A DNA stretch of 64,000 bases from Streptomyces sp. MUM 2J (GTDB lineage: Bacteria > Actinomycetota > Actinomycetes > Streptomycetales > Streptomycetaceae): positions 62,001-126,000 of the forward strand of contig NZ_JADWYM010000005.1 in the NCBI RefSeq assembly GCF_022414535.1, written 5' to 3'. Positions within the stretch are counted from its first letter, which is position 1. Every line of letters begins with the position of its first letter. This document shows positions 1-64,000 of this stretch, one piece after another. Below the pieces are notes generated by a model. The model saw only the letters and a list, made by a program, of their open reading frames with translations. It did not search any database and was not told the DNA's origin. The position numbers and the translations under genes were made by a program.

Positions 1-1244
1 ACCATCTGGGTGGTGGTGCCGGTACTGCCGCCGGTGGCGATGCCGGTGGTGGCCGGGCTGGGCGAGGGGGCGGGTGAGGGCGTGCCGGTGCCGCCGCCGT
101 CGCCCGCGCCGCCGTCGCCGCCCCCGCCGGTCGTCGGGCAGGTCTCCGCCGGGACCCAGGCGAACCTCACGTCGAACGCGGAGCCGGGGGCCAGGACCAG
201 TTCGGAAAGGCTGAGCGAGGGGTCGGGCAGACCGGGGGCGGCGTCGCCCGCGGTGTGCTGCACGACCGTGATCCTCGACGGGTCGGCGGCGCCCTTGGCG
301 AGGAGGGTCATGCTTCCCGCGCCGCCCACCACGCACTTGGTGTCCGAGACGTTGACGAGGTGGAACGTGCCGTACACGATGCCGGCGGAGTCCGGGCCGT
401 CGGCAGAGGCCTTGGCGCCGCCGAGCCGGTCGGCGGTGCACCGCGGGGGCTCGGCGGGCCCGGTGGCCGCCGGGCCGGGGTCCGGCGAGGCGGAGGCGCC
501 CGCACCGGCGCCCTTGCCCCGGCCGGTGTCCCTGCTGCCGCCCTGTTCCTCGCCTGTGACCGGGCCCGATACGCTGCCGGTCGTGTTCTCGTGACCGTCG
601 GAGGTCCTGCCCTCGCCGGTACCGCCCTGGACCTGCGAGCTGCTGCCGGCGACGGAGGGGGCGGCGTCGGTGCCGGTGGCCCTGGAGACGTGCAGCAGCG
701 CGGGCACGGCCGTCCCCAGGAACAGGGCCGTGGCGGCGAGGCCGACGGCCGCCTGGCGCTTGCGGGCCCGGCGTGCGGGGACCGCCCGCTGCAGGTGCTC
801 CAGGACGCCGTCGCGCGGCTCGATCTCCTGGACCGCGTGGTGCAGCATGCGGCGCAGTGCCAGCTCGTCCGAGTCGAGCCCGCCGGGGCTCTGGTCGTCC
901 AGGCCGTCGTTCACAGTTCCGTTCCCAGCGTGCAGGTGTTTCGGGTCGTGCGTGCGGGGCCGCCGCGCAGGCTCGGCTCCGAGGTCCGGCGCGGGGGCGG
1001 TGTGCGGCGTACGGTCCCGGCCCGGCCTGCCGCCCGGGTCCGCCCCGGGGTGCTCGGGCACCGGGCGGTCGCCGGTGGGCCGGTGGTCCGGGGACCGCCC
1101 GGGCCGGGGGCGGCCGTGCGCGTCGGGGGTGTCGGGGGCGCGGGGGGCTCCCGGAGCGTGCCGCGCGTCGTCCCCGTGCGCGTCCTTCCCGGCCTCCGCC
1201 CCGTACCCGCCCGGGCCCCCGTCGCCGCCCGTGCCGTGCGTCAT
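1..1244 (-). CDS. Membrane-anchored sigma-factor partner (C-terminus beyond window)
   Basis: The frame is open from an ATG at 1244 to the window edge (about 414 codons). Its ATG overlaps the TGA of the sigma gene (ATGA), so the two are probably translationally coupled. The first ~110 residues are Pro/Gly/Arg-rich and low complexity. A GTG at 914 (V-N-D-G-L-D-D) is a plausible later start. After a charged region (ELALRRMLHHAVQEIEPRDG) comes one membrane segment at about residues 162-182, then a Thr/Ser/Gly linker and a secreted domain with Cys (PPRCTADRLGG, DTKCVVGG) resembling DUF4232-type domains. Position and topology suggest the gene works with, or as anti-sigma to, the upstream sigma factor. 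That role is inferred; no zinc-binding anti-sigma motif was seen. Confidence 0.7.
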   Translation of the reverse strand, partial: MTHGTGGDGGPGGYGAEAGKDAHGDDARHAPGAPRAPDTPDAHGRPRPGRSPDHRPTGDRPVPEHPGADPGGRPGRDRTPHTAPAPDLGAEPARRPRTHDPKHLHAGNGTVNDGLDDQSPGGLDSDELALRRMLHHAVQEIEPRDGVLEHLQRAVPARRARKRQAAVGLAATALFLGTAVPALLHVSRATGTDAAPSVAGSSSQVQGGTGEGRTSDGHENTTGSVSGPVTGEEQGGSRDTGRGKGAGAGASASPDPGPAATGPAEPPRCTADRLGGAKASADGPDSAGIVYGTFHLVNVSDTKCVVGGAGSMTLLAKGAADPSRITVVQHTAGDAAPGLPDPSLSLSELVLAPGSAFDVRFAWVPAETCPTTGGGGDGGAGDGGGTGTPSPAPSPSPATTGIATGGSTGTTTQM

Positions 1245-1918
1245 GCCCGGGCCTCCATCACCTTGCGCAGCGCGGCGATGCCGCGCGAGCCGTACGCCTT
1301 GACCGAGCCCAGCGAGATGCCGAGCGTCTCGGCGACCTGAGCCTCGGTCATGTCCGCGAAGTAGCGCAGCACGAGCACCTCGCGCTGCCGGCGTTGGAGC
1401 CCCTTCATCGCGTCGATCAGCGAGTCGCGCTCCAGCAGGTCGTAGGCGCCCTCCTCCGCGCTGGCCATGTCCGGCATGGGCTTGGACAGCAGCTTCAGTC
1501 CGAGGATGCGGCGGCGCAGCGCCGAGCGGGAGAGGTTGACCACCGTCTGGCGCAGATAGGCGAGCGTCTTCTCCGGGTCGCGGACCCGCCTGCGTGCCGA
1601 GTGCACGCGGATGAAGGCCTCCTGCACGACGTCCTCACAGGAGGCGGTGTCGTCGAGGAGGAGGGCGGCGAGGCCCAGCAGTGAGCGGTAGTGGGCGCGG
1701 TAGGTCTCGGTGAGATGGTCGACGGTGGTGCCGGCGGCCGCGGTCCGACCGGCTCCGTCGCGCTGACTGGGTATGCGGGCGGGCCGCGCTGCGGGCATCG
1801 GCGCGATCACCGGCATGCCGCCGGGCGCGCCTGTCCTGCGGGGCCGGCGGCTGCCCGCCCGCGGGGGCCGCCGGGCGGTCCCGCGCGCCGCCGCGGTGAA
1901 GTCGAGTACCTCTGCCAC
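1241..1918 (-). CDS. SigE-family (ECF-like) RNA polymerase sigma factor
   Basis: Up to 225 aa from a GTG at 1918. The N-terminal ~65 residues are Arg/Pro/Ala-rich, so translation may start later (for example at the Met before P-V-I-A-P). Region 2 is clear (YRAHYRSLLGLAALLLDD, then EDVVQEAFIRVH), as is region 4 (RQREVLVLRYFADMTEAQVA, then LGISLGSVKAYGSRGIAALR). The spacing fits the actinobacterial SigE-type group 4 sigma factors that redirect RNA polymerase to a small regulon. It shares an ATGA overlap with the downstream membrane gene, the usual arrangement of sigma and regulator. No good Shine-Dalgarno precedes the GTG, so the start is uncertain. Confidence 0.88.
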   Translation of the reverse strand: MAEVLDFTAAARGTARRPPRAGSRRPRRTGAPGGMPVIAPMPAARPARIPSQRDGAGRTAAAGTTVDHLTETYRAHYRSLLGLAALLLDDTASCEDVVQEAFIRVHSARRRVRDPEKTLAYLRQTVVNLSRSALRRRILGLKLLSKPMPDMASAEEGAYDLLERDSLIDAMKGLQRRQREVLVLRYFADMTEAQVAETLGISLGSVKAYGSRGIAALRKVMEARA

Positions 1919-2265
1919 GCCGGTTGGACACGCGTCCCCCCGTCGGGGTTGTACGTGCCGGGCGTCACTTCTGCGCCGACCATGAGTCCCGCTCTTCCCC
2001 TAAGTCCGAACGAACGGGCGTCCCCACGCCCGCTCCAGGCCGTCCCCACGTCCCGGATGACACGCGTCACCTCCGCCCCAGCACAGGGCCACCGCAAAGA
2101 CGCTCCCCGCGCTCCGCACGGTTGCGGAAGGCGGGGAGAAAAATCTTCGGCCGCCCCGGGGGCGGTACTCAAGTGGACCGGGCCATTGCCCTGATCACAT
2201 GTTCCATGTAGATCCTATAAACGGGCCGCGGGGGTGGGCACGCGATTTCCCGTCGCGGGAGGGCA
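1919..2265. other. Intergenic region upstream of the sigma gene
   Basis: No convincing gene is visible. The stretch holds the asd terminator hairpins (2103-2165) and presumably the sigma promoter. No -35/-10 pair could be assigned with confidence. Confidence 0.5.
2103..2165 (-). terminator. Double hairpin after asd
   Basis: On the minus strand, transcripts leaving asd first meet a CCGCCC/GGGCGG hairpin (2151-2165), followed by a TTTTT run at about 2139-2143. A second hairpin then follows: CTCCCCGC paired with GCGGGGAG, with an inner TCCGCA/TGCGGA stem (2103-2138). T-runs after hairpins are uncommon in this GC-rich sequence, so this looks like a factor-independent terminator. Confidence 0.6.
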
Positions 2266-3318
2266 CTACGCCAACTCCTCCGCCACCAGTTCCGCGATCT
2301 GCGCGGTGTTCAGCGCGGCCCCCTTGCGCAGGTTGTCGCCGCACACGAACAGCTCCAGCGCCGTCGGGTCGTCCAGCGCCCGGCGGACCCGCCCCACCCA
2401 GGTCGGGTCGGTGCCCACCGCGTCGGCGGGTGTGGGGAACTCCCCGGCGGCCGGGTTGTCGAACAGCACGACACCGGGCGCGGTGGCCAGGATCTCCTGA
2501 GCGCCGTCGACGGTGACCTCGCCCTGGAAGCGGGCGTGCACGGTCATCGAGTGCGTGGTGACGACCGGCACCCGCACACAGGTGACGGCGACGGGCAGCC
2601 GCGGCAGCCCGAGGATCTTGCGGGACTCGTCCCGCACCTTCATCTCCTCCGACGACCAGCCGTCCTCACGCAGCGACCCGGCCCACGGCACCACGTTCAG
2701 CGCGACCGGCTCCGGGAACGGCCCCGTCCGGTCGCCGACCGCCCGCCGCACGTCGCCCGGGCTCGTCCCGAGTTCGGTGCCGGCGACGAGGGACAACTGC
2801 TCCCGCAGCGTGTCGATCCCGGCCCGGCCGGCCCCGCTGACCGCCTGGTACGACGACACCACCAGCTCGCGCAGCCCGTACTCGGCGTGCAGCGCGCCCA
2901 GGGCGACGATCATCGACAGCGTCGTGCAGTTGGGGTTGGCGACGATCCCGCGCGGCCGGTTCCGCACCGTGTGCGCGTTGACCTCGGGCACGACCAGCGG
3001 CACGTCCGGGTCCATCCGGAAGGCGGCGGAGTTGTCGACCACCACCACGCCCTTGGCCGCGGCGACGGGCGCCCACTGGGCCGCGACCTCGTCGGGCACG
3101 TCGAACAGGGCCACGTCGACGCCGTCGAAGGCCGCTTCGCCGAGCGCCACCACCTCGACCTCCTCGCCGCGCACGGCCAGCTTGCGGCCGGCCGAGCGCG
3201 GCGAGGCGATCAGGCGGATCTCGCCCCAGACGTCCGCCCGCTGGGACAGGATCTGGAGCATGACCGCGCCGACGGCTCCGGTCGCTCCCACGACCGCGAG
3301 CGCCGGTCGGCCCTTCAT
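2266..3318 (-). CDS. asd: Aspartate-semialdehyde dehydrogenase
   Basis: 350 aa. It reduces beta-aspartyl phosphate to aspartate semialdehyde with NADPH, the second step of the aspartate pathway to Lys/DAP, Met, Thr and Ile. The N-terminal Rossmann motif VGATGAVG is present. The catalytic Cys lies in VANPNCTT, and the conserved [10 protein letters not shown] segment follows. Length is normal. It lies 28 nt downstream of the aspartokinase gene on the same strand, so ask-asd is almost certainly one operon feeding diaminopimelate and amino-acid synthesis. Confidence 0.97.
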
Positions 3319-3346
3319 CGCCGTGCGCCTCCGTACGAACGGGAGG

Positions 3347-3868
3347 TCATCGGCCGGTGCCCCCGTAGACGACGGCCTCGTCGCTGTCGGAGTCCAGCCC
3401 GAAGGCGGTGTGCACGGCCCGGACGGCCTCCGGCACGTCGTCGGCGCGCGTCACGACCGAGATGCGGATCTCGGAGGTCGAGATGAGCTCGATGTTCACA
3501 CCCGCGTCGGACAGCGCGGTGAAGAAGTCCGCGGTGACACCGGGGTTGGTCTTCATCCCGGCGCCCACGAGCGAGATCTTGCCGATCTGGTCGTCGTAGC
3601 GCAGCGAGTCGAAGCCGATGCCGCCCTTGTTCTTCTCCAGGGCGTCGATGGCCCTGCGGCCCTCGGTCTTCGGCAGGGTGAAGGAGATGTCCGTCAGCCC
3701 GGTGGACGCGGCGGACACGTTCTGCACGACCATGTCGATGTTGATCTCGGCGTCGGCGATGGTCCGGAAGATGGACGCGGCCTCGCCCGGCTTGTCCGGC
3801 ACACCGACGACCGTGATCTTGGCCTCGGAGGTGTCGTGCGCGACACCGGAGATGATGGCCTGCTCCAC
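3347..3868 (-). CDS. lysC: Aspartokinase beta subunit from internal in-frame start
   Basis: An internal GTG at 3868 lies in the lysC frame and would give 173 aa beginning [10 protein letters not shown]. It is preceded at 6 nt by AAGGGGAG, a strong Shine-Dalgarno inside the coding sequence. The product is the ACT-domain half, close in length and sequence start to the known Corynebacterium glutamicum beta subunit. Such alpha2beta2 enzymes bind the inhibitory amino acids at the alpha/beta interface. The internal ribosome site is seen in the sequence; expression in this organism is inferred. Confidence 0.75.
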
Positions 3869-4624
3869 CTTCTTCTCCCCTTGCTGAATCGGCTCGTTGC
3901 TGACCCACGTGCCCTGCAGCCCGCTGAAGCTGGAGCGGACGTGGATCGGGATGTTGTAGCGGCGGGCGTACTCCACGCACCGGTGGAGCAGCACCTTGGA
4001 CCCGGACGCGGCCAGTTCGAGCATGTCCTCGAACGAGATCCAGTCGATCTTCCGGGCCTTCTTCACCACCCGCGGGTCGGCGGTGAACACGCCGTCGACG
4101 TCGGTGTAGATCTCGCAGACCTCGGCGTCGAGCGCGGCGGCCAGCGCCACGGCCGTGGTGTCGGACCCGCCGCGCCCGAGGGTGGTGATGTCCTTGCTGT
4201 CCTGGCTGACGCCCTGGAAGCCGGCGACGATGGCGATGTTGCCCCCGTCCAGCGAGTCGCGGATGCGGCCCGGCGTCACGTCGATGATCCGCGCTTTGTT
4301 GTGGACCGAGTCGGTGATGACACCCGCCTGGCTGCCGGTGAACGACTGGGCGCTGTGCCCCAGGTTCTTGATCGCCATGGCCAGCAGAGCCATGGAGATC
4401 CGCTCTCCGGCGGTCAGCAGCATGTCGAGCTCACGCCCGGCAGGGATCGGGGAAACCTGCTCGGCGAGATCGATCAGCTCGTCCGTCGTGTCGCCCATCG
4501 CGGAAACCACGGCGACGACCTGGTGGCCGTTCTTCTTGGCTTCCACGATCCGCTTGGCGACGCGCTTGATGCCTTCGGCATCGGCTACGGAGGAGCCTCC
4601 GTACTTCTGCACGACAAGGCCCAC
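3347..4624 (-). CDS. lysC: Aspartokinase, alpha subunit
   Basis: 425 aa from a GTG at 4624 preceded by GAGGAG. It phosphorylates aspartate at the head of the aspartate family pathway. The kinase motif [20 protein letters not shown] is at the N-terminus, and SVHNKARI and [16 protein letters not shown] follow. Two C-terminal ACT-type regulatory repeats occupy about the last 160 residues, the usual site of feedback control by Lys/Thr. An in-frame GTG with its own ribosome site (see 3347-3868) should also yield the small beta subunit, as in Corynebacterium. A longer frame from 4726 exists but lacks a ribosome site and family similarity. Confidence 0.96.
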
Positions 4625-5018
4625 GTGCGCTCCTCGCTCCGTTTGTGTTCTTTCCGCAGGTACGGCGGTGCACTGCGGTCGGTTCAGTCTATCGAGCGTC
4701 CGAAATCCACCCTCCCGATATCGCATGGTGAGATATCGAGGGGCTGCTCCGGCCGCTCGCGTCCAGAGGGCTCATGCCCAGGGGCCGCGAACACACGCGG
4801 GAATGTGGGTCGGGTCACATGTTCGGGAGGGGGCCCGGTCGGCGCACCTGACAAGAGCGAGGGCCCTGCCCGCCGTCCGGGCGGCCCCCGGCCCCGACGC
4901 CGCCGGCCGCTGCCCCACCCGTGCCCACCGCGTCACGGACCTGCCCGGCACCGACGACGCGGTCTACGTCCGGGGCACCCAGCCGGGCACCGCGGACTGC
5001 CGCCCGCCGGCCGCGGCG
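4625..5018. other. Intergenic region upstream of ask
   Basis: The ask promoter must lie here. A dyad CGATATC-N9-GATATCG (4716-4722/4732-4738) with CCTC/GAGG flanks sits about 90 nt before the start and could be an operator. On the minus strand, TAGACT (about 4689-4694) resembles a -10 box. The 4840-5018 part has short coding-like stretches but no supportable gene. Confidence 0.4.
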
Positions 5019-5678
5019 TCAGTCCGCCTCCTTGATGCCCAGCGGGCCCGCGATCTCCTGGGCCATGACCTCGCCCGCCTCGAACTCCAGGGCCTCGTCG
5101 CCCAGGCCCTGGTCGGTGTCCAGGCCGTCCAGCTCCTGAAGGGGCTGGTTCAGCCGGACGTGCGCGAGGACCGAGTGGAGGGCGCGCAGGGTCGCGGACG
5201 CCGTCGAGCCCCAGTTGGAGAAGTACGAGAACTGCCACCACCACAGGGCCTCGCTGGTCCGGCCTGCGCGGTAGTGGACCATGCCGTGGCGCAGGTCGGT
5301 GATGACGTCGGCCAGGTCGTCGGAGATGCGGGCCGGGACGGGCGCCTTGCGGGGCTCGTAGGGGTCGAAGACCTCGGAGTAGACGTCGATCGGCTCCAGC
5401 AGGCGCGCCAGGTTCTCGCGCAGCCCGTCGGCGTCCGGCTCCGGACCGGGGTCGGGCTCGTAGCGCTCGTCGGGAACGACGTCCTCGTGCGCGCCCAGGC
5501 GACCGCCGGCGAGCAGCAGTTGGGAGACCTCCAGGAGGAGGAAGGGGACTGCCGAGGCCGGCTCGTCGCCCTTGGCGACCTCCGTGACGGCCACCAGGAA
5601 GCTCTCCACCTGGTCCGCGATCTGGACCGCGAAGTCGTCCGGGTTCCGCCCGGTCGCATGCAGCGTGGCGTCAGACAT
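5019..5678 (-). CDS. DUF5063 domain protein
   Basis: 219 aa, acidic, mostly helical, without signal peptide or membrane segment. It matches the actinobacterial DUF5063 family: the N-terminal [20 protein letters not shown] helix, the [15 protein letters not shown] motif and the Trp-rich [15 protein letters not shown] signature. The start codon overlaps the recR stop by 8 nt, so it is co-translated with recR. This pairing is conserved in Streptomyces as far as I recall. No biochemical role is known; a link to recombination repair is only suggested by the coupling. Confidence 0.85.
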
Positions 5679-6270
5679 CTAGGAGTCGTCTCCCCTCGAA
5701 GGCGCGGCCGAGGGTGACCTCGTCCGCGTATTCCAGGTCGCCACCCACCGGGAGGCCGCTGGCCAGGCGGGTGACCTTCAGGCCCATGGGCTTGATCATG
5801 CGTGCGAGGTACGTGGCCGTGGCCTCGCCCTCGAGATTCGGATCGGTGGCCAGGATCAGCTCCGTGACCGTCCCATCGGCCAACCGCGCGAGAAGTTCTC
5901 GTATACGCAGGTCGTCGGGCCCCACGCCCTCGATCGGGCTGATCGCTCCGCCCAGCACGTGGTAGCGGCCCCGGAACTCACGGGTGCGCTCGATCGCGAC
6001 GACGTCCTTGGGCTCCTCGACGACGCAGATGACCGACGGGTCGCGGCGGGGGTCGCGGCAGACGGCGCACTGCTCCTCCTGCGCCACGTTGCCGCAGACG
6101 GCGCAGAAGCGGACCTTCGCCTTCACTTCGAGCAGGGCCTGGGCGAGACGCCGGACGTCCGTGGGCTCCGCCTGGAGGATGTGGAAGGCGATCCGCTGCG
6201 CGCTCTTGGGACCGACGCCGGGCAGCCGCCCCAGCTCGTCGATGAGGTCCTGCACCACGCCTTCGTACAA
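5671..6270 (-). CDS. recR: Recombination mediator protein RecR
   Basis: 199 aa, normal for RecR. It acts with RecF/RecO to load RecA on gapped DNA. The helix-hairpin-helix at the N-terminus ([20 protein letters not shown]), the Cys4 zinc finger ([16 protein letters not shown]) and the Toprim domain ([16 protein letters not shown], then HVLGG) are present in order. It lies 59 nt after ybaB, the classic ybaB-recR arrangement, and overlaps the following DUF5063 gene. Confidence 0.97.
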
Positions 6271-6329
6271 CGGACTGCCGTCCTTCCTGGTTCTGCTTCT
6301 CTACGTACGGTAGATGCCGCGCGCCTGTC

Positions 6330-6674
6330 TTAGAAAGGCAGACCGGGAATGCCGCTGCCGCCACCCAGTCCCTGGGCCAGCGGGCCCAGCTTCTGCTGCT
6401 GGAGGGTCTGCGCGTTCTCGTTGGCCGCCTGCACGGCCGCGACGACCAGGTCGGCGAGGGTCTCGGTGTCCTCCGGGTCCACCGCCTCCGGGTCGATCTT
6501 CAGTGCGCGCAGCTCACCGGCGCCCGTGACCGTCGCCCGTACCAGGCCGCCGCCGGCCTGGCCCTCGACCTCGGTCTGCGCCAGCTCCTCCTGGGCCCGG
6601 GCCAGGTCCTGCTGCATCTTCTGGGCCTGCTGGAGCAGCTGCTGCATGTTCGGCTGGCCACCACCGGGGATCAC
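6330..6674 (-). CDS. YbaB/EbfC family nucleoid-associated protein
   Basis: 114 aa. The family forms tweezer-like dimers that bind DNA and influence nucleoid structure. The Gln/Met-rich N-terminal helix ([20 protein letters not shown]), the core [20 protein letters not shown], and the helix with the family's [18 protein letters not shown] are all visible. It is the first gene of a minus-strand group with recR and the DUF5063 gene. Confidence 0.93.
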
Positions 6675-6956
6675 GGATCAGCTCCTGTCATAGCTGTCGT
6701 CAGCCGCCGTCGGCTGACGCGGACCTCGTCCGGGTCCACCTGGCACGAGCCTACGTGGTCTGCCCCGGCGTCGCCGCAGCACTCTTTCGAGTGAGTCGGT
6801 TGCCCGGTCTATAGCTGATCAAGACCCACTTCCGGGCGGAAAAGTGAGCTGACCGGTCTCTTCGCCACCCATTGGGCGGTAGGAAGGGTCCGGCTCAGAG
6901 CACACGTCAGCATCATGTGTCACAGACTGTGACCGTTCGTCATTAGGGAGTGCCGG

Positions 6957-7709
6957 GTGGGTCAGCCGGAGATGCAGCCCGAGGGTCCGCCACAGGACGG
7001 GCGGGGAGAGGGCGGGGCGGACCTGCGGCCGGGTGAGCTGACCGGGCGGGTGTTCCCGCTCGGGGACTGGGGGGAACCCGCCCAGCGCCTGGACGACCTG
7101 TACCGCTGGGTGGAGCGCGGTGCTCTGGAGACGGCGGCCTGGTACCTGACCGACCGGGTGTGGAAGCGGCGTGGGGCGCGGGTGCTGCGGTCGGGTGCGG
7201 CGGCGGGCGCGGTGTCGGCGGCGGCGCTGCCGCTGCTGGATCTGACCGGCGTCATGGGCGGGGTCGCCCCCTGGGGATATCTCGCGCTGCTGCTGGCCGT
7301 GGCGTGTGTGGGCGTGGACCGGTTCTTCGGGGTGACCTCGGGGTGGATAAGGGACGTCGCCACCGCCCAGGCGGTGCAGCGCCGGCTCCAGGTGCTGCAG
7401 TTCGACTGGGCCTCGGAGAGCGTGCGGGAGGTGCTGGGCCCGACGGACGGGACGGCCGGCGAGGCCGCCGAGCGGTGCCTCGGAGTGCTGCGGCGCTTCT
7501 CGGAGGACGTGACGGAGCTGGTGCGGACGGAGACGACGGACTGGATGGTGGAGTTCCGCACCGGTTCCGCACCGATGGGGATCCAGTCGGCGGTGGCCGC
7601 GGGCGGCGCGGCACGGTCGGATACCGCGGGCTCGGGCGGACGCTTCCCGGTGCCGCCGGGCGGCGCGCGGCCCAACATGCCCCGGCAGCGCCCCCCGGAG
7701 CCGCGCTGA
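6957..7709 (+). CDS. SLATT-type two-TM membrane protein
   Basis: 250 aa from a GTG with AGGGAG 6 nt upstream. A charged N-terminus is followed by an amphipathic helix (AQRLDDLYRWVERGALETAAWYL), two adjacent membrane segments at about residues 79-98 and 104-120, and a long cytoplasmic helical C-terminus. This is the layout of the SLATT fold (two TM plus helix), which is predicted in other systems to be a pore-forming effector controlled by nucleotide signals. Here it stands alone with no SMODS, SLOG or nuclease partner, so a housekeeping role is as likely. The C-terminal 50 residues are Gly/Pro/Arg-rich. Confidence 0.7.
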   Translation: MGQPEMQPEGPPQDGRGEGGADLRPGELTGRVFPLGDWGEPAQRLDDLYRWVERGALETAAWYLTDRVWKRRGARVLRSGAAAGAVSAAALPLLDLTGVMGGVAPWGYLALLLAVACVGVDRFFGVTSGWIRDVATAQAVQRRLQVLQFDWASESVREVLGPTDGTAGEAAERCLGVLRRFSEDVTELVRTETTDWMVEFRTGSAPMGIQSAVAAGGAARSDTAGSGGRFPVPPGGARPNMPRQRPPEPR

Positions 7710-7769
7710 GCCTCCACCGTCCCCGGGGGGCCACGGACGGGGCGGCGGCCACCGGACGGGCCCGCCGCC

Positions 7770-10001
7770 TCAGCCCTGCCTGGTGTAGGTCAGCTTCTTC
7801 CCGGTGCTCGTGTTCAGCCGCTCCAGTCGTCCGTCCGGCAACAGCGTGACCGTCGTGGGAGCCCCCGGCGAGCAGGACGAGGCGGGCTCCCCGGTCGTCA
7901 CCGAGGACGCCCCGATCTCCAACGGTCCTTGCGGGCGCGGTCGTTGGATCAACTTCGCCTCGAACACACAGTGGTAGGTGCTGGTGCCGGCGGGACCGTC
8001 GGCGACAAGGGTGAGGACCGTGTCGCCCACCTGGCCCTGGCGAATGGTGAGCCGGCGGGGGTTGGCGCCGCTCGCGTTGTCGATCGTCGTCGCCCAGGTG
8101 CCCACATACCCCTCGGGGACCGCGCCCGCTTGCGGCGAGGCGGATTCGGTGGACGGCGACGCGGACGGCTCGGTGGCCGTCGGCGCGGTCGAGGGCGACG
8201 TGCCGGCCCGCGTGGGTGCCGCGGAGGGCGTCGGCTGCGCGGCGGGGGTCTCGCTCCCCCTCATCAGCGCGTACACCGTGCCGCCCGCGGCCAGCGCCAC
8301 GACCAGGGCGATCGCGACGAGGAGGACCGTGGTGCGGGGGTTGCGCCCGGACGGGGGCGCCGGGTCGCCGGGCGGAGCGGCCGTGGTGGCCGCGATCGGC
8401 GGCGGACCGTAGGGAGGCGTGGAGCCGAGACCGCCGCCGGCACCGTGGGGCGGGACGCCGGCGCCGGGTGCCTGTCCCCCGGGGCCGTAGGGCGGGCCGG
8501 CGTAGGGCGGGCCGGCGGTTCCGGTCTGCCTCCCGCCGGCTCCGTACGACTGCCGGGGCGGGTACGGCTGCTGGGGCTGCTGGGGATACGGGGTCTGCGG
8601 CTGCGGGATCGCGGGCGGGCCCGCCGCCCAGCCACCGGGCTGCTGGGGATGGCCGTGCACGGGCGGGGCGTACCCCGTCCCGGGTCGCGGCTGCTGGGCC
8701 TGCTGGGGGTAGCCGTACGCCTGAGACTGCTGGGCCTGGCCGTACGCCTGCTGGGGCTGCTGGGGGTAGCCGTACCCCTGGTGGGGCAGAGGGGTCTGCG
8801 GGGGCGCGGGCGGCGGCACGGGCGCCTGGCCCGCGCCCGGGACGTCTCCCGGGCCGGCGACAGAGATCGGCGTGGGGCGGCCCGACGGCCCGGGCGGACC
8901 GGGATCCGGCGCCGCGGCCGGCGCAACGGCGGGGGCGGCGGGCGCGGCAGGGGCTGCGGGCGCGGCAGGTGCCGGTGCCGGTGGGGCTGAGGGCGCGGCA
9001 GGTGCGGCGGGACCGGCCGGCTGCGGGGCGGCGGGCGTGCCTCCCCCCGCGGACGCCTGCGGCGCCGCTCCCGTGGGACCCTCCGGATCCTCCGTGTCCA
9101 GCAGCCGCACGGCGTGCCGCCCCAGCTGGGCCACCAGGGAACCCGGCAGCCAGGGGTCGCGGGAGCGGCCGTCGGCGACGGTGTCCTCGGCGCCCGTCCG
9201 ATCCAGGACGCGGTCGAGACCGGGGCGGGCAGCGGGGTCCTTCTCGAGGCAGTCGCGGACCAGGTCGGCGATGCCCTCGGGCACACCCTCCAGGTCCGGT
9301 TCCTCCTGGGCGATGCGGAACATCAGCGCGTGCACACCGCTGTTGGCCGAGCCGAAGGGGAGGCGGCCCGTGGCGGCGTAGGCGAGCACCGAGCCGAGGC
9401 AGAAGACGTCGCAGGCGGGGGTGATGCGGTCGCCCCGCACCTGCTCCGGAGCCATGAAGCCGGGCGAGCCGACCAGTGAGCCGGTGCGGGTGAGCCCGCC
9501 CTCGGTCACCGTCTCCAGGGCCCGCGCGATCCCGAAGTCGATGACCCGGGGCCCGTCGATCGTCACGAGCACGTTGGACGGCTTGAGGTCGCGGTGGACG
9601 ATGCCGGCGGCGTGGATGTCCTGCAGGGCGTGCGCGAGCCCGGCCGCCAGGATCCGCACCGAACGCTCGGGCAGGGCCCCGTGGTCGTGGCCGACGACCT
9701 GCTGGAGGCTGGGCCCGGCCACGTAACCGGTGGCCACCCAGGGCACGGCCGCCTCGGTGTCGGCGTCCAGCACCGGCGCGGTCCAGTGACCGCCGACCCG
9801 CTGCGCGGCCCCCACCTCCTGCCGGAACCGCTCCCGGAACTCCTCCTGCGCGGCGAGTTCCTCGCGGACCAGCTTGACGGCGACCGTGCGACCCCGGTCG
9901 GACCGGGCCAGGTACACCTGGCCCATGCCGCCCGCACCCAGCCGCGCCAGCAGCCGGTACGCCCCGATCCTCTGCGGCTCCCCGGGCCCCAGTCGCTCCA
10001 T
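7770..10001 (-). CDS. Membrane Ser/Thr protein kinase with extracellular domain
   Basis: 743 aa from the ATG at 10001 (M-E-R-L-G-P-G-E), which has GGAGGGG upstream; an ATG at 10040 is the alternative. The Hanks-type kinase domain (about residues 10-275) has the Gly loop LGAGGMGQVYLA, VAVKLV lysine, HRDLKPSN catalytic loop and DFGIA. A ~280-residue Pro/Ala/Gln-rich linker leads to one membrane segment (about 556-580). A secreted C-terminal domain of about 115 residues with two Cys follows. There are no PASTA repeats, so the ligand is unknown. The open frame continues antisense through the divergent aminotransferase up to 11876, but that part is not coding. Confidence 0.92.
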   Translation of the reverse strand: MERLGPGEPQRIGAYRLLARLGAGGMGQVYLARSDRGRTVAVKLVREELAAQEEFRERFRQEVGAAQRVGGHWTAPVLDADTEAAVPWVATGYVAGPSLQQVVGHDHGALPERSVRILAAGLAHALQDIHAAGIVHRDLKPSNVLVTIDGPRVIDFGIARALETVTEGGLTRTGSLVGSPGFMAPEQVRGDRITPACDVFCLGSVLAYAATGRLPFGSANSGVHALMFRIAQEEPDLEGVPEGIADLVRDCLEKDPAARPGLDRVLDRTGAEDTVADGRSRDPWLPGSLVAQLGRHAVRLLDTEDPEGPTGAAPQASAGGGTPAAPQPAGPAAPAAPSAPPAPAPAAPAAPAAPAAPAVAPAAAPDPGPPGPSGRPTPISVAGPGDVPGAGQAPVPPPAPPQTPLPHQGYGYPQQPQQAYGQAQQSQAYGYPQQAQQPRPGTGYAPPVHGHPQQPGGWAAGPPAIPQPQTPYPQQPQQPYPPRQSYGAGGRQTGTAGPPYAGPPYGPGGQAPGAGVPPHGAGGGLGSTPPYGPPPIAATTAAPPGDPAPPSGRNPRTTVLLVAIALVVALAAGGTVYALMRGSETPAAQPTPSAAPTRAGTSPSTAPTATEPSASPSTESASPQAGAVPEGYVGTWATTIDNASGANPRRLTIRQGQVGDTVLTLVADGPAGTSTYHCVFEAKLIQRPRPQGPLEIGASSVTTGEPASSCSPGAPTTVTLLPDGRLERLNTSTGKKLTYTRQG

Positions 10002-10328
10002 GGCCGACCGCCCCTCCCCCCGTGCACGCCCCTCCGACATCCCGAGGATAGTGCCGGATTCCGGCAGGTGGGCGGGCCGGCCTCTACGGTTGGGTAACAG
10101 GTGCTCCGGCTCCCGGGCGGGCGGCGCAGCGCTTCCGGGTAAGCCGGGGAGCCGTTGCCGGCGGCGAGGCGGCGGCGCGCGGTGAAGGCGCGCGGCGCCG
10201 GCAACGGCCCTGCGCGCCGCCCGTCGCCCGTCGCCCGCCCCCGGATCGACAACCTGTCGCGGATCGCCCCCGACCGCAGACAGGACGCCGATACCGCGTC
10301 CGCATCCCGGACACCTACGCTCGCCCGC

Positions 10329-11687
10329 ATGACCCCTCATCTGCCCGACCCCCAGGCCGGCGCCGCCGTGAAGGCCGCGGACCGTGCGCATGTGTTCCAC
10401 TCCTGGTCCGCGCAGGACCTCATCGACCCGCTCGCCGTCGCCGGTGCGGAGGGGTCGTACTTCTGGGACTACGACGGCAAGCGGTACCTCGACTTCACCA
10501 GCGGTCTCGTCTACACCAACATCGGCTACCAGCACCCGAAGGTCGTCGCCGCGATCCAGGAGCAGGCGGCGACGATGACGACGTTCGCGCCCGCCTTCGC
10601 CGTCGAGGCGCGGTCCGAGGCGGCACGGCTCATCGCCGAACGCACTCCCGGCGACCTGGACAAGATCTTCTTCACCAACGGCGGCGCCGACGCCGTCGAG
10701 CACGCGGTGCGCATGGCCCGGCTGCACACGGGCCGCCCGAAGGTGCTGTCGGCCTACCGCTCGTACCACGGCGGCACGCAGCAGGCGGTCAACATCACCG
10801 GCGACCCGCGCCGCTGGCCCAGCGACAGCGGCACGAACGGCGTGGTGCGCTTCTGGGCGCCTTTCCTGTACCGGTCCCGCTTCTACGCCGAGACCGAGGA
10901 GCAGGAGTGCGCGCGGGCACTGGAACACCTGGAGACGACGATCGCGTTCGAGGGTCCGGGGACCATCGCGGCGATCATCCTGGAGACCGTCCCGGGCACC
11001 GCCGGGATCATGATGCCGCCCCCGGGCTACCTGGCCGGGGTGCGCGAGCTGTGCGACAAGCACGGCATCGTGTTCGTACTGGACGAGGTGATGGCCGGGT
11101 TCGGCCGCTCCGGTGAGTGGTTCGCGGCGGACCTCTACGGGGTCGTGCCGGACCTGATGACCTTCGCCAAGGGAGTGAACAGCGGGTACGTGCCGCTCGG
11201 CGGTGTCGCGATCTCGCCGGAGATCGCCGAGACCTTCGGCCGGCGGCCCTACCCGGGCGGTCTGACGTACTCCGGGCATCCGCTGGCCTGTGCCGCCGCC
11301 GTCGCCACGCTGCGGGTGATGGCGGAGGAGCGCGTCGTCGAGAACGCGGCCCGGCTCGGCGCCTCGGTCGTCGAGCCGGCCCTGCGGGCACTGGCCGAGC
11401 GGCACCCGAGCGTCGGCGAGGTGCGCGGCACCGGCCTGTTCTGGGCGCTGGAGCTGGTGCGGGACCGTGAGACGCGTGAGCCGCTGGTGCCGTACAACGC
11501 GGCCGGCGAGGCGAACGCGCCGATGGCGGCCTTCGCGGCGGCGGCCAGGGAGCACGGGCTGTGGCCGTTCGTGAACATGAACCGGACGCATGTGGTGCCG
11601 CCGTGCAACGTCTCCGAGGCCGAGCTGAAGGAAGGCTTCGAGGCACTGGACGCGGCCCTGTCGGTGGCCGACCGGTACACCGGCTGA
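10329..11687 (+). CDS. Class III PLP-dependent aminotransferase
   Basis: 452 aa from the ATG at 10329; the frame is open upstream to 10155, but without family similarity. The fold-type I features are present: GGADAVEHAVRMAR, AYRSYHGGT, the DEVMAGFGRSG cofactor-ring motif and the PLP lysine in TFAKGVNSGYVPLGG. These enzymes move amino groups between omega-amino or beta-amino donors and keto acids. The substrate cannot be told from sequence. It is divergent from the Ser/Thr kinase and followed by a structured inverted repeat and a GntR regulator. Confidence 0.92.
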   Translation: MTPHLPDPQAGAAVKAADRAHVFHSWSAQDLIDPLAVAGAEGSYFWDYDGKRYLDFTSGLVYTNIGYQHPKVVAAIQEQAATMTTFAPAFAVEARSEAARLIAERTPGDLDKIFFTNGGADAVEHAVRMARLHTGRPKVLSAYRSYHGGTQQAVNITGDPRRWPSDSGTNGVVRFWAPFLYRSRFYAETEEQECARALEHLETTIAFEGPGTIAAIILETVPGTAGIMMPPPGYLAGVRELCDKHGIVFVLDEVMAGFGRSGEWFAADLYGVVPDLMTFAKGVNSGYVPLGGVAISPEIAETFGRRPYPGGLTYSGHPLACAAAVATLRVMAEERVVENAARLGASVVEPALRALAERHPSVGEVRGTGLFWALELVRDRETREPLVPYNAAGEANAPMAAFAAAAREHGLWPFVNMNRTHVVPPCNVSEAELKEGFEALDAALSVADRYTG

Positions 11688-11846
11688 CGCACGCCCGCCG
11701 CGCGGCACCGCCCGGGCCGCCCCGGCGCGGACCGGCCCTCCGGTGCCGCGCGGTCCGCGGCCCGCACCGGCTTCCCGGCGGGCCGGCGGGGAGCCGCCGG
11801 ACGGTGACGCTACGCGGGTAGGGCGGCCCGGCTTCCGGAAGCGTAA

Positions 11847-11962
11847 GGTGGCGTGCTCGTAGAGGCGGATCCCCAAGATCGCTGAGACCGCTGAGATCGC
11901 CGGGCGCGATCGCAGGGATCACAGAGGTCGCGCGGATCGCCGAGTCCGACGAGCACGCCACC
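11847..11962 (+). repeat. Large inverted repeat upstream of the GntR gene
   Basis: Perfect 14-nt arms (GGTGGCGTGCTCGT at 11847-11860 and its complement at 11949-11962) enclose 88 nt. That interior has its own short stems, including GATCGC/GCGATC (about 11898-11915), and repeated CTGAGA/GATCGC units. It ends 28 nt before the GntR start, so in a transcript it would fold into a long multi-branched leader. It may be a structured 5' UTR, an operator array or a small mobile repeat. Confidence 0.65.
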
Positions 11963-11989
11963 CGCACGTGGAGAGGGAGCCACCCGACC

Positions 11990-12691
11990 ATGCCCGGCAG
12001 CACCGGCAGCGGCACCGTGACCCGCAGCACCCTGCGGCAGCAGATCGCCGACGCCCTTCGCGACGAGGTGCTGGCCGGCCGGCTGGGGCCGGGGCGGGCG
12101 TTCACGGTGAAGGAGATCGCCGAGCAGTACGGCGTCTCCGCGACCCCGGTGCGCGAGGCCCTGGTGGACCTGTCCGCGCAGGGCCTGCTGGAGGCCGACC
12201 AGCACCGGGGCTTCAGGGTCCGCGAGTACTCCGTGGAGGACTACCGCGACATCATCGAGGCCCGCAGTCTCGTCATCGAGGGGATGTTCCTCGCCCTGGA
12301 CGGCGGCCACCGGGGCTACCGGAACCTGGAGGACCCGCGGCTGGCGGGTGACGTGGCCGGGGTGCGGCGGCGCGGCGAGGAGGCGCAGCGGGCGGCGGCG
12401 GCCGGCGACCTCATCGTGCTGATCGGGTACGACCTGCGCTTCTGGCGCGAGCTGAGCGCCCTGTTCGGCAATCCCTATCTCGCCGACTTCCTGCACCGGC
12501 TGCGGGTGCAGTCCTGGGTGTGCGCGGTGCAGCATCTGCGGCGCCTGCCGGATCTGCGCGGCCGGCTGTGGTCGGGCCACACGGAGCTGGTCGACGCCCT
12601 GCTGCGGCGGGACACCGAGGCGGCGCGGGCGATCGTCACCGCGTACAACACGCACTCGCTCGCCGTGATCGAACGGCTCGCGGAAGGCTGA
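11990..12691 (+). CDS. GntR family (FadR/FCD-type) transcription regulator
   Basis: 233 aa, with GGAGAGGGAG upstream of the ATG. The N-terminal winged HTH (LRQQIADALRDEVLAGRLGP, then FTVKEIAEQYGVSATPVREAL) occupies residues 10-75. The all-helical FCD effector domain follows (YSVEDYRDIIEARSLVIEG; metal/ligand-type Asp/His, as in LWSGHTELVDALLRRD). Such proteins usually repress a neighbouring metabolic gene in response to an organic acid. The nearest target would be its own leader (inverted repeat just upstream) or the aminotransferase. Confidence 0.93.
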   Translation: MPGSTGSGTVTRSTLRQQIADALRDEVLAGRLGPGRAFTVKEIAEQYGVSATPVREALVDLSAQGLLEADQHRGFRVREYSVEDYRDIIEARSLVIEGMFLALDGGHRGYRNLEDPRLAGDVAGVRRRGEEAQRAAAAGDLIVLIGYDLRFWRELSALFGNPYLADFLHRLRVQSWVCAVQHLRRLPDLRGRLWSGHTELVDALLRRDTEAARAIVTAYNTHSLAVIERLAEG

Positions 12692-12794
12692 GGACCTCCG
12701 GTGGGGGTACGGGACCTCCGGGGCACCGACTAATCTGCCTTGACCACCGCGTGTGCCCCCCTGTTGCCGTGCGTTGTCGTGTGAGGAGCCTTCT

Positions 12795-13445
12795 TTGGCC
12801 TGTGACCTGTGGCTGGTACCGCTCGTCGACGTGTTGTGCCACGCGCCCGACAACCCGTTCGCCGAGGAACTCGCGCAGTACAACAAGGTGCTCGCCGACT
12901 CCGGGCTCCCGCCGGTGCCGGTGTACCAGTACATGCCGGGGCTGTCCGGCGAGGTCGCCCCGGTGGCCGGCTTCGACTACGACGCCCTGCACTTCCTGCG
13001 GCGCGCCTACCTGCTCCAGGTGTGCGGACTGCCGGTGACACCGGTCGACGAACTGGGCGGCGACTACGAGCAGTTGCTGGAGATGTTCGAGACGACGGCC
13101 CAGCAGTCGCACCTGGTCTGGCACTACGACCACGCGGGCGCCTACGTACCCCTGGACTTCCCCACCCCCCTGTTCAGCGACGAACTGCTGGCGGGGGGCG
13201 GCCCGTTGGGCTCCGCGCATGCGCTGCTGCGGGAGCTGGAGCAGGTCGCCGCGGCGATCGGCATCGACCCGGCCAACCCGCCGGCCGCGCCCGAACCGCC
13301 GCCCGCCCCGACGGACCTGGAGCAGCCGGCCGCGCCGACGCCGCACGATCCCAGCCCGTTCGCCCGGGAGCGCCACGTCTGGCTGGGACTGCATGCGGCG
13401 GCGACGCGGAGCCTGGCCCAGGGTTCGATGATCGTGTTCAGCTGA
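12795..13445 (+). CDS. Conserved hypothetical protein
   Basis: 216 aa from a TTG at 12795, chosen because GAGGAG lies 6 nt upstream; an ATG at 12753 has no ribosome site. The N-terminal ~155 residues look globular (ACDLWLVPLVDVLCHAPDNP; EQLLEMFETTAQQSHLVW). The middle is a Pro/Ala linker (about residues 160-190). The end, ERHVWLGLHAAATRSLAQGS, resembles a short amphipathic helix. There is no signal peptide or known domain. Function not recognised; it reads as a soluble Streptomyces-specific protein. Confidence 0.8.
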   Translation: MACDLWLVPLVDVLCHAPDNPFAEELAQYNKVLADSGLPPVPVYQYMPGLSGEVAPVAGFDYDALHFLRRAYLLQVCGLPVTPVDELGGDYEQLLEMFETTAQQSHLVWHYDHAGAYVPLDFPTPLFSDELLAGGGPLGSAHALLRELEQVAAAIGIDPANPPAAPEPPPAPTDLEQPAAPTPHDPSPFARERHVWLGLHAAATRSLAQGSMIVFS

Positions 13446-13527
13446 CGGCCGCCCCGGCCCGGCCGCCGGTGCCCGCGTCGCCCGCCGCTGGCGCGGGCGT
13501 GGCGGGCGGCGCCGGGCGGGCCGGGGC

Positions 13528-13722
13528 TCACGCGACGAGCCGGATCTCCGGCGGCCACAGCACGCCCTCCGCGAGCAGGAGTGCCGGCCCCAGGTGGACG
13601 GGGCACACGTACAGGTGGGGGCGCCGGTAACGGATGACCTCGAACCGGGCCGGCTCACCGCACCCGGTGCCGTCGACCTCCCCGCCGTACGGGCCGCGGC
13701 ACCGCACCACACGCTGGGTCAT
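13528..13722 (-). CDS. Small Cys/His protein, possible zinc-binding
   Basis: 64 aa. Three Cys and a CPVHLG motif (CRG near residue 8, CGEPARFEVIRYRRP, VCPVHLGPALL) give a C..C..C-x2-H arrangement typical of small zinc-ribbon proteins. It is convergent with the hypothetical gene to its left and lies just downstream of the purA terminator. Function unknown. Confidence 0.65.
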   Translation of the reverse strand: MTQRVVRCRGPYGGEVDGTGCGEPARFEVIRYRRPHLYVCPVHLGPALLLAEGVLWPPEIRLVA

Positions 13723-13742
13723 GCTCCGATTCGAACGCGAAA

Positions 13743-13771
13743 CGGGCGCCTCCGCTTGCTGGAGGCGCCCG
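13743..13771 (-). terminator. purA terminator hairpin
   Basis: Perfect 11-bp stem (CGGGCGCCTCC / GGAGGCGCCCG) with a 7-nt loop, followed on the minus strand by TTTCGC. It lies 80 nt after the purA stop and before the small Cys/His gene. Confidence 0.75.
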
Positions 13772-13851
13772 CTTCCCGGCGCCGTTGCGGACGTGTGACC
13801 CGCGGGTGATCCAGGCTGGTACGGGCCGTGCGGCCCGCGGGAACCACGGAA

Positions 13852-15135
13852 CTACAGGAACGAGTTGATCTCGATCGTCTCGTCCCGGCCCGGGCCCACG
13901 CCGATCGCGGAGATCGGGGCGCCGGACATCTCCTCCAGCGCCTTGACGTAGTTCTGGGCGTTCTTCGGCAGGTCGGAGAAGGACTTGGCCTGGGTGATGT
14001 CCTCGGACCAGCCGGGCAGCGTCTCGTAGACCGGCTTCGCGTGGTGGAAGTCCGTCTGCGAGTACGGCAGCTCCTCGACGCGCTTGCCGTCGATCTCGTA
14101 CGCCACGCAGACCGGGATCTGCTCCCAGCCGGTGAGGACGTCGAGCTTGGTGAGGAAGAAGTCGGTCAGTCCGTTGACGCGGGTCGCGTACCGGGCGATG
14201 ACGGCGTCGAACCAGCCGCAGCGCCGGTCACGGCCGGTGGTGACACCCCGCTCACCGCCGATGCGGCGCAGCGCCTCGCCGTCCTCGTCGAAAAGTTCCG
14301 TCGGGAAGGGGCCGGCCCCGACGCGGGTGGTGTAGGCCTTGAGGATGCCGATGACGCGGCCGATCCTCGTGGGGCCGACACCGGCGCCGGTGCAGGCACC
14401 GCCGGCGGTCGGGTTGCTGGACGTGACGAAGGGGTAGGTGCCGTGGTCGATGTCGAGCAGGGTGCCCTGACCGCCTTCGAACAGCACGACCTTGTCCTCG
14501 TCCAGCGCCTGGTTGAGGACGAGTACGGTGTCGGCGACATACGGCCTGATCTGCTCGGCGTAGCCCAGCAGCTCCTCGACCACCTGGTCCGCGGCGATGG
14601 CGCGCCGGTTGTAGAGCTTGGTGAGGACCTGGTTCTTGACGTCGAGGGCCGCCTCGACCTTCTGGTGCAGGATCGACTCGTCGTAGAGGTCCTGCACGCG
14701 GATGCCGACGCGGTTGATCTTGTCGGCGTAGGTGGGGCCGATGCCGCGACCGGTCGTGCCGATCTTGCGCTTTCCGAGGAAGCGCTCGGTCACCTTGTCG
14801 ACAGTGACGTTGTAGGGCGTGATGATGTGCGCGTTGCCGCTGATGAGGAGCTTGGAGGTGTCGACGCCGCGCTCGTTCAGGCCGCTCAGCTCGGAGAGCA
14901 GGACCGAGGGGTCGACGACGACACCGTTGCCGATGACAGGCGTGCATCCGGGGGAGAGGATTCCGGAAGGGAGAAGGTGGAGCGCATACTTCTGGTCGCC
15001 GACGACCACCGTGTGGCCGGCGTTGTTGCCGCCCTGGTAGCGCACGACATAATCCACCGAGCCACCGAGCAGGTCGGTCGCCTTTCCCTTGCCTTCGTCA
15101 CCCCACTGAGCACCGAGCAGCACAAGTGCGGGCAC
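13852..15135 (-). CDS. purA: Adenylosuccinate synthetase
   Basis: 427 aa. It condenses IMP and aspartate with GTP to adenylosuccinate, the first committed step to AMP. Diagnostic motifs: [16 protein letters not shown] at the N-terminus, [42 protein letters not shown] and the C-terminal VGPGRDETI. Length is normal. It is transcribed away from the diacylglycerol-kinase-like gene. Confidence 0.98.
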
Positions 15136-15260
15136 GCGCGTACACCCCTTCCGGGCGGGGCATGTCCAAGGTCAGGGGCGGACGCGGAGGGTCTTCCGCC
15201 GCGTGCACCGCGACCGTCGTTGGCCGCCAACCGTCGGACCGGGTGCCCCGGAATAGACGA

Positions 15261-15287
15261 AGCCCCTGGCGCAATAGCGCAAGGGGC
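15261..15287. promoter_or_regulatory. Inverted repeat between purA and the divergent gene
   Basis: AGCCCCT-G-GCGC / AATA / GCGC-A-AGGGGCT: 11 pairs with one mismatch, in the 195-nt divergent promoter region. The role may be an operator or an early-transcript hairpin. No PurR-type box was identified. Confidence 0.45.
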
Positions 15288-15330
15288 TCTTGCACAAAGA
15301 TGCTACCCGAGGAAGCGAGGCAGGACCGAG

Positions 15331-16179
15331 GTGGCGACTTATCCGGCGTCCGAACAGCTGCTGGTGATCATCGACCCGGTCGCCCGGCGGACGGACGGAG
15401 AGTCGGTCCGGATCGCGAAAGACGTGCTCAGCGCGGGTGCGGCGACGAAACTGTGCCTGCCGAACGGACCCGAGGAGTTCGCCCGGGCCCTGGCGCGGCG
15501 CGGGTCGCGGCGGCCGGTGGTGGTGGGTGACGACCGGGCGCTCGTCCGGGCGGTGTCCCTGCTGCACCGGCAGCGGGAGCTGGCCGGGTCCGTACTGTCG
15601 GTGGTCCCGGTCGGGAGCACGCTGTCGCTGGCCCGTTCACTGGGCGTGCCGACCGGCGCGGTGGCGGCGGCGAGGGCCGTGCTGGACGGGGACGTGCGGC
15701 GGCTGGACGTCCTGGTGGACGACAGCGACGGGGTGGTGCTCAGGGCGGTGGGGATCCCGCCGGTGCGGGAGGGGGCGGCCCCCGGGGCCGGAGCGGAGCC
15801 CGCGGACGGCCGCCCATGGCTGCGGACCTGCCAGTCGCTGGTGCGCACGCTGGTGCCGCTGCGCCCCGCCCGTACCCTCACCGCGCCCGAGCCCGCCCGG
15901 CTGCGCGTGGAGGTCGACGGCGCGACGGTGGTGGACCTGGACCAGCCGGTCGAGGCGGTGTCCCTGACGCCGGGCGCCGCGGGTTCGGCGCTCGTCGAGG
16001 TCCGCCCCGTCTCGGCGGGGGCGGAGGCGCCACCGGTGCGGGCGGAGGGGCGGACGGTCTCCGTCTCCGGCGGGGACTTCCGCTACCGGGCGGACGCGCA
16101 GGTGGTGGGACCGGTACGGCGGCGCACCTGGACGGTGGCCGAGGGCGCGCTGGGAGTGACCCTGCCGACGCCCGTGTGA
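15331..16179 (+). CDS. Diacylglycerol-kinase-like (DAGK catalytic fold) protein
   Basis: 282 aa from a GTG at 15331 with GAGG close upstream. Its frame is open antisense through purA, but only this part is coding. The N-terminal LLVIIDPVARRTDGES, then GDDRALVRAVSLL, and VVPVGSTLSLARSLGVPTG correspond to the NP, GGDGT and GTxND blocks of the DAGK/NAD-kinase fold. All three are changed (GDDR for GGDG; VGSTLSLAR for GTxNDLAR). Either it phosphorylates an unusual lipid or it has lost activity. It stands divergent from purA. Confidence 0.8.
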   Translation: MATYPASEQLLVIIDPVARRTDGESVRIAKDVLSAGAATKLCLPNGPEEFARALARRGSRRPVVVGDDRALVRAVSLLHRQRELAGSVLSVVPVGSTLSLARSLGVPTGAVAAARAVLDGDVRRLDVLVDDSDGVVLRAVGIPPVREGAAPGAGAEPADGRPWLRTCQSLVRTLVPLRPARTLTAPEPARLRVEVDGATVVDLDQPVEAVSLTPGAAGSALVEVRPVSAGAEAPPVRAEGRTVSVSGGDFRYRADAQVVGPVRRRTWTVAEGALGVTLPTPV

Positions 16180-16241
16180 CCCCGGCTCCGGGACGGCCCG
16201 AGGGCGGCCGGCGGGCGGTGGGCAGGCGGCCGGTGGGCGGC

Positions 16242-16748
16242 TCAGGGCGTCCCGAACAACCGCTCGCGGTGCACCCGCCAGCGTTCCATCATCTCGGCCA
16301 CGTCCTTCTCGATGAACTCGAAGAAGGCGAGGGTCTCGGCGAGGCGGCGGCCGGCCGGGGTGTCGGGGCCCAGGCCGGCGACGCCCTCGCGCAGGGCGTC
16401 CTCCCACCGTCTGATGATCGCCTCGCGGTTGGTGAGGGCCTCGTACCACTGGTCGCTGTGCACGCGGTAGCGCTCCCGGCGCGACCCGGGCTCGCGCTCG
16501 CGGGAGAGCATGTGGACCTGGGAGAGGTAGCGGACCGCCCCGGAGACGGCCGCGGGGCTGATCTGCAGCTGCTCGCCCAGCTCGGCGGAGGTCAGGGTGC
16601 CGGTGTCGGAGGCGAGCAGCGCGGCGAAGACCCGGGCGGGCATCCGCGGCAGCCCGGCTTCCACGAGCTGCGCGGCGAAGTGCTCGACGAAGCGGGAGAC
16701 CACCTCGGGATCCCTGGGGTACCCGTCCGCCACCGTCGGCTCGGTCAT
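16242..16748 (-). CDS. MarR/GbsR-type transcription regulator
   Basis: 168 aa. Winged HTH in the N-terminal half: MPARVFAALLASDTGTLTSA, LGEQLQISPAAVSGAVRYLS, HMLSREREPGSRRERYRVH. The C-terminal helices (WYEALTNREAIIRRWEDAL; FFEFIEKDVAEMMERWRVHR) likely form the dimer. It is divergent from the ABC exporter genes with ~100 nt between, the usual layout of a local repressor of a drug exporter. Confidence 0.9.
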   Translation of the reverse strand: MTEPTVADGYPRDPEVVSRFVEHFAAQLVEAGLPRMPARVFAALLASDTGTLTSAELGEQLQISPAAVSGAVRYLSQVHMLSREREPGSRRERYRVHSDQWYEALTNREAIIRRWEDALREGVAGLGPDTPAGRRLAETLAFFEFIEKDVAEMMERWRVHRERLFGTP

Positions 16749-16851
16749 GCCGCGATCATCTCCCCTGTTCAGGCATCGTCCACGAGTCTAACGTCGATTC
16801 ACTCCCTTCCTTAACTTCACAAATTTCTGAAGCAAGCGTACGTTCGGGTCC

Positions 16852-17820
16852 ATGACGAAGGCAATCACCGTCTCCGGGCTGCACAAGGCGTTCGGCCGCA
16901 CCCTGGCGCTGGACGGCCTCGACCTGGAGATCGGCACCGGAGAGGTCCACGGCTTCCTCGGCCCCAACGGCGCCGGCAAGAGCACCACCCTGCGCGTCCT
17001 GCTCGGCCTGCTGCGCGCAGACGCCGGCACGGCACGGGTGCTCGGCCGCGACCCCTGGCGGGACGCGGTGGAGCTGCACCGGCACATCGCGTACGTCCCC
17101 GGCGACGTCACCCTGTGGCGCAACCTCTCCGGCGGCGAGGTCATCGACCTGTACGGGCGCCTGCGCCAGGGGGGCCGCACGGAGCACGGCGGGCGACGCG
17201 CGGGCGGGCTCGACCCCGGGCGGCGTACGGAGCTGATCGAGCGGTTCGAACTCGACCCCACCAAGAAGGGGCGGACCTACTCCAAGGGCAACCGGCAGAA
17301 GGTCGCCCTCGTCGCCGCGTTCGCCTCCGACGTCGACCTGCTGATCCTGGACGAGCCGACCGCCGGGCTGGACCCGCTGATGGAGGAGGTCTTCCAGCGC
17401 TGTGTGGCGGAGGAGCGGGAACGCGGCCGGACGATCCTGCTGTCGTCCCACATCCTGAGCGAGGTCGAGCAGCTCTGCGACCGGGTGAGCATCATCCGCA
17501 GGGGCCGCACCGTCGAGAGCGGGTCGCTGGCCGACCTGCGCCACCTGACCCGGACGAGCGTCACCGCCGAACTGGCCGGCCCGCCCGACGGGCTGGTGCG
17601 CCTGCCCGGCGTCCACGACCTCGACGTGCAGGGCCACCGCGTCCGCCTCCAGGTCGACACCGACAAACTGGACGCCGTGCTGCGCCGGCTGAGCGAGGCC
17701 GGGGTGCGGTCACTGACGTCGACGCCGCCGACGCTGGAGGAACTGTTCCTGCGTCACTACGCAGCGGACTCGGCGGACGCAGCGGACTCGGCGGACTCGG
17801 CCGGCGAAGGGGCGAGGTGA
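16852..17820 (+). CDS. ABC exporter ATP-binding protein
   Basis: 322 aa. Walker [10 protein letters not shown] and Walker [14 protein letters not shown] with a [15 protein letters not shown]-loop are present. The signature reads [15 protein letters not shown] rather than LSGGQ, a variant I know from actinobacterial DrrA-like exporters. The C-terminal domain (about residues 230-300) is typical of antibiotic exporters. The tail ends in a short tandem A-D-S-A-D-A repeat encoded by a GCGGACTCG repeat. The permease follows 4 nt after the stop. Confidence 0.94.
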
Positions 17821-17824
17821 CGTC

Positions 17825-19426
17825 GTGACGACCGTCTTCGCGGTGCGGACCGGCAGCACACGGCAGCTGGCGGGCACCGGCACCCTGCTGCGTTTCGCGC
17901 TGCGCCGCGACCGGGTGCTGCTCCCGGTGTGGATCGCGGTGAACACGCTCATGGTCCTGTCGATGCCGAACACCCTGGGGACCCTGTACCCCACCGAGGC
18001 CGACCGCGCCGGCCTGATGCGGCAGATGCAGGCCAACTCCTCCCTGCGGGCGATGGTCGGCCCGGTCTTCGGCGACTCCGTGGGCGCCCTGACGGCCTGG
18101 CGCATCGGGGTGTTCGCCGCCGTGCTCGCCGCCGTCATGAGCCTGCTCGTCGTCGTCCGGCACACCCGTGACGAGGAGGAGAGCGGCCGGCAGGAGCTGG
18201 TGGCGTCCGGGATGGTGGGCCGCCGCGCCTCCCTGACGGCAGCGCTGCTGGCGGCGGCCGTCGCCGACAGTGTCCTGGCCCTGCTGCTGACGGTGGGCCT
18301 GGCCGGGCAGGGCTTGGCGGGGGCGGTGGCCTTCGCGCTCGGCGTCGCGGGGTCGGGGCTGCTCTTCGCGGCGCTCGCGGCGATCGCCGCGCAGCTGACG
18401 GAGAGCGCACGGCTGGCGCGCGGCCTGACGGCCGCCGTGCTGGGCGCCGCGTTCGTGCTGCGTGCGGCGGGCGACGCGGCGACGGACGACGGTTCGTCGC
18501 TGCTGACCTGGCTGTCGCCGCTGGGCTGGGCGGAGAATCTGCGCGCCTACGCCGGGGAACGCTGGTGGGTCCTGCTGCTGTTCGCGGCGGCGGTGGCGGT
18601 GCAGGGGGCGGTGGCCTACGCCCTGGCGGGCCGGCGCGACGTGGGGATGAGCTTCCTGTCGACGCGGCCGGGACCGGCGGCGGGCCGGCTGGGCTCGGCG
18701 GGTGCCCTGGCGTGGCGGTTGCAGCGCGGCAGCGTGCTGGGCTGGTCGGCCGGCTTCCTGATCGCCGGGGTGGTCTACGGCGGACTGGCCGAGGGCGCGG
18801 CCGACCTGGTCGGTGACAACGCACAGGCCCGCGAGATCTTCGAGCGGATGGGCGGGCAGTCGGCCCTGACGGACGCCTTCCTCGCGGCGATGGCGGGAGT
18901 GATCGGTCTGGTCGCCACGCTGTACGTGGTGGGGTCGGTGCTGCGCCTGCACGGCGAGGAGACCTCGGGCCGGGCCGAGACGGTCCTGGCGGGGCCGCTG
19001 GGCAGGCTGCGCTGGGCCGCCGGCCACCTGGTGGTCGCCTTCGGCGGCGCGGCCTGGCTGATGCTCCTGGCGGGCCTCGGCCTGGCCGCCGGTCACGGCC
19101 GGGAGGCCGGACCCCTGGTGGGTGCCTGCCTGGTGCAGGTGCCGGCGGTGTGGGTGCTGGGCGGGGCGGCGGTGCTGCTGTACGGCCTGGTGCCGCGCGC
19201 CGCACCGGCCGCGTGGGGTGTCGCCGGCGCCGTCCTGCTGATCGGCTGGATCGGCCCGGCGCTGGACCTGCCGCAGGTGGTGCTGGACCTCTCCCCCTTC
19301 GCCCACCTGCCGAAGCTGCCGGGCGGGGCGATGCACTGGTCGCCGCCGCTGGTGCTGCTGGGCCTGGCCGCCGCCCTCACGGCCGCCGGACTGGCCGGCC
19401 TGCGCCGGCGGGACGTGACCACCTGA
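17825..19426 (+). CDS. ABC exporter permease (polyketide-antibiotic exporter type)
   Basis: 533 aa, about 12 membrane segments in two similar halves with a cytoplasmic stretch rich in polar residues between them (around GRRDVGMSFLSTRPGPAAGR). It matches the actinobacterial family annotated as exporters of polyketide antibiotics, partners of DrrA-like ATPases. It starts 4 nt after the ATPase stop, so both are made together. The substrate is unknown; control by the divergent MarR-type gene is inferred. Confidence 0.9.
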   Translation: MTTVFAVRTGSTRQLAGTGTLLRFALRRDRVLLPVWIAVNTLMVLSMPNTLGTLYPTEADRAGLMRQMQANSSLRAMVGPVFGDSVGALTAWRIGVFAAVLAAVMSLLVVVRHTRDEEESGRQELVASGMVGRRASLTAALLAAAVADSVLALLLTVGLAGQGLAGAVAFALGVAGSGLLFAALAAIAAQLTESARLARGLTAAVLGAAFVLRAAGDAATDDGSSLLTWLSPLGWAENLRAYAGERWWVLLLFAAAVAVQGAVAYALAGRRDVGMSFLSTRPGPAAGRLGSAGALAWRLQRGSVLGWSAGFLIAGVVYGGLAEGAADLVGDNAQAREIFERMGGQSALTDAFLAAMAGVIGLVATLYVVGSVLRLHGEETSGRAETVLAGPLGRLRWAAGHLVVAFGGAAWLMLLAGLGLAAGHGREAGPLVGACLVQVPAVWVLGGAAVLLYGLVPRAAPAAWGVAGAVLLIGWIGPALDLPQVVLDLSPFAHLPKLPGGAMHWSPPLVLLGLAAALTAAGLAGLRRRDVTT

Positions 19427-19468
19427 CTCCGCTGCCCGTCGAAGGGCCCCGGCGGCTGCGCCACCGCC

Positions 19469-20686
19469 TCAGATCTCGACGGGCAGGGCGGTGAGCCCCC
19501 GGATCACGAAGTTCGGCCTGCGGGCGGGCTCGGCGGCCGGGGCGAGGGCGGGGGCCCGGGTGAGCAGGGCCCCCATGGAGGCCGCCAGCTCGACGCGGGC
19601 GAGCGGGGCGCCGATGCAGTAGTGGATGCCGGCGCTGAAGGAGATGTGGGGGTTGTGGGAGCGGGTGAGGTCCAGGCGCTCGGGCGCCCGGAAGACCTCC
19701 GGGTCGTGGTTGGCGGATCCGAAGAGCATGGCGATCTCGGCGCCGCGCGGGACCGTCGTCCCGTCGATCTCGATGTCCTCCAGCACCCAGCGTTCGAAGA
19801 GCTGGAGCGGGGTGTCGTACCGCATCAGCTCCTCCACCGCGGTGGGGACCAGCGCGTGGTCGGCGCGCAGGGCGGCCAGCTGCTCCGGATGCCGGAAGAG
19901 GGCCCACCAGCCGTTGACCGTGGCGTTGACGGTGGCCTCGTGGCCGGCGTTGAGAAGCAGGACGGCGGTGGAGACCATCTCCTGCTCGGTGAGCCGGTCG
20001 CCCTCGTCGTGCGCGGCGATCAGCCCGGAGATCAGGTCGTCGCCGGGCTCCCGGCGTCGGGCGGCGATCAGTTCGCGCAGGTAGCCGGAGAACTCCACCG
20101 AGGCCCGTACGGCCCGGCGGGCCACCTCCTCCGGCGGATTCAGCTCGTACATCCCGCAGATGTCCGCCGACCAGGGGCGCAGCTGGTGCCGGTCGCCCTC
20201 GGGGATGCCGAGCATCTCGGCGATCACGGCGACGGGCAGCGGCTCGGCGACGTCCGCGAGCAGGTCCCCGCCGCCGCGCCGCACCAGGCGGTCGACCAGG
20301 TCGCCGGCCAGCCGCTCGACGTACGGCACCAGCCGCTCGACGGTGCGCGGGGTGAACGCCTTCGACACCAGGCGCCGGATCCGGGTGTGGTCGGGGGGCT
20401 CCAGGTCGAGCATGCCGTGGTCGTTGAGGGTGTGGAACGGCTCGTGCTCGGCGGGCGGCGGTGTCCTCCCGAAGTCCTCGTGCGCGAACCGGTGCAGGTA
20501 CGTGCGCCCCAGCCGCCGGTCCCGCAGCAGCGCGGACACGTCCGCGTGGTGCGGGACCAGCCACTGGTCGGTCGGCTCGTAGTACAGGACCCGCCCGAGC
20601 CCGCGCAGCTCGGCGTAGGCGGGGTAGGGGTCGGCGAGGAACGCCGGGGCCCAGGGGTCGAAGGCGAGGCGGGCGGGGGCTGACAT
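19469..20686 (-). CDS. Cytochrome P450 (CYP107-like)
   Basis: 405 aa soluble bacterial P450. The I-helix reads LLLNAGHEATVN (acid and Thr kept), the ExxR helix is VEELMRYD, and the heme-ligand loop is FSAGIHYCIGAPLAR. Resemblance is to CYP107 monooxygenases. By position it corresponds to the gene I recall as CYP107P1 in S. coelicolor. No ferredoxin or biosynthetic gene is beside it, so substrate and redox partner are unknown. Confidence 0.93.
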   Translation of the reverse strand: MSAPARLAFDPWAPAFLADPYPAYAELRGLGRVLYYEPTDQWLVPHHADVSALLRDRRLGRTYLHRFAHEDFGRTPPPAEHEPFHTLNDHGMLDLEPPDHTRIRRLVSKAFTPRTVERLVPYVERLAGDLVDRLVRRGGGDLLADVAEPLPVAVIAEMLGIPEGDRHQLRPWSADICGMYELNPPEEVARRAVRASVEFSGYLRELIAARRREPGDDLISGLIAAHDEGDRLTEQEMVSTAVLLLNAGHEATVNATVNGWWALFRHPEQLAALRADHALVPTAVEELMRYDTPLQLFERWVLEDIEIDGTTVPRGAEIAMLFGSANHDPEVFRAPERLDLTRSHNPHISFSAGIHYCIGAPLARVELAASMGALLTRAPALAPAAEPARRPNFVIRGLTALPVEI

Positions 20687-20695
20687 GCCGGGACG

Positions 20696-20889
20696 CTAGC
20701 GCGTGCGGGCTCGCCTGACCAGGGTGCGGCCGGCCACGGCGCCCCGTCGGCCCGGCGTCACCGGCCTCGCCTCGTACGCGAACACCGCCGCCCGGGTGCG
20801 GTCCCGCAGGCCGAGTCCGACGAGGACGCGCCCGGCGTGGGCCCTGATCGTCGACTCGGCCACCGGGGACCGTTCCGGGCCCGGTCTCA
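20696..20889 (-). pseudogene. C-terminal remnant of a NarL/LuxR response regulator
   Basis: The minus strand reads E-S-T-I-R-A-H-A-G-R-V-L-V-G-L-G-L-R-D-R-T-R-A-A-V, then FAYEARPVTPGR to a TAG at 20696. This is the recognition helix and tail of LuxR-type response regulators (consensus EATVKTHVGRVLAKLGLRDR). No receiver domain or start is attached: upstream is the stop of the hydrolase in another frame. It is a decayed gene end, 56-60 codons. Confidence 0.7.
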
Positions 20890-21756
20890 CCAGGCCAGCT
20901 GCGCGATCTCCTCGGCCACCACCGCGCACGCGTCGGCCGCGGGGTCGATCAGCGGGAAGTGGCCGACGTCCTCCAGCAGCGTCAGCCCGACGACCTCGCC
21001 CGCCTTCGCCGCCGCGTCCGCGTAGGCCTCGGCGACCGCCTGCGGCACGTCGATGTCGGCGCGGCCCTGCACCAGGGTGGTGGCGATGCCGGTGGGCAGG
21101 AGCAGAACAGGGTCGGCGTACGGCCGGCGATCGACGAACCCCTCCTCCCCGCCGAGCAGTTGGAGCGAGGCGTTCCCGCACACGCCGAGCTTCTCGGCGA
21201 CCGCGAGGTCGGCGATCGGGGCGAGTGCGACCACGCCGCGCAGCGGGACGGGGCTCTCGGTGCGCCAGGGGGCGTCGGCGGGCAGGACGTGCCGGGCCGC
21301 CGCCCAGAGCGCCAGGTGCCCGCCCGCCGAGTGGCCGGTGAGCACGGTGCGGCGCGGGTCGGCCTGCGGCAGCGCCTCGCGGGCGAGGCCGGGCAGCGCG
21401 TCCAGCGCGGCGGCGACGTCGTCGAAGGTCTCCGGCCACCGGCCGGCCAGGGCGGCGTCCTGCTCGGCGCCGCGTCGGTACTCCACACTGGCCACCGCGA
21501 ACCCGCGCCGGGCCAGGAACCCGGCGAACGGGCTGATGTGCCGCCGGCCGTGGGGGGACCGCCATGCGCCCCCGTGCAGGACGGCGACCAGGGGGGCGAG
21601 TCCGCCCGGGCCGCGCCGGCCGCGCGGGGCGTAGAAGTCGATCACCTGGTCGGGGTGGTCGCCGTAGGGGGCGCTGGCGTCGGGATCGACGGGCGGGTGC
21701 GAGAGGGCCGACTCCTCCTCGGCGGCGGCCCGGGTTGCGGCGACGTCGTCCGGCAT
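20887..21756 (-). CDS. Alpha/beta hydrolase, candidate kynurenine formamidase
   Basis: 289 aa. The oxyanion motif HGGAWRSPHGRR, nucleophile elbow GHSAGGHLALWAAA and C-terminal His in EDVGHFPLIDP mark a serine hydrolase of the BD-FAE/arylformamidase type (HGGxW). Kynureninase and tryptophan 2,3-dioxygenase lie 0.9-3 kb upstream on the same strand. Hydrolysis of N-formylkynurenine to kynurenine would complete tryptophan-to-anthranilate conversion, a route described in S. coelicolor. The substrate is inferred from motif and context. Confidence 0.8.
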   Translation of the reverse strand: MPDDVAATRAAAEEESALSHPPVDPDASAPYGDHPDQVIDFYAPRGRRGPGGLAPLVAVLHGGAWRSPHGRRHISPFAGFLARRGFAVASVEYRRGAEQDAALAGRWPETFDDVAAALDALPGLAREALPQADPRRTVLTGHSAGGHLALWAAARHVLPADAPWRTESPVPLRGVVALAPIADLAVAEKLGVCGNASLQLLGGEEGFVDRRPYADPVLLLPTGIATTLVQGRADIDVPQAVAEAYADAAAKAGEVVGLTLLEDVGHFPLIDPAADACAVVAEEIAQLAW

Positions 21757-21890
21757 GCTCCAACCTCTCAGCGACGAAACGGACTTGGTGAACCGGGTGG
21801 TGGCGGACCAGGAGTGGAATAGGCCGTTGGCCGGGACGTTATCAGGCCGATGACGTGCACCGACACCGTGGATGTGACGCAGGGTGAGGG

Positions 21891-21915
21891 GTAAACGGTT
21901 CTGCAGTTTCGTTAC
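21891..21915. promoter_or_regulatory. Possible TetR operator
   Basis: GTAAACG-N12-CGTTAC is an imperfect dyad located 39 nt before the TetR start, in the region shared with the divergent hydrolase. It is AT-rich for this genome and could be the regulator's own site. Confidence 0.35.
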
Positions 21916-21953
21916 GCTGCCCGGGTAGCGTCCGCGTGCCCGAGGAGACCGTC

Positions 21954-22571
21954 ATGTCCGCCCGACCCGGCACCGTACGTCCCGGAGGGCGTACCGCGCG
22001 TGTCCGTACCGCCGTGCTGCGGGCGGCCGGCGACATCCTGGCCGAACAGGGCCTCGCGCACCTCGACCTCGCGGACGTCGCCCGGCGGGCCGAGGTCGGC
22101 AAGACCACCGTGTACCGGCGGTGGGGGTCGGTGACCGGGCTGGTCGCCGACCTGCTCGCGGAGCTGGCGCACGACGTGGCACCCCGCCGGGAGACCGGGT
22201 CCCTGGCCGGGGACCTGCGGGCCTACGCCCTGCTCGTACAGCGGGAGGCGGCCGACGCGCGGCAGGGGGCGCTGCTGCGGGCGGTGGTCGCCGCGGCCAC
22301 GTGCGACGCGCGGACGGCGGCGGCGTTGCGGCGGTTCTTCGAGGTCCGGGTGGCGCAGTGGGTGCCGTGCGTGGACCGGGGCGTCCTCCGCGGGGAGTTG
22401 CCCCCCGGCACGGACGCGGCGGCCGTGGTGCGGGCGGTGTCCGCACCGCTCCACCAGGAGCTGCTGACCGCCGGCGCGGCCCCCGGCCCCCTCGCGGCGG
22501 AGCGCGCGGCACGGGCCGCGTACGCGGCGGCGGTGGCGGGGGCGTACACCGCCGCCCCCACCGGCCGGTGA
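21954..22571 (+). CDS. TetR family transcription regulator
   Basis: 205 aa from the ATG at 21954 (CGAGGAG 6 nt upstream); a GTG at 21936 is a weaker start. The N-terminal HTH reads VRTAVLRAAGDILAEQGLAH, then LADVARRAEVGKTTVYRRWG. The variable C-terminal domain (about residues 70-195) would bind a ligand. It sits divergently between the formamidase-like hydrolase and kynU, so control of tryptophan catabolism is a natural guess but not shown. Confidence 0.92.
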   Translation: MSARPGTVRPGGRTARVRTAVLRAAGDILAEQGLAHLDLADVARRAEVGKTTVYRRWGSVTGLVADLLAELAHDVAPRRETGSLAGDLRAYALLVQREAADARQGALLRAVVAAATCDARTAAALRRFFEVRVAQWVPCVDRGVLRGELPPGTDAAAVVRAVSAPLHQELLTAGAAPGPLAAERAARAAYAAAVAGAYTAAPTGR

Positions 22572-22634
22572 GCATCCGCCGGCCACCACCGCGCACGCGG
22601 CGAGCGCGCGTGCCGCGGGCACCGCACCGGACCC

Positions 22635-23822
22635 CTAGGAGGTCAGGACCCCGGCCAGCACCCGGGCCGCCCGTTCCACGTCCGCGAACCCGACGTACAG
22701 GGGCGTGAAGCCGAAGCGCAGGACGTCGGGTGCGCGGAAGTCGCCGACCACGCCCTCCTCGATCAGCCGCTTCATCACGTCCCCGGCGTCGTCGCACCGC
22801 AGGGCCACCTGGCTGCCGCGCTCCGCGTGGGGAACCGGGGTCAGGGACTCGACACGGCCCGGCGGCACGTACCGCTCCACGCACTCCAGGAAGAAGTCCG
22901 TCAGGGACAGGGACTTGGCCCGCACCGCCTCGATCGGCACCCCGTCCCAGACCTCCAGGGCGGCCTCCAGGGCGAGCATGGACAGGATGTCCGGCGTGCC
23001 GACGCGGCCCCGCCGGGCACCGGCCGCCGGTGCGTAGGCCTGCCGCATGCCGAACGGCTCGGCGTGCGAGTTCCAGCCCGGCAGAGGGGAGTCGAAGCGG
23101 GGCTGGAGGTCCCGCCGGACGTACAGGTACGCCGGGGAACCCGGGCCGCCGTTGAGGTACTTGTAGGTGCAGCCGACGGCCAGGTCGACGCCGTGCTCGT
23201 CGAGCCCGACCGGCAGCGCGCCCGCGCTGTGGCACAGGTCCCAGACGGCGAGGGCGCCGGCCTCGTGGACGGCGGCCGTCAGCGACGGCAGGTCGTGCAG
23301 CCGGCCGGTGCGGTAGTCGACGTGGTTCAGGAGCACCGCGGCCGTGCGCTCCCCCAGCGCCCGGGGCACCTGCGCCGGCGGCACCGGACGCAGCGTGCAG
23401 CCCGTCATCCGGGCCGCGGACTCGGCGATGTAGCCGTCGGTGGGGAAGGTCGTCGCGTCCACGACGATCTCGTCCCGGCCGCCACCCGCCGTCCTGACCG
23501 CGGCGACCAGCGCCTTGAAGACGTTGACGCTGGTGGAGTCGCCGACCACGATCTGCCCGGCCGCGGCCCCCACCAGCGGTGCGATCCGGTCACCGATCCG
23601 CTCGGGGGCCGCCCACCAGCCGCTCTCCTCCCAGGAGCGGATGCGCAGCTCACCCCACTGGCGGCGGACGACGTCCTCGACCCGCCCCGGCACGTTCGAC
23701 GGCAGCGCGCCGAGCGAGTTGCCGTCGAGGTACACGACGTCGTCGAGGACGAACCGTCCGCGCACCGGCGCCAACTCGTCCGCGGAGTCCAGCTCCCGCG
23801 CCCGCTCGACCGGCTCAGACAT
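22635..23822 (-). CDS. kynU: Kynureninase
   Basis: 395 aa from the ATG at 23822 (M-S-E-P-V-E-R-A-R), which overlaps the TDO stop by 8 nt; the frame is open further upstream but antisense-like. It cleaves kynurenine to anthranilate and alanine. Motifs: YLDGNSLGALP at the N-terminus, GDSTSVNVFKALVAA, WDLCHSAGALPVGL and the PLP lysine in GCTYKYLNGGPGSPAYLYV. Translational coupling with TDO supports one operon. Confidence 0.96.
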   Translation of the reverse strand: MSEPVERARELDSADELAPVRGRFVLDDVVYLDGNSLGALPSNVPGRVEDVVRRQWGELRIRSWEESGWWAAPERIGDRIAPLVGAAAGQIVVGDSTSVNVFKALVAAVRTAGGGRDEIVVDATTFPTDGYIAESAARMTGCTLRPVPPAQVPRALGERTAAVLLNHVDYRTGRLHDLPSLTAAVHEAGALAVWDLCHSAGALPVGLDEHGVDLAVGCTYKYLNGGPGSPAYLYVRRDLQPRFDSPLPGWNSHAEPFGMRQAYAPAAGARRGRVGTPDILSMLALEAALEVWDGVPIEAVRAKSLSLTDFFLECVERYVPPGRVESLTPVPHAERGSQVALRCDDAGDVMKRLIEEGVVGDFRAPDVLRFGFTPLYVGFADVERAARVLAGVLTS

Positions 23823-24663
23823 GGGACCTCGCCGTCCACAGCTCGGGGAACACGTTCTTCCGTGCCCGCTTCTCCAGCCACGCCACACCGGCGGAGCCGC
23901 CCGTGCCGGGCTTCGCGCCCATCGCGCGCCGGGTGGCGACGAGGTGGTCGTTGCGCCATCGCCACACCAGCTCGGCGACATCGGTCAGCGCCTCGCCCAG
24001 GCGGGCCAGCTCGTCGGCGGGATCACCGGCGTAGACGGCCGCCCAGGCCGCCTCGATCTCCTCGGAGGGCTCGTGGCGCAGGGCCGCGTCCCGCTGGAGG
24101 ACGGAGTCCGGGATCGCGTGGCCGCGCCGCGCGAGCAGCCGTACGACCTCGTCGTACAGGCTCGGCTCGTGCAGCGCCTTCTCCAGCTCGGCGTGGACGC
24201 GCGGGGCGCCCCGGTGCGGGACCAGCATCGACGCGGACTTCTCGCCGAGCAGGAACTCCATGCGACGGTACATCGCCGACTGGAAGCCGGAGCCCTCACC
24301 GAGGGCGCTGCGGTAGGAGTTGAACTGGGCCGGCGTGAGCTGGCCGAGCGGCGTCCAGGAGGCGTTCAGCGCCTCCAGTTCCCTGACGGACCGCTTCAGC
24401 GCCGACAGCGCCGTGGGGACGTCGTCCCCGCGCAGGGCCCGTGCCGCGGTCTCCCACTCGTGGACGATGACGGTGAACCACAGCTCCATCACCTGGGTCG
24501 TGACCAGGAAGACCATCTCTCCGGGATCCTCGGAGAGGGTGTGCTGGAGGTGGGTGAGGACGTCGGCCTTGACGTAGTCCTCGTACGGCGTCGTGCCGTG
24601 GAAGTCGAGATGCGGGGTCTCGGGCTCCTGAGCCACGTGGGACTGATGAGCCTGGTGGGACAT
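23815..24663 (-). CDS. kynA: Tryptophan 2,3-dioxygenase
   Basis: 282 aa. Heme enzyme opening the indole ring of L-Trp to N-formylkynurenine. Conserved elements: YEDYVKADVLTHLQHTLSE, FLVTTQVMELWFTVIVHEW, FNSYRSALGEGSGFQSAMYR and WRWRNDHLVATRRAMG with the proximal His, then KPGTGGSAGVAWL. The His-rich N-terminus (MSHQAHQSH) is extra. First gene of the kyn pair; anthranilate could feed catabolism or secondary metabolism. Confidence 0.96.
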   Translation of the reverse strand: MSHQAHQSHVAQEPETPHLDFHGTTPYEDYVKADVLTHLQHTLSEDPGEMVFLVTTQVMELWFTVIVHEWETAARALRGDDVPTALSALKRSVRELEALNASWTPLGQLTPAQFNSYRSALGEGSGFQSAMYRRMEFLLGEKSASMLVPHRGAPRVHAELEKALHEPSLYDEVVRLLARRGHAIPDSVLQRDAALRHEPSEEIEAAWAAVYAGDPADELARLGEALTDVAELVWRWRNDHLVATRRAMGAKPGTGGSAGVAWLEKRARKNVFPELWTARSHV

Positions 24664-24766
24664 CGCTGTCTCCTGCTGTACTCCGGGTAGCGGTCCGCCC
24701 CTGCCGTTACCGGCACGGGGGCCCCGGTCCCCACCCGCATCCTGCGCATCCGCCCGGGAAACCGCA

Positions 24767-24792
24767 AGGCCCGCCCGATCACGGACGGGCCT
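24767..24792 (-). terminator. Hairpin after the DUF3151 gene
   Basis: AGGCCCG-C-CCG / ATCA / CGG-A-CGGGCCT, 10 pairs with one mismatch, 19 nt beyond the DUF3151 stop. Confidence 0.6.
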
Positions 24793-24810
24793 CGTGTCAC
24801 CGGGGGCGGT

Positions 24811-25224
24811 TCAGCGGAGCGTCTGCGCCGCCGTCTCCGAGGAGTCCTTCAGGAACTGGGTGCAGCGCTCGTACTCCTCCTGCTCGCCGATGGCCTGCGC
24901 GGCCCGGGCGAGGCCGTGCAGGGCGCGCAGGAAGCCGCGATTCGGCTCGTGCTCCCAGGGGATCGGGCCGTGGCCCTTCCAGCCGCTGCGGCGCAGGGCG
25001 TCCAGGCCGCGGTGGTAGCCCGTCCGGGCATAGGCGTACGACTCCACGACCGAGCCCCGCTCGAACGCCTCGTCGGCCAGCCTGGCCCAGGCCAGCGAGG
25101 ACGTCGGGTACTTCGCGGCGACGTCCACCGGCGCCGTGCCGCCGGCCAGCAGCTCCCGCGGCTCGGGGTCGTCGGGCAGGTGGGTCGGGGGCGGGCCCCC
25201 GAGGAGGTTCTCGTGCATCGTCAT
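24811..25224 (-). CDS. DUF3151 domain protein
   Basis: 137 aa from ATG 25224, or 135 from ATG 25218. Actinobacterial DUF3151: LPDDPEPRELLAGG near the start, PTSSLAWARLADEAFE, then SYAYARTGYHRGLDALRRSGW and GFLRALHGLARAAQAIGE. These paired helices resemble TPR-like repeats. It is soluble and of unknown function. The frame is open upstream to 26751 antisense-like, but the family begins here. Confidence 0.85.
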   Translation of the reverse strand: MTMHENLLGGPPPTHLPDDPEPRELLAGGTAPVDVAAKYPTSSLAWARLADEAFERGSVVESYAYARTGYHRGLDALRRSGWKGHGPIPWEHEPNRGFLRALHGLARAAQAIGEQEEYERCTQFLKDSSETAAQTLR

Positions 25225-25436
25225 ACGGTCCAGTCTGCTGCATCGTCCCTGATCGGTGACAGCCGCCCGGGCCCCGCGCGGAACCGTCCCTTCCACGAGA
25301 GGGCCGGTTACCGGGCGCCACCGGCCACGCTCACGGCCACGGGGGCCCGCGCGCCCACCACGAGGACGGCAGCCGTCGCCGGCTCCTGCTCGCCGGGGCC
25401 CTCTCCGCCACCGCTCCGACGGCGGCCGACGCGGCC

Positions 25437-26954
25437 CTAGGACGCCGGCCGGTCGCCGCGCCGCGGCTCCAGCGGGGGCGCGGCGACGGAGCAGTGCGTG
25501 TGGCACTCCGGGTGGCGGCAGCCCGGGACCGGGCGCCGCACCGTGGTGTAGGCGAGCAGCGCCCCGACGACGAGGACGCCCGCGCAGATCGGCATGGCCC
25601 GCCGGAACGCGGCGTCGAAGGCGGACGCCGACCGGTAGGCCTCCGGGCCCATGCCGGCCAGCAGCGGCAGCGCGGCCACCGCGACCAGGCCGGCCGCCCG
25701 GGCCGCCGCGTTGTTGATGCCGCTGGCCAGGCCCGCCCGGGCGTTGTCCACGGAGGCGAGGACGGTGGCGGTCAGCGGCGCCACGAGGGTGACCATGCCG
25801 GCGCCCATGACCAGCAGCGCGGGCAGCACGTCGGTCGCGTAGTCGGCGTCGGTGCCGACCCGCAGCATCAGCAGCATCGCCGCCGCACACAGCAGGGGAC
25901 CGACGGTCAGCGGGACGCGCGGGCCGATCCGGTCGGCGAGGGCGCCGGAGCGCGCGGAGAACAGCAGCATCAGGATCGTCGTCGGCAGCAGTGCCGTACC
26001 GGCCTGGAGGGGGGAGTAGCCGCTCACGACCTGGAGCTGGAGCGCGGTGAGGAAGAAGAAGCCGGCGAAGGCCGCGTACACGCACAGGGTGACCAGGTTG
26101 ACCGCGGTGAACTGGCGGGAGGCGAAGATGCCGAGCGGCAGCATCGGGTCCGGGCGCCGCCGCTCGACCAGGACGAAGGCGACGGCCGCCAGCGGCCCGG
26201 CCACCGCGGCCACGACGACGGCGACGGACCCCTGGCGCGCCTCGATCAGCGCGTACGTCAGCAGGGCGAGCGCCAGCGCCCCCAGCGACGCGCCGAGGAC
26301 GTCGAAGCGGCCGTGGTCCCGGGTGTCGGACGACTCGGGGACGTGCCGCAGCGCCACCGGCACGCACACCAGGGCCAGGGGCACGTTGAGCAGGAAGACC
26401 CAGCGCCAGCCGGGGCCGTCCACCAGCCAGCCGCCCAGGAACGGCCCGACGGCCGCCCCGACGCCCCCGAACCCCGACCACAGGCCGACGGCCCGCCCGC
26501 GGTCGTCGGGATGGAAGGACGCCTGGATCAGGGCGAGCGAGCCCGGGGTGAGGAGCGCGCCGCCGATGCCCTGGAGGGCGCGGGCGGCGATCAGCACGAC
26601 GGCGTTCGGGGCGAGGCCGCACAGCAGCGAGGCCGCCGCGAACCACACCACGCCCAGCACGAAGATCCGGCGGCGGCCGTAGCGGTCGCCGAGCGCGCCG
26701 CCGAGGAGGATCAGGCCGGCCAGCGTGACCATGTAGGCGTTGACGGTCCACTGCAGGGCCGCCAGGCCGGTGCCCAGGTCGCGGCCGATGCGGGGCAGGG
26801 CGACGTTGACGACGGTGGAGTCCAGCAGCGCCATGCTGGAGCCGAGAACCGTCGTGAGGAGGATCCAGCGGCCCGTGGAGGCGCTGGGACCGCTCAGACG
26901 CACGGAGGCCGGGGCGGGGTGCTCCTCGGTGCCCCCGCCCCGGCCTGCCATCAC
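25437..26954 (-). CDS. MFS multidrug exporter, EmrB/QacA (DHA2) type
   Basis: 505 aa with 14 predicted membrane segments. Motif C-like LDSTVVNVALPRIGRDL in TM1, GGALGDRYGRRRIFVLG (motif A) after TM2 and LQGIGGALLTPGSLALIQ in TM4 place it in the drug:H+ antiporter-2 family. The GTG start at 26954 (ATG 26951 also possible) is only 3 nt after the fba stop, so it can be read through from fba. The cytoplasmic C-terminus contains a short Cys/His stretch (CRHPECHTHC), unusual for the family. Confidence 0.92.
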   Translation of the reverse strand: MMAGRGGGTEEHPAPASVRLSGPSASTGRWILLTTVLGSSMALLDSTVVNVALPRIGRDLGTGLAALQWTVNAYMVTLAGLILLGGALGDRYGRRRIFVLGVVWFAAASLLCGLAPNAVVLIAARALQGIGGALLTPGSLALIQASFHPDDRGRAVGLWSGFGGVGAAVGPFLGGWLVDGPGWRWVFLLNVPLALVCVPVALRHVPESSDTRDHGRFDVLGASLGALALALLTYALIEARQGSVAVVVAAVAGPLAAVAFVLVERRRPDPMLPLGIFASRQFTAVNLVTLCVYAAFAGFFFLTALQLQVVSGYSPLQAGTALLPTTILMLLFSARSGALADRIGPRVPLTVGPLLCAAAMLLMLRVGTDADYATDVLPALLVMGAGMVTLVAPLTATVLASVDNARAGLASGINNAAARAAGLVAVAALPLLAGMGPEAYRSASAFDAAFRRAMPICAGVLVVGALLAYTTVRRPVPGCRHPECHTHCSVAAPPLEPRRGDRPAS

Positions 26955-26957
26955 GTG

Positions 26958-27980
26958 CTACTTGATCTTCGTACCGGCGGAGCGGAGGCTCTGGCAGGCC
27001 TCGACGACACGCTTGGCCATGCTGGCCTCGGCCAGCTTGCCCCAGGTGCGCGGGTCGTAGGTCTTCTTGTTGCCGACCTCGCCGTCGACCTTCAGGACGC
27101 CGTCGTAGTTCTTGAACATGTGGTCGGCGACGGGACGCGTGAAGGCGTACTGCGTGTCCGTGTCGATGTTCATCTTGACGACGCCGTTCTCCAGCGCGGT
27201 GCGGATCTCCTCCACCGTGGAGCCGGAACCGCCGTGGAAGACGAAGTCGAACGGGGACGAGGTGCCGAACTTGGCGGCGACGCCGTCGCTCAGTTCCTTC
27301 AGCAGCTCCGGGCGCAGCACCACGTTGCCCGGCTTGTACACGCCGTGCACGTTGCCGAAGGAGGCGGCCAGCAGGTAGCGGCCCTTCTCGCCGAGGCCCA
27401 GCGCCTCCGCGGTGCGGATCGCGTCGTCGACCGTGGTGTACAGCGAGTCGTTGATCTCGTGCGAGACGCCGTCCTCCTCACCGCCGGTCGGGGTGATCTC
27501 GACCTCCAGGATGATCTTCGCGGCGGCGGCGCGGGCCAGCAGCTCCTGAGCGATCTCCAGGTTGTCGGCGAGGGTCTCGGCGGAGCCGTCCCACATGTGC
27601 GACTGGAACAGCGGGTTCTCGCCGCGGGCGACGCGCTCCTCGGAGACGGCGATCAGCGGGCGCACGTACCCGTCGAGCTTGTCCTTCGGGCAGTGGTCGG
27701 TGTGCAGGGCGACGGTGACGTCGTACTTCTGGGCGACGATGTGCGCGAACTCGGCCAGGGCGACCGCGCCGGTCACCATGTCCTTGCTGTGCTGGCCGCC
27801 CAGGAACTCGGCGCCACCGGTCGAGATCTGGATGATGCCGTCGCTCTCGGCCTCGGCGAAGCCGCGCAGAGCCGCGTGCAGGGTCTGCGACGAGGTGACG
27901 TTGATGGCCGGGTAGGCGAACTTGCCTGCCTTCGCCCGGTCGAGCATCTCGTTGTAGACCTCGGGGGTTGCGATGGGCAT
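26958..27980 (-). CDS. fba: Fructose-bisphosphate aldolase, class II
   Basis: 340 aa zinc aldolase of glycolysis/gluconeogenesis. Metal ligands in VALHTDHCPKDKL, the class IIA insert ITPTGGEEDGVSHE, FGNVHGVYKPGN and FVFHGGSGSTVEEI are all present, and NIDTDTQYAFTRPVADHM closes the active site. It lies downstream of pyrE on the same strand, with a hairpin between. Confidence 0.98.
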   Translation of the reverse strand: MPIATPEVYNEMLDRAKAGKFAYPAINVTSSQTLHAALRGFAEAESDGIIQISTGGAEFLGGQHSKDMVTGAVALAEFAHIVAQKYDVTVALHTDHCPKDKLDGYVRPLIAVSEERVARGENPLFQSHMWDGSAETLADNLEIAQELLARAAAAKIILEVEITPTGGEEDGVSHEINDSLYTTVDDAIRTAEALGLGEKGRYLLAASFGNVHGVYKPGNVVLRPELLKELSDGVAAKFGTSSPFDFVFHGGSGSTVEEIRTALENGVVKMNIDTDTQYAFTRPVADHMFKNYDGVLKVDGEVGNKKTYDPRTWGKLAEASMAKRVVEACQSLRSAGTKIK

Positions 27981-28042
27981 CTGTCCGCTCCTTGTATGTG
28001 CGGGTGGGCGTTCTTGGTGCTTACGGCACTGTCCAAGACCGT

Positions 28043-28066
28043 GGGGGCGACGTCATCGTCGGCCCC
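28043..28066 (-). terminator. Hairpin between pyrE and fba
   Basis: GGGGGCGACG / TCAT / CGTCGGCCCC, 10 pairs with one mismatch, 48 nt after the pyrE stop and 63 nt before fba. Confidence 0.5.
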
Positions 28067-28113
28067 ATCCTTCCAGACTCGGCCGGAAGGTCCAGGTGCC
28101 GTCCGCGGGCCGG

Positions 28114-28686
28114 TCAGTCCAGGCCCAGCTCGTCCTTGGAGTAGGCGAAGAGGTACGGAACGCCCGCACCGTCCCGGATCTTCTCCGCGGCGCCGGTGGC
28201 ACGGTCGACGATCGTCGCGACGGCCACGACCTCGGCGCCGGCCTCGCGGACCGCCTCGACGGCGGTCAGCGGGGAGCCGCCCGTGGTGGAGGTGTCCTCG
28301 ACGACGAGCACGCGGCGGCCGGCGATGTCCGGGCCCTCCACGCGTCGCTGGAGGCCGTGCGCCTTGGCGGCCTTGCGGACGACGAAGGCGTCCAGGCGCC
28401 TGCCGCGGGTGGCGGCGGCGTGCAGCATCGCGGCGGCGACCGGGTCGGCGCCCATGGTGAGACCACCCACCGCGTCGAACTCCAGGTCGGCGGTGAGGTC
28501 CAGCAGCACCTGGCCGACCAGCGGGGCGGCCTCGCCGTCCAGGGTGACGCGGCGCAGGTCGACGTAGTAGTCGGCCTCCAGGCCCGACGACAGGGTCACC
28601 CTGCCGTGCACCACGGCCTTGTCCTTGATCTGCTGCAGCAGCGCGCCGCGCGTGCCGTGCGGCGTTGTTCCGTTGACGTCCGTCAT
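28114..28686 (-). CDS. pyrE: Orotate phosphoribosyltransferase
   Basis: 190 aa. It joins orotate and PRPP to OMP in pyrimidine synthesis. The PRPP loop VLVVEDTSTTGGSPLTAVEA is intact, preceded by GRVTLSSGLEADYYVDLRR (substrate loop) and GGLTMGADPVAAAMLHAAA. Its start lies 10 nt after the epimerase-like gene's stop, suggesting joint transcription. Confidence 0.96.
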   Translation of the reverse strand: MTDVNGTTPHGTRGALLQQIKDKAVVHGRVTLSSGLEADYYVDLRRVTLDGEAAPLVGQVLLDLTADLEFDAVGGLTMGADPVAAAMLHAAATRGRRLDAFVVRKAAKAHGLQRRVEGPDIAGRRVLVVEDTSTTGGSPLTAVEAVREAGAEVVAVATIVDRATGAAEKIRDGAGVPYLFAYSKDELGLD

Positions 28687-28696
28687 GTCTGTCAGC

Positions 28697-29485
28697 TTAA
28701 GGGCGGAGCCAGCTCCAGGTCGTGGCGGCCTCCAGCGGCTCCAGCGGTGTGACCAGCCGGGGGAGGGTGTTCAGGCCGTTGGGCGGACCGGTCTGCGGCT
28801 CCACGCAGACCGCCTCCGCCTGCTCGTCGTAGACGACCACCCACTCCTGGCGGCTGGTGACCCTCAGCTCCAGGCGGCCCGGCCAGGTCAGCGTCACGTC
28901 GACGCCGCCGGGCATGCCGAAGCAGTCGTCCCAGGGCCCGGGCTGCGGGGCGGTCCGATGACCGGTGGGCAGGTGGTCGTCGCCGCGCTCCTCCTGCCAG
29001 GCGGGCGCGAAGTCGATCTCCGCGTCGACCCCGCCGAGGTTCCGGTTGAACCAGGGGTGCCAGCCGATCTGGGCCGGGAAGGAGGAGTCGATCGTCTCCA
29101 CGGACATCGTCAGCGTCAGCGAGTCGGGGGTCAGGGCGACGGCCTGGGTGACGCGGCCGGGGTAGGGCCAGGGTTCGACCAGGTCGAACGTGATCACCGC
29201 CTCGTCCTGCGCCCGGCGGGCGACGCGCCAGGCTCCGTCGCGGGCCGTGCCGTGGATCGCGTGCGGCGGGGAGTTGAGCGGCATCCGGTGGGTGGCGGCG
29301 CCGTCCTGGAACTTCCCGTCCCGGATCCGCCCGCACCAGGGCACCATCGGGAAGCAGCCGAACCGCTCGCCCTGGCGAAGCAGTTCGACGCCGTCGACGC
29401 GCAGCCCGGCGATCCGCCCGCCGTTCCCGGGCGCCACTACCGCTTCCGCGTCACCCGCGGTCAGTGTGATGTCTTCGTCACTCAC
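28697..29485 (-). CDS. Aldose 1-epimerase family protein
   Basis: 262 aa galactose-mutarotase fold. Catalytic candidates: His in PHAIHGTARDGAW, His in IGWHPWFNRNLGGVD and Glu in AVCVEPQTGPPNGLN. Other sugar-binding residues are spread as in YeaD/GalM-type proteins. It interconverts anomers of a hexose or hexose phosphate; the precise sugar is unclear. It probably shares an operon with pyrE. Confidence 0.9.
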   Translation of the reverse strand: MSDEDITLTAGDAEAVVAPGNGGRIAGLRVDGVELLRQGERFGCFPMVPWCGRIRDGKFQDGAATHRMPLNSPPHAIHGTARDGAWRVARRAQDEAVITFDLVEPWPYPGRVTQAVALTPDSLTLTMSVETIDSSFPAQIGWHPWFNRNLGGVDAEIDFAPAWQEERGDDHLPTGHRTAPQPGPWDDCFGMPGGVDVTLTWPGRLELRVTSRQEWVVVYDEQAEAVCVEPQTGPPNGLNTLPRLVTPLEPLEAATTWSWLRP

Positions 29486-29523
29486 GGGACGACCCTACTG
29501 GCCCGGCGGCGGTCAGGGACGGC

Positions 29524-30471
29524 TCAACGCCGCTTGCGCAGCACCCGTCCCACCACGACCGCGGAGGCCACCGCGGCCACCGCGGCCGGCACCGCCCAGC
29601 GCAGCGCCGACACGGGGGAGACCGGCTGCGGTGCCGGCACGGGCGCGTACCGTCCGCGCGGCGGTGCGTGGTCGACCTCCTCGGCGCTCCGGCCGATCAT
29701 CGTCCGGCGCGCGTGGGCGGCCTCGGCGACGGCTCTGCCGTCGTCCGCCGCCGGGTCCGGCGACGGGGGCACCTCGGCGTCGGAGAGGGGGGTGCCGTCA
29801 CCGGCGTCCCCGGTGGCCGGGCCCTCCGCGGCGTCCGGGGCCTCTGCGGCCTCCGGGTGGTCCTCGCCCGCCGGGCTCCGCGAGGCCTGTCCGGCGTCCC
29901 CGGCCTCTCCGCCCGGGCCCGGCGCCGGCGCGTCGTCCGCGTCCGGCGTCGTCTCGAAGTCGCTGGTCGCCGCCGCCTCGAACTCCCCCGCGGACAGCAG
30001 CTCGGGCGACTCGGCCTCCCCGGCACCGGCGTGCCCCGGCTGCCGGGCGGCCGCCTCCTGACCCAGGCGCTCGACGAAGCGGTTCAGCAGCCGGGCCACC
30101 GCCCCGGCGACCTCCTCCACGGGCAGCTCGGTGACCCGGCCGCCGGCCGTCGCCGTACCGCCGAAGGAGACGAGGGTGCCGCCCTCCGCATCGCGCAGCC
30201 GCACCGTGAGGGCGAGCTTCACCGTCCCGCTCCCGCGGGCCTCGCCGGCGTCGCCCTCGACGTGGTGGGAGCCGTCGTCCCGGGCGGTGATCCGCAGGGC
30301 GCCCCGGTAGGTGATGCTGTGGCCGCCGATGCGCAGCTTGAGCCGTCCGGCCAGAGGCGCGCCGCCGGCGTCCTGCTGGAGCCCGGGAACGGCCCGGGCC
30401 ACGCGCGCGGGGTCGGCCAGCACCGCTCTCAGCCGCTCGCCGGGCACCGGAACGAACACCTCATGCTCCAT
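29524..30471 (-). CDS. SRPBCC (CoxG-like) protein with C-terminal membrane anchor
   Basis: 315 aa from the ATG at 30471 (M-E-H-E-V-F-V-P-V-P-G), where similarity to the START/CoxG fold begins. The lipid-pocket domain covers about residues 1-145 (RLKLRIGGHSITYRGAL; GTVKLALTVRL; LLNRFVERLGQEA). A long acidic Ala/Glu/Pro-rich spacer follows. The end is one membrane segment with a basic tail (AVVVGRVLRKRR). The family is found with CO dehydrogenase or as lipid/quinone binders. No cox genes are nearby, so the role is unknown. Confidence 0.85.
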   Translation of the reverse strand: MEHEVFVPVPGERLRAVLADPARVARAVPGLQQDAGGAPLAGRLKLRIGGHSITYRGALRITARDDGSHHVEGDAGEARGSGTVKLALTVRLRDAEGGTLVSFGGTATAGGRVTELPVEEVAGAVARLLNRFVERLGQEAAARQPGHAGAGEAESPELLSAGEFEAAATSDFETTPDADDAPAPGPGGEAGDAGQASRSPAGEDHPEAAEAPDAAEGPATGDAGDGTPLSDAEVPPSPDPAADDGRAVAEAAHARRTMIGRSAEEVDHAPPRGRYAPVPAPQPVSPVSALRWAVPAAVAAVASAVVVGRVLRKRR

Positions 30472-30542
30472 GGCGCGGACTCTACCCAGCGACGGCACGG
30501 AGCACCCTCACCCGGACGCCGATTCGTGCGCGCATTCGGGGG

Positions 30543-32180
30543 TCAGTAGCGCGGATGCACCAGCGTCGACACCCGCAGCCCCCGGATCCGGGTCCGCTCG
30601 GCCGCCCGCGCGTCCGCCGCCAGCCCGGCCGTGGTCAGGGTGCGCGGCGGCGGCTCGCCGGGGGCGAGCCCGAGGGCGGGCCGCCGGCCGGCGGCGGCGA
30701 GGACGAACCCCCAGTCGTGCGGCGCGCGGGAGGTGCCGGCGGCCCGGTCGGGCCCGGTGGCGAAGCCCGCGTCGCGGGCGGCGACCCGGTAGGTGGAGAC
30801 CCGCAGGCCGGCGGCGCGGATCGTCGTCGCGGCGGTCCAGAACGCCCGCGGCCGGGAGGACACCCGCCCGGCGTGCACGGCGAGCCGGCCGCCGGGGGCG
30901 AGCACACGCCGCGCCAGTCCGTAGAACTCCTGCGAGTACAGCTTCGTGCTGGCGGTGATGCCCGGGTCGGGCAGGTCGCAGACGACGACGTCGTACGAGG
31001 CCCTCGGCGCGGTGCGCAGCCACGTGAAGGCGTCGGCGATCGCGACGTGGACGCGCGCGTCGCCGAAGGCGTGCTCGTTGAGCCGGGACAGCGCGGGGTC
31101 GGTGCGGGCCAGCCGGACCACGCCCGCGTCGAGTTCGACGACGTCGACCCGGCGCACCCGCGGGTGCCGCAGCACTTCCCGCGCGGCCAGTCCGTCGCCG
31201 CCGCCGAGGATCAGCACACGCGCGTGCGGGCCGTTCATCGCGGGGTGGACGAGCGCCTCGTGATAGCGGCGCTCGTCACGCCCGCCCACCCGGAGCCGGC
31301 CGTCGAGGAAGAGGTCGAGGGGCCGGCCGCGGGTGCCGCCGGTGAGAACGACCTCCTGGACGTCGGTCTGACGGGCGACGCGGACGTCGTCGCCGTAGAC
31401 CGCATGTCGCGCGGCCCGTTCGAAGTCGTCGACGAGGGCGGCGGCACAGGCGAGGACGCCGAGCACCGCGAGGTTGGCGGTGAGCAGGATCCAGCGGGCC
31501 CGGGGGCCGAGGTCGCGGCGGAAGAGGCCCAGAACGAGGGAGCCCCCGGCGACGACGTTGACGGCCCCGGTCAGCAGGGAACTGGTCAACTGGCCCAGGA
31601 AGGGCAGCAGGAGGAAGGGGAAGGCGAGGCCGCCGACGAGTGCGCCGACGTAGTCCGCGGCGAACAGGTCGGCCACCGCACCGCCCGCGTCCTGCCGGCG
31701 GACGCGCTGGATCAGTTCCATCAGCAACGGCACCTCGGCACCGATGAGCAGACCGATGGCGAGGGAGAAGGCGACGAGCAGGCAGCGCGGGCCGCTCGCC
31801 CACAGGCCTCCCCAGTTGCCGGTCCAGGCGAAGACGGCGTACAGCGCGAGCGCGCTGCACCCGCCGACCAGGGCGAGGAGTGCCTCCAGGGCGGCGAAAC
31901 CGGTGGCCGCGTGCCGGCGCAGTCGCTTGGCCGCCAGCGAGCCGATGCCCATCGCGAACACCATGACCGACAGCACCACGGACGCCTGGGTGACCGAGTC
32001 ACCGATCAGGTAGGAGGCCAGGGCGACGAGTTCGAGCTCGTACACCAGACCGCAGGCGGCACAGACGAACACGCACGCCAGCACGAGGAACCGTCCCGTG
32101 CCCGGACGGACGGGCAGCCGCGCGGGGCCGCCCCAGGGCGGCGTGTTGCCGGGCGGGGCGGGCGCGTGCGGTTCGATCAC
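30543..32180 (-). CDS. Spermidine-synthase-like membrane protein
   Basis: 545 aa. The N-terminal half has about seven membrane segments (starting [20 protein letters not shown]). The C-terminal half is a polyamine-synthase fold: [20 protein letters not shown] binds the nucleotide, [15 protein letters not shown] follows, and the catalytic Asp lies in [10 protein letters not shown]. Fusion of a membrane domain to this fold is common in actinobacteria. Some related proteins make branched or unusual polyamines; product here unknown. Confidence 0.9.
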
Positions 32181-32309
32181 GAAAGCGACGTTACGTCACG
32201 CCTCTGGGACGCTACGTCACCCACACGTGTGGAACTGGGAGTTGGCGCTCCACCGAGGTTTGCGCCCGGCGCACCCGCGAGGGCCCGCCACGCACCCCGG
32301 CGGGCACCG

Positions 32310-32828
32310 TCACAGCGGGGCCGGCACCCGCGCGCCCACCCGCGTCCGCGTCGCCACGAGCTGCCCGTCCTGCGGGTAGGCGTGCCAGGTGCGCCAGTGC
32401 ACATGCTCGCCCTGCCGCTGCGCGAGCAACGCGGTGAACGCGTGCGGGCTGCCGGGGAAGACCCCGGCAAGGCCGTTGGGGTGGTCGGCGACGAGGGCGA
32501 GGAGTTCCTGCGCACGCCCGGCGAACGAGCCCGGCGAGAGCACTTCCACCCGCGCCGCGAACTCGTACTCCCAGTCGCCCACCCGCTTGGCCACGCCCAG
32601 CGGGAGGGGCGTGCTGCTGCCGGGAATGCAGGCCACCGTCTCCGAGCAGGTGCCCCGCTCCTCCTCCAGCAGCACCTGGTGGGATGCGCCGAGCAGCCGC
32701 AGCTGAAGTCTCGTGTCCGCCAGTTCGAGATCGAGCGTGGCCAGCGCGGGGAGCGGTTCGCGCCCCAGGGCCCAGGCCAGGTCGGCCGCGCGCGTGTCGG
32801 TGTAGGAGGTGTTCAGGGTCGTGAGCAT
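32310..32828 (-). CDS. DUF2617 family protein
   Basis: 172 aa, soluble. It matches actinobacterial DUF2617: early LNTSYTDTRAADLAWALG, then LRLLGASHQVLLEE, YEFAARVEVLSPGSFAGRA and the C-terminal HVHWRTWHAYPQDGQLVATR. Function unknown. It is followed at 130 nt by the spermidine-synthase-like gene, both on the minus strand. Confidence 0.85.
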   Translation of the reverse strand: MLTTLNTSYTDTRAADLAWALGREPLPALATLDLELADTRLQLRLLGASHQVLLEEERGTCSETVACIPGSSTPLPLGVAKRVGDWEYEFAARVEVLSPGSFAGRAQELLALVADHPNGLAGVFPGSPHAFTALLAQRQGEHVHWRTWHAYPQDGQLVATRTRVGARVPAPL

Positions 32829-32976
32829 GGATCGGCTCCGCTAGAACGCAAAGAGGAGGGCGTTGGTCCGGCACACCCCGGTCGATACCGGGAGATCGGC
32901 CCGGTCAACCCAGTCGGGGAGGCATCCGCGCAAGACGTCCGAGGGGCTGGGGTGGTGTTTTAGAGGGAATCATGAA

Positions 32977-33000
32977 CTGTGGCGCTGCCACAGCGTTTTT
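32977..33000 (+). terminator. Plus-strand hairpin followed by T5
   Basis: CTGTGGC / GCT / GCCACAG, then CG and TTTTT. This is textbook intrinsic-terminator form on the plus strand, but no plus-strand gene ends nearby; a short RNA or a fortuitous palindrome (operator for DUF2617) are options. Confidence 0.5.
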
Positions 33001-33115
33001 ACCCAACTTCGGAGGGTTTCCATCCCTCAGAGGGCTGCACAGCTCAACTGTTCAACCAGGGAGTGCGCCCCCTCATACCCGCCAGCGCCCCCGCGCATCG
33101 GGGCCGGGAACACGA

Positions 33116-33148
33116 CCGCGGGGTCCGGCCCAGGCCCGGACCCCGCGG
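33116..33148 (-). terminator. Perfect 13-bp hairpin after the Cys-rich gene
   Basis: CCGCGGGGTCCGG / 7-nt loop / CCGGACCCCGCGG, 42 nt beyond the stop of the minus-strand gene at 33191. Confidence 0.75.
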
Positions 33149-33190
33149 TTCGGATGCGGTTCCCCCTTGCTGGAGCTCAGCTGCCCCGTG

Positions 33191-33532
33191 TCAGCTGCCT
33201 CCCCCGCATCCGCTCCCGCAGGACGACCCGCCTCCGCAGGACGAGCCGCTACCGCAGGACGAGCCACCACCGCAGGAGTGACCGGAGTGACCGGAGTGGC
33301 CCGAATGACCCGAGCCGCCGCTGTCGTTCGAGGACGAGCCGCACGACACGCCACCCCCGCCCGCCCCGCCGGCCCACCAGCTGTTGCGGCCGGAGCTGCG
33401 GCTGTACGCCCGGCCGGACCCACGCCGGGCACCCTTCCGGTACGCCCGGGCGCCGCGCCCGCTGCGCGCGCCGGAGACGACCGCCGCGACCAGCACGACG
33501 ACGACCACTGCCAGGATGATGCCGCTGAACAT
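33191..33532 (-). CDS. Small membrane protein with Cys/Gly/Ser/His repeats
   Basis: 113 aa from the ATG at 33532 with GGAGG 10 nt upstream. One membrane segment (residues 4-22, GIILAVVVVVLVAAVVS) is followed by a basic Arg/Tyr/Ser region. The last ~55 residues are low complexity: four S-G-H units, then CGGGSSCGSG-type repeats with six Cys spaced 5-10 residues apart. The DNA repeats are correspondingly tandem. Metal binding by the His/Cys tail or an exported Cys-rich surface peptide are possible. No known family recognised. Confidence 0.75.
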   Translation of the reverse strand: MFSGIILAVVVVVLVAAVVSGARSGRGARAYRKGARRGSGRAYSRSSGRNSWWAGGAGGGGVSCGSSSNDSGGSGHSGHSGHSGHSCGGGSSCGSGSSCGGGSSCGSGCGGGS

Positions 33533-33671
33533 GACGTCACCCTCCTTCCGAATCCTTCGAAAGCCCCCCGAAGCAGCCCCCGTGGGTGCCTCGCGCCCTG
33601 CGTGAACGGGAGATGCCCGCGCACCGCGCGTCCCAAAGCAGAGTTGAGGAACTCCAGAGCTTCGGAGCACG

Positions 33672-34435
33672 ATGGCCCGCATGACCACCACGCCGCGCCC
33701 CCTCCTCAACCGGCGCCTCGCCGAGTCCGGGACGACGATCTTCGCAGAGATGTCCGCCTGGCCGTGAGCACCGGCTCCATCAACCTCGGCCAGGGCTTTC
33801 CCGACACCGACGGCCCCGAGGAGATCCGCGAGGCAGCGGTGCGGGCACTGCGCGACGGGCGCGGCAGCCAGTATCCGCCGGGCCCGGGCGTGCCCGAGCT
33901 GCGCACCGCGGTCGCGGCGCACCAGCGACGCCGGTACGGGCTGGCCTTCGACCCGGACACCGAGGTCCTGGTCACCGCGGGCGCCACGGAGGCGATCGCC
34001 GCGGCGCTGCTCGCGCTGCTGGAGCCGGGCGACGAGGTCGTGGCGCTGGAGCCGTACTACGACTCCTACGCGGCCGGCATCGCCATGGCGGACGGGCGGC
34101 GGGTGCCGGTCACCCTGCGCCCGCACGAGGGCGCCTTCCGCCTGGACCCGGACGAGCTGCGCGCCGCGGTCACCGACCGCACCCGGCTGCTGCTGATCAG
34201 CACGCCGCACCATCCGACCGGCACGGTCCTCACCCGCCAGGAGCTGACCGCGATCGCCGAGCTGGCGGTGGAGCGGGACCTGCTGGTGGTGACCGACGAG
34301 GTGTACGAGCACCTGGTCTTCGACGACGTCGAACACGTGCCGCTGGCGACCCTGCCGGGCATGCGGGAGCGGACGGTCACGATCGGGTCTGCGGGCAAGA
34401 CCTTCTCCTTCACCGGCTGGAAGGTGGGCTGGGTC
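33672..34435 (+). pseudogene. N-terminal part of a broken aspartate aminotransferase-like gene
   Basis: Starting at ATG 33672 or 33681, the frame reads L-L-N-R-R-L-A-E-S-G-T-T-I-F-A-E-M-S-A and hits a TGA at 33765. One base is missing near 33758, since the next frame continues LAVSTGSINLGQGFPDTDGP without a gap. From there class I aminotransferase sequence runs through VTAGATEAIAAALLALLEPG, STPHHPTGTVLTRQEL and VVTDEVYEHLVFDD to the PLP lysine in GSAGKTFSFTGWKVGWV. It stops abruptly at 34435. The missing small domain reappears at 39303-39550. Confidence 0.88.
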
Positions 34436-34667
34436 AAGCCCTCTTCGCCTACCTGTTCGCCGGCAAGCTGACCATGCGCAGGTACAACGTCACGCCCTGC
34501 CCCTAGCAGCCCGGAGCAGGGCGGAAGTCAATGAGACGCGGTTCCTCTGAAGGGAACGGTTGAGCCGGAGGAACGATCAACCCAGCTCTTGGAGATACTG
34601 AAAACGACCTCTGAAGGCGCCGCACGACCCGTCCGACCTGCGACCGGACGGGCCATCAAGCGGCAGG
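34436..34667. other. Junction segment next to the broken aminotransferase
   Basis: From 34439 one frame reads A-L-F-A-Y-L-F-A-G-K-L-T-M-R-R-Y-N-V-T-P then CP-stop (34506), apparently the tail of an unrecognised gene joined to the aminotransferase break. The rest is non-coding and less GC-rich. Confidence 0.4.
34628..34652 (-). terminator. Hairpin after the RlpA-like gene
   Basis: CCCGTCCG / 9-nt loop / CGGACGGG, 16 nt beyond the stop at 34668 on the minus strand. Confidence 0.6.
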
Positions 34668-35090
34668 TCAGCTGCGGACGAACTTCCAGGTGACTGGGAT
34701 GACGCCGAGGTCGGGGGCGGCGAGGGAGCGGAACGCCGGGGCGCTCAGGTCGATGTGGCCCGGAGCGCAGGACCAGCACTTGTCGCGGACCGGGACGGTG
34801 ATGGTCCGGCCGTTGTAGCTGACCTGGACCGATATCCCCGAGCAGAGGGGGTCCAGGTTCGGGTTGGCCGAGGTCCAGTAGGACGGCGAGACCGCGACCA
34901 GGATCTGGGACGAAGCGTCGATCGGCGTGCCGCAGGCGCCGTAGCCCGCATCGTTGTACCAGGTCGCCGTGCCGCTGACGGGCTGGCCGATCGGGACCGC
35001 CGCGTAGGCCGGGTCCGTGCCGAGGGCCGCCATGGTCATGGCGACCGCCCCGGCGGCGAACCAGAGGCGTGCCCGCTTGATTGCCTTCAC
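34668..35090 (-). CDS. Secreted RlpA/expansin-like (double-psi barrel) protein
   Basis: 140 aa from a GTG at 35090 with AGGAG 6 nt upstream. A signal peptide (KAIKRARLWFAAGAVAMTMA..., cleavage near AYA-AVP) precedes a single double-psi beta-barrel: SGTATWYNDAGYGACGTPID, ISVQVSYNGRTITVPVRDKC, and CAPGHIDLSAPAFRSLA. The Cys pattern suggests disulfides, and the acidic residue of the family's HIDLS motif is kept. Such small proteins loosen or bind cell-wall glycans. It starts 26 nt after the chitinase stop, so both act together outside the cell. Confidence 0.85.
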   Translation of the reverse strand: MKAIKRARLWFAAGAVAMTMAALGTDPAYAAVPIGQPVSGTATWYNDAGYGACGTPIDASSQILVAVSPSYWTSANPNLDPLCSGISVQVSYNGRTITVPVRDKCWSCAPGHIDLSAPAFRSLAAPDLGVIPVTWKFVRS

Positions 35091-35116
35091 TGCTGCTCCT
35101 TCGTGGATGGGCTGCT

Positions 35117-36058
35117 TCAGCAGCCCAGGTTCGGGCCCGGGACCGTGCCCAGGATCTGGACGAAGCGCTGGTAGGTGGCGACCCGGTCCTGGACCTCGGC
35201 CGGGTTGCCGCCGTTGCACTCGATGGCGCCGTTGATGCTGCGGATGGTGGCGCCGAAGCCGTAGCCGTCGACGATGGCGTTGTGCGCGGAGGTCGTGCCG
35301 GCGCCCTTCCGGGTGTTCCAGAACCACAGGGCGGTCTTCCAGCTCACCGTCGAGTCGGTCTGCACCAGGCCGGGGTTGTCGAGCAGGTCGATGCCGAGGG
35401 CGTCGCCGGCGGCCTTGTAGTTGAAGTTCCAGCTGAGCTGGAGCGGTCCACGACCGTAGTAGGCCGACTGGCCCGCCGGGCAGCCGTAGGGCTGCGTGGT
35501 GTCGCAGTAGTGCGAGTAGTTGGCGGTGTTCTGCTCCACCACGTAGACCAGTCCGCCGGTTTCGTGGCCGACGTTGGCGAGGAAGGCTGCGGCCTCCTGC
35601 GCGCGGACGGCGGCGCTGCCCGTGGCCGCGAATCCCGGGTAGGCGGCCAGGGCGCCGAGCAGGCCCTGGTATGTGTAGAACGGGCTGCGGTTCGGGAACA
35701 TCTGGTTGAACTGCGCCTGGCTGACCGGGAATCCGGTCGGCGCAGGAGTCGAGGTCGGGCTCGGTGTCGGACTGGGCGAGGGGGCGCAACTGAACGGCGC
35801 CCAGTACCAGGTGCTGACCACCGGGCTGTAGCCAGGATTGTCGTGCAGGGCCTGGTAGTAGTGTCCGTTCGTGTACTGGACGACGGTTCCGGCGGAGTAG
35901 AACTGGCCGCTCACCCAGGCGGGGTAGGTCGCACAGGGGCCGGCCTGGGCCGCCGGCGTCCCGGCGGTCGCGTCGGCCGAGGCGACCGCCGGGAGGGCGA
36001 GTGTCGCGAGTGCGGCGACAATCGCCGAGAGCACTGCGAGCGTGCGCTTCGTGGACAT
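35117..36058 (-). CDS. Secreted family 19 chitinase with chitin-binding module
   Basis: 313 aa from the ATG at 36058 with AAGGGTG upstream. Signal peptide (TLAVLSAIVAALATLALPAVASA), then a CBM5/12-like module (about residues 40-85: YPAWVSGQFYSAGTVVQYTN, HYYQALHDNPGYSP, TWYWAPFSC). A Pro/Ser/Thr linker follows, then the GH19 lysozyme-like domain with catalytic Glu in NVGHETGGLVYVVEQ and the YYGRGPLQLSWNFNY signature. It hydrolyses chitin, typically fungal cell walls. It is divergent from the large LuxR-type regulator. Confidence 0.95.
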   Translation of the reverse strand: MSTKRTLAVLSAIVAALATLALPAVASADATAGTPAAQAGPCATYPAWVSGQFYSAGTVVQYTNGHYYQALHDNPGYSPVVSTWYWAPFSCAPSPSPTPSPTSTPAPTGFPVSQAQFNQMFPNRSPFYTYQGLLGALAAYPGFAATGSAAVRAQEAAAFLANVGHETGGLVYVVEQNTANYSHYCDTTQPYGCPAGQSAYYGRGPLQLSWNFNYKAAGDALGIDLLDNPGLVQTDSTVSWKTALWFWNTRKGAGTTSAHNAIVDGYGFGATIRSINGAIECNGGNPAEVQDRVATYQRFVQILGTVPGPNLGC

Positions 36059-36397
36059 GGCGTCACCCTTCTGCGGTCTCGGGGCGGACCGCGAAGTCAT
36101 GGAGGGGGCGTGTCCGCAGGCGTGGGCCAGGGGGGGTTGCCCGCCTGCGGGCAGCACCATGGTCGGATCGGCGGCCGGGCGACCACCTCCGTACGAACCG
36201 CAGCCCCCGCGAGGTCCGCAGTCGCTCGCGTAACGGCGGTGAACACCGATGCGCGCCCAGGTGGACGCCGGTTCCGCCGTCAGCTGTCGCTGTCGGGTCT
36301 CAGTCAAAGAATTGTCAAAGGTCATACCAATCACGCCGCGCATGCGTGCAAGCTGGGCAGAGGTTGTCTATACCTGTACATCTGACTGGAGCTGGAG
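36059..36397. other. Divergent promoter region, chitinase / LuxR regulator
   Basis: No gene. AGGTTGTCTATACCT (36361-36375) is a dyad resembling the DasR site (consensus TGGTCTAGACCA), and AAGGTCATACCAAT (about 36319-36332) is a second partial match. The stretch from 36300 to 36390 is AT-richer than its surroundings, as expected of promoters. Confidence 0.45.
36361..36375. promoter_or_regulatory. DasR-like dyad
   Basis: AGGT-TGTCTAT-ACCT, 9 of 12 positions matching the DasR-responsive element used to control chitinase genes in Streptomyces. It lies 23 nt before the LuxR-type start and ~300 nt before the chitinase start. The match is imperfect. Confidence 0.35.
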
Positions 36398-38815
36398 ATG
36401 CCCCACCGCGGGACCACCTCGTGCGAGGTCTGCGGACGATCCGTCGGAAGTCCCCTCGGCGACGGGCGCACATCCGCCCGACCTGCGCCGGCACCCCGCT
36501 ACTGCTCGAACGCCTGCCGACAGCGCGCGTACCGCCGGCGCGCTCAAGGGCGCTCGCTCCTGCTCACACAGCTGACCAGCTTCGTCGGCCGCGAGCGCGA
36601 ACTGGAGGAGACGGCACGCCTGTTGCGCGGCACCCGGCTGCTCACCCTGGTGGGGCCCGCAGGCGTGGGCAAGACGCGCCTCGCCGCCGAGCTGGCGGCA
36701 GCCGAGCAGCGCGGCGGCCGCCGCGCGCTCGCGGTGGTCGAGCTGGCCTCGTACGTCGACGGTGCCGCGGCACGCGTGGCCGCGGCCGAGGCCCTGGCCG
36801 GCGCCACCGCGACCCCGGCCAGCGAGGTACTCGTCCTCCTGGACAACTGCGAGCACCTGCTCGACGACTGTGGCCGACTGCTCGGCGAACTGCTCTCCCG
36901 CCATGCGGCGTTGCGGGTGCTGGCCACCAGTCGCGAACCTCTCGACCTGCCCGGCGAGGTCGTCTTCAGTCTCAGCGGGCTCAACCTGCACCCGAAGACG
37001 GCCCCAGCCGTCCCTGCGGGCCGCGAACTGTCCGACGCCGCACGGCTCTTCGTGGACCGGGCCAGGGCGGTCGCACCGGATCTCCGATTCGAAGCCCGCG
37101 ACGCCGCGCAGATCGCGGCCATCTGCGCCCGCCTCGACGGCCTTCCACTCGCCATCGAGCTGGCGGCGCGCCTGGCGCGGGCCTTCCCGCCCGCCGAGAT
37201 CAATGAGCGGCTCACCGACCCGCTCTCCTTCCTGGCCGGCGGCTGGCGCACGGCACCGGGGCGGCACCACAGCCTGCGCGCCGCACTCGACTGGGGGCAC
37301 CGGCTGCTGGACGGCCCGGAGCGGCAACTGTTCCGCAGGCTCTCCGTGCTGCCGGGCCCCTTCGGGGCCGAGACGGCCGCGGCCGTGGCAGGCACGGAGG
37401 ACGACGGCGTCCGCGCGGCGGCCGTTCCGCACCTGCTCGCCCGCCTGGCGGCGAAGTCCCTGGTCGCCTGCGACGTCGACGTCGACGGCCTCGGCTCGGC
37501 GCGGTTCCGGATGCTGGAGCCGATCCGTCACCATGGTCGCGAGTGCCTGCGCGCGGCAGGCGAGGAGGCGGCGACCTACAACCGGTTGACACGGCATCTG
37601 CTCGCCCTGTCGGCCCCGCTGCTGCAGTGGCCTGCCACACCCGACCGGCCACTGCAACGGCTGTGCACCGAGCGGGACACGCTGCGCCACGCCGTCGAAC
37701 GCCTCGGCTCGGACGGGGACGAGCGCGCGCTCGCACTGACGGTCGGCCTCGTCCTCGCCGCCATTCACCAGGGCCGGACCCAGGGCGTCCGCGAGTCGGT
37801 CCGCCGCGCGCTGGCCCGCACCGGGCCGGAGGCGCGGCACCGTGTCGGGGCGTTGGCCGCCGCCGCGCTGCTGGCGGCCTGGGAGTTCGACTATCCGGTG
37901 GCGGCCTGCCGCGCCGCCGAGGCCAGGGCCGTGGCCTCAACCGCACCGGAACCGCTGCCCGACAGGCTGCCGCTACTGCTGTGCCTGGTCGAGGAGGCCT
38001 GTGCCCCGAAGCGCCGCCCGGGGAGGTTGGCGTACTACCTGCGGACCGGCCGCTCGACGCAGGATCCCCTGCTGACCTCGTTCGCCAACAACGCCCTGGC
38101 CTGGCATCTGGTGCAGCACGGCAGGCCGAGGGAGGCGTCGACGCTCGTCGCCGAGGTCCTCCCTGCGCTACGGGACCAGGCCGCGCCCGGCCCGCTGGGT
38201 CTGATGCTGCGCACCGCGGGGGCGATGGCACTCGCGGTGGGCGACGACACGGCGGCGCGGGCCTCCTTCGCGGACTCGCTGGCGGGCTCGGCAGACTGGG
38301 CGAACTGGCCGAACGGCACCGCCTGGTCCGTGGAGGGCCTAGCCGTCGTCGCGATCCGTGCGGGTCGGTTCGAACACGGCCTGCGGCTGCTGGCCGCCGT
38401 CGAGGCCATCACCAGCAGGGACTTCGACGCGGGCGGCGACTGGTGGCAGAACTGCGTCGCGGACGCCTCCGCGCGGGCCTTCGCCGCGTTGCCCGCGGCC
38501 GCGGCGGAGGCGGCCCTCGCATCCGGAGTGGCACTGACGCCGGAGCAGGTCGTCGCCCACGCCGTCCGGCCGGAGGGCCCGCCCGCAGCGGGCCGGGGCG
38601 ACGGCGCGCCGCTCAGCGGCCGGGAGCGGGAGGTGGCGGCGCTGGTCACCGAGGGCCTGAGCAACCGCCAGATCGCGGCCCACCTGTACGTGTCCGTGCG
38701 GACGGTGGAGACTCACGTCCGCAACATCCGCACCGCCCTCGGCCTGCACTCCCGCGCCCAGATCGCCGCCTGGGCCGCCCGGCAGGATGCCGATCCGCTC
38801 CAGAAATCCGTTTAG
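36398..38815 (+). CDS. STAND ATPase / LuxR regulator with N-terminal zinc-ribbon motif
   Basis: 805 aa. Residues 9-45 hold C-E-V-C-G-R ... [15 protein letters not shown], a CxxC...CxxxC zinc-ribbon-like segment. A STAND/NB-ARC ATPase follows (Walker [14 protein letters not shown]; Walker [21 protein letters not shown] sensor; LPLAIELAA). A long helical, TPR-like region comes next, and then a C-terminal LuxR HTH ([20 protein letters not shown], then [18 protein letters not shown]). GGAG lies 6 nt before the ATG. Such proteins need inducer and ATP to activate promoters. Divergence from the chitinase suggests it controls the chitinase/RlpA pair (inferred). Confidence 0.93.
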
Positions 38816-38844
38816 GAAGCGTTCCTTCCGGGCGCAACCGGGGA

Positions 38845-39015
38845 CTGGCCGTTGACGTGCTGGGCCTGGTGATCGCGGTGGTGGTGCTGGCCGCCTCCGT
38901 CCACGACAACGGCGTCGGCGCCGCGCTGCTGGACAAGGTGGTCGTCGGCACCGAGCCGGACACCGTGAAGAAGACCCTGGCGGACCAGGGCATGGAAAGC
39001 AGCGTCCAAGCTTGA
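38845..39015 (+). mobile_element. IS5-like transposase fragment
   Basis: Reads G-L-A-V-D-V-L-G-L-V-I-A-V-V-V-L-A-A-S-V then HDNGVGAALLDKVV to a TGA at 39015. This is the DDE-domain core of IS5-family transposases common in Streptomyces. Start, catalytic triad remainder and terminal repeats are missing. It begins right after the LuxR-type gene. Confidence 0.75.
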
Positions 39016-39039
39016 CGTTCCGACACAGCTCTCGACAAG

Positions 39040-39180
39040 GAATGGCCGAGCGCCACCGGAGCGGTAGAGGGCGTCTGCCGCCACCTGGTCGCCGACCGCC
39101 TCGACATCACAGGCGCCCGCTGGGGCCTTCACGGAGCCGAAGCGATCCTGTGCCTGCGTGCCGAGCTCGCGGACGGCATG
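39040..39180 (+). mobile_element. ISKra4-like transposase C-terminal fragment
   Basis: Reads E-W-P-S-A-T-G-A-V-E-G-V-C-R-H-L-V-A-D-R then LDITGARWGLHGAEAILCLR, matching the end of ISKra4-type transposases ([24 protein letters not shown]). It then runs directly into aminotransferase-derived sequence at about 39200, so it marks a recombination joint. Confidence 0.75.
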
Positions 39181-39200
39181 TTCTCGATCAGCATCCACAG

Positions 39201-39550
39201 ACGGCCTCCGCCACTGGCTGGATCAACCTCGGGCAGGACTTCCCACGCGCCGACAGCCCACCCGGAACCGCCGAGGCCTCCGCTCAAACCAACCGCTCCG
39301 TCACCGAACGCGATCTGCTCGGGACGGGCCTGGAGCAGGCGGGCTTCACGGTCTTCCGCCCGGCGGGCACCTACTTCATCACCGCCGACATCAGGGCGCT
39401 GGGTGAGAGCGACGGCTTCGCCTTCTGCCGCGCCCTGCCGGAACGTTGCGGGGTCGTCGCCGTCCCGAACGCGGTCTTCTACGACCATCGCGAGCAAGGC
39501 GCGCCTTTTGTTCGATTTGCTTTCTGCAAGCGGAAGGGTGTGATAGAAGC
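39201..39550 (+). pseudogene. Aminotransferase remnants: short N-terminal piece and the C-terminal domain
   Basis: First, T-A-S-A-T-G-W-I-N-L-G-Q-D-F-P (39201-39245) is a second, decayed copy of the STGSINLGQGFP block. Then, from 39303, E-R-D-L-L-G-T-G-L-E-Q-A-G-F-T-V-F continues as RPAGTYFITADIRALGESDG, FCRALPERCGVVAVPNAVFY and FVRFAFCKR, the small domain missing from 33672-34435. Near 39500 codons shift to T-ending forms, a sign of decay. Everything between PLP region and small domain is absent here. Confidence 0.82.
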
Positions 39551-39776
39551 AGCAGTAGGCGACCACCCGGAAGTGGTGTACGTACTGGGTGACCAGATGA
39601 GCCACGGCAGACGCGTAGATGTAGAGCGCGCGGTCCAACTCGTGGACGTTGCGGATGTAATCGGGCATGGGCGGGGAGTCCGACCCGGCGGACTTCCAGA
39701 CCCAGCGGTTCAGCCCGGCCCACCTGGGCAGTTCGATTCGAAATTCTACGGATGGAACCCTTTCAACCCTGGACAC
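39545..39776 (-). CDS. Possible truncated gene of unknown origin
   Basis: From a GTG at 39776 (GGGGG 7-8 nt upstream) the minus strand reads V-E-F-R-I-E-L-P-R-W-A-G-L-N-R-W-V-W-K-S and later Y-I-R-N-V-H-E-L-D-R-A-L-Y-I-Y-A-S-A-V-A, plausible protein with mixed codon use. Past 39545 it runs antisense into the aminotransferase remnant, so it is either cut at that joint or spurious. No family recognised. Confidence 0.3.
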
Positions 39777-40123
39777 GTGTAACCCCCTGCAACTTGCCTG
39801 CGCAACGCGATTCGCACAGAAATTCGACCCTAACGAGTTCGTGCATGGTTGGTGCGTTTACCTTGCACCTCTGCAAGCGGCCAAGCGTGCTGGAGGAGGC
39901 CGCATCCCGGTTCAAGTCGCCGGGCGCGTAACAGCTGTACGGACTGGGCTCCTGGGTAGACCTCACCCCCGCACCGGAGGAGCCACGTGCCGGTAGTCCA
40001 GGCCGGTGCGCTGGCCGTCGTCGTGGCAGGAAAATGGGGCCGGTGTCCGTCCGGGACGCCGATGGATCTGTTCCACCTTCCGGATCGGTGCTGCCGGACA
40101 TTCTGCCCCGATGCCAGGAGTGC
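39777..40123. other. Lower-GC intergenic segment with small inverted repeats
   Basis: Holds CTTGCA/CCTC/TGCAAG (39862-39877) and TTGC/CTGC/GCAA (about 39795-39806), AT-richer than flanks. No supportable gene. It looks like foreign DNA or a promoter region for the minus-strand fragment. Confidence 0.4.
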
Positions 40124-40387
40124 TCAGGTGTCGTGGACGGTGGAGCGATGCCCGACGTGGACGACCCACACCACCGGCTCGCCGTTGTCGATGGTGTAGA
40201 TCACGCGGTAGTCGCCTACTCGCAGGCGGCGCCGGTCGGGCTGGGAGCCGAGGGCCGTGGTGCTGAACCCCGTCGGGTCGCTCTCCAGCTCAGTCAGCCT
40301 GGCCAGAATGCGGAGGGCCGTGCCACGCGGGACCTTGCGGAGTTCGGCCTGAGCCTCGGCTCGGACGACGGTGCGGTACTCACTCAC
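40124..40387 (-). CDS. RelE/ParE-type toxin
   Basis: 87 aa. RelE fold: YRTVVRAEAQAELRKVPRGT, ILARLTELESDPTG, and DRRRLRVGDYRVIYTIDNGE with the basic residues and Tyr of the mRNA-cleaving pocket, ending VVHVGHRSTVHD. The start overlaps the antitoxin stop by 8 nt. RelE toxins cut mRNA in the ribosomal A site when free of antitoxin. Confidence 0.93.
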   Translation of the reverse strand: MSEYRTVVRAEAQAELRKVPRGTALRILARLTELESDPTGFSTTALGSQPDRRRLRVGDYRVIYTIDNGEPVVWVVHVGHRSTVHDT

Positions 40388-40649
40388 TGCGCGCCAGCGT
40401 CTCCCTCATGATGTCCTCGATCGGGATGCCGGGCGCCGGGTCGGCCATGCGCTCGTCGATGATCCGGTTGATCTCGCGCTCTTCCCACTCCTGGTATTTG
40501 CGCAGCACCTCAATGGACACCACGGCAGCGACCTGCTTGCCGCGCCGGGTGATGACGGTGGGTACATCGTCCCGGTCGGCCCGCTCAACGACCTCGGCCA
40601 GGTGTGCCCGGACATCGCGGATGGACTCCATGGGCATGGGCTGCGTCAT
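40380..40649 (-). CDS. Phd/YefM-type antitoxin
   Basis: 89 aa from ATG 40649. Phd/YefM fold: MESIRDVRAHLAEVVERADR, then VPTVITRRGKQVAAVVSIEV. The extended C-terminus (EWEEREINRIIDERMADPAP) should wrap the toxin. It precedes the toxin with 8-nt overlap and represses the pair. A palindrome at 40675-40684 is the likely operator. Confidence 0.93.
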   Translation of the reverse strand: MTQPMPMESIRDVRAHLAEVVERADRDDVPTVITRRGKQVAAVVSIEVLRKYQEWEEREINRIIDERMADPAPGIPIEDIMRETLARSE

Positions 40650-40674
40650 GCGCTCAAGAGTACCGAGTGTCTCA

Positions 40675-40684
40675 TGTGTACACA
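40675..40684. promoter_or_regulatory. Palindrome TGTGTACACA upstream of the antitoxin
   Basis: A perfect 10-bp palindrome 26 nt before the antitoxin start, in the size and position of Phd/YefM operators (core TGTACA). Confidence 0.6.
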
Positions 40685-40742
40685 AAGGCGCGCTCAAGGT
40701 GCAGACCTGTGAGCCCGCATGCGAATGAGTCCGGAAACGCCA

Positions 40743-40792
40743 GAGCCCGGCCCTGGCACGCGACCGTGATGGTCGGTGCCCTGGCCGGGCTC
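40743..40792 (-). terminator. Long hairpin after the YbjN gene
   Basis: GAGCCCGGCC, mismatch, GGCAC, bulge, CGACC / GTGAT / GGTCG, GTGCC, GGCCGGGCTC: about 20 pairs, 67 nt beyond the stop at 40859 and facing the TA operon from the opposite side. Confidence 0.7.
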
Positions 40793-40858
40793 GGTTCGGC
40801 TGCCGGCGCGGGTCCGGTCGTGATCGCGGACGCGTCGCCGCGGGAGCCGGGCGGCGGA

Positions 40859-41389
40859 CTACTCGTCGCCCTCTTCGGGCTTCTCTGCCTCGTTGACCTC
40901 CTGCTCCAGGCCGAGCTGCTCCACGAGCCAGCGGTCGAACTCGATCGCGGCCCGCACCCAGCTCACCGTGGAGGAGACGAAGAACTCCAGGTTGACACCC
41001 GTGCCGATCAGCATCTGTGCCTCGCCGATGAGGCGGACCGTGCCGTCGTCGTGGGTGTGCGTGTAGACCTTGGGCCACAGGGTGCGGCGGTTCCAGTCGT
41101 CGATGGACTCCAGCAGCTGAGGCTTCTCGTCGATCTCGTGGGGCCGGTCGTAGAACGTCCGCACGGAGAAGACCTGCTGGTCACCCTCACCGCGGAACAT
41201 GAAGTACGTACGGAACTGCTCCCACGGAGCGGCGAGGTCGCCTTCCTCGTCGATGACGTACTTGAGCTCCATCTGGTCCAGGAGCTGCTTCACGAGATCC
41301 TGATCCGGGACGACGGGGCCCGCCGGTCCTTGGGGCTGCGGCTCGGGCTGGCCCCCGAAGTTCGGAATCGAGGACGGGTCGATGCTCAC
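40859..41389 (-). CDS. YbjN domain protein
   Basis: 176 aa from a GTG at 41389 (S-I-D-P-S-S-I-P-N-F). YbjN/type III chaperone-like fold: LVKQLLDQMELKYVIDEEGD, PWEQFRTYFMFRGEGDQQVF, VRLIGEAQMLIGTGVNLEFF, SWVRAAIEFDRWLVEQLGL. A Pro/Gln-rich head and acidic tail flank it. The family is thought to assist protein or envelope regulation; the role in Streptomyces is not known. Confidence 0.88.
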   Translation of the reverse strand: MSIDPSSIPNFGGQPEPQPQGPAGPVVPDQDLVKQLLDQMELKYVIDEEGDLAAPWEQFRTYFMFRGEGDQQVFSVRTFYDRPHEIDEKPQLLESIDDWNRRTLWPKVYTHTHDDGTVRLIGEAQMLIGTGVNLEFFVSSTVSWVRAAIEFDRWLVEQLGLEQEVNEAEKPEEGDE

Positions 41390-41457
41390 CGTGTATTTCC
41401 CTTCGTACGGATTCCGCCATCCTCCCTCACCGGGGGAGGGGGGAAGCAAGCCCCGGC

Positions 41458-42177
41458 GTGCCCTGTCAGCCGTCGGCTGACATGATCTGGCCGGTCGGAG
41501 GCCAACCGGGACGGGGGAGGGGCGGGCGCACGACGGGGGCGGCAACGAAGGCCGTGCCGGCGCGGACCGCGGTGCCCGGGCGGACCAGGTGGTCGGTGGT
41601 GGCGGTGATCCTCGCCCTGCCGCCGTCGCTCCTGGCCGACCTGGCCGCGCCGGCGGTGCCCTTCCTGATCTCGGACGACCCGCTCGGCGGCACCTCGGAG
41701 AAGGCGCCGTGCGCCGACGCGCTCGCCTTCGGCGGGGCGCGGCCGCCGGCGGGCGTGTACGCCACCGGCCGCCGGGTGGAGTCCCGGCTGCACCCGTACC
41801 GCGCGGGCACCTTCCGCATGCCGCGCGCGGCGGTCCGAGGCTGGCTGACGGGCCCGTCCCCGCAGGGGGGGAGCCCGGGACGGCGGGGTGCGATCACGGA
41901 GCGGATCTCTGTCTCGAACTCGGCGCCGAGAAGCAGGGTGGGCTCCGGCAGGCGCCGAGGCCCACGCCGTGACCGGGAACGTGACGCAGGAGGACGCGAC
42001 CACCGCACGGGTGCGGTGGTCGTCCGCCCTCCCTGCACCGGGCCGCGCCGCGTGGACGTGAACGCCCCGGTGCCCTACGACGGGGAGCACGGACACCGGG
42101 CGGCGGGGCATGTCGGTCCGAAGGGCGCGGACGAGTCTCCCGACACCGTCCCCGTCGCCTTCGACGCGTTCACCTGA
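41458..42177 (+). pseudogene. Probably frameshifted membrane/secreted protein gene
   Basis: The first ~110 codons are coding-like with a membrane segment (WSVVAVILALPPSLLADLAA) and PCADALAFGGARPPAGVYAT, VESRLHPYRAGTFRMPRAA. After about 41850 plausible protein hops between frames: ADLCLELGAEKQGG in one, AHAVTGNVTQEDATTARVRW in a second, DVNAPVPYDGEHGHRAAGH back in the first. An 8-bp dyad TGTCAGCC/GTC/GGCTGACA (41464-41482) covers the start region. Family not recognised. Confidence 0.5.
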
Positions 42178-42209
42178 CCGTTCGACCGCCGGCCCGGGCC
42201 GTGCGGCGG

Positions 42210-44807
42210 CTACAGCGTCTTGCCGGTGGCCGGTCCGACGGCCAGCCCGTCGCCGTGCGTGTCCACACGTACCGTGTCGCCGTCCTTGACCTCGCCGGAG
42301 AGGATCTCCCTGGCCAGGCGGTCCCCGATGGCCGTCTGCACCAGCCGGCGCAGCGGGCGTGCTCCGTAGGCCGGGTCGTTGCCCTCGTCGGCGAGCCAGG
42401 CCAGCGCCCCGGGGGTGACCTCCAGTGTGAGCCGCCGCTCGGCGAGCCGCCTGGCCAGCCGGTCGATCTGGAGCTGTGCGATCCGCTCCAGTTCCTCCTT
42501 GCTGAGGGCGGAGAAGACCACGAGGTCGTCCAGCCGGTTGAGGAACTCCGGCTTGAAGGAGGCCCGCACGATCTCCAGCACCTGCTCCTTCTTCTCCGTC
42601 TCGGTGGTCAGCGGGTCGACCAGGAACTGGCTGCCCAGGTTGGACGTCAGGACGAGGATCGTGTTGCGGAAGTCGACCGTGCGTCCCTGACCGTCCGTCA
42701 GGCGGCCGTCGTCCAGCACCTGGAGGAGGATGTCGAAGACCTCGGGGTGGGCCTTCTCGACCTCGTCGAGCAGCACGACGGAGTACGGCCGGCGGCGCAC
42801 CGCCTCGGTGAGCTGGCCGCCCTCCTCGTAGCCGACGTACCCGGGGGGTGCGCCGACGAGCCGGGCGACGCTGTGCTTCTCGCCGTACTCGCTCATGTCG
42901 ATGCGGACCATGGCCCGCTCGTCGTCGAAGAGGAAGTCGGCGAGCGCCTTCGCCAGCTCCGTCTTGCCCACGCCGGTGGGGCCGAGGAAGAGGAAGGAGC
43001 CGGTGGGCCGGTCCGGGTCGGCGATGCCGGCACGGGAGCGGCGCACCGCGTCGCTCACCGCCCGCACGGCCTCCGCCTGGCCGATGAGCCGCTTGCCCAG
43101 CTCCTCCTCCATACGCAGCAGCTTCTGCGTCTCGCCCTCCATCAGGCGTCCGGCCGGGATGCCGGTCCAGGAGGCGACGACGTCGGCGATGTCGTCCGAG
43201 CCGACCTCCTCCTTGACCATCGTGTCCTTGGCGGCCTCCTCCTCGGCCTCGGAGGCGGCTTCCAGGTCCCGCTCCAGGGCCGGGATCTCGCCGTACAGCA
43301 GCTTGGAGGCGGTGTCGAAGTCGCCGTCGCGCTGGGCGCGCTCGGCCTGGCCGCGCACGTCGTCGAGGCGCTCCTTCAGCTCGCCGACGCGGTTGAGGGA
43401 CTGCTTCTCCTTCTCCCAGCGGGCGTTGAGGCCGCGCAGCTCCTCCTCCTTGTCGGCGAGGTCGCGGCGCAGCTTGTCCAGGCGCTCGCGAGAGGCCGGG
43501 TCGGTCTCCTTGTCGAGGGCGAGCTCCTCCATCTTCAGCCGGTCGACGGCGCGTTGGAGTTCGTCGATCTCGACGGGCGAGGAGTCGATCTCCATGCGCA
43601 GCCGGGAGGCCGACTCGTCGACCAGGTCGATGGCCTTGTCGGGGAGGAAGCGGGAGGTGATGTACCGGTCGGAGAGGGTGGCCGCGGCCACCAGCGCCGC
43701 GTCCGCGATCTGCACCTTGTGGTGGGCCTCGTAGCGTCCCTTGAGCCCGCGCAGGATCGCGATGGTGTCCTCGACGGACGGCTCGGCGACCAGCACCTGC
43801 TGGAAGCGCCGCTCCAGGGCGGGGTCCTTCTCGATCCGCTCGCGGTACTCGTCCAGGGTGGTGGCACCGACCATGCGCAGCTCGCCGCGGGCGAGCATCG
43901 GCTTGAGCATGTTGCCGGCATCCATGGCCGAGTCGCCACCCGCACCGGCGCCCACGACGGTGTGCAGTTCGTCGATGAAGGTGATGATCTGCCCGTCGCT
44001 TTCCTTGATCTCGGCGAGGACGGTCTTCAGGCGCTCCTCGAACTCGCCGCGGTACTTGGCGCCGGCGACCATGGCACCGAGGTCGAGCGCGACGAGCCGC
44101 TTGTCCCTGAGGGACTCGGGCACGTCCCCCTTGACGATCCGCTGGGCCAGTCCTTCGACGACGGCGGTCTTGCCGACCCCGGGCTCGCCGATCAGCACGG
44201 GGTTGTTCTTGGTGCGCCGGGACAGCACCTGCACGACCCGGCGGATCTCCTGGTCCCGCCCGATGACGGGGTCGAGCCTGCCCTCGCGGGCGGCGGCGGT
44301 GAAGTCGGTGCCGAACTTCTCCAGGGCCTTGTACTGCCCCTCGGGGTCGGCGGTGGTGACCCGCCGGCCGCCCCGGGCCTTCTGGAAGGCTTCGAGCAGC
44401 TTCCCGGCGGTGGCGCCCTGGCGGGTGAGCACGTCACCGGCGCTGCCGCCCTTGCCGGCGATGCCGATCAGCAGGTGCTCGGTGGAGAGGTACTCGTCGC
44501 CGAGTTCGCGGGCCTTGGCCTGGGCGTCGGCGATGACCGCGAGGAGTTCCCGGTTCGGCTGCGGGGGCGCGACGGTGGACCCGGTCACGCTGGGCAGCGA
44601 GGCGAGCACCTTGTCGGCCTCCGCCCGCACGGCGGCCTGGTCGGCGTCGACGGCGGCGAGCAGATCGACGATGTTCTCGTTGTCCTGCCCCTGGAGCAGA
44701 GCAAGGAGCAGGTGGGCGGGGGTGAGGTCGGGATTCCCTTCGGTCACGGCGCGCTGGCTGGCGGCGTTGATCGCGTCCCGGCTCCGGTTGGTCAGCTCGG
44801 CGTCCAC
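42210..44807 (-). CDS. clpB: ATP-dependent disaggregase ClpB
   Basis: 865 aa Hsp100 that, with DnaK/DnaJ/GrpE, rescues aggregated proteins. N-terminal Clp repeats ([40 protein letters not shown]), first AAA+ ([20 protein letters not shown]), coiled middle domain (about 410-530) and second AAA+ ([19 protein letters not shown], with [20 protein letters not shown] pore region) are complete. A HAIR box lies 70 nt upstream, so HspR represses it along with the dnaK operon in this window. Confidence 0.98.
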
Positions 44808-45365
44808 GTTCGTCTTCTCCTCCTAGCGTGAGCTGTCGGCCTCGTCACTCCAGCACTGACTCGGTCAAGGTAACAAAGTTGAGTCTATTCCACTCAAGGT
44901 GTGGACGGGAGCCCATGGCCCGACCGGACCGGACCCGGGGCCGAGAGGCCCCATCCACCCGGACCACCCCGGACCGTCCGGCCCGCCCCAGCCAACCCTC
45001 CGACGGCGCCACCCACCCCTCCGATACGGAGGAACCGCCCCCGAGGGCGAGGGCGGCCGCCCCGGAACCCGGAGGGCACCCGGAAAGGCCCCGGAAGATC
45101 CCGGAAGATCCCGGGACCCCCTGGGAGCCGGGGTGCGCCCGGTCCACCCGGCCGCACCGCCGGAAGGCCGCGACCTGACCGGAAACCGACCCCCGGGCGC
45201 AACGGGTCCGGCCGGAAATCGCCCTGCCGCGGCGGCCCCGACCGGCCGCCCGCAGCGGCGCTCCCCGCCCCGGCCGACTCCCTTCCGCCCGGATCCGCAG
45301 GCCTGTCCCGACATGGCCGGATACCCCTCCCGTGCGCCCACGCCCCATGGACTAGGTTCCACCCC
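44808..45365. other. Intergenic region upstream of clpB
   Basis: Contains the clpB HAIR box (44878-44898). From 44900 to 45300 it is a very GC-rich, proline-codon-like stretch with repeated CCGGAAGATC (about 45090-45115) and no supportable gene. Confidence 0.55.
44878..44898 (-). promoter_or_regulatory. HAIR box (HspR operator) of clpB
   Basis: Minus strand CTTGAGT-N7-ACTCAAC, one mismatch to the HAIR consensus CTTGAGT-N7-ACTCAAG, 70 nt before clpB. HspR is encoded at 52221-52694. Confidence 0.9.
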
Positions 45366-45779
45366 ATGGCCGCATATCCCCAGGATCCGGGCGCGCCCGA
45401 CGCGCCGTACCTCGCCTTCTGGCGCGAGAGGCATCTGTGCACGCTGACGACCCTGCGTCCGGACGGCACGCCGCACGTCGTCCCCGTGGGCGTCACCTAC
45501 GACCCCGGGGCACGGCTGGCCCGGGTGATCACCGACAAGGGAAGCGCGAAGGTCGCCCATGTCCTGGCCGCCGGACCGGACGGTGCACGGGTCGCCGTCT
45601 GCCAGGTGTCCGGGCGCCGCTGGGCCACGCTGGAGGGCCGCGCCTTCGTCCACACCGAGCGCGAGCGGGTCGCGGAGGCGGAGCGGCGCTATGCCGAGCG
45701 GTACGAGAGGGCGCCGTCGCCGAACCCCGCGCGCGTGGTGATCGAGATCGAGCTGGACCGCGCGATGGGGCGTGGCTGA
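45366..45779 (+). CDS. PPOX-class (pyridoxamine oxidase-like) protein
   Basis: 137 aa from the ATG at 45366. Split-barrel flavin/F420 fold: FWRERHLCTLTTLRPDGTPH, VVPVGVTYDPGARLARVITD, KVAHVLAAGPDGARVAVCQV, RWATLEGRAFVHTERERVAE. In actinobacteria many of these use F420 rather than FMN; the substrate is unknown. Ends before a strong bidirectional hairpin. Confidence 0.88.
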   Translation: MAAYPQDPGAPDAPYLAFWRERHLCTLTTLRPDGTPHVVPVGVTYDPGARLARVITDKGSAKVAHVLAAGPDGARVAVCQVSGRRWATLEGRAFVHTERERVAEAERRYAERYERAPSPNPARVVIEIELDRAMGRG

Positions 45780-45870
45780 CGGCATGTCCCCCACCACGGC
45801 CGAGGACGCACGACACGGCAGACACGGCAGACGCCGAACGGCCCGCTTCCGGAAACGTCCCCAGGAACTA

Positions 45871-45909
45871 CAGCGGCGTCACCGTGTTCAGGTCACGGTG
45901 ACGCCGCTG
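45871..45909. terminator. Perfect 16-bp hairpin between convergent genes
   Basis: CAGCGGCGTCACCGTG / TTCAGGT / CACGGTGACGCCGCTG. Lies between the PPOX gene (plus) and the Rieske-like gene (minus), so it can terminate both. Confidence 0.8.
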
Positions 45910-45953
45910 CGGGGGGAAGCGCCTGAGCGATCTTTTACGACGGGGGAATCGCG

Positions 45954-46292
45954 TCAGGCACTGCGGGGGGTGGCTGAGATGGTGCGCGGGGCGGTGGGGG
46001 CCGCCGGCTCGGCCAGCTGGTGCTCGCGCTGGTCGAGGTTAACGAAGATCATTCCGTACCGGATGGCACATCGCACTGGCTGCGGCGCCCCCCGAGGCCG
46101 CCGCAGACATCGGTACGCCCGCACGTCCCCGTCGTCGTCACGGGTGACGACGACCGGCTCGCCGAACACGGTCACCATCAGCGAGTCACCGCTGTGGGGG
46201 ATGGCGGTGACCAGGTCGATGAAGTGCCAGCCGGAGCGATAGGCGGTGGCCATTTCCCGTCGGAAGGATCGGTCGTCGGGTGGTGTGGTCAT
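45954..46292 (-). CDS. Rieske-like mini-protein lacking cluster ligands
   Basis: 112 aa from ATG 46292 (GTG 46307 also possible). SGWHFIDLVTAIPHSGDSLM, then VFGEPVVVTRDDDGDVRAYR, resembles the Rieske domain of ring-hydroxylating oxygenases. The CxH pair appears as C-L-R-R-P-R-G-A and the second CxxH block is missing; the text jumps to VRCAIRYGMIFVNLDQ. Thus it cannot hold a normal 2Fe-2S cluster. It follows the small secreted peptide gene by 5 nt, so both are one transcript, divergent from a TrmB/LuxR-like regulator. Confidence 0.65.
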   Translation of the reverse strand: MTTPPDDRSFRREMATAYRSGWHFIDLVTAIPHSGDSLMVTVFGEPVVVTRDDDGDVRAYRCLRRPRGAPQPVRCAIRYGMIFVNLDQREHQLAEPAAPTAPRTISATPRSA

Positions 46293-46297
46293 CACGA

Positions 46298-46483
46298 TCA
46301 GTCCCACGACGTGTCGTCGGTGTGATCGCCGCCGACACTCACCGCAACAGAACTCGTGTTCGCTCGCACGTCACTCGACTTGCTGGCGAGGCCGCTCACA
46401 GTGCCGAGAACCGCGACGGCGGAGAGAGCAGCGGCAAGTACCGAGCGAAGCATTCTCTTACGCATGGTCGGCTTCGTCCTCAC
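46298..46483 (-). CDS. 61-aa secreted peptide precursor
   Basis: From a GTG at 46483 (GAGGAG 8 nt upstream): basic start M-R-T-K-P-T-M-R-K-R, hydrophobic core LRSVLAAALSAVAVLGTVSG, and a possible cleavage after D-V-R-A giving a ~20-residue product N-T-S-S-V-A-V-S-V-G-G-D-H-T-D-D-T-S-W-D. No Cys, no lantibiotic-like core. Small size, export signal and divergence from a family of regulators present in three copies here suggest a signalling peptide. Function is inferred. Confidence 0.7.
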   Translation of the reverse strand: MRTKPTMRKRMLRSVLAAALSAVAVLGTVSGLASKSSDVRANTSSVAVSVGGDHTDDTSWD

Positions 46484-46620
46484 TCGATGGTCTCCTCTTC
46501 CCCCGTCCGGTAAGACGATGGCTCATTCAGGCACGTCATGGCCACACAATCGATGCATCATGTTCCTGCATGTTCAGGACCCTGGGGGGTGGAGAATTGG
46601 GGACAAAAGGTACGCAAGCT

Positions 46621-47607
46621 GTGCATCCCCACCCGATAACCGATCTGTGCGACGAAGGCAGTCGCCTCTACGCCCATGCCCTGCGCACCGGACGAATCGC
46701 GCGCGCCGACGTGGAGTCGGCCCCGTGTCTCATGGAGTACGCGCTGCTGCACCCGGACCCCGACGACGGTAACTGGTTGCGCCCCGTCCCCCCGTCCGTC
46801 GCGCTGGCCCAGCGCCTGCATCCGATCGAGCGGGAGATCACGGAGCGCAGGCGGCTCTCCATCGAACTGGCCGACGTTTTCGAGCCGTTCATGGCCGCGA
46901 GTGCCCAGGGCGCGGCGGCGACCCATGCCATCAGCGTGCTGGAGGGCAAGGACAGGATCAACGCGGCGCTCAACAACGCCGTGTCGGAGTCGCAGACGGA
47001 AGTGCTCACGGTACAGCCCGGCGGCCGGCGCCTGGAGGCCAACCTGATGAAGGGTCTGGAGCGCGACCGGCCGCTGATCGAGCGAGGGGTGCGGCTGCGC
47101 ACGCTCTACCAGCACACCGCGCGGCACAGCCCCGAGACGCTGGCCTACGTGGAGCAGATAGCCGACGGCAAGGTCGAGGTGCGCACCATCGACGAACTGG
47201 TCGAGCGCCTCATCATCTGCGACGAGACCGTCGCGTTCATCCCCACCCGCGACGACCGGCAAGTCGCCCTGGAACTGCGCCACCCGGGCCTGGTCCGCTA
47301 CCTGATCAAGGTGTTCGAGTTCATGTGGAGCCGCGCCGTCCCGCTGAACGCGGGCGCCCCCTACGAAACGGCCCCCGACGGCATCACGGACATCCAGCAC
47401 TCCATCGCCAAGCTCCTGGTGGAGGGGCACGTGGACGAGGCCATCGCCCGCCGCCTCGGCATGAACGTGCGCACCTGCCGCGCCCACATCGCCAAACTGG
47501 CGCAGGCCCTCGGCAGCGGCAGCCGGGCCCAACTCGGCTTCCTCATCGCCCAGTCCGGAATCCTGGACCAGGACCAGCGGGTGGCTCAGGGAGAGAGCGG
47601 CCCGTGA
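46621..47607 (+). CDS. LuxR-HTH / TrmB-like regulator, paralogue 1
   Basis: 328 aa if begun at GTG 46621; TTG 46597 or ATG 46570 are alternatives, none with an ideal ribosome site. Shared architecture of the three paralogues: N-terminal ITDLCDEGSRLYAHALRTGR, then ESAPCLMEYALLHPDPDD, a middle domain with TEVLTVQPGG, RLRTLYQHTARHS, TIDELVERLIICDETVAFIP, and a C-terminal HTH (KLLVEGHVDEAIARRLGMNV, RTCRAHIAKLAQALGSGSRA). The middle resembles TrmB/phospholipase-D-like sensor domains. Divergent from the peptide/Rieske-like pair. Confidence 0.85.
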   Translation: MHPHPITDLCDEGSRLYAHALRTGRIARADVESAPCLMEYALLHPDPDDGNWLRPVPPSVALAQRLHPIEREITERRRLSIELADVFEPFMAASAQGAAATHAISVLEGKDRINAALNNAVSESQTEVLTVQPGGRRLEANLMKGLERDRPLIERGVRLRTLYQHTARHSPETLAYVEQIADGKVEVRTIDELVERLIICDETVAFIPTRDDRQVALELRHPGLVRYLIKVFEFMWSRAVPLNAGAPYETAPDGITDIQHSIAKLLVEGHVDEAIARRLGMNVRTCRAHIAKLAQALGSGSRAQLGFLIAQSGILDQDQRVAQGESGP

Positions 47608-47692
47608 CGGCGAGGACGCACGGCCACGGCGTCGAGCCGCGCCACGCGCGGGAGCGGCCGGGGGTCCCCGGTCAGGAGGGAGGGTCCGGCGC

Positions 47693-48682
47693 ATGAGCCC
47701 GGCAGCGCATCAGGAGCACGGTGTGGAGGACCTGTGCGCCGCCGGTACCCGGCTGTACGAACGCGCCCTGCACGAGGGCCGGATCCCCGGGCCGGACGCC
47801 GAAGAGGCCCCCTGCCTGCTCGACTTCGGCCTGCTGCACCCGTCCGTCGAGGACCTGCACTGGCTGGAGCCGGTACCGCCGGCCGTCGCCCTCCACCGGC
47901 TCCTGCGCACGTCGGAGGCCCGGATCGCCCAGGAACGGAGGCGGGAGGCGCGGCTGGCCGAGGAGTTCGAGCGGCTCATGCGGCTCGACAGCCGCAGCGG
48001 GGCGATGGCGGACACCGCCGCGCTCCGGGTTCTCAGCGGCACGACCCGCATCAACGACGCCATCACCGAGGCGATGGACGAGGCCCGCCAGGAGGTCCTC
48101 TGCGTCCAGCCCCACACCCACTACAACACCGCGCGGGGTGCCAGGGCCCAGGTGGTGGCCATGTCCCGCGACCAGGCCCTGCTCGACCGGGGCGGCCGGA
48201 TCCGCACCCTGTACCAGCACACGCAGCGTCACATGCCCCTCGTGCACGCCCGCTACGAGCAGCTGCGCGGTGACGTCGAGGCCCGCACCCTGGACGAGGT
48301 CACCGACCGGCTCATCCTCGTCGACCGCACGGTCGCCTTCATCCCCGCCGGCGATGACGGCCTGCTCGCCCTGGAGGTCCGCCACCCCGCCCTGGTCTCC
48401 TACCTCGTCACCGCCTTCGACCGGCTGTGGCGCCTGGCCACCCCCATGCACCCGCAGGCCGTCCACCAGCCCACCCTCAACGGCGTCACCCCCCGCCAGC
48501 ACGCCATCGCGGCCCTGCTCGTCGAGGGGCACACCGACGCCGTCATCGCCGAGCGCCTGGGCATGAACGTCCGCACCGCCCGCGTCCACATCGCCAAGCT
48601 CGCCGCCACGCTCGGCAGCGACAGCCGCGCCCAACTCGGCTACCTCATCGCACGGTCGGGGATCCTTGATCAGGGATCGTGA
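47693..48682 (+). CDS. LuxR-HTH / TrmB-like regulator, paralogue 2
   Basis: 329 aa, with GGAGGGAGGG upstream of the ATG. Same layout as its neighbour: VEDLCAAGTRLYERALHEGR, EEAPCLLDFGLLHPSVED, QEVLCVQPHTHYNTARG, RIRTLYQHTQRHMP, TLDEVTDRLILVDRTVAFIP, HTH LLVEGHTDAVIAERLGMNVR, TARVHIAKLAATLGSDSRAQ. It lies 85 nt after paralogue 1. Its last 38 nt overlap paralogue 3, which runs the other way. Confidence 0.88.
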   Translation: MSPAAHQEHGVEDLCAAGTRLYERALHEGRIPGPDAEEAPCLLDFGLLHPSVEDLHWLEPVPPAVALHRLLRTSEARIAQERRREARLAEEFERLMRLDSRSGAMADTAALRVLSGTTRINDAITEAMDEARQEVLCVQPHTHYNTARGARAQVVAMSRDQALLDRGGRIRTLYQHTQRHMPLVHARYEQLRGDVEARTLDEVTDRLILVDRTVAFIPAGDDGLLALEVRHPALVSYLVTAFDRLWRLATPMHPQAVHQPTLNGVTPRQHAIAALLVEGHTDAVIAERLGMNVRTARVHIAKLAATLGSDSRAQLGYLIARSGILDQGS

Positions 48683-49670
48683 GACGGGTGGACGTGTGGA
48701 CGTCCAGGCCGGCCTGGGCGATGCGGACGCCCAGCTGGGTGCGGCTGGCCGCGCCCAGGGTCTCCGACAGGCGCGCGATGTGGGCCCGGCAGGTGCGGAC
48801 GCTGATGCCCAGGCGCTCGGCGATGACCGCGTCCTGGTGGCCCTCCGCGAGCAGGGCCGCGATGGACTTCTCGCGGTGCGAGATGCCCTCGATGCCGGTG
48901 TCCGGGATCGGTGCGGCGAGGGGGATCGCCAGGCGCCACAGGCGCTCGAAGACGGTCACCAGGTACGAGATCAGCGCGGGGTGCCGCAGCTCCAGCGCCA
49001 TCGTCCGGTCGCTGTTGGCCGGGATGAAGGCGACCGTGCGGTCGAAGAGGATGAGCCGGTCGGTGACCTCGTCCAGCGTGCGCGCCTCCACGGCGTCGCC
49101 CATCAGTTCCAGGTAGGTGAGCAGGCCCTGGCCGTGCCGGGCCACGTGGTTGTACAGGTCGCGCATCCGCACGCCCCGGCCGCGCAGGGCCAGCGCCCGG
49201 TGCAGTCCCTCGGTCAGCTCGTGCTCGCGGCGGATGCCGCCCGGCTGCACGGTGAGGACCTCCGTCGTGCAGGCCGCCGTCGCCTCGTCCATCGCCGCCT
49301 GGATGCGGGACAGGCCGTCCAGGACGCGGATCGCCGCCCCCTCCGCGGGGGCCATCGCCAGTTGCCGGCCCAGGCCCGCGTACCACTCGAACGCGGACAC
49401 CGCCGTCCCCACCCGCCGCTGGCTCGCGGTGACCTCGTCGTAGACACCGCGCAGGAGCCGGGTCATGACCTCCTGAGGCGCGGTGGGCACCAGGAAGTCC
49501 ATGTCGTCGGGGTCGGGATGCAGCAGGGCCAGCTCCAGCAGGCACGGCACCGTCTCCGCGTCCCGGCGCGACACCCGGCCCCGCCGTACGGCCCGGGAAT
49601 ACACGCGATCCCCGGCTTCGCACAGTCGGTCAGCACCGTGTGGATGCTCATCCGTCCCGTGCCCGGTCAT
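48645..49670 (-). CDS. LuxR-HTH / TrmB-like regulator, paralogue 3
   Basis: 341 aa from ATG 49670 (M-T-G-H-G-T-D-E-H-P-H-G-A-D-R-L-C). Motifs as above: CEAGDRVYSRAVRRGRV, TVPCLLELALLHPDPDD, TEVLTVQPGGIRREHEL, RMRDLYNHVARHG, TLDEVTDRLILFDRTVAFIP, HTH LLAEGHQDAVIAERLGISVR, TCRAHIARLSETLGAASRTQ. Convergent with paralogue 2 (38-nt overlap of the 3' ends). The open frame upstream to 49931 is not family sequence. Confidence 0.87.
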   Translation of the reverse strand: MTGHGTDEHPHGADRLCEAGDRVYSRAVRRGRVSRRDAETVPCLLELALLHPDPDDMDFLVPTAPQEVMTRLLRGVYDEVTASQRRVGTAVSAFEWYAGLGRQLAMAPAEGAAIRVLDGLSRIQAAMDEATAACTTEVLTVQPGGIRREHELTEGLHRALALRGRGVRMRDLYNHVARHGQGLLTYLELMGDAVEARTLDEVTDRLILFDRTVAFIPANSDRTMALELRHPALISYLVTVFERLWRLAIPLAAPIPDTGIEGISHREKSIAALLAEGHQDAVIAERLGISVRTCRAHIARLSETLGAASRTQLGVRIAQAGLDVHTSTRLTIPDQGSPTVR

Positions 49671-49985
49671 CGCCCATCCCACCCCCGCTGTCCGCTGCTT
49701 CCGCAGCGCAACTATGCGCGGACAGGGCGTGGTCCGCAACACGGCTCCCCGCGGCGGGACCGTCGGAAACCACCGGTTCGACCGACTATCTCCCGGCCTC
49801 CGCCCCCGGCCGTTGCAACAAGCTGACGGTGGTTGCCGCCGGCGCGGGGGCGCATCGCGCCGACCGCTTCCCCCGGCCGCCGGTGCCCGTCCCGCCTCCG
49901 GGTACCGGACGCCGGCCCGGGCGCCCCCCACCCGGCCGGGTCACGACCCTCCCCATCCGGACGCCGGCACCCGACAATGCCGGGT
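49671..49985. other. Divergent intergenic region
   Basis: Between paralogue 3 and the lipoprotein. No peptide gene or clear promoter box was found in it. Confidence 0.4.
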
Positions 49986-50555
49986 ATGCGTCCGAAGGCA
50001 CTGTGCGCGGCGGCAGGAGCGGCCCTGGCCGTCCTGCTGCCCTCTCTGGCGGCCTGTGACGGGGGCAGCGGGGAACCGGCGGCCTCTCCGGCCGCTCCGG
50101 TGCCCGCGCGGGCCTCTCCGGCCGCCTCCCGCCCCGTCGGGGACGGCCACTTCGTCTTCACCGTGCTGTCGCTGCGCTGCGGGCTGCCCGCGGTGACCGG
50201 GACCCACAGCGAGGCCCAGCCGGACGGGCAGTTCTGCTCCGTCCGGCTCCGGGTGCGCAACGCCGACCCCGGCTTCCACACCTACGTCGCCGCCCGGCAG
50301 CGCCTCCAGGACGCCGACGGCACCCGCACCGGCCCCGACCCGTTCGCGATGGCCGTACGCCGCCAGCACGAGACGGTGGAGGTCGGCGGCCACGACCTGA
50401 TCGAGGTCGAGGTCTGGTACGACGTCCCCGGGGATGCGCGCATCACGGGCGTGCGCGTGTCCGGGGACCGCGATCCGGCCGGCTACCTCAGCAGCGAGAC
50501 GGTGGCGTACGACCCGCAGGGCGTCCTCGTGCCCGGTGTCCCGGTCATCGGCTGA
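49986..50555 (+). CDS. Lipoprotein with DUF4352-like domain
   Basis: 189 aa from ATG 49986 (or 49977). Lipobox LPSLAAC at the end of a typical signal peptide, followed by a Ser/Pro/Ala linker, then an immunoglobulin-like domain: DGHFVFTVLSLRCGLPAVTG, FCSVRLRVRNADPGFHTYVA, VEVWYDVPGDARITGVRV. This resembles telobox/DUF4352 extracellular proteins. Cell-surface, function unknown. Confidence 0.85.
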   Translation: MRPKALCAAAGAALAVLLPSLAACDGGSGEPAASPAAPVPARASPAASRPVGDGHFVFTVLSLRCGLPAVTGTHSEAQPDGQFCSVRLRVRNADPGFHTYVAARQRLQDADGTRTGPDPFAMAVRRQHETVEVGGHDLIEVEVWYDVPGDARITGVRVSGDRDPAGYLSSETVAYDPQGVLVPGVPVIG

Positions 50556-50624
50556 CCGGCGTCGCCGGGGGCGCCGCCCCGCCCGGGGCACGGAGCGCGC
50601 CGCCCGGCGCGGGCCCGGCGCGGT

Positions 50625-51731
50625 CTACTTCAGCTTCAGCGCCGCGCAGTCGGCCGCGTACTGGGCCGTGCAGATCTCGGAGATCTTGTAGATTCCGTCG
50701 GCGACCACGGTTTCCTTGATGTTGCTCTTGGTCAGCGCCACGACGGTCACCAGCTGGGCCGGGATCTTCTTGTTCGTGGGGCTGTCGACGTGGTCGTCGG
50801 CGAGGGCGGCGAACTGGATGTCGTGGCCCTGCACCTTGGCGACCGCCATCTCGGCGGCGGCCTCGGCCTCGGCGGGGTAGGACTTGTAGACGCTCATGTA
50901 CTGCTCGCCGGCGATGATGCGCTGCACCGCGTCCAGTTCCGCGTCCTGTCCGGTGATCGGCGGCAGGTCGGTGACGCCCGCGGCGTGCAGGGCCTTGATG
51001 ATGCCGCCGGCCATGGCGTCGTTGGCGGAGTAGATGCCGCGGATGTGCGAGGCACCGATCTCGCTGATCGCCTCGACCATGTTGGCCTGGGCGTTCTTCG
51101 GGTCCCAGTCCTTGGTGTCGTAGGACCGGGCGATGCTGACCTTGCCGGAGAGCTCGGACTCGGCGCCCTGCTTGAACTGCTTGGCGTTGGGGTCGGTGGG
51201 CGACCCGTTCATCATGACGATCTTGTACGACGTGTCGGCGTCCGAACCCAGGGCGTCCAGCAGGGAGCGCGCCTGGACCTCGCCGACCAGCTCGTTGTCG
51301 AAGGAGACGTACGCGTCGATCGGACCCTCGGCGAGCCGGTCGTAGGCGATGACCGGAATGCCCGCCTCCTTGGCCTTCTTCACCATGCCGGCGACGGCGT
51401 GCGAGTCGACCGCGTCCAGCAGGATGACGTCGACCTGGTCGTCGATCATCTTCTGTATCTGGCTGGCCTGCTTGTCCGCGTCCTGCTCGGCGTTGGCGTA
51501 CTCCACCTTGCCCTTGTTGCTGGTGAGCGAGGCGACCTTGGCCTTGATGATGGGGTAGTCGAACTTGTCGTACCGGGTGTTGACGTTCTCTGGCAGCAAC
51601 AGGCCGACCGTGACGTCGTCGCCCTTGGTCGGGCTCGCATCCGCCCCGTCGCTCGTCGCGTTCAGCACGCCGCAGCCGGCGAGCGAGAGGGTCATGGTGG
51701 ATGCGACCACGGACAGGGCGATACGGCGCAT
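50625..51731 (-). CDS. Orphan sugar-binding lipoprotein (XylF/ChvE type)
   Basis: 368 aa from ATG 51731 (GTG 51743 possible). Lipobox LSLAGC, then a periplasmic-binding-protein fold: DDVTVGLLLPENVNTRYDKF, IQKMIDDQVDVILLDAVDSH, AKEAGIPVIAYDRLAEGPID, YVSFDNELVGEVQARSLL, YSANDAMAGGIIKALHAAGV, TGQDAELDAVQRIIAGEQYM. These match D-xylose/multisugar ABC binding proteins. No permease or ATPase gene is adjacent, so it must work with a distant transporter or as a sensor. Confidence 0.92.
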   Translation of the reverse strand: MRRIALSVVASTMTLSLAGCGVLNATSDGADASPTKGDDVTVGLLLPENVNTRYDKFDYPIIKAKVASLTSNKGKVEYANAEQDADKQASQIQKMIDDQVDVILLDAVDSHAVAGMVKKAKEAGIPVIAYDRLAEGPIDAYVSFDNELVGEVQARSLLDALGSDADTSYKIVMMNGSPTDPNAKQFKQGAESELSGKVSIARSYDTKDWDPKNAQANMVEAISEIGASHIRGIYSANDAMAGGIIKALHAAGVTDLPPITGQDAELDAVQRIIAGEQYMSVYKSYPAEAEAAAEMAVAKVQGHDIQFAALADDHVDSPTNKKIPAQLVTVVALTKSNIKETVVADGIYKISEICTAQYAADCAALKLK

Positions 51732-51857
51732 TCGGGGACTCACTTCAGGTACGTGACGGCGGGGCGCGCGGCGCGCCCACGTGACTGAAAAGACAACGCG
51801 GCGACGCCGTCCGGCGTCAAGACCAAGCACTTAACGAGATAACAACATCACGCTCCG

Positions 51858-51871
51858 CTTCACGCGTGAAG
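51858..51871. promoter_or_regulatory. Palindrome upstream of the sugar-binding lipoprotein
   Basis: CTTCACGCGTGAAG, perfect with a CG centre, the form of LacI/ROK-type operators, 127 nt before the start. Confidence 0.5.
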
Positions 51872-52150
51872 ACCCCGCAGAGACGTGTGAAACCAGGTTT
51901 GGCCTGCTCTTTACCACCAGTCCCCTCGCTTGCGTGTGGTGACCGCATGCGGGGCCCGCCCCCGCTGCGACCCGACCGGAGGACCGTATGAACCCGGCCA
52001 GAATCGCGACGGTCGTGGCGCTCGCCACCACGGGCGGACCCGGAACCTCCCCGACGGCGAGAGCCTCCGCCACGCGGTCGTCCCCGCCGACGAGGACGGC
52101 AACGCGCCGGACCCGTCCACCGGAGCCGTGCGGGCACCGGCAACAGGAGA

Positions 52151-52179
52151 GGCCCGCGGGTTCGTCGAACCCGCGGGCC
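52151..52179 (-). terminator. hspR operon terminator
   Basis: Perfect 13-bp stem GGCCCGCGGGTTC / GTC / GAACCCGCGGGCC, 42 nt after the hspR stop. Confidence 0.8.
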
Positions 52180-52220
52180 CTTCCGGAAGGTGCGCGCGGC
52201 ATCACGCGGCTGACGTGGCG

Positions 52221-52694
52221 TCAGTCGGTGGGTGGCTGCTGCCGCTTGGGGCGCCACACCACCAGGGCGCTGGTCTGCTGGACCTCCTGATAGGGAACCA
52301 GGTCACGGCGGTAGGAGGCGTGGACCGCGGCCTCCCGCTGCTGCATCGCCGCCGCCGCGCCGTCCAGGGCCGACTGGAGTTCGGCGACACGGGACTGCAG
52401 GGCGGCGACCTGGTTCTCCAGTTCGATGATCCGCTTGATGCCGGCGAGGTTGATGCCCTCGTCCTGCGACAACTGCTGTACCTGGCGGAGGAGTTCGATG
52501 TCGCGGGCCGAGTAGCGGCGCCCCCGGCCGGCGGTGCGGTCCGGGGACACCAGACCCAGCCGGTCGTACTGGCGCAACGTCTGCGGGTGGAGACCGGAGA
52601 GCTGGGCCGCCACCGAGATGACGTAGACCGGGGTGTCCTCGGTCAGCTGGTACGGCGGAAACCCCCCGCGCTGGCGGGGACGACGGCCTTCCAT
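52221..52694 (-). CDS. hspR: Heat-shock repressor HspR
   Basis: 157 aa MerR-type regulator. HTH: VYVISVAAQLSGLHPQTLRQ, YDRLGLVSPDRTAGRGRRYS, then DIELLRQVQQLSQDEGINLA and a coiled-coil (VAALQSRVAELQSAL). Last gene of dnaK-grpE-dnaJ-hspR, 5 nt after dnaJ. HspR binds HAIR boxes with DnaK as co-repressor, so it closes a feedback loop on its own operon and on clpB. Confidence 0.97.
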   Translation of the reverse strand: MEGRRPRQRGGFPPYQLTEDTPVYVISVAAQLSGLHPQTLRQYDRLGLVSPDRTAGRGRRYSARDIELLRQVQQLSQDEGINLAGIKRIIELENQVAALQSRVAELQSALDGAAAAMQQREAAVHASYRRDLVPYQEVQQTSALVVWRPKRQQPPTD

Positions 52695-52699
52695 CTCTC

Positions 52700-53866
52700 T
52701 CAGTCTCCCTTCGCGGCCTCGAACAGCTCCGCACGCGGGTCCTCGCCCGCGGTCGCCTCGCGATACGCCTCCAGTGCGTCACGAGCCTTCCCCGACAGGT
52801 CCCCCGGAACACTCACCTCGACGGTGACCAGCAGGTCACCGCGCGTGCCGTCCTTGCGGACCGCGCCCTTGCCCCGGGCGCGCATGGTGCGGCCGTTGGG
52901 GGTGCCGGGCGGCAGCTTCAGCGTCACGGCGGGTCCGCCGAGGGTCGGCACCTTCACCTCGCCGCCGAGCGCGGCCTCGGCGAAGGTCACCGGGACCGTC
53001 ACCGTGAGGTTGTCGCCCTTGCGGCCGAAGACGGGGTGGGTGGTGACGTGGACGACCACGTACAGGTCACCCGCGGGGCCGCCCCGCTCGCCCGGCGCGC
53101 CCTTGCCGCGCAGCCGGATGCGCTGCCCGTCGGAGACCCCGGCGGGGATGCGCACCTGCATCGTGCGGGACGACTTGGCCCGGCCGCTGCCCTTGCAGAC
53201 CTCGCAGGGGTTCTCCGCGATCAGGCCGCGCCCCTTGCAGTCCGGGCACGGGTCGGTCAGCGAGAAGCCGCCACCGGTACCGCGCGCCACCTGCCCGGTG
53301 CCGACGCAGGTCGGGCACACGCGGGGCGTGCCGTTCCTGTCGCCGGTGCCGGAGCAGGCCTTGCACGGTGCCTGCGAGGACATCCGCAGCGGGACCGTGG
53401 CGCCCTCGATGGCCTCCGTGAAGGAGAGCGTGACCTCGGACTCGATGTCCTGACCGCGACGGGGCTGGGTGCGGGTGGTTCCGGCACCGCCCCGGTTGAA
53501 CAGGCCTCCGAAGACGTCGCCGAAGCCGCCGCCCGCGGTCTGGGGGCCGCCACCGCCCCCGAAGAGGTCGCCCAGGTCGAAGTTGAAGGAGCCGCCGCCC
53601 CCGCCCGGACCCGGGCGGAAGCCGCCGTTGCCGAACAGGGCGCGGGCCTCGTCGTACTCCTTGCGCTTCTTGGGGTCGCCGAGGACGTCGTTCGCCTCGG
53701 AGATCTCCTTGAAGCGCTCCTCGGCCTTGGCGTTGCCCTTGTTGGCGTCCGGGTGGAACTCGCGGGCGAGCTTCCGGTACGCCTTCTTGATCTCGGCCTC
53801 GGTGGCGTCCTTGGGGACGCCGAGGACCTTGTAGTAGTCCTTCTCGATGAAGTCCTTGGTACTCAC
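52700..53866 (-). CDS. dnaJ: Co-chaperone DnaJ
   Basis: 388 aa, full type I DnaJ. J-domain with HPD (KLAREFHPDANKG), Gly/Phe-rich segment, four CxxCxGxG zinc repeats (CKACSGTG, CPTCVGTG, CPDCKGRG, CEVCKGSG) and the C-terminal substrate domains. It stimulates DnaK ATPase. 39 nt after grpE. Confidence 0.98.
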   Translation of the reverse strand: MSTKDFIEKDYYKVLGVPKDATEAEIKKAYRKLAREFHPDANKGNAKAEERFKEISEANDVLGDPKKRKEYDEARALFGNGGFRPGPGGGGGSFNFDLGDLFGGGGGPQTAGGGFGDVFGGLFNRGGAGTTRTQPRRGQDIESEVTLSFTEAIEGATVPLRMSSQAPCKACSGTGDRNGTPRVCPTCVGTGQVARGTGGGFSLTDPCPDCKGRGLIAENPCEVCKGSGRAKSSRTMQVRIPAGVSDGQRIRLRGKGAPGERGGPAGDLYVVVHVTTHPVFGRKGDNLTVTVPVTFAEAALGGEVKVPTLGGPAVTLKLPPGTPNGRTMRARGKGAVRKDGTRGDLLVTVEVSVPGDLSGKARDALEAYREATAGEDPRAELFEAAKGD

Positions 53867-53905
53867 CCTCGACGTCCCTCCTTCCCCTCGTTGACGGTGA
53901 TCGCG

Positions 53906-54555
53906 TCAGCCCTCGTCCGGGCCACCGTTCTCCTTGTCCTCGGCCGGCTCGGACTCGGACTCCTCGGCCTTGACGGTCTGCGTGCCGGGCTGCGGTTCGG
54001 CGACGGCCACCCGCGCGGGGCGGATGGTGCGCTCACCGATGCGGTATCCGGGCTGCAGGATCGCCACGCAGGTCGTCTCGGTGACGTCCGGCGCGTACGA
54101 GTGCATCAGTGCCTCGTGGATCGTCGGGTCGAAGGGCTCGCCCTCCTTGCCGAACTGCTGGAGCCCCATCTTCGCCGCGACGGTCTCCAGCGACTCGGCG
54201 ACGGACTTGAATCCGCCGACCAGTTCGCCGTGGTCCCGCGCGCGGCCGATGTCGTCGAGCACGGGCAGGAGCTCGGTCAGGAGGTTCGCCACGGCGATCT
54301 CCTTGACCGCGATCCGGTCGCGTTCGACGCGGCGGCGGTAGTTCTGGAACTCGGCCTGGAGCCGCTGGAGGTCCAGGGTGCGCTCGTTGAGCGCGGTGCG
54401 CACCTGGTCCAGCTGGGCCACCAGGCCCGCGTTCTCGTTCGCGTCCCCGGCCGGGGCCGCCCCCTCCTCGGGAGCGGCCTTCGACTCGGCGTCGTCAGCG
54501 GTCGCGCCGGAGGGGACGTCGGGCTTCTCCTCGAAACCCGGGGTCTCCTCCGTCA

Positions 54556-54556
<1 letters not shown>
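53906..54556 (-). CDS. grpE: Nucleotide exchange factor GrpE
   Basis: 216 aa. Acidic head, long coiled coil (LVAQLDQVRTALNERTLDLQ, RLQAEFQNYRRRVERDR), then the beta domain (FDPTIHEALMHSYAPDVTET, GYRIGERTIRPARVAVAEPQ). It releases ADP from DnaK. Its ATG overlaps the dnaK stop (TAATG). Confidence 0.97.
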
Positions 54557-56463
<1,907 letters not shown>

Positions 56464-56471
56464 TCAACAGA

Positions 56472-56492
56472 CCTGAGTCAACTGCACTCAAC
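56472..56492 (-). promoter_or_regulatory. HAIR box 2 of the dnaK operon
   Basis: CCTGAGT-N7-ACTCAAC, two mismatches to consensus, 52 nt (five helical turns) from box 1. Confidence 0.85.
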
Positions 56493-56494
56493 TC

Positions 56495-57538
56495 TTATCC
56501 GTTCCTTACGCGCAATGGGGCTTCGACCTGCGGAGATGCGGCCGGCGCGGGCACCCGCGGCTGCCGACGGGGCCCGTACGGCTTGACGCGCAGCAGCCCG
56601 CCCACGACGGCGAGGACACCGCCCGCCACCCAGAACGCGGCCCCGGCGCCGACCCAGCCGCAGTGCACCAGCACCCCGGCGAGCACTCCGCCCGACGCCC
56701 CGGCGCCCAGCAGGACGACCACGCCCCGCGGGGCGACGCCCAGCCGTCGCAGCCGGTGCGCGAGATGGTCGGGTCCGCTCTGCAGCAGCGGCCGTCCGGC
56801 CCGCCGGCGGGAGACGACGACGAGGACGACGTCGGCGACACCGAGCGCGGCGAGCGAGAACAGCACGCCCGCGGTGGGGGCCGGGCCGTACCCGGTACGG
56901 GTGAGGACCGCCGCCGAGGCGAGCACGAAGCCGGTGAACAGTGCCCCGCAGGCGCCGAGCCCGGTCCGCGCGGGAGGCCAGTTGTGCATGAGGAACCCGA
57001 TGAGGGCCGCCGCCAGCACGCTCAGCAGGACGGCGAGTCCGTCCCTCACCTCCACCGCCGCGCAGGCGCCCGCACCGAAGGCGGTGACCGCACCGACGGT
57101 GCCGGCCAGGGCGTCCGCGTGGTCGAGGGAGCGGAACGCGAGGGTGGCGCAGACGACCCAGCCGACCGCGAGCAGCCCGCCGACCGGGCCGGTCTCCCCG
57201 AACGGCACCACACAGGCCGCCGCCACCGCCGTACCGGCCGCCAGGAAACGCACCCTGAGCCGCCACACGTCCGCGGCGAGCCCGAGGGCCGCGAGGGCGG
57301 TCCCGGCGACCAGCAGGGAACCGATCCCCTCCCCGAGACGGGCGACCCCGCCGAGGTGACCGGCGACGGACACCAGGCAGGTGGCGAGGACGACGGCGGC
57401 GCCGCCGAGCAGCGGCAGGGGCCGCGCGCGACCCCGGCGCGCGGTGACGCCCAGCCGGAGGGCGGGCACACGGAGCAGGGCGGCGAGGGCGGCGGAGAGT
57501 ACAAGGGCGGCGGTGGCGGCGGCGATCCCGTAGAGCAC
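56495..57538 (-). CDS. MraY/WecA-like membrane protein with altered catalytic motifs
   Basis: 347 aa, about ten membrane segments, glycosyltransferase-4 family layout. The first acidic motif reads GLAADVWRL where active enzymes have GxxDDxxxL. The second reads RSLDHADALAG for NLxDGxDGLA. The His-rich loop is present as GPDHLAHRLRRLG. So two of the metal/phosphate-handling acids are changed, and it may be a non-catalytic or altered-substrate relative. The GTG start lacks a clear ribosome site. Its stop lies 2 nt from HAIR box 2 of dnaK. Confidence 0.82.
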   Translation of the reverse strand: MLYGIAAATAALVLSAALAALLRVPALRLGVTARRGRARPLPLLGGAAVVLATCLVSVAGHLGGVARLGEGIGSLLVAGTALAALGLAADVWRLRVRFLAAGTAVAAACVVPFGETGPVGGLLAVGWVVCATLAFRSLDHADALAGTVGAVTAFGAGACAAVEVRDGLAVLLSVLAAALIGFLMHNWPPARTGLGACGALFTGFVLASAAVLTRTGYGPAPTAGVLFSLAALGVADVVLVVVSRRRAGRPLLQSGPDHLAHRLRRLGVAPRGVVVLLGAGASGGVLAGVLVHCGWVGAGAAFWVAGGVLAVVGGLLRVKPYGPRRQPRVPAPAASPQVEAPLRVRNG

Positions 57539-57750
57539 GGATATAAGTTAGTGGCGAATGTACCAATTTCATGCGATTAACACGAACGGGACGCCGCCAC
57601 CTCGAACCGGGCGCCATGAGGTGACCCTCAGCGACACAGATCACCGCACGCCTGGCTACAGTGCGGCGAAGGATGCAGGTAGTCTCGTACGGACTGCATA
57701 AGTTACCGCTTAGTAATGTCGCTCGACTCGAGGCCGCCTCAGGAGCCCCA

Positions 57751-60057
<2,307 letters not shown>

Positions 60058-60074
60058 CGGCAGCCTGACGACCC

Positions 60075-60133
60075 CGCCCCTCGTACACGACGGCGCCCCC
60101 ACCGGCAGGGGGCGCCGTCGTGTACGAGGGGCG
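60075..60133. terminator. Perfect 26-bp hairpin between convergent genes
   Basis: Arms 60075-60100 and 60108-60133 (ends CGCCCCTCG.../...CGAGGGGCG) with a 7-nt loop ACCGGCA. Serves the Fe-S gene (plus) and the amidohydrolase (minus). Confidence 0.9.
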
Positions 60134-60240
60134 AGCGGGGCGGGGACCGGCGGGGGCAACGGGCGTCGTGCGGGGCCGGGGGGCGACGGGGGGCGACCGG
60201 CGGGCACGGCGGCCCGCGCCGGGGGCGCGACCGGCCTGCC

Positions 60241-61212
60241 TCAGGCCAGGAAGGTGAACGGCTCCCGCGGCCGGAACTCGGCGGAGACCTCCCCGGCGAG
60301 CCCGTCGCGGGCAACGTCGACCGCCATCACCTCTGCTCCGGAAGCCAGATCCACCTTGTCGAGGTCCACCCACACCACCGACGGCTCGACCGTCGACTCG
60401 AAGTAGTAGCGCTTGGCGTCGTGATCGGCGATCGCGCGCCACAACGTGGCGGAGATGTTGGGACGATCGGGGTCCTCCATGCCCAACGGCACGCCTATCG
60501 CCCGCATCTGGGAGAAGACCGACGCCACCGCCATCCTGCGGTCCTCGTACTCCGGAGAACTCCTGAGGTTGTAGCTCAGGCGGACGAACCGGTCCGCGGC
60601 GCTGATCGTTCCCGGCAGCATGCGGTTCCCGCCGATCAGATCCCAGTAGGCGTTCAGGGCGAGTTGCTGGTCGTACACCGGCGAGTTGGTCATCACGCGG
60701 TACTCCGGACCGTGGTGGACGACCGGGTGACCGTCGAGGTACTCGATCACCGCGCAGTCGCCCGAGGGGTCCGACAGCGCCAGGTGCACCAAGGCCATGC
60801 GGCCGTTCGGGAGCACCGGAGCGACGATGCTGAACGGGTCCCCGCGCGTCGCTTCCACGGCCTCCGCGACCGTCGCGAAGTTGTCGAGGTAGTACTGCGC
60901 CCACCCCCCGATCGAGATCGTCGGCTTGCCGTGCGCACCCGGCTCCCCGTACTCGGACTCGGCCAGATACAGGATGTTGCACACCAACCCCGACGCATTC
61001 ATCCCGTCGGACGACGCCGCCCCGTAGAACGACGTCACGACCGATCCGAACCTCGACGTCCAGCCGACCGGGCTGCTCCCGGCGCCGCCGTCGCGTTGCA
61101 TCCCGGCCGGGAAGACCCACAGCGCCGTCTCGGCCGACGGATCGTTCCAGTCCATTCCGCGGCCCGTGATGAACGTGCCGGTGCCCGTGCGATACGTGAT
61201 CTTGGAACACAT
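60241..61212 (-). CDS. Linear amide C-N hydrolase (choloylglycine/penicillin V acylase family)
   Basis: 323 aa Ntn hydrolase. Met1 removal exposes the nucleophile Cys2 (M-C-S-K-I). The family's Arg/Asp pair lies in TGRGMDWNDPSAE, with SDGMNASGLVCNILYL, the Asn in VMTNSPVYDQQLAL and ADRFVRLSYNL further on. Known members cut bile-salt, penicillin V or N-acyl-homoserine-lactone amides. No signal peptide, so it acts in the cytoplasm. Substrate unknown. Confidence 0.93.
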   Translation of the reverse strand: MCSKITYRTGTGTFITGRGMDWNDPSAETALWVFPAGMQRDGGAGSSPVGWTSRFGSVVTSFYGAASSDGMNASGLVCNILYLAESEYGEPGAHGKPTISIGGWAQYYLDNFATVAEAVEATRGDPFSIVAPVLPNGRMALVHLALSDPSGDCAVIEYLDGHPVVHHGPEYRVMTNSPVYDQQLALNAYWDLIGGNRMLPGTISAADRFVRLSYNLRSSPEYEDRRMAVASVFSQMRAIGVPLGMEDPDRPNISATLWRAIADHDAKRYYFESTVEPSVVWVDLDKVDLASGAEVMAVDVARDGLAGEVSAEFRPREPFTFLA

Positions 61213-61635
61213 GCCGTCCTCCGCTCTCCCCGCTCGACAAGGGTCCTGTCACCAGCCAGGAGGGAGACTCTTCGGCCGTGCCACAGCCCATGGGCCGTCC
61301 CGAGGCGGGGCGGCCGGCACCCGTGTGGCCCCGGCTACTCACGGTACGCCGCGGCAAGGAATCCGCCATTCCGGTAGCCCGGAAGTCCCGTTCGAGGTCG
61401 ACCCCCAGCGCCTCGATCGAGGACATCCCGGTCTCCCGCACCACCCTCGTCGGCCGGCTCTCCCCGGCCACCTGACGGCGTCCGGGCCCCCGAGCACGGC
61501 AGACACGAGGACCTCCGGTGCGGTGGGCGGCTGAGCCGCCCACCGCACCGGAGGTCCTCGCCAGGGTCAGGACCCGTTCCTGCCGACGGCGTTCGCCGTC
61601 AACCGCTCCAGGCCCAATGCCGGCCGGTACTGGAT
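61213..61635. other. Intergenic region with a 26-bp hairpin
   Basis: From 61213 to 61505 both strands show short coding-like pieces (for example M-S-S-I-E-A-L-G-V-D-L on the minus strand) but no gene I can support; it may be a decayed gene. The rest is the terminator below. Confidence 0.4.
61506..61560 (-). terminator. Perfect 26-bp hairpin
   Basis: Arms 61506-61531 and 61535-61560 (begin CGAGGACCTCC) with a 3-nt TGA loop, 76 nt after the monooxygenase-fold gene on the minus strand. Confidence 0.8.
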
Positions 61636-61962
61636 CTAGGCCTTCTTCGGCTCGGCCTGCTGCACCACCTCGAAGGACCACAGCGTCGAACCCGAGGCGG
61701 CGGGCTTCGGCTTCTCCCCGCCCTCCCCGCCGCCCTGGTGCGCGGCCTTCATCGGCCCCTCCATCCACGCCTGGAAGGACTCCTCGTCCCGCCACCGCGT
61801 GTACACCAGGTACTGGTCGGTGCCCTCGACGGGGCGCAGCAGTTCGAACCACTCGAAGCCGTCGGAGCTCTCCACGGTGTGGGCCCGCGAGGCGAACCGC
61901 TTCTCCAGCACCTCCCGCTGCTCGGCGGGGACGGCCAGCACGTTGATCTTGACTACGCTCAT
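61636..61962 (-). CDS. Antibiotic biosynthesis monooxygenase (ABM) fold protein
   Basis: 108 aa. Dimeric alpha+beta barrel: VVKINVLAVPAEQREVLEKR, TVESSDGFEWFELLRPVEGT, YLVYTRWRDEESFQAWM. Covers monooxygenases, heme-degrading IsdG-like enzymes and non-enzymatic relatives. No cofactor-specific residue could be judged. Monocistronic, followed by a strong terminator. Confidence 0.9.
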   Translation of the reverse strand: MSVVKINVLAVPAEQREVLEKRFASRAHTVESSDGFEWFELLRPVEGTDQYLVYTRWRDEESFQAWMEGPMKAAHQGGGEGGEKPKPAASGSTLWSFEVVQQAEPKKA

Positions 61963-62266
61963 GGCCCCATCCTGTCGTACGGGTCATCAGGACCGTGTCA
62001 GTGGCCTGCCGGCGCATCGGCGCGGAGGCCGGGGGGAGGGGCTGCCCGGGGCGCGGCCGGGACGGCGGGACGCATCGCACCGGCGGACCCGTCGGGCGCG
62101 CGCCACCACCGCCCACCCACCCGGCGGGAGCCCTCCCCCTCACCCGCCACCGATACGCCCCCACGGGAAACACCCCCACCAGGGCATGTCACAGGTCCGC
62201 AGCAAAGCCGTCCCCGGAAGCCACGGCCCAGCACATCACGCTCCGGAAACAGGTACGTTCGAGAGC
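61963..62266. other. Intergenic region, divergent
   Basis: GC-rich, no gene or obvious regulatory element seen beyond presumed promoters. Confidence 0.4.
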
Positions 62267-63256
62267 GTGGCAGGATTCAGGATCGGACGCGGCGGTCGTA
62301 ACGACCGCGCCGCACAAGCGCGACCGCAGCACCCCCCGTACGGGCAGCAGGCACCGCAGGGACCGTCGCACGGCTACCCGCAGGCGCCGCAGCACCCGCA
62401 CCCGCAGGGTCGGCAGCGCCCGCAGTACGGCGGCGCCGCCCCCGGCGGCTATCCCGGCGGTCCCGGCTACGGCGGCAACGGCAGCGGCAACGGATACGGC
62501 GGCGGCCAGGACGAGCCGGAGTACTTCGGGGGCGACCCCCGGTACGCGCCCGGCCCGGCCGGCACCCCCGACCCGTACGCGGCGAACAACCCGGGCCACA
62601 CCCAGGCGTTCTCGATCGACGACCGGGCCCCCTACGACGACGACGGCTACGGCGACGGCTACACCCAGGGCGGCACCTACCAGGCGGGGGCGGCCGCCCC
62701 GCCCGGCCCGACCGGCCCGCGCCTGCACTGGAAGGAACTGCTGAAGGGGATCGTCCTCTCCCCCGACCGGACATTCCTGCGCATGCGCGACTACACGATG
62801 TGGGGCCCGGCCCTGATCGTGACCTTCCTCTACGGCCTGCTCGCCGTCTTCGGCTTCGACGGGGCCCGCTCGGACGCCATCAACGCCACCCTGGCCAACG
62901 CGATCCCGATCGTCCTGATCACGGCCGTCGCGATAGTGGTGTCGGCGTTCGTCCTGGGCGTCGTCACCCACAGCCTGGCACGCCAACTGGGCGGCGACGG
63001 TGCCTGGCAGCCCACGGTGGGCCTGTCCATGCTGATCATGTCCCTCACGGACGCCCCCCGCCTGGTCTTCGCGATGTTCGCGGGCGGCGACGCGACCTTC
63101 GTCCAGGTCCTCGGCTGGGTGACCTGGGTGGCGGCGGGCGCCCTGCTCACCCTGATGGTCAGCCGGTCCCACGACCTGCCCTGGCCGAAGGCGCTGGGCG
63201 CCAGCGCGATCCAGCTGATCGCCCTGCTGTCGATCGTGAAGCTCGGCACGTTCTGA
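62267..63256 (+). CDS. Yip1-family membrane protein with Gly/Tyr/Pro-rich head
   Basis: 329 aa from a GTG at 62267. The first ~150 residues are a disordered Gln/Pro/Gly/Tyr-rich region. A short amphipathic stretch (LHWKELLKGIVLSPDRTFLR) leads to five membrane segments (WGPALIVTFLYGLLAVFGF; AIPIVLITAVAIVVSAFVLG and others) typical of YIP1/DUF1282 proteins. Role unknown. Confidence 0.88.
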   Translation: MAGFRIGRGGRNDRAAQARPQHPPYGQQAPQGPSHGYPQAPQHPHPQGRQRPQYGGAAPGGYPGGPGYGGNGSGNGYGGGQDEPEYFGGDPRYAPGPAGTPDPYAANNPGHTQAFSIDDRAPYDDDGYGDGYTQGGTYQAGAAAPPGPTGPRLHWKELLKGIVLSPDRTFLRMRDYTMWGPALIVTFLYGLLAVFGFDGARSDAINATLANAIPIVLITAVAIVVSAFVLGVVTHSLARQLGGDGAWQPTVGLSMLIMSLTDAPRLVFAMFAGGDATFVQVLGWVTWVAAGALLTLMVSRSHDLPWPKALGASAIQLIALLSIVKLGTF

Positions 63257-63705
63257 CCCCGTCCCCCGCACGCCACGGAAGAGGCCCCCGGCCGCGCCCC
63301 TCGCCCCGCGAGACCGGCGCACCGGGGGCCTCCCCGGGCCGGTGTCATGGCCTGCGCCGGGCCCCGCCGACGGAAGATACGTGACATGCCGGCGGGCCGT
63401 CACTGTCCGCCACGAGGGGGCCGTCGGCGGGACGGGCCGCGGCGGCACCGTCGACCCGGCTCACCGCCCTCCGCTCCTCACCCCGACGTCATCCGCCGGT
63501 CAGAGCGCTTCCTTGTTCGCCCTGGGCGCGTCTCCCGACCTGTGCACGGGCGGCAGGACACTCCAGACGCCGTTGACTGGATGAGGGTAGTTCCGCAGGT
63601 ACCTTTACGCAGGTCAACGCGGTAGCCAGGGCAGACGCACGGAAACGCGAGGCCGGCGGATGCTCAGCCTCGCGTTCTGGGGTGCTGGTGGGTCACTCGT
63701 TGCGG
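63257..63705. other. Intergenic region before the recombinase remnant
   Basis: Carries a hairpin at 63281-63332 and then loses the coding-like GC3 pattern. If an integrated element begins here, its left attachment site should lie between 63335 and 63705. No direct repeat can be tested within this window. Confidence 0.4.
63281..63332 (+). terminator. Hairpin after the Yip1 gene
   Basis: GAGGCCCCCGG ... CCGGGGGCCTC, 11 pairs with a 30-nt loop, 24 nt after the stop. Confidence 0.5.
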
Positions 63706-64000
63706 TCAGCGCCACACGGGCTCGATCAAACTCGGGTCGAACCGGCGCTTCCCCCTCCCGGCGGGATGTATGAGAACCGTCGACAGGCTGTGCAAGATCA
63801 GGGCTTGCTGACGCTCGATCGGGAGAGACCGGAAGTCCTCGTTGCTGTCGACGGTCAGTGTGGCCGGCTGCCGCCGATCCTTGCTGTGCCGTGCCCGTTC
63901 CAGTTTCAACTCGTCACGCCGTCGCTCCAGGTCGGGCAGGAGCTGAAGCAGGGTCGAGACGGTGATCTCCTTGACCTTTGCAGCCTGTGTCAAGGCAGAG
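63706..64000 (-). CDS. Serine recombinase C-terminus (start beyond window)
   Basis: The frame is open to the right edge; 98 codons visible. It reads LLQLLPDLERRRDELKLERA, then L-T-V-D-S-N-E-D-F-R-S-L-P-I-E-R-Q-Q-A-L-I, H-P-A-G-R-G-K-R-R-F-D-P-S-L-I-E-P-V-W-R-stop. The coiled coil plus LPIERQQALI and G-R-G-x-R-F-D-P end is typical of large serine integrases of phages and integrative elements. The catalytic part lies outside the window. Confidence 0.8.
   Translation of the reverse strand, partial: SALTQAAKVKEITVSTLLQLLPDLERRRDELKLERARHSKDRRQPATLTVDSNEDFRSLPIERQQALILHSLSTVLIHPAGRGKRRFDPSLIEPVWR

Follow-up and report, generated by a model that had tools for sequence, protein, structure and literature searches.

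Sequence covariation points to a pentapeptide pheromone and its receptor in Streptomyces

Introduction

A 64,000-nt stretch of DNA from Streptomyces sp. MUM 2J (GCF_022414535.1, NZ_JADWYM010000005.1 positions 62,001-126,000, forward strand), here called the window, carries three paralogous regulator genes beside genes for a short peptide and a Rieske-like mini-protein. This arrangement raises the question of whether the locus makes a peptide signal and also reads it. Passages of one published source (PMC10075063) describe actinobacterial signals as typically enzyme-made small molecules and oligopeptide signals as typical of Bacillota. An earlier note on this DNA had proposed that the peptide is exported and then read by regulators inside the cell. 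Comparisons among related loci strongly support the signalling idea for one of the three, R1, and we consider it very probable that this locus encodes both a linear, species-specific pentapeptide pheromone and, in R1, its receptor.

Results

A conserved gene set

All five frames of the earlier note are present in the window (Table 1). The peptide gene is divergent from R1, with 137 bp between them. R1 shares 52% identity with R2 and 50% with R3, and the three regulators do stand side by side as had been described. However, R3 faces R1 and R2, its 3' end overlapping that of R2, and thus the three do not form a single operon. No TTA codon occurs across the five genes.

Table 1. Features of the locus, in window coordinates.
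Feature	Position	Strand	Remarks
R1	46621..47607	+	predicted pentapeptide receptor/regulator, 328 aa; basis: covariation and structure
R2	47693..48682	+	R1 paralogue
R3	48645..49670	-	conserved R1 paralogue on opposite strand
Peptide precursor	46298..46483	-	61 aa from GTG 46483 or 55 aa from ATG 46465; DTSWD C-terminal
Intact core D-T-S-W-D	46301..46315	-	predicted signal; boundaries from 478 copies; abuts stop codon
Degenerate first core copy N-T-S-S	46349..46360	-	Trp lost; by-eye match to relatives' first copy
Rieske-like mini-protein	45954..46307	-	117 aa from GTG 46307, or 112 aa from conserved ATG 46292
R1/peptide intergenic block	46514..46594		nearly invariant; 81-row alignment, most columns >90%
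Inverted repeat TCCTG-N6-CAGGA	46564..46579		candidate operator; conserved in 80 named loci
Inverted repeat past mini-protein	45871..45909		likely terminator; read from sequence

The earlier note had allowed that homologues might lack an adjacent peptide gene, or that the 61-aa frame might not be conserved, and neither was found. The peptide frame adjoins R1 in 80 named loci, and the 61-aa frame is present in 80/80. It also lies next to the mini-protein in all 80 (two scripts found 79 each, with L061 misread in one and L041 in the other). R1 itself is found in 80/80 of these loci, R3 in 75 and at least one R2 copy in 53. Recurrence of the gene set across the genus is far above chance.

A short core repeated within the precursor

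Among the 80 named relatives, 78 carry V/M-R-T-K in frame with a GTG or ATG at the 61-aa start codon. The precursors of L041 and L092 are without this conserved start and therefore must begin at a later ATG, which corresponds to residue 7 of the window peptide. The 61-aa start of the window peptide is likely, but not certain. Read from the sequence alone, the N-terminus consists of a basic n-region followed by a hydrophobic stretch, and the 61-aa frame is a pheromone-like precursor that is probably exported.

The precursor is 55-61 aa long in the window and up to 225 aa in relatives, which carry from 1 to 18 tandem copies of a core with the pattern [D/N/E]-x2-x3-W-x5. The window precursor holds one intact copy and one degenerate-looking copy, the latter aligning by eye with the first copies of L018 (ADTSWP) and L024 (ANTSWP). 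We analysed the copy units of 152 precursors (148 of them distinct over the last 40 residues; the L041 core is missing from this analysis) and found that the core varies between species and yet is constant within a precursor. Residues x2 and x3 are identical throughout in 45 of 50 multi-copy precursors, compared with a mean of 6.6 and a maximum of 14 after shuffling. Identity within precursors at the five core positions is 1.00, 0.98, 0.93, 1.00 and 0.75, versus 0.1-0.4 at surrounding positions. Copies that encode the same tetrapeptide differ in their nucleotides in 194 of 319 pairs, indicating selection on the peptide. The leader is weakly constrained (dN/dS 0.55, ungapped codons 1-34).

The precursor C-terminus coincides with x5 in 43/151 precursors. 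In one class, x5 differs between copies of a single precursor (DSTW-R/I/V/S), and so the mature form in this DSTW class may be a tetrapeptide.

Predicted structure of R1

R1, predicted to be soluble and to bind DNA, comprises a wHTH-like part (residues 11-55), a long helix (58-94), a PLD/TrmB-like domain (about 101-242) and a LuxR-type HTH (about 252-315). In the predicted structure, the ligand domain resembles TrmB/PLD with Z scores of 15-17, and TrmB 2f5t aligns to residues 103-243 with a Z of 15.2. TrmBL2 is the best Foldseek match, aligned over residues 3-243 with a large rmsd between domains, and its NCBIfam model matches the R1 sequence weakly (E 4.3e-4, far below cut-off). The fold at 252-315 matches the HTH of ChrA (Z 11.9) and of VqmA (Z 11.7). 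Pfam GerE scores of 18 bits for R1 and 23.0 for R2 fall below the cut-off of 23.5, and that of R3 (39.5 bits, E 4.4e-10) lies above it. Quorum-regulator models match R3 over the HTH only, at residues about 261-322.

The autoinducer-binding domain of LuxR/AHL receptors is absent from R1, in which residues 101-242 are PLD-like. Pfam and NCBIfam scans at E<=1 found no TPR family in R1, and the length of the model is filled by the wHTH-like part, the single long helix, the PLD-like domain and the HTH, with no TPR among them. R1 is not an RRNPP/TPR receptor.

One residue of R1 follows core position 2

The alignments demonstrate that certain R1 residues vary in step with the core, most of all residue 128 (V128 in the window) with core position 2. 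At the level of whole sequences, core and R1 distances are correlated once ClpB is controlled for (73 rows; partial r 0.505), a value reached in 0/499 permutations, which ignore descent. Core distance shows no association with R3 (-0.07) or with ClpB (0.01). The mini-protein and the R1 HTH likewise exceed all 499 permutations, with partial r of 0.18 and 0.24, and thus part of the core correlation reflects linkage along the cassette.

The match at residue 128 is far sharper. In a first set, which lacks the L041 core owing to a misread frame, Ser at position 2 pairs with Met128 in 50/50 rows, Thr with Val (25) or Leu (1) in 26/26 and Val with Val in 4/4. We then read 104 further loci, 102 of them with both parts; after removal of four whose R1 was already present among the 80 or in the window and of five duplicated within the set, 93 new distinct loci remain. 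Here the pairings are again Ser-Met (15/15), Thr-Val (9/9) and Val-Val (4/4), with x2 taken from the majority of copies in each precursor and mixed in 4/93 (L037, L130, L132 and L172). Independent switches between these states are concordant in 9/9 cases for S/M on an R1 tree built without column 128 (p 0.004) and in 11/11 on a ClpB tree of 78 rows (p 0.001). Of the 102 variable R1 columns, column 128 alone predicts x2=S without exception.

Regulators 30-33% identical from another genus (L205-L208, L213) show the Ser-Met and Thr-Leu pairing once more. Outside the orthologues, the rule for residue 128 fails in L004 and L246, which combine DSAWG with Leu, and in phage L259 this position is Tyr in place of the Leu of its relatives. 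Pro at x2 accompanies Leu128 in 41/41 aligned cases, with one more unaligned, but this amounts to one pair on the R1 tree and so weighs little.

A second position, residue 213, pairs with x5 cleanly for Pro-Gln only (23/23 in the first set and 9/9 in new distinct loci), the remaining classes being mixed. Its Pro-Gln switches number 8/8 pairs on the ClpB tree, but only one pair on the R1 tree. We also considered residue 80 as a code for core position 1. Although Asn goes with Ala in 7/8 cases in the first 80 rows, the pairing fails in new distinct loci, where Ala80 accompanies 14/62 D cores and 14/29 E cores. With Ala80 common beside both and one independent pair, this code was rejected.

R2, R3 and the mini-protein

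The proposal that intracellular regulators read the peptide is thus supported for R1, which matches the core at the level of residues, and lacks support for the other two. R3 never varies at the two positions that best mark specificity (V128 and R213 in 74/74 rows), and R2 does not change in step with the core. The idea that R2 or R3 reads the neighbouring peptide was therefore dropped; they would be paralogues taking other inputs.

The mini-protein occurs in 327/392 Streptomyces genomes searched. Its GTG start would overlap the peptide gene by 10 bases, and the ATG lies 5 bases past the peptide stop. AlphaFold and Foldseek give it a Rieske-type fold, and it scores below the cut-offs of the NCBIfam GbcA (E 7.9e-8) and Pfam Rieske (E 0.0062) models. 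In fold and sequence it is like the N-terminal domain of Rieske oxygenase alpha subunits, but those are about 350-450 aa long and hold the ligand His. The earlier note saw a protein without its metal ligands, which is half the case: the CxH...CxxH ligand set is incomplete, with both His replaced by Arg, but both Cys are retained (C-L-R and C-A-I/V-R in 35/35 aligned rows).

The expected recurrence of the mini-protein beside such regulators was seen at this Streptomyces locus, to which the protein belongs. In contrast, tblastn at E<=1e-3 found no match in 23 stretches (3.8-20 kb) with other candidate peptide-regulator pairs, placing it outside the minimal system. It may be an accessory factor, perhaps for leader handling.

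Predicted regulatory DNA

The nearly invariant intergenic block would contain the divergent promoters and an operator. Its inverted repeat has no mismatch in 76 of the 80 named loci and one in the remaining 4. Among new distinct loci, mismatches number 3-5 in 42/42 with x2=Pro and 0-2 in 47 of the 51 that carry another residue at x2. A 23-base form of the candidate operator has no second site in its own genome at <=3 mismatches.

Similar pairs elsewhere

Another genus has similar peptide-regulator pairs in five genomes, and such pairs are also carried by plasmids and by phage Chymera, whose gene 29 matches R1 at 29.6% over residues 113-312. Some plasmid pairs adjoin antibiotic-type genes, and some adjoin AfsA-type genes.

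A scan for motif peptides was positive in 24/60 loci, versus 3/70 control pieces (3.9 kb apiece, a length that some test loci exceed) and 4/60 reversed sequences. Altered motifs run on the same 60 loci gave 12 and 9 when shifted, 13 for a Lys/Arg/Gln variant and 6 for Phe/Tyr, and thus the 24 positive loci include chance matches. A stricter motif gave 19/60, against 3/70 control pieces, 2/60 reversed and 4/60 and 6/60 shifted. The scan found no motif peptide in L006-L008, L189, L191, L209-L211, L215, L216, L218-L227 and L230-L242, or on plasmids L247, L249, L250 and L253. We set aside the matches in L212 and L228, one of those in L243 and both in L217 as doubtful or as apparent frames within other genes. 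Two scans of viral sequences, made with other regulators, gave no match.

Discussion

We propose that the precursor would be exported, that signal peptidase and other proteases would release the pentapeptide, and that an oligopeptide permease would re-import it. Inside the cell, the pentapeptide would bind a PLD/TrmB-like pocket of R1 that includes residue 128 and alter DNA binding through the LuxR-type HTH. Predicted targets are the operator in the conserved divergent promoter, giving autoregulation, and other genes.

Three other explanations must be weighed against this one. Peptide and R1 might merely be linked, swapped between species as a cassette and correlated without contact; core distances do not track ClpB, and the mini-protein and R1 HTH correlate with the core too, as such exchange would predict. 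However, one column of 102 holds the full association, the switches agree on a tree that omits that column, and R3, 2-3 kb off, shows none. Moreover, the size pairing of Ser with Met and of Thr/Val with Val/Leu is chemically sensible and returns in distant regulators, and we judge mere linkage to be highly improbable. The same residue-level covariation, being with R1 itself, speaks against an unlinked membrane receptor that senses the peptide outside while R1 answers a downstream product. That arrangement, which we think very unlikely, would suit an R1 that, as a predicted soluble DNA-binding protein, would not meet peptide outside the cell, and peptide import is itself a proposed step.

The peptides might instead be secreted antimicrobials or effectors (linear, multi-copy and bacteriocin-like), with R1 gauging the product or serving self-protection. 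Their signal-peptide-like N-terminus, rapid divergence between species and up to 18 copies would fit, as would the plasmid pairs beside antibiotic-type genes. A core of just 4-5 residues, nearly always identical across the copies of one precursor, and the recurrence of a DNA-binding regulator as partner, even in phage, make this explanation improbable, and a version in which R1 reads the product shades into signalling.

RRNPP systems, which include NprR and PlcR/PapR, likewise place a small exported propeptide beside a cytosolic receptor of 250-500 aa, a range that includes R1, use a short linear signal and occur on chromosomes, plasmids and phages. Their propeptides are Sec-secreted and 10-100 aa long, a range that takes in the 55-61 aa of the window precursor, with relatives reaching 225 aa. 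The present system differs in its many-copy precursors and [DNE]xxWx core. RRNPP receptors have TPR and belong to Bacillota, as in the examples Rap/Phr, Rgg/SHP, PrgX and AimR/AimP given in parts of PMC10075063, whereas R1 is a TrmB/PLD-like protein with a LuxR-type HTH from Actinomycetota. With archaeal TrmB/TrmBL2, R1 shares the wHTH-like N-terminus, long helix and PLD-like domain; that of TrmB is sugar-binding (2f5t title), the covariation favours a peptide as the R1 ligand, and R1 adds a C-terminal HTH and an adjacent peptide gene. This HTH is shared with the LuxR family (e.g. VqmA, ChrA), but the R1 effector domain is PLD-like and its predicted signal a ribosomal peptide. The Streptomyces gamma-butyrolactone system AfsA/ArpA also controls antibiotics by a diffusible signal, in that case enzyme-made and sensed by a TetR-like receptor. 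Yeast alpha-factor follows the same plan of tandem copies of one short pheromone per secreted precursor, in an unrelated organism and with its receptor in the membrane. A search of titles and abstract openings in the open-licence PMC literature (bioRxiv outside its scope) found no earlier description of this peptide-regulator pairing, which does not show that none exists. The conserved gene set, with its core and R1 changing together, points to an undescribed peptide signalling system.

A wider reading has, in our view, slightly better than an even chance of being correct. Actinobacteria would possess a family of intracellular peptide-pheromone receptors (TrmB/PLD-like with a LuxR-type HTH) that read tetra- or pentapeptides [D/N/E]-x-x-W-x from exported single- or multi-copy precursors. 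The chromosomal copy would be a lineage address (R1-128 versus position 2) that restrains antibiotics, plasmid copies would lie by antibiotic-type clusters, and the DPGWG pair of a temperate phage would be an arbitrium-like switch. We hold this reading less firmly because clear pairs were found in only one genus besides Streptomyces.

By synteny and protein length only, R1 corresponds to S. coelicolor SCO3664. Parts of one study (PMC6585502) report that an SCO3664 insertion raises actinorhodin more than 50-fold and that complementation restored 12/16 tested regulator mutants, a pooled count not specific to SCO3664. The signalling system may therefore help control antibiotic production. If an R1 of the SCO3664 type holds back actinorhodin, the signal would set the timing of antibiotic production in S. 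coelicolor. The idea that the peptide is the long-known extracellular signal that BldK imports in that species was dropped, the cores analysed here being those of other strains.

If the system is confirmed, an antibiotic-rich genus uses a gene-encoded signal of only five residues, distinct from one species to the next and inexpensive to make by synthesis. The residue code is open to testing by single mutations, and the phage copy opens Streptomyces phage communication to experiment. Since SCO3664 is a strong brake on actinorhodin, the matching peptide, added or withheld, might switch on silent antibiotic clusters.

Anatomy and conservation of the locus

The positions that an earlier note had assigned to three regulators (R1 to R3), a peptide precursor and a Rieske-like mini-protein were confirmed on re-reading. 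R2 shares 52% and R3 50% identity with R1, and the same genome encodes further R1 relatives, at 43% identity over 6-317 (L004), at 31% over 37-317 (L005) and as three weaker matches. Of 392 genomes from the genus, 327 contain the mini-protein at E<=1e-10. Among the best 80 of at least 419 confirmed mini-protein relatives, which constitute our set of named loci, R3 converges on zero to three copies of R2, R2 lies downstream of R1 in the same orientation, and R1 is divergent from the peptide and mini-protein genes. R1 is present in all 80 loci, R3 in 75 (a contig end lies nearby in four of the five exceptions, though not in L085) and R2 in 53. In locus L110, R2 lies in three pieces, at a distance of some 1.3-2.3 kb on the upstream side of the mini-protein, which suggests fragments of one gene that may be a broken copy. 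Scans beside a second mini-protein copy in genome G023 (L191, 72%) and a mini-protein relative in G048 (L189, 40%) revealed neither a peptide frame nor R1.

Positions of the window genes and of related regulator-peptide pairs
Feature	Location	Strand	Remarks
R1	window 46621-47607	+	divergent from peptide gene
R2	window 47693-48682	+	
R3	window 48645-49670	-	
Peptide precursor, 61 aa	window 46298-46483	-	core DTSWD
Mini-protein	window 45954-46307	-	
Fourth regulator paralogue and 56-aa peptide ending YDSAWG	L004:1501-2768 (own genome C34:9872-11139)		divergent
74-aa frame ending LDVTWGR, near fifth regulator paralogue	L005:346-570 (own genome C46)	-	
Fifth regulator paralogue	L005:1363-2358 (own genome C46)	+	
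Phage Chymera (KU958700.1) pair	L256:1855-3130		gene 29 divergent from gene 30; also L258, L259

The secreted 61-residue frame proposed in the earlier note proved to be conserved: relatives carry it upstream of the mini-protein, usually with a V/M-R-T-K start (78 of 80), then a hydrophobic stretch and terminal cores of the form [D/N/E]-x2-x3-W-x5. Two or more core copies occur in 50 of the 80 precursors (for example DSTW 18 times in L043, DVGW four times in L095, DSSWG three times in L049 and DSHWP twice in L063), and x2 and x3 are alike across all copies in 45 of these 50, against a mean of 6.6 and a maximum of 14 for shuffled copies. The set was then enlarged with further loci to 151 precursors and 478 copies. 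Within-precursor identity is 1.00, 0.98, 0.93, 1.00 and 0.75 for D, x2, x3, W and x5, and 0.12-0.40 in the flanks on both sides; x5 is the exact C-terminus in 43 of the 151 precursors. Copy pairs sharing the same four residues differ in nucleotide sequence in 194 of 319 cases. This identity despite differing codons argues that selection holds the short peptide constant within a precursor as it changes between species, and the selected unit is most likely a pentapeptide. Cores in one other genus (g43) often follow A-x-A (AHA-DTSWG in L206, AEA-DSSWG in L207, AEA-DTGWP in L208), as does AQA-DPGWG in phage Chymera; this resembles a signal-peptidase site.

About 80 bp of the R1/peptide intergenic region are nearly invariant (81 rows) and contain the inverted repeat TCCTG-N6-CAGGA, which fits a candidate operator of R1. 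Its 16-base form is exact in 76 of the 80 named loci and has one mismatch in the other four, whereas 400 permuted-arm searches never gave fewer than 3 mismatches. With 0-2 mismatches allowed, the repeat recurs in 47 of 51 new distinct loci with x2 other than Pro and in none of 42 loci with x2=Pro, where the gene pair is still kept (including L029 and L033-L035). The x2=Pro clade would therefore have another operator or none, so that operator and peptide appear to have changed in the same clade. In L152 both arms are kept around an altered centre that is itself palindromic (TCCTGTAGCTACAGGA).

R1 covaries with the peptide core

Over 73 rows with all genes, and with ClpB distance removed, core distance correlates with R1 distance at 0.505, a value reached in none of 499 permutations. 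The correlation peaks in the middle domain (0.519) and falls to 0.409 in the N-terminal part and 0.240 in the HTH; that of the mini-protein (0.18) likewise exceeds all 499 permutations, and none is seen for R3 (-0.07) or ClpB (0.01).

At the level of single residues, R1 position 128 is the most striking. In the first rows, this residue is Met with x2=Ser (50/50), Val (25) or Leu (1) with x2=Thr (n=26), and Val with x2=Val (4/4). The rule derived from these rows was tried on further loci, 93 of which were left without repeats, and it held for Ser-Met (15/15), Thr-Val (9/9) and Val-Val (4/4). Classes that were new in the 93 loci and not predicted are Ile-Val (17/17), Leu-Val (5), Leu-Ile (1) and Pro-Leu (41/41, one row unaligned). 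Of the 102 R1 columns in which no residue exceeds 80%, only column 128 predicts x2=Ser in every row. Independent pairs were counted to allow for descent. On supported branches of an R1 tree from which columns 80, 128 and 213 had been left out, switches between Ser and other residues match those between Met and other residues in 9 of 9 cases (p 0.004; 15 pairs over all branches), and on a ClpB tree in 11 of 11 (p 0.001; 21 pairs over all branches).

That R1 would read the core peptide is strongly supported by this covariation, and we infer that the size pairing is as expected of contact: where the ligand residue is small the receptor residue is large, and where it is branched the receptor residue is smaller. 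The earlier proposal that intracellular regulators read the peptide thus survives for R1, but R3 has Val128 and Arg213 in every one of 74 rows, and R2 does not track the core.

The AlphaFold model of R1 has a mean pLDDT of 81.5 and a pTM of 0.53, because of which relative domain placement is uncertain. Its top Foldseek matches are TrmBL2 and TrmB. VIA-align matches residues ~101-243 to NucT at Z 17.4 (135 residues, 2.2 A) and to the sugar-binding domain of TrmB at Z 15.2 (128 residues, 2.4 A), and residues 252-315 to LuxR-type HTHs (Z 11-12). Residue 128 lies on strand 127-132 of the model.

The mini-protein

The mini-protein is similar to the Rieske domain found at the N-terminus of oxygenase alpha subunits. 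It matches a glycine-betaine monooxygenase model at E 7.9e-8, which is under the curated cut-off, and its structural model (pLDDT 72) has a best Foldseek match at E 3.5e-3 with probability 1.00. The description of a Rieske-like protein without metal ligands was half right: Arg replaces both ligand His residues in 35 of 35 rows, but Cys67 and Cys80 are invariant. Purifying selection acts on the mini-protein (median dN/dS 0.14, versus 0.18 for R1 and 0.17 for R3). Read from its GTG start, its frame shares 10 bases with the peptide gene, and the ATG shared by relatives lies 5 bases past the peptide stop. An accessory role in handling the leader is a guess.

Related pairs in other genomes, plasmids and phages

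Of 148 genomes from the class, 42 contain R1-type regulators at E<=1e-15. Around distant paralogues and homologues, 24 of 60 loci carry a small frame that is signal-peptide-like and contains [DNE]xxW, as against 3 in 70 control pieces and 4 in 60 reversed sequences. For the mini-protein, tblastn gave no match in 23 stretches that carry other candidate pairs; the same search did detect its weak relatives in G047 and G050, where they accompany a peptide and a regulator (L188, L190). Clear pairs come from five g43 genomes (DSSWG in L205 and L207, DTSWG in L213 and twice in L206, DTGWP in L208) and from Streptomyces (DSAWG in L004, C-terminal DTGWD in L214, NTSWG in L229, DPGWQ twice in L244). The g43 regulators, 30-33% identical to R1, again show Ser-Met (2/2), with Thr-Leu in 3/3. 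The residue-128 rule fails in L004 and L246, where DSAWG accompanies Leu, and phage copies beside DPGWG have Leu, Leu and Tyr.

By eye, frames neighbouring L004 are plasmid- or phage-like, and the 74-residue frame of L005 lies just upstream of one resembling an AfsR/SARP regulator. Among plasmid pairs, the core is DSAWG in L246 and DDQWG in L248 and L255, the latter two beside AfsA-type genes. Streptomyces plasmids L248, L252, L254 and L255 each combine a regulator with a small signal-peptide-like frame of core DD[QER]W; the neighbours (AfsA-type, ACP, phosphopantetheinyl transferase and HAD-IIIC genes) look like an antibiotic-type cluster.

In phage Chymera, gene 29 encodes an R1-type regulator and gene 30 a signal-peptide-like 59-residue peptide with two DPGWG copies. 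Three relatives were obtained from IMG/VR: an identical one, and two at 88% and 68% identity that retain both copies. The pair adjoins an XRE-type DNA-binding gene in a Streptomyces phage with a Y-integrase, and its layout appears arbitrium-like.

A possible brake on antibiotic production and a proposed receptor family

In S. coelicolor, SCO3661 is clpB (PMC2687793), and the LuxR-family regulators listed include SCO3665, of 327 aa, and SCO3666, of 394 aa (PMC3282765). Genes in the window run ClpB, one ORF, mini-protein, R1, R2, R3, and S. coelicoflavus (L091) has the same genes with an R2 of 327 aa; by gene count, SCO3664 would therefore be the S. coelicolor R1 gene. Insertion in SCO3664, termed a 'regulator', is among those raising actinorhodin more than 50-fold (PMC6585502). 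R1, either alone or together with its peptide, would therefore act as a brake on antibiotic production.

In its anatomy, the locus works like an RRNPP system. It is not one, because R1 was found to lack the TPR feature of RRNPP receptors. We rate the locus as being of the peptide pheromone and cytosolic receptor kind, with a receptor family unrelated to RRNPP. It also stands apart in its phylum, which would be new for such a system, and in its multi-copy precursors.
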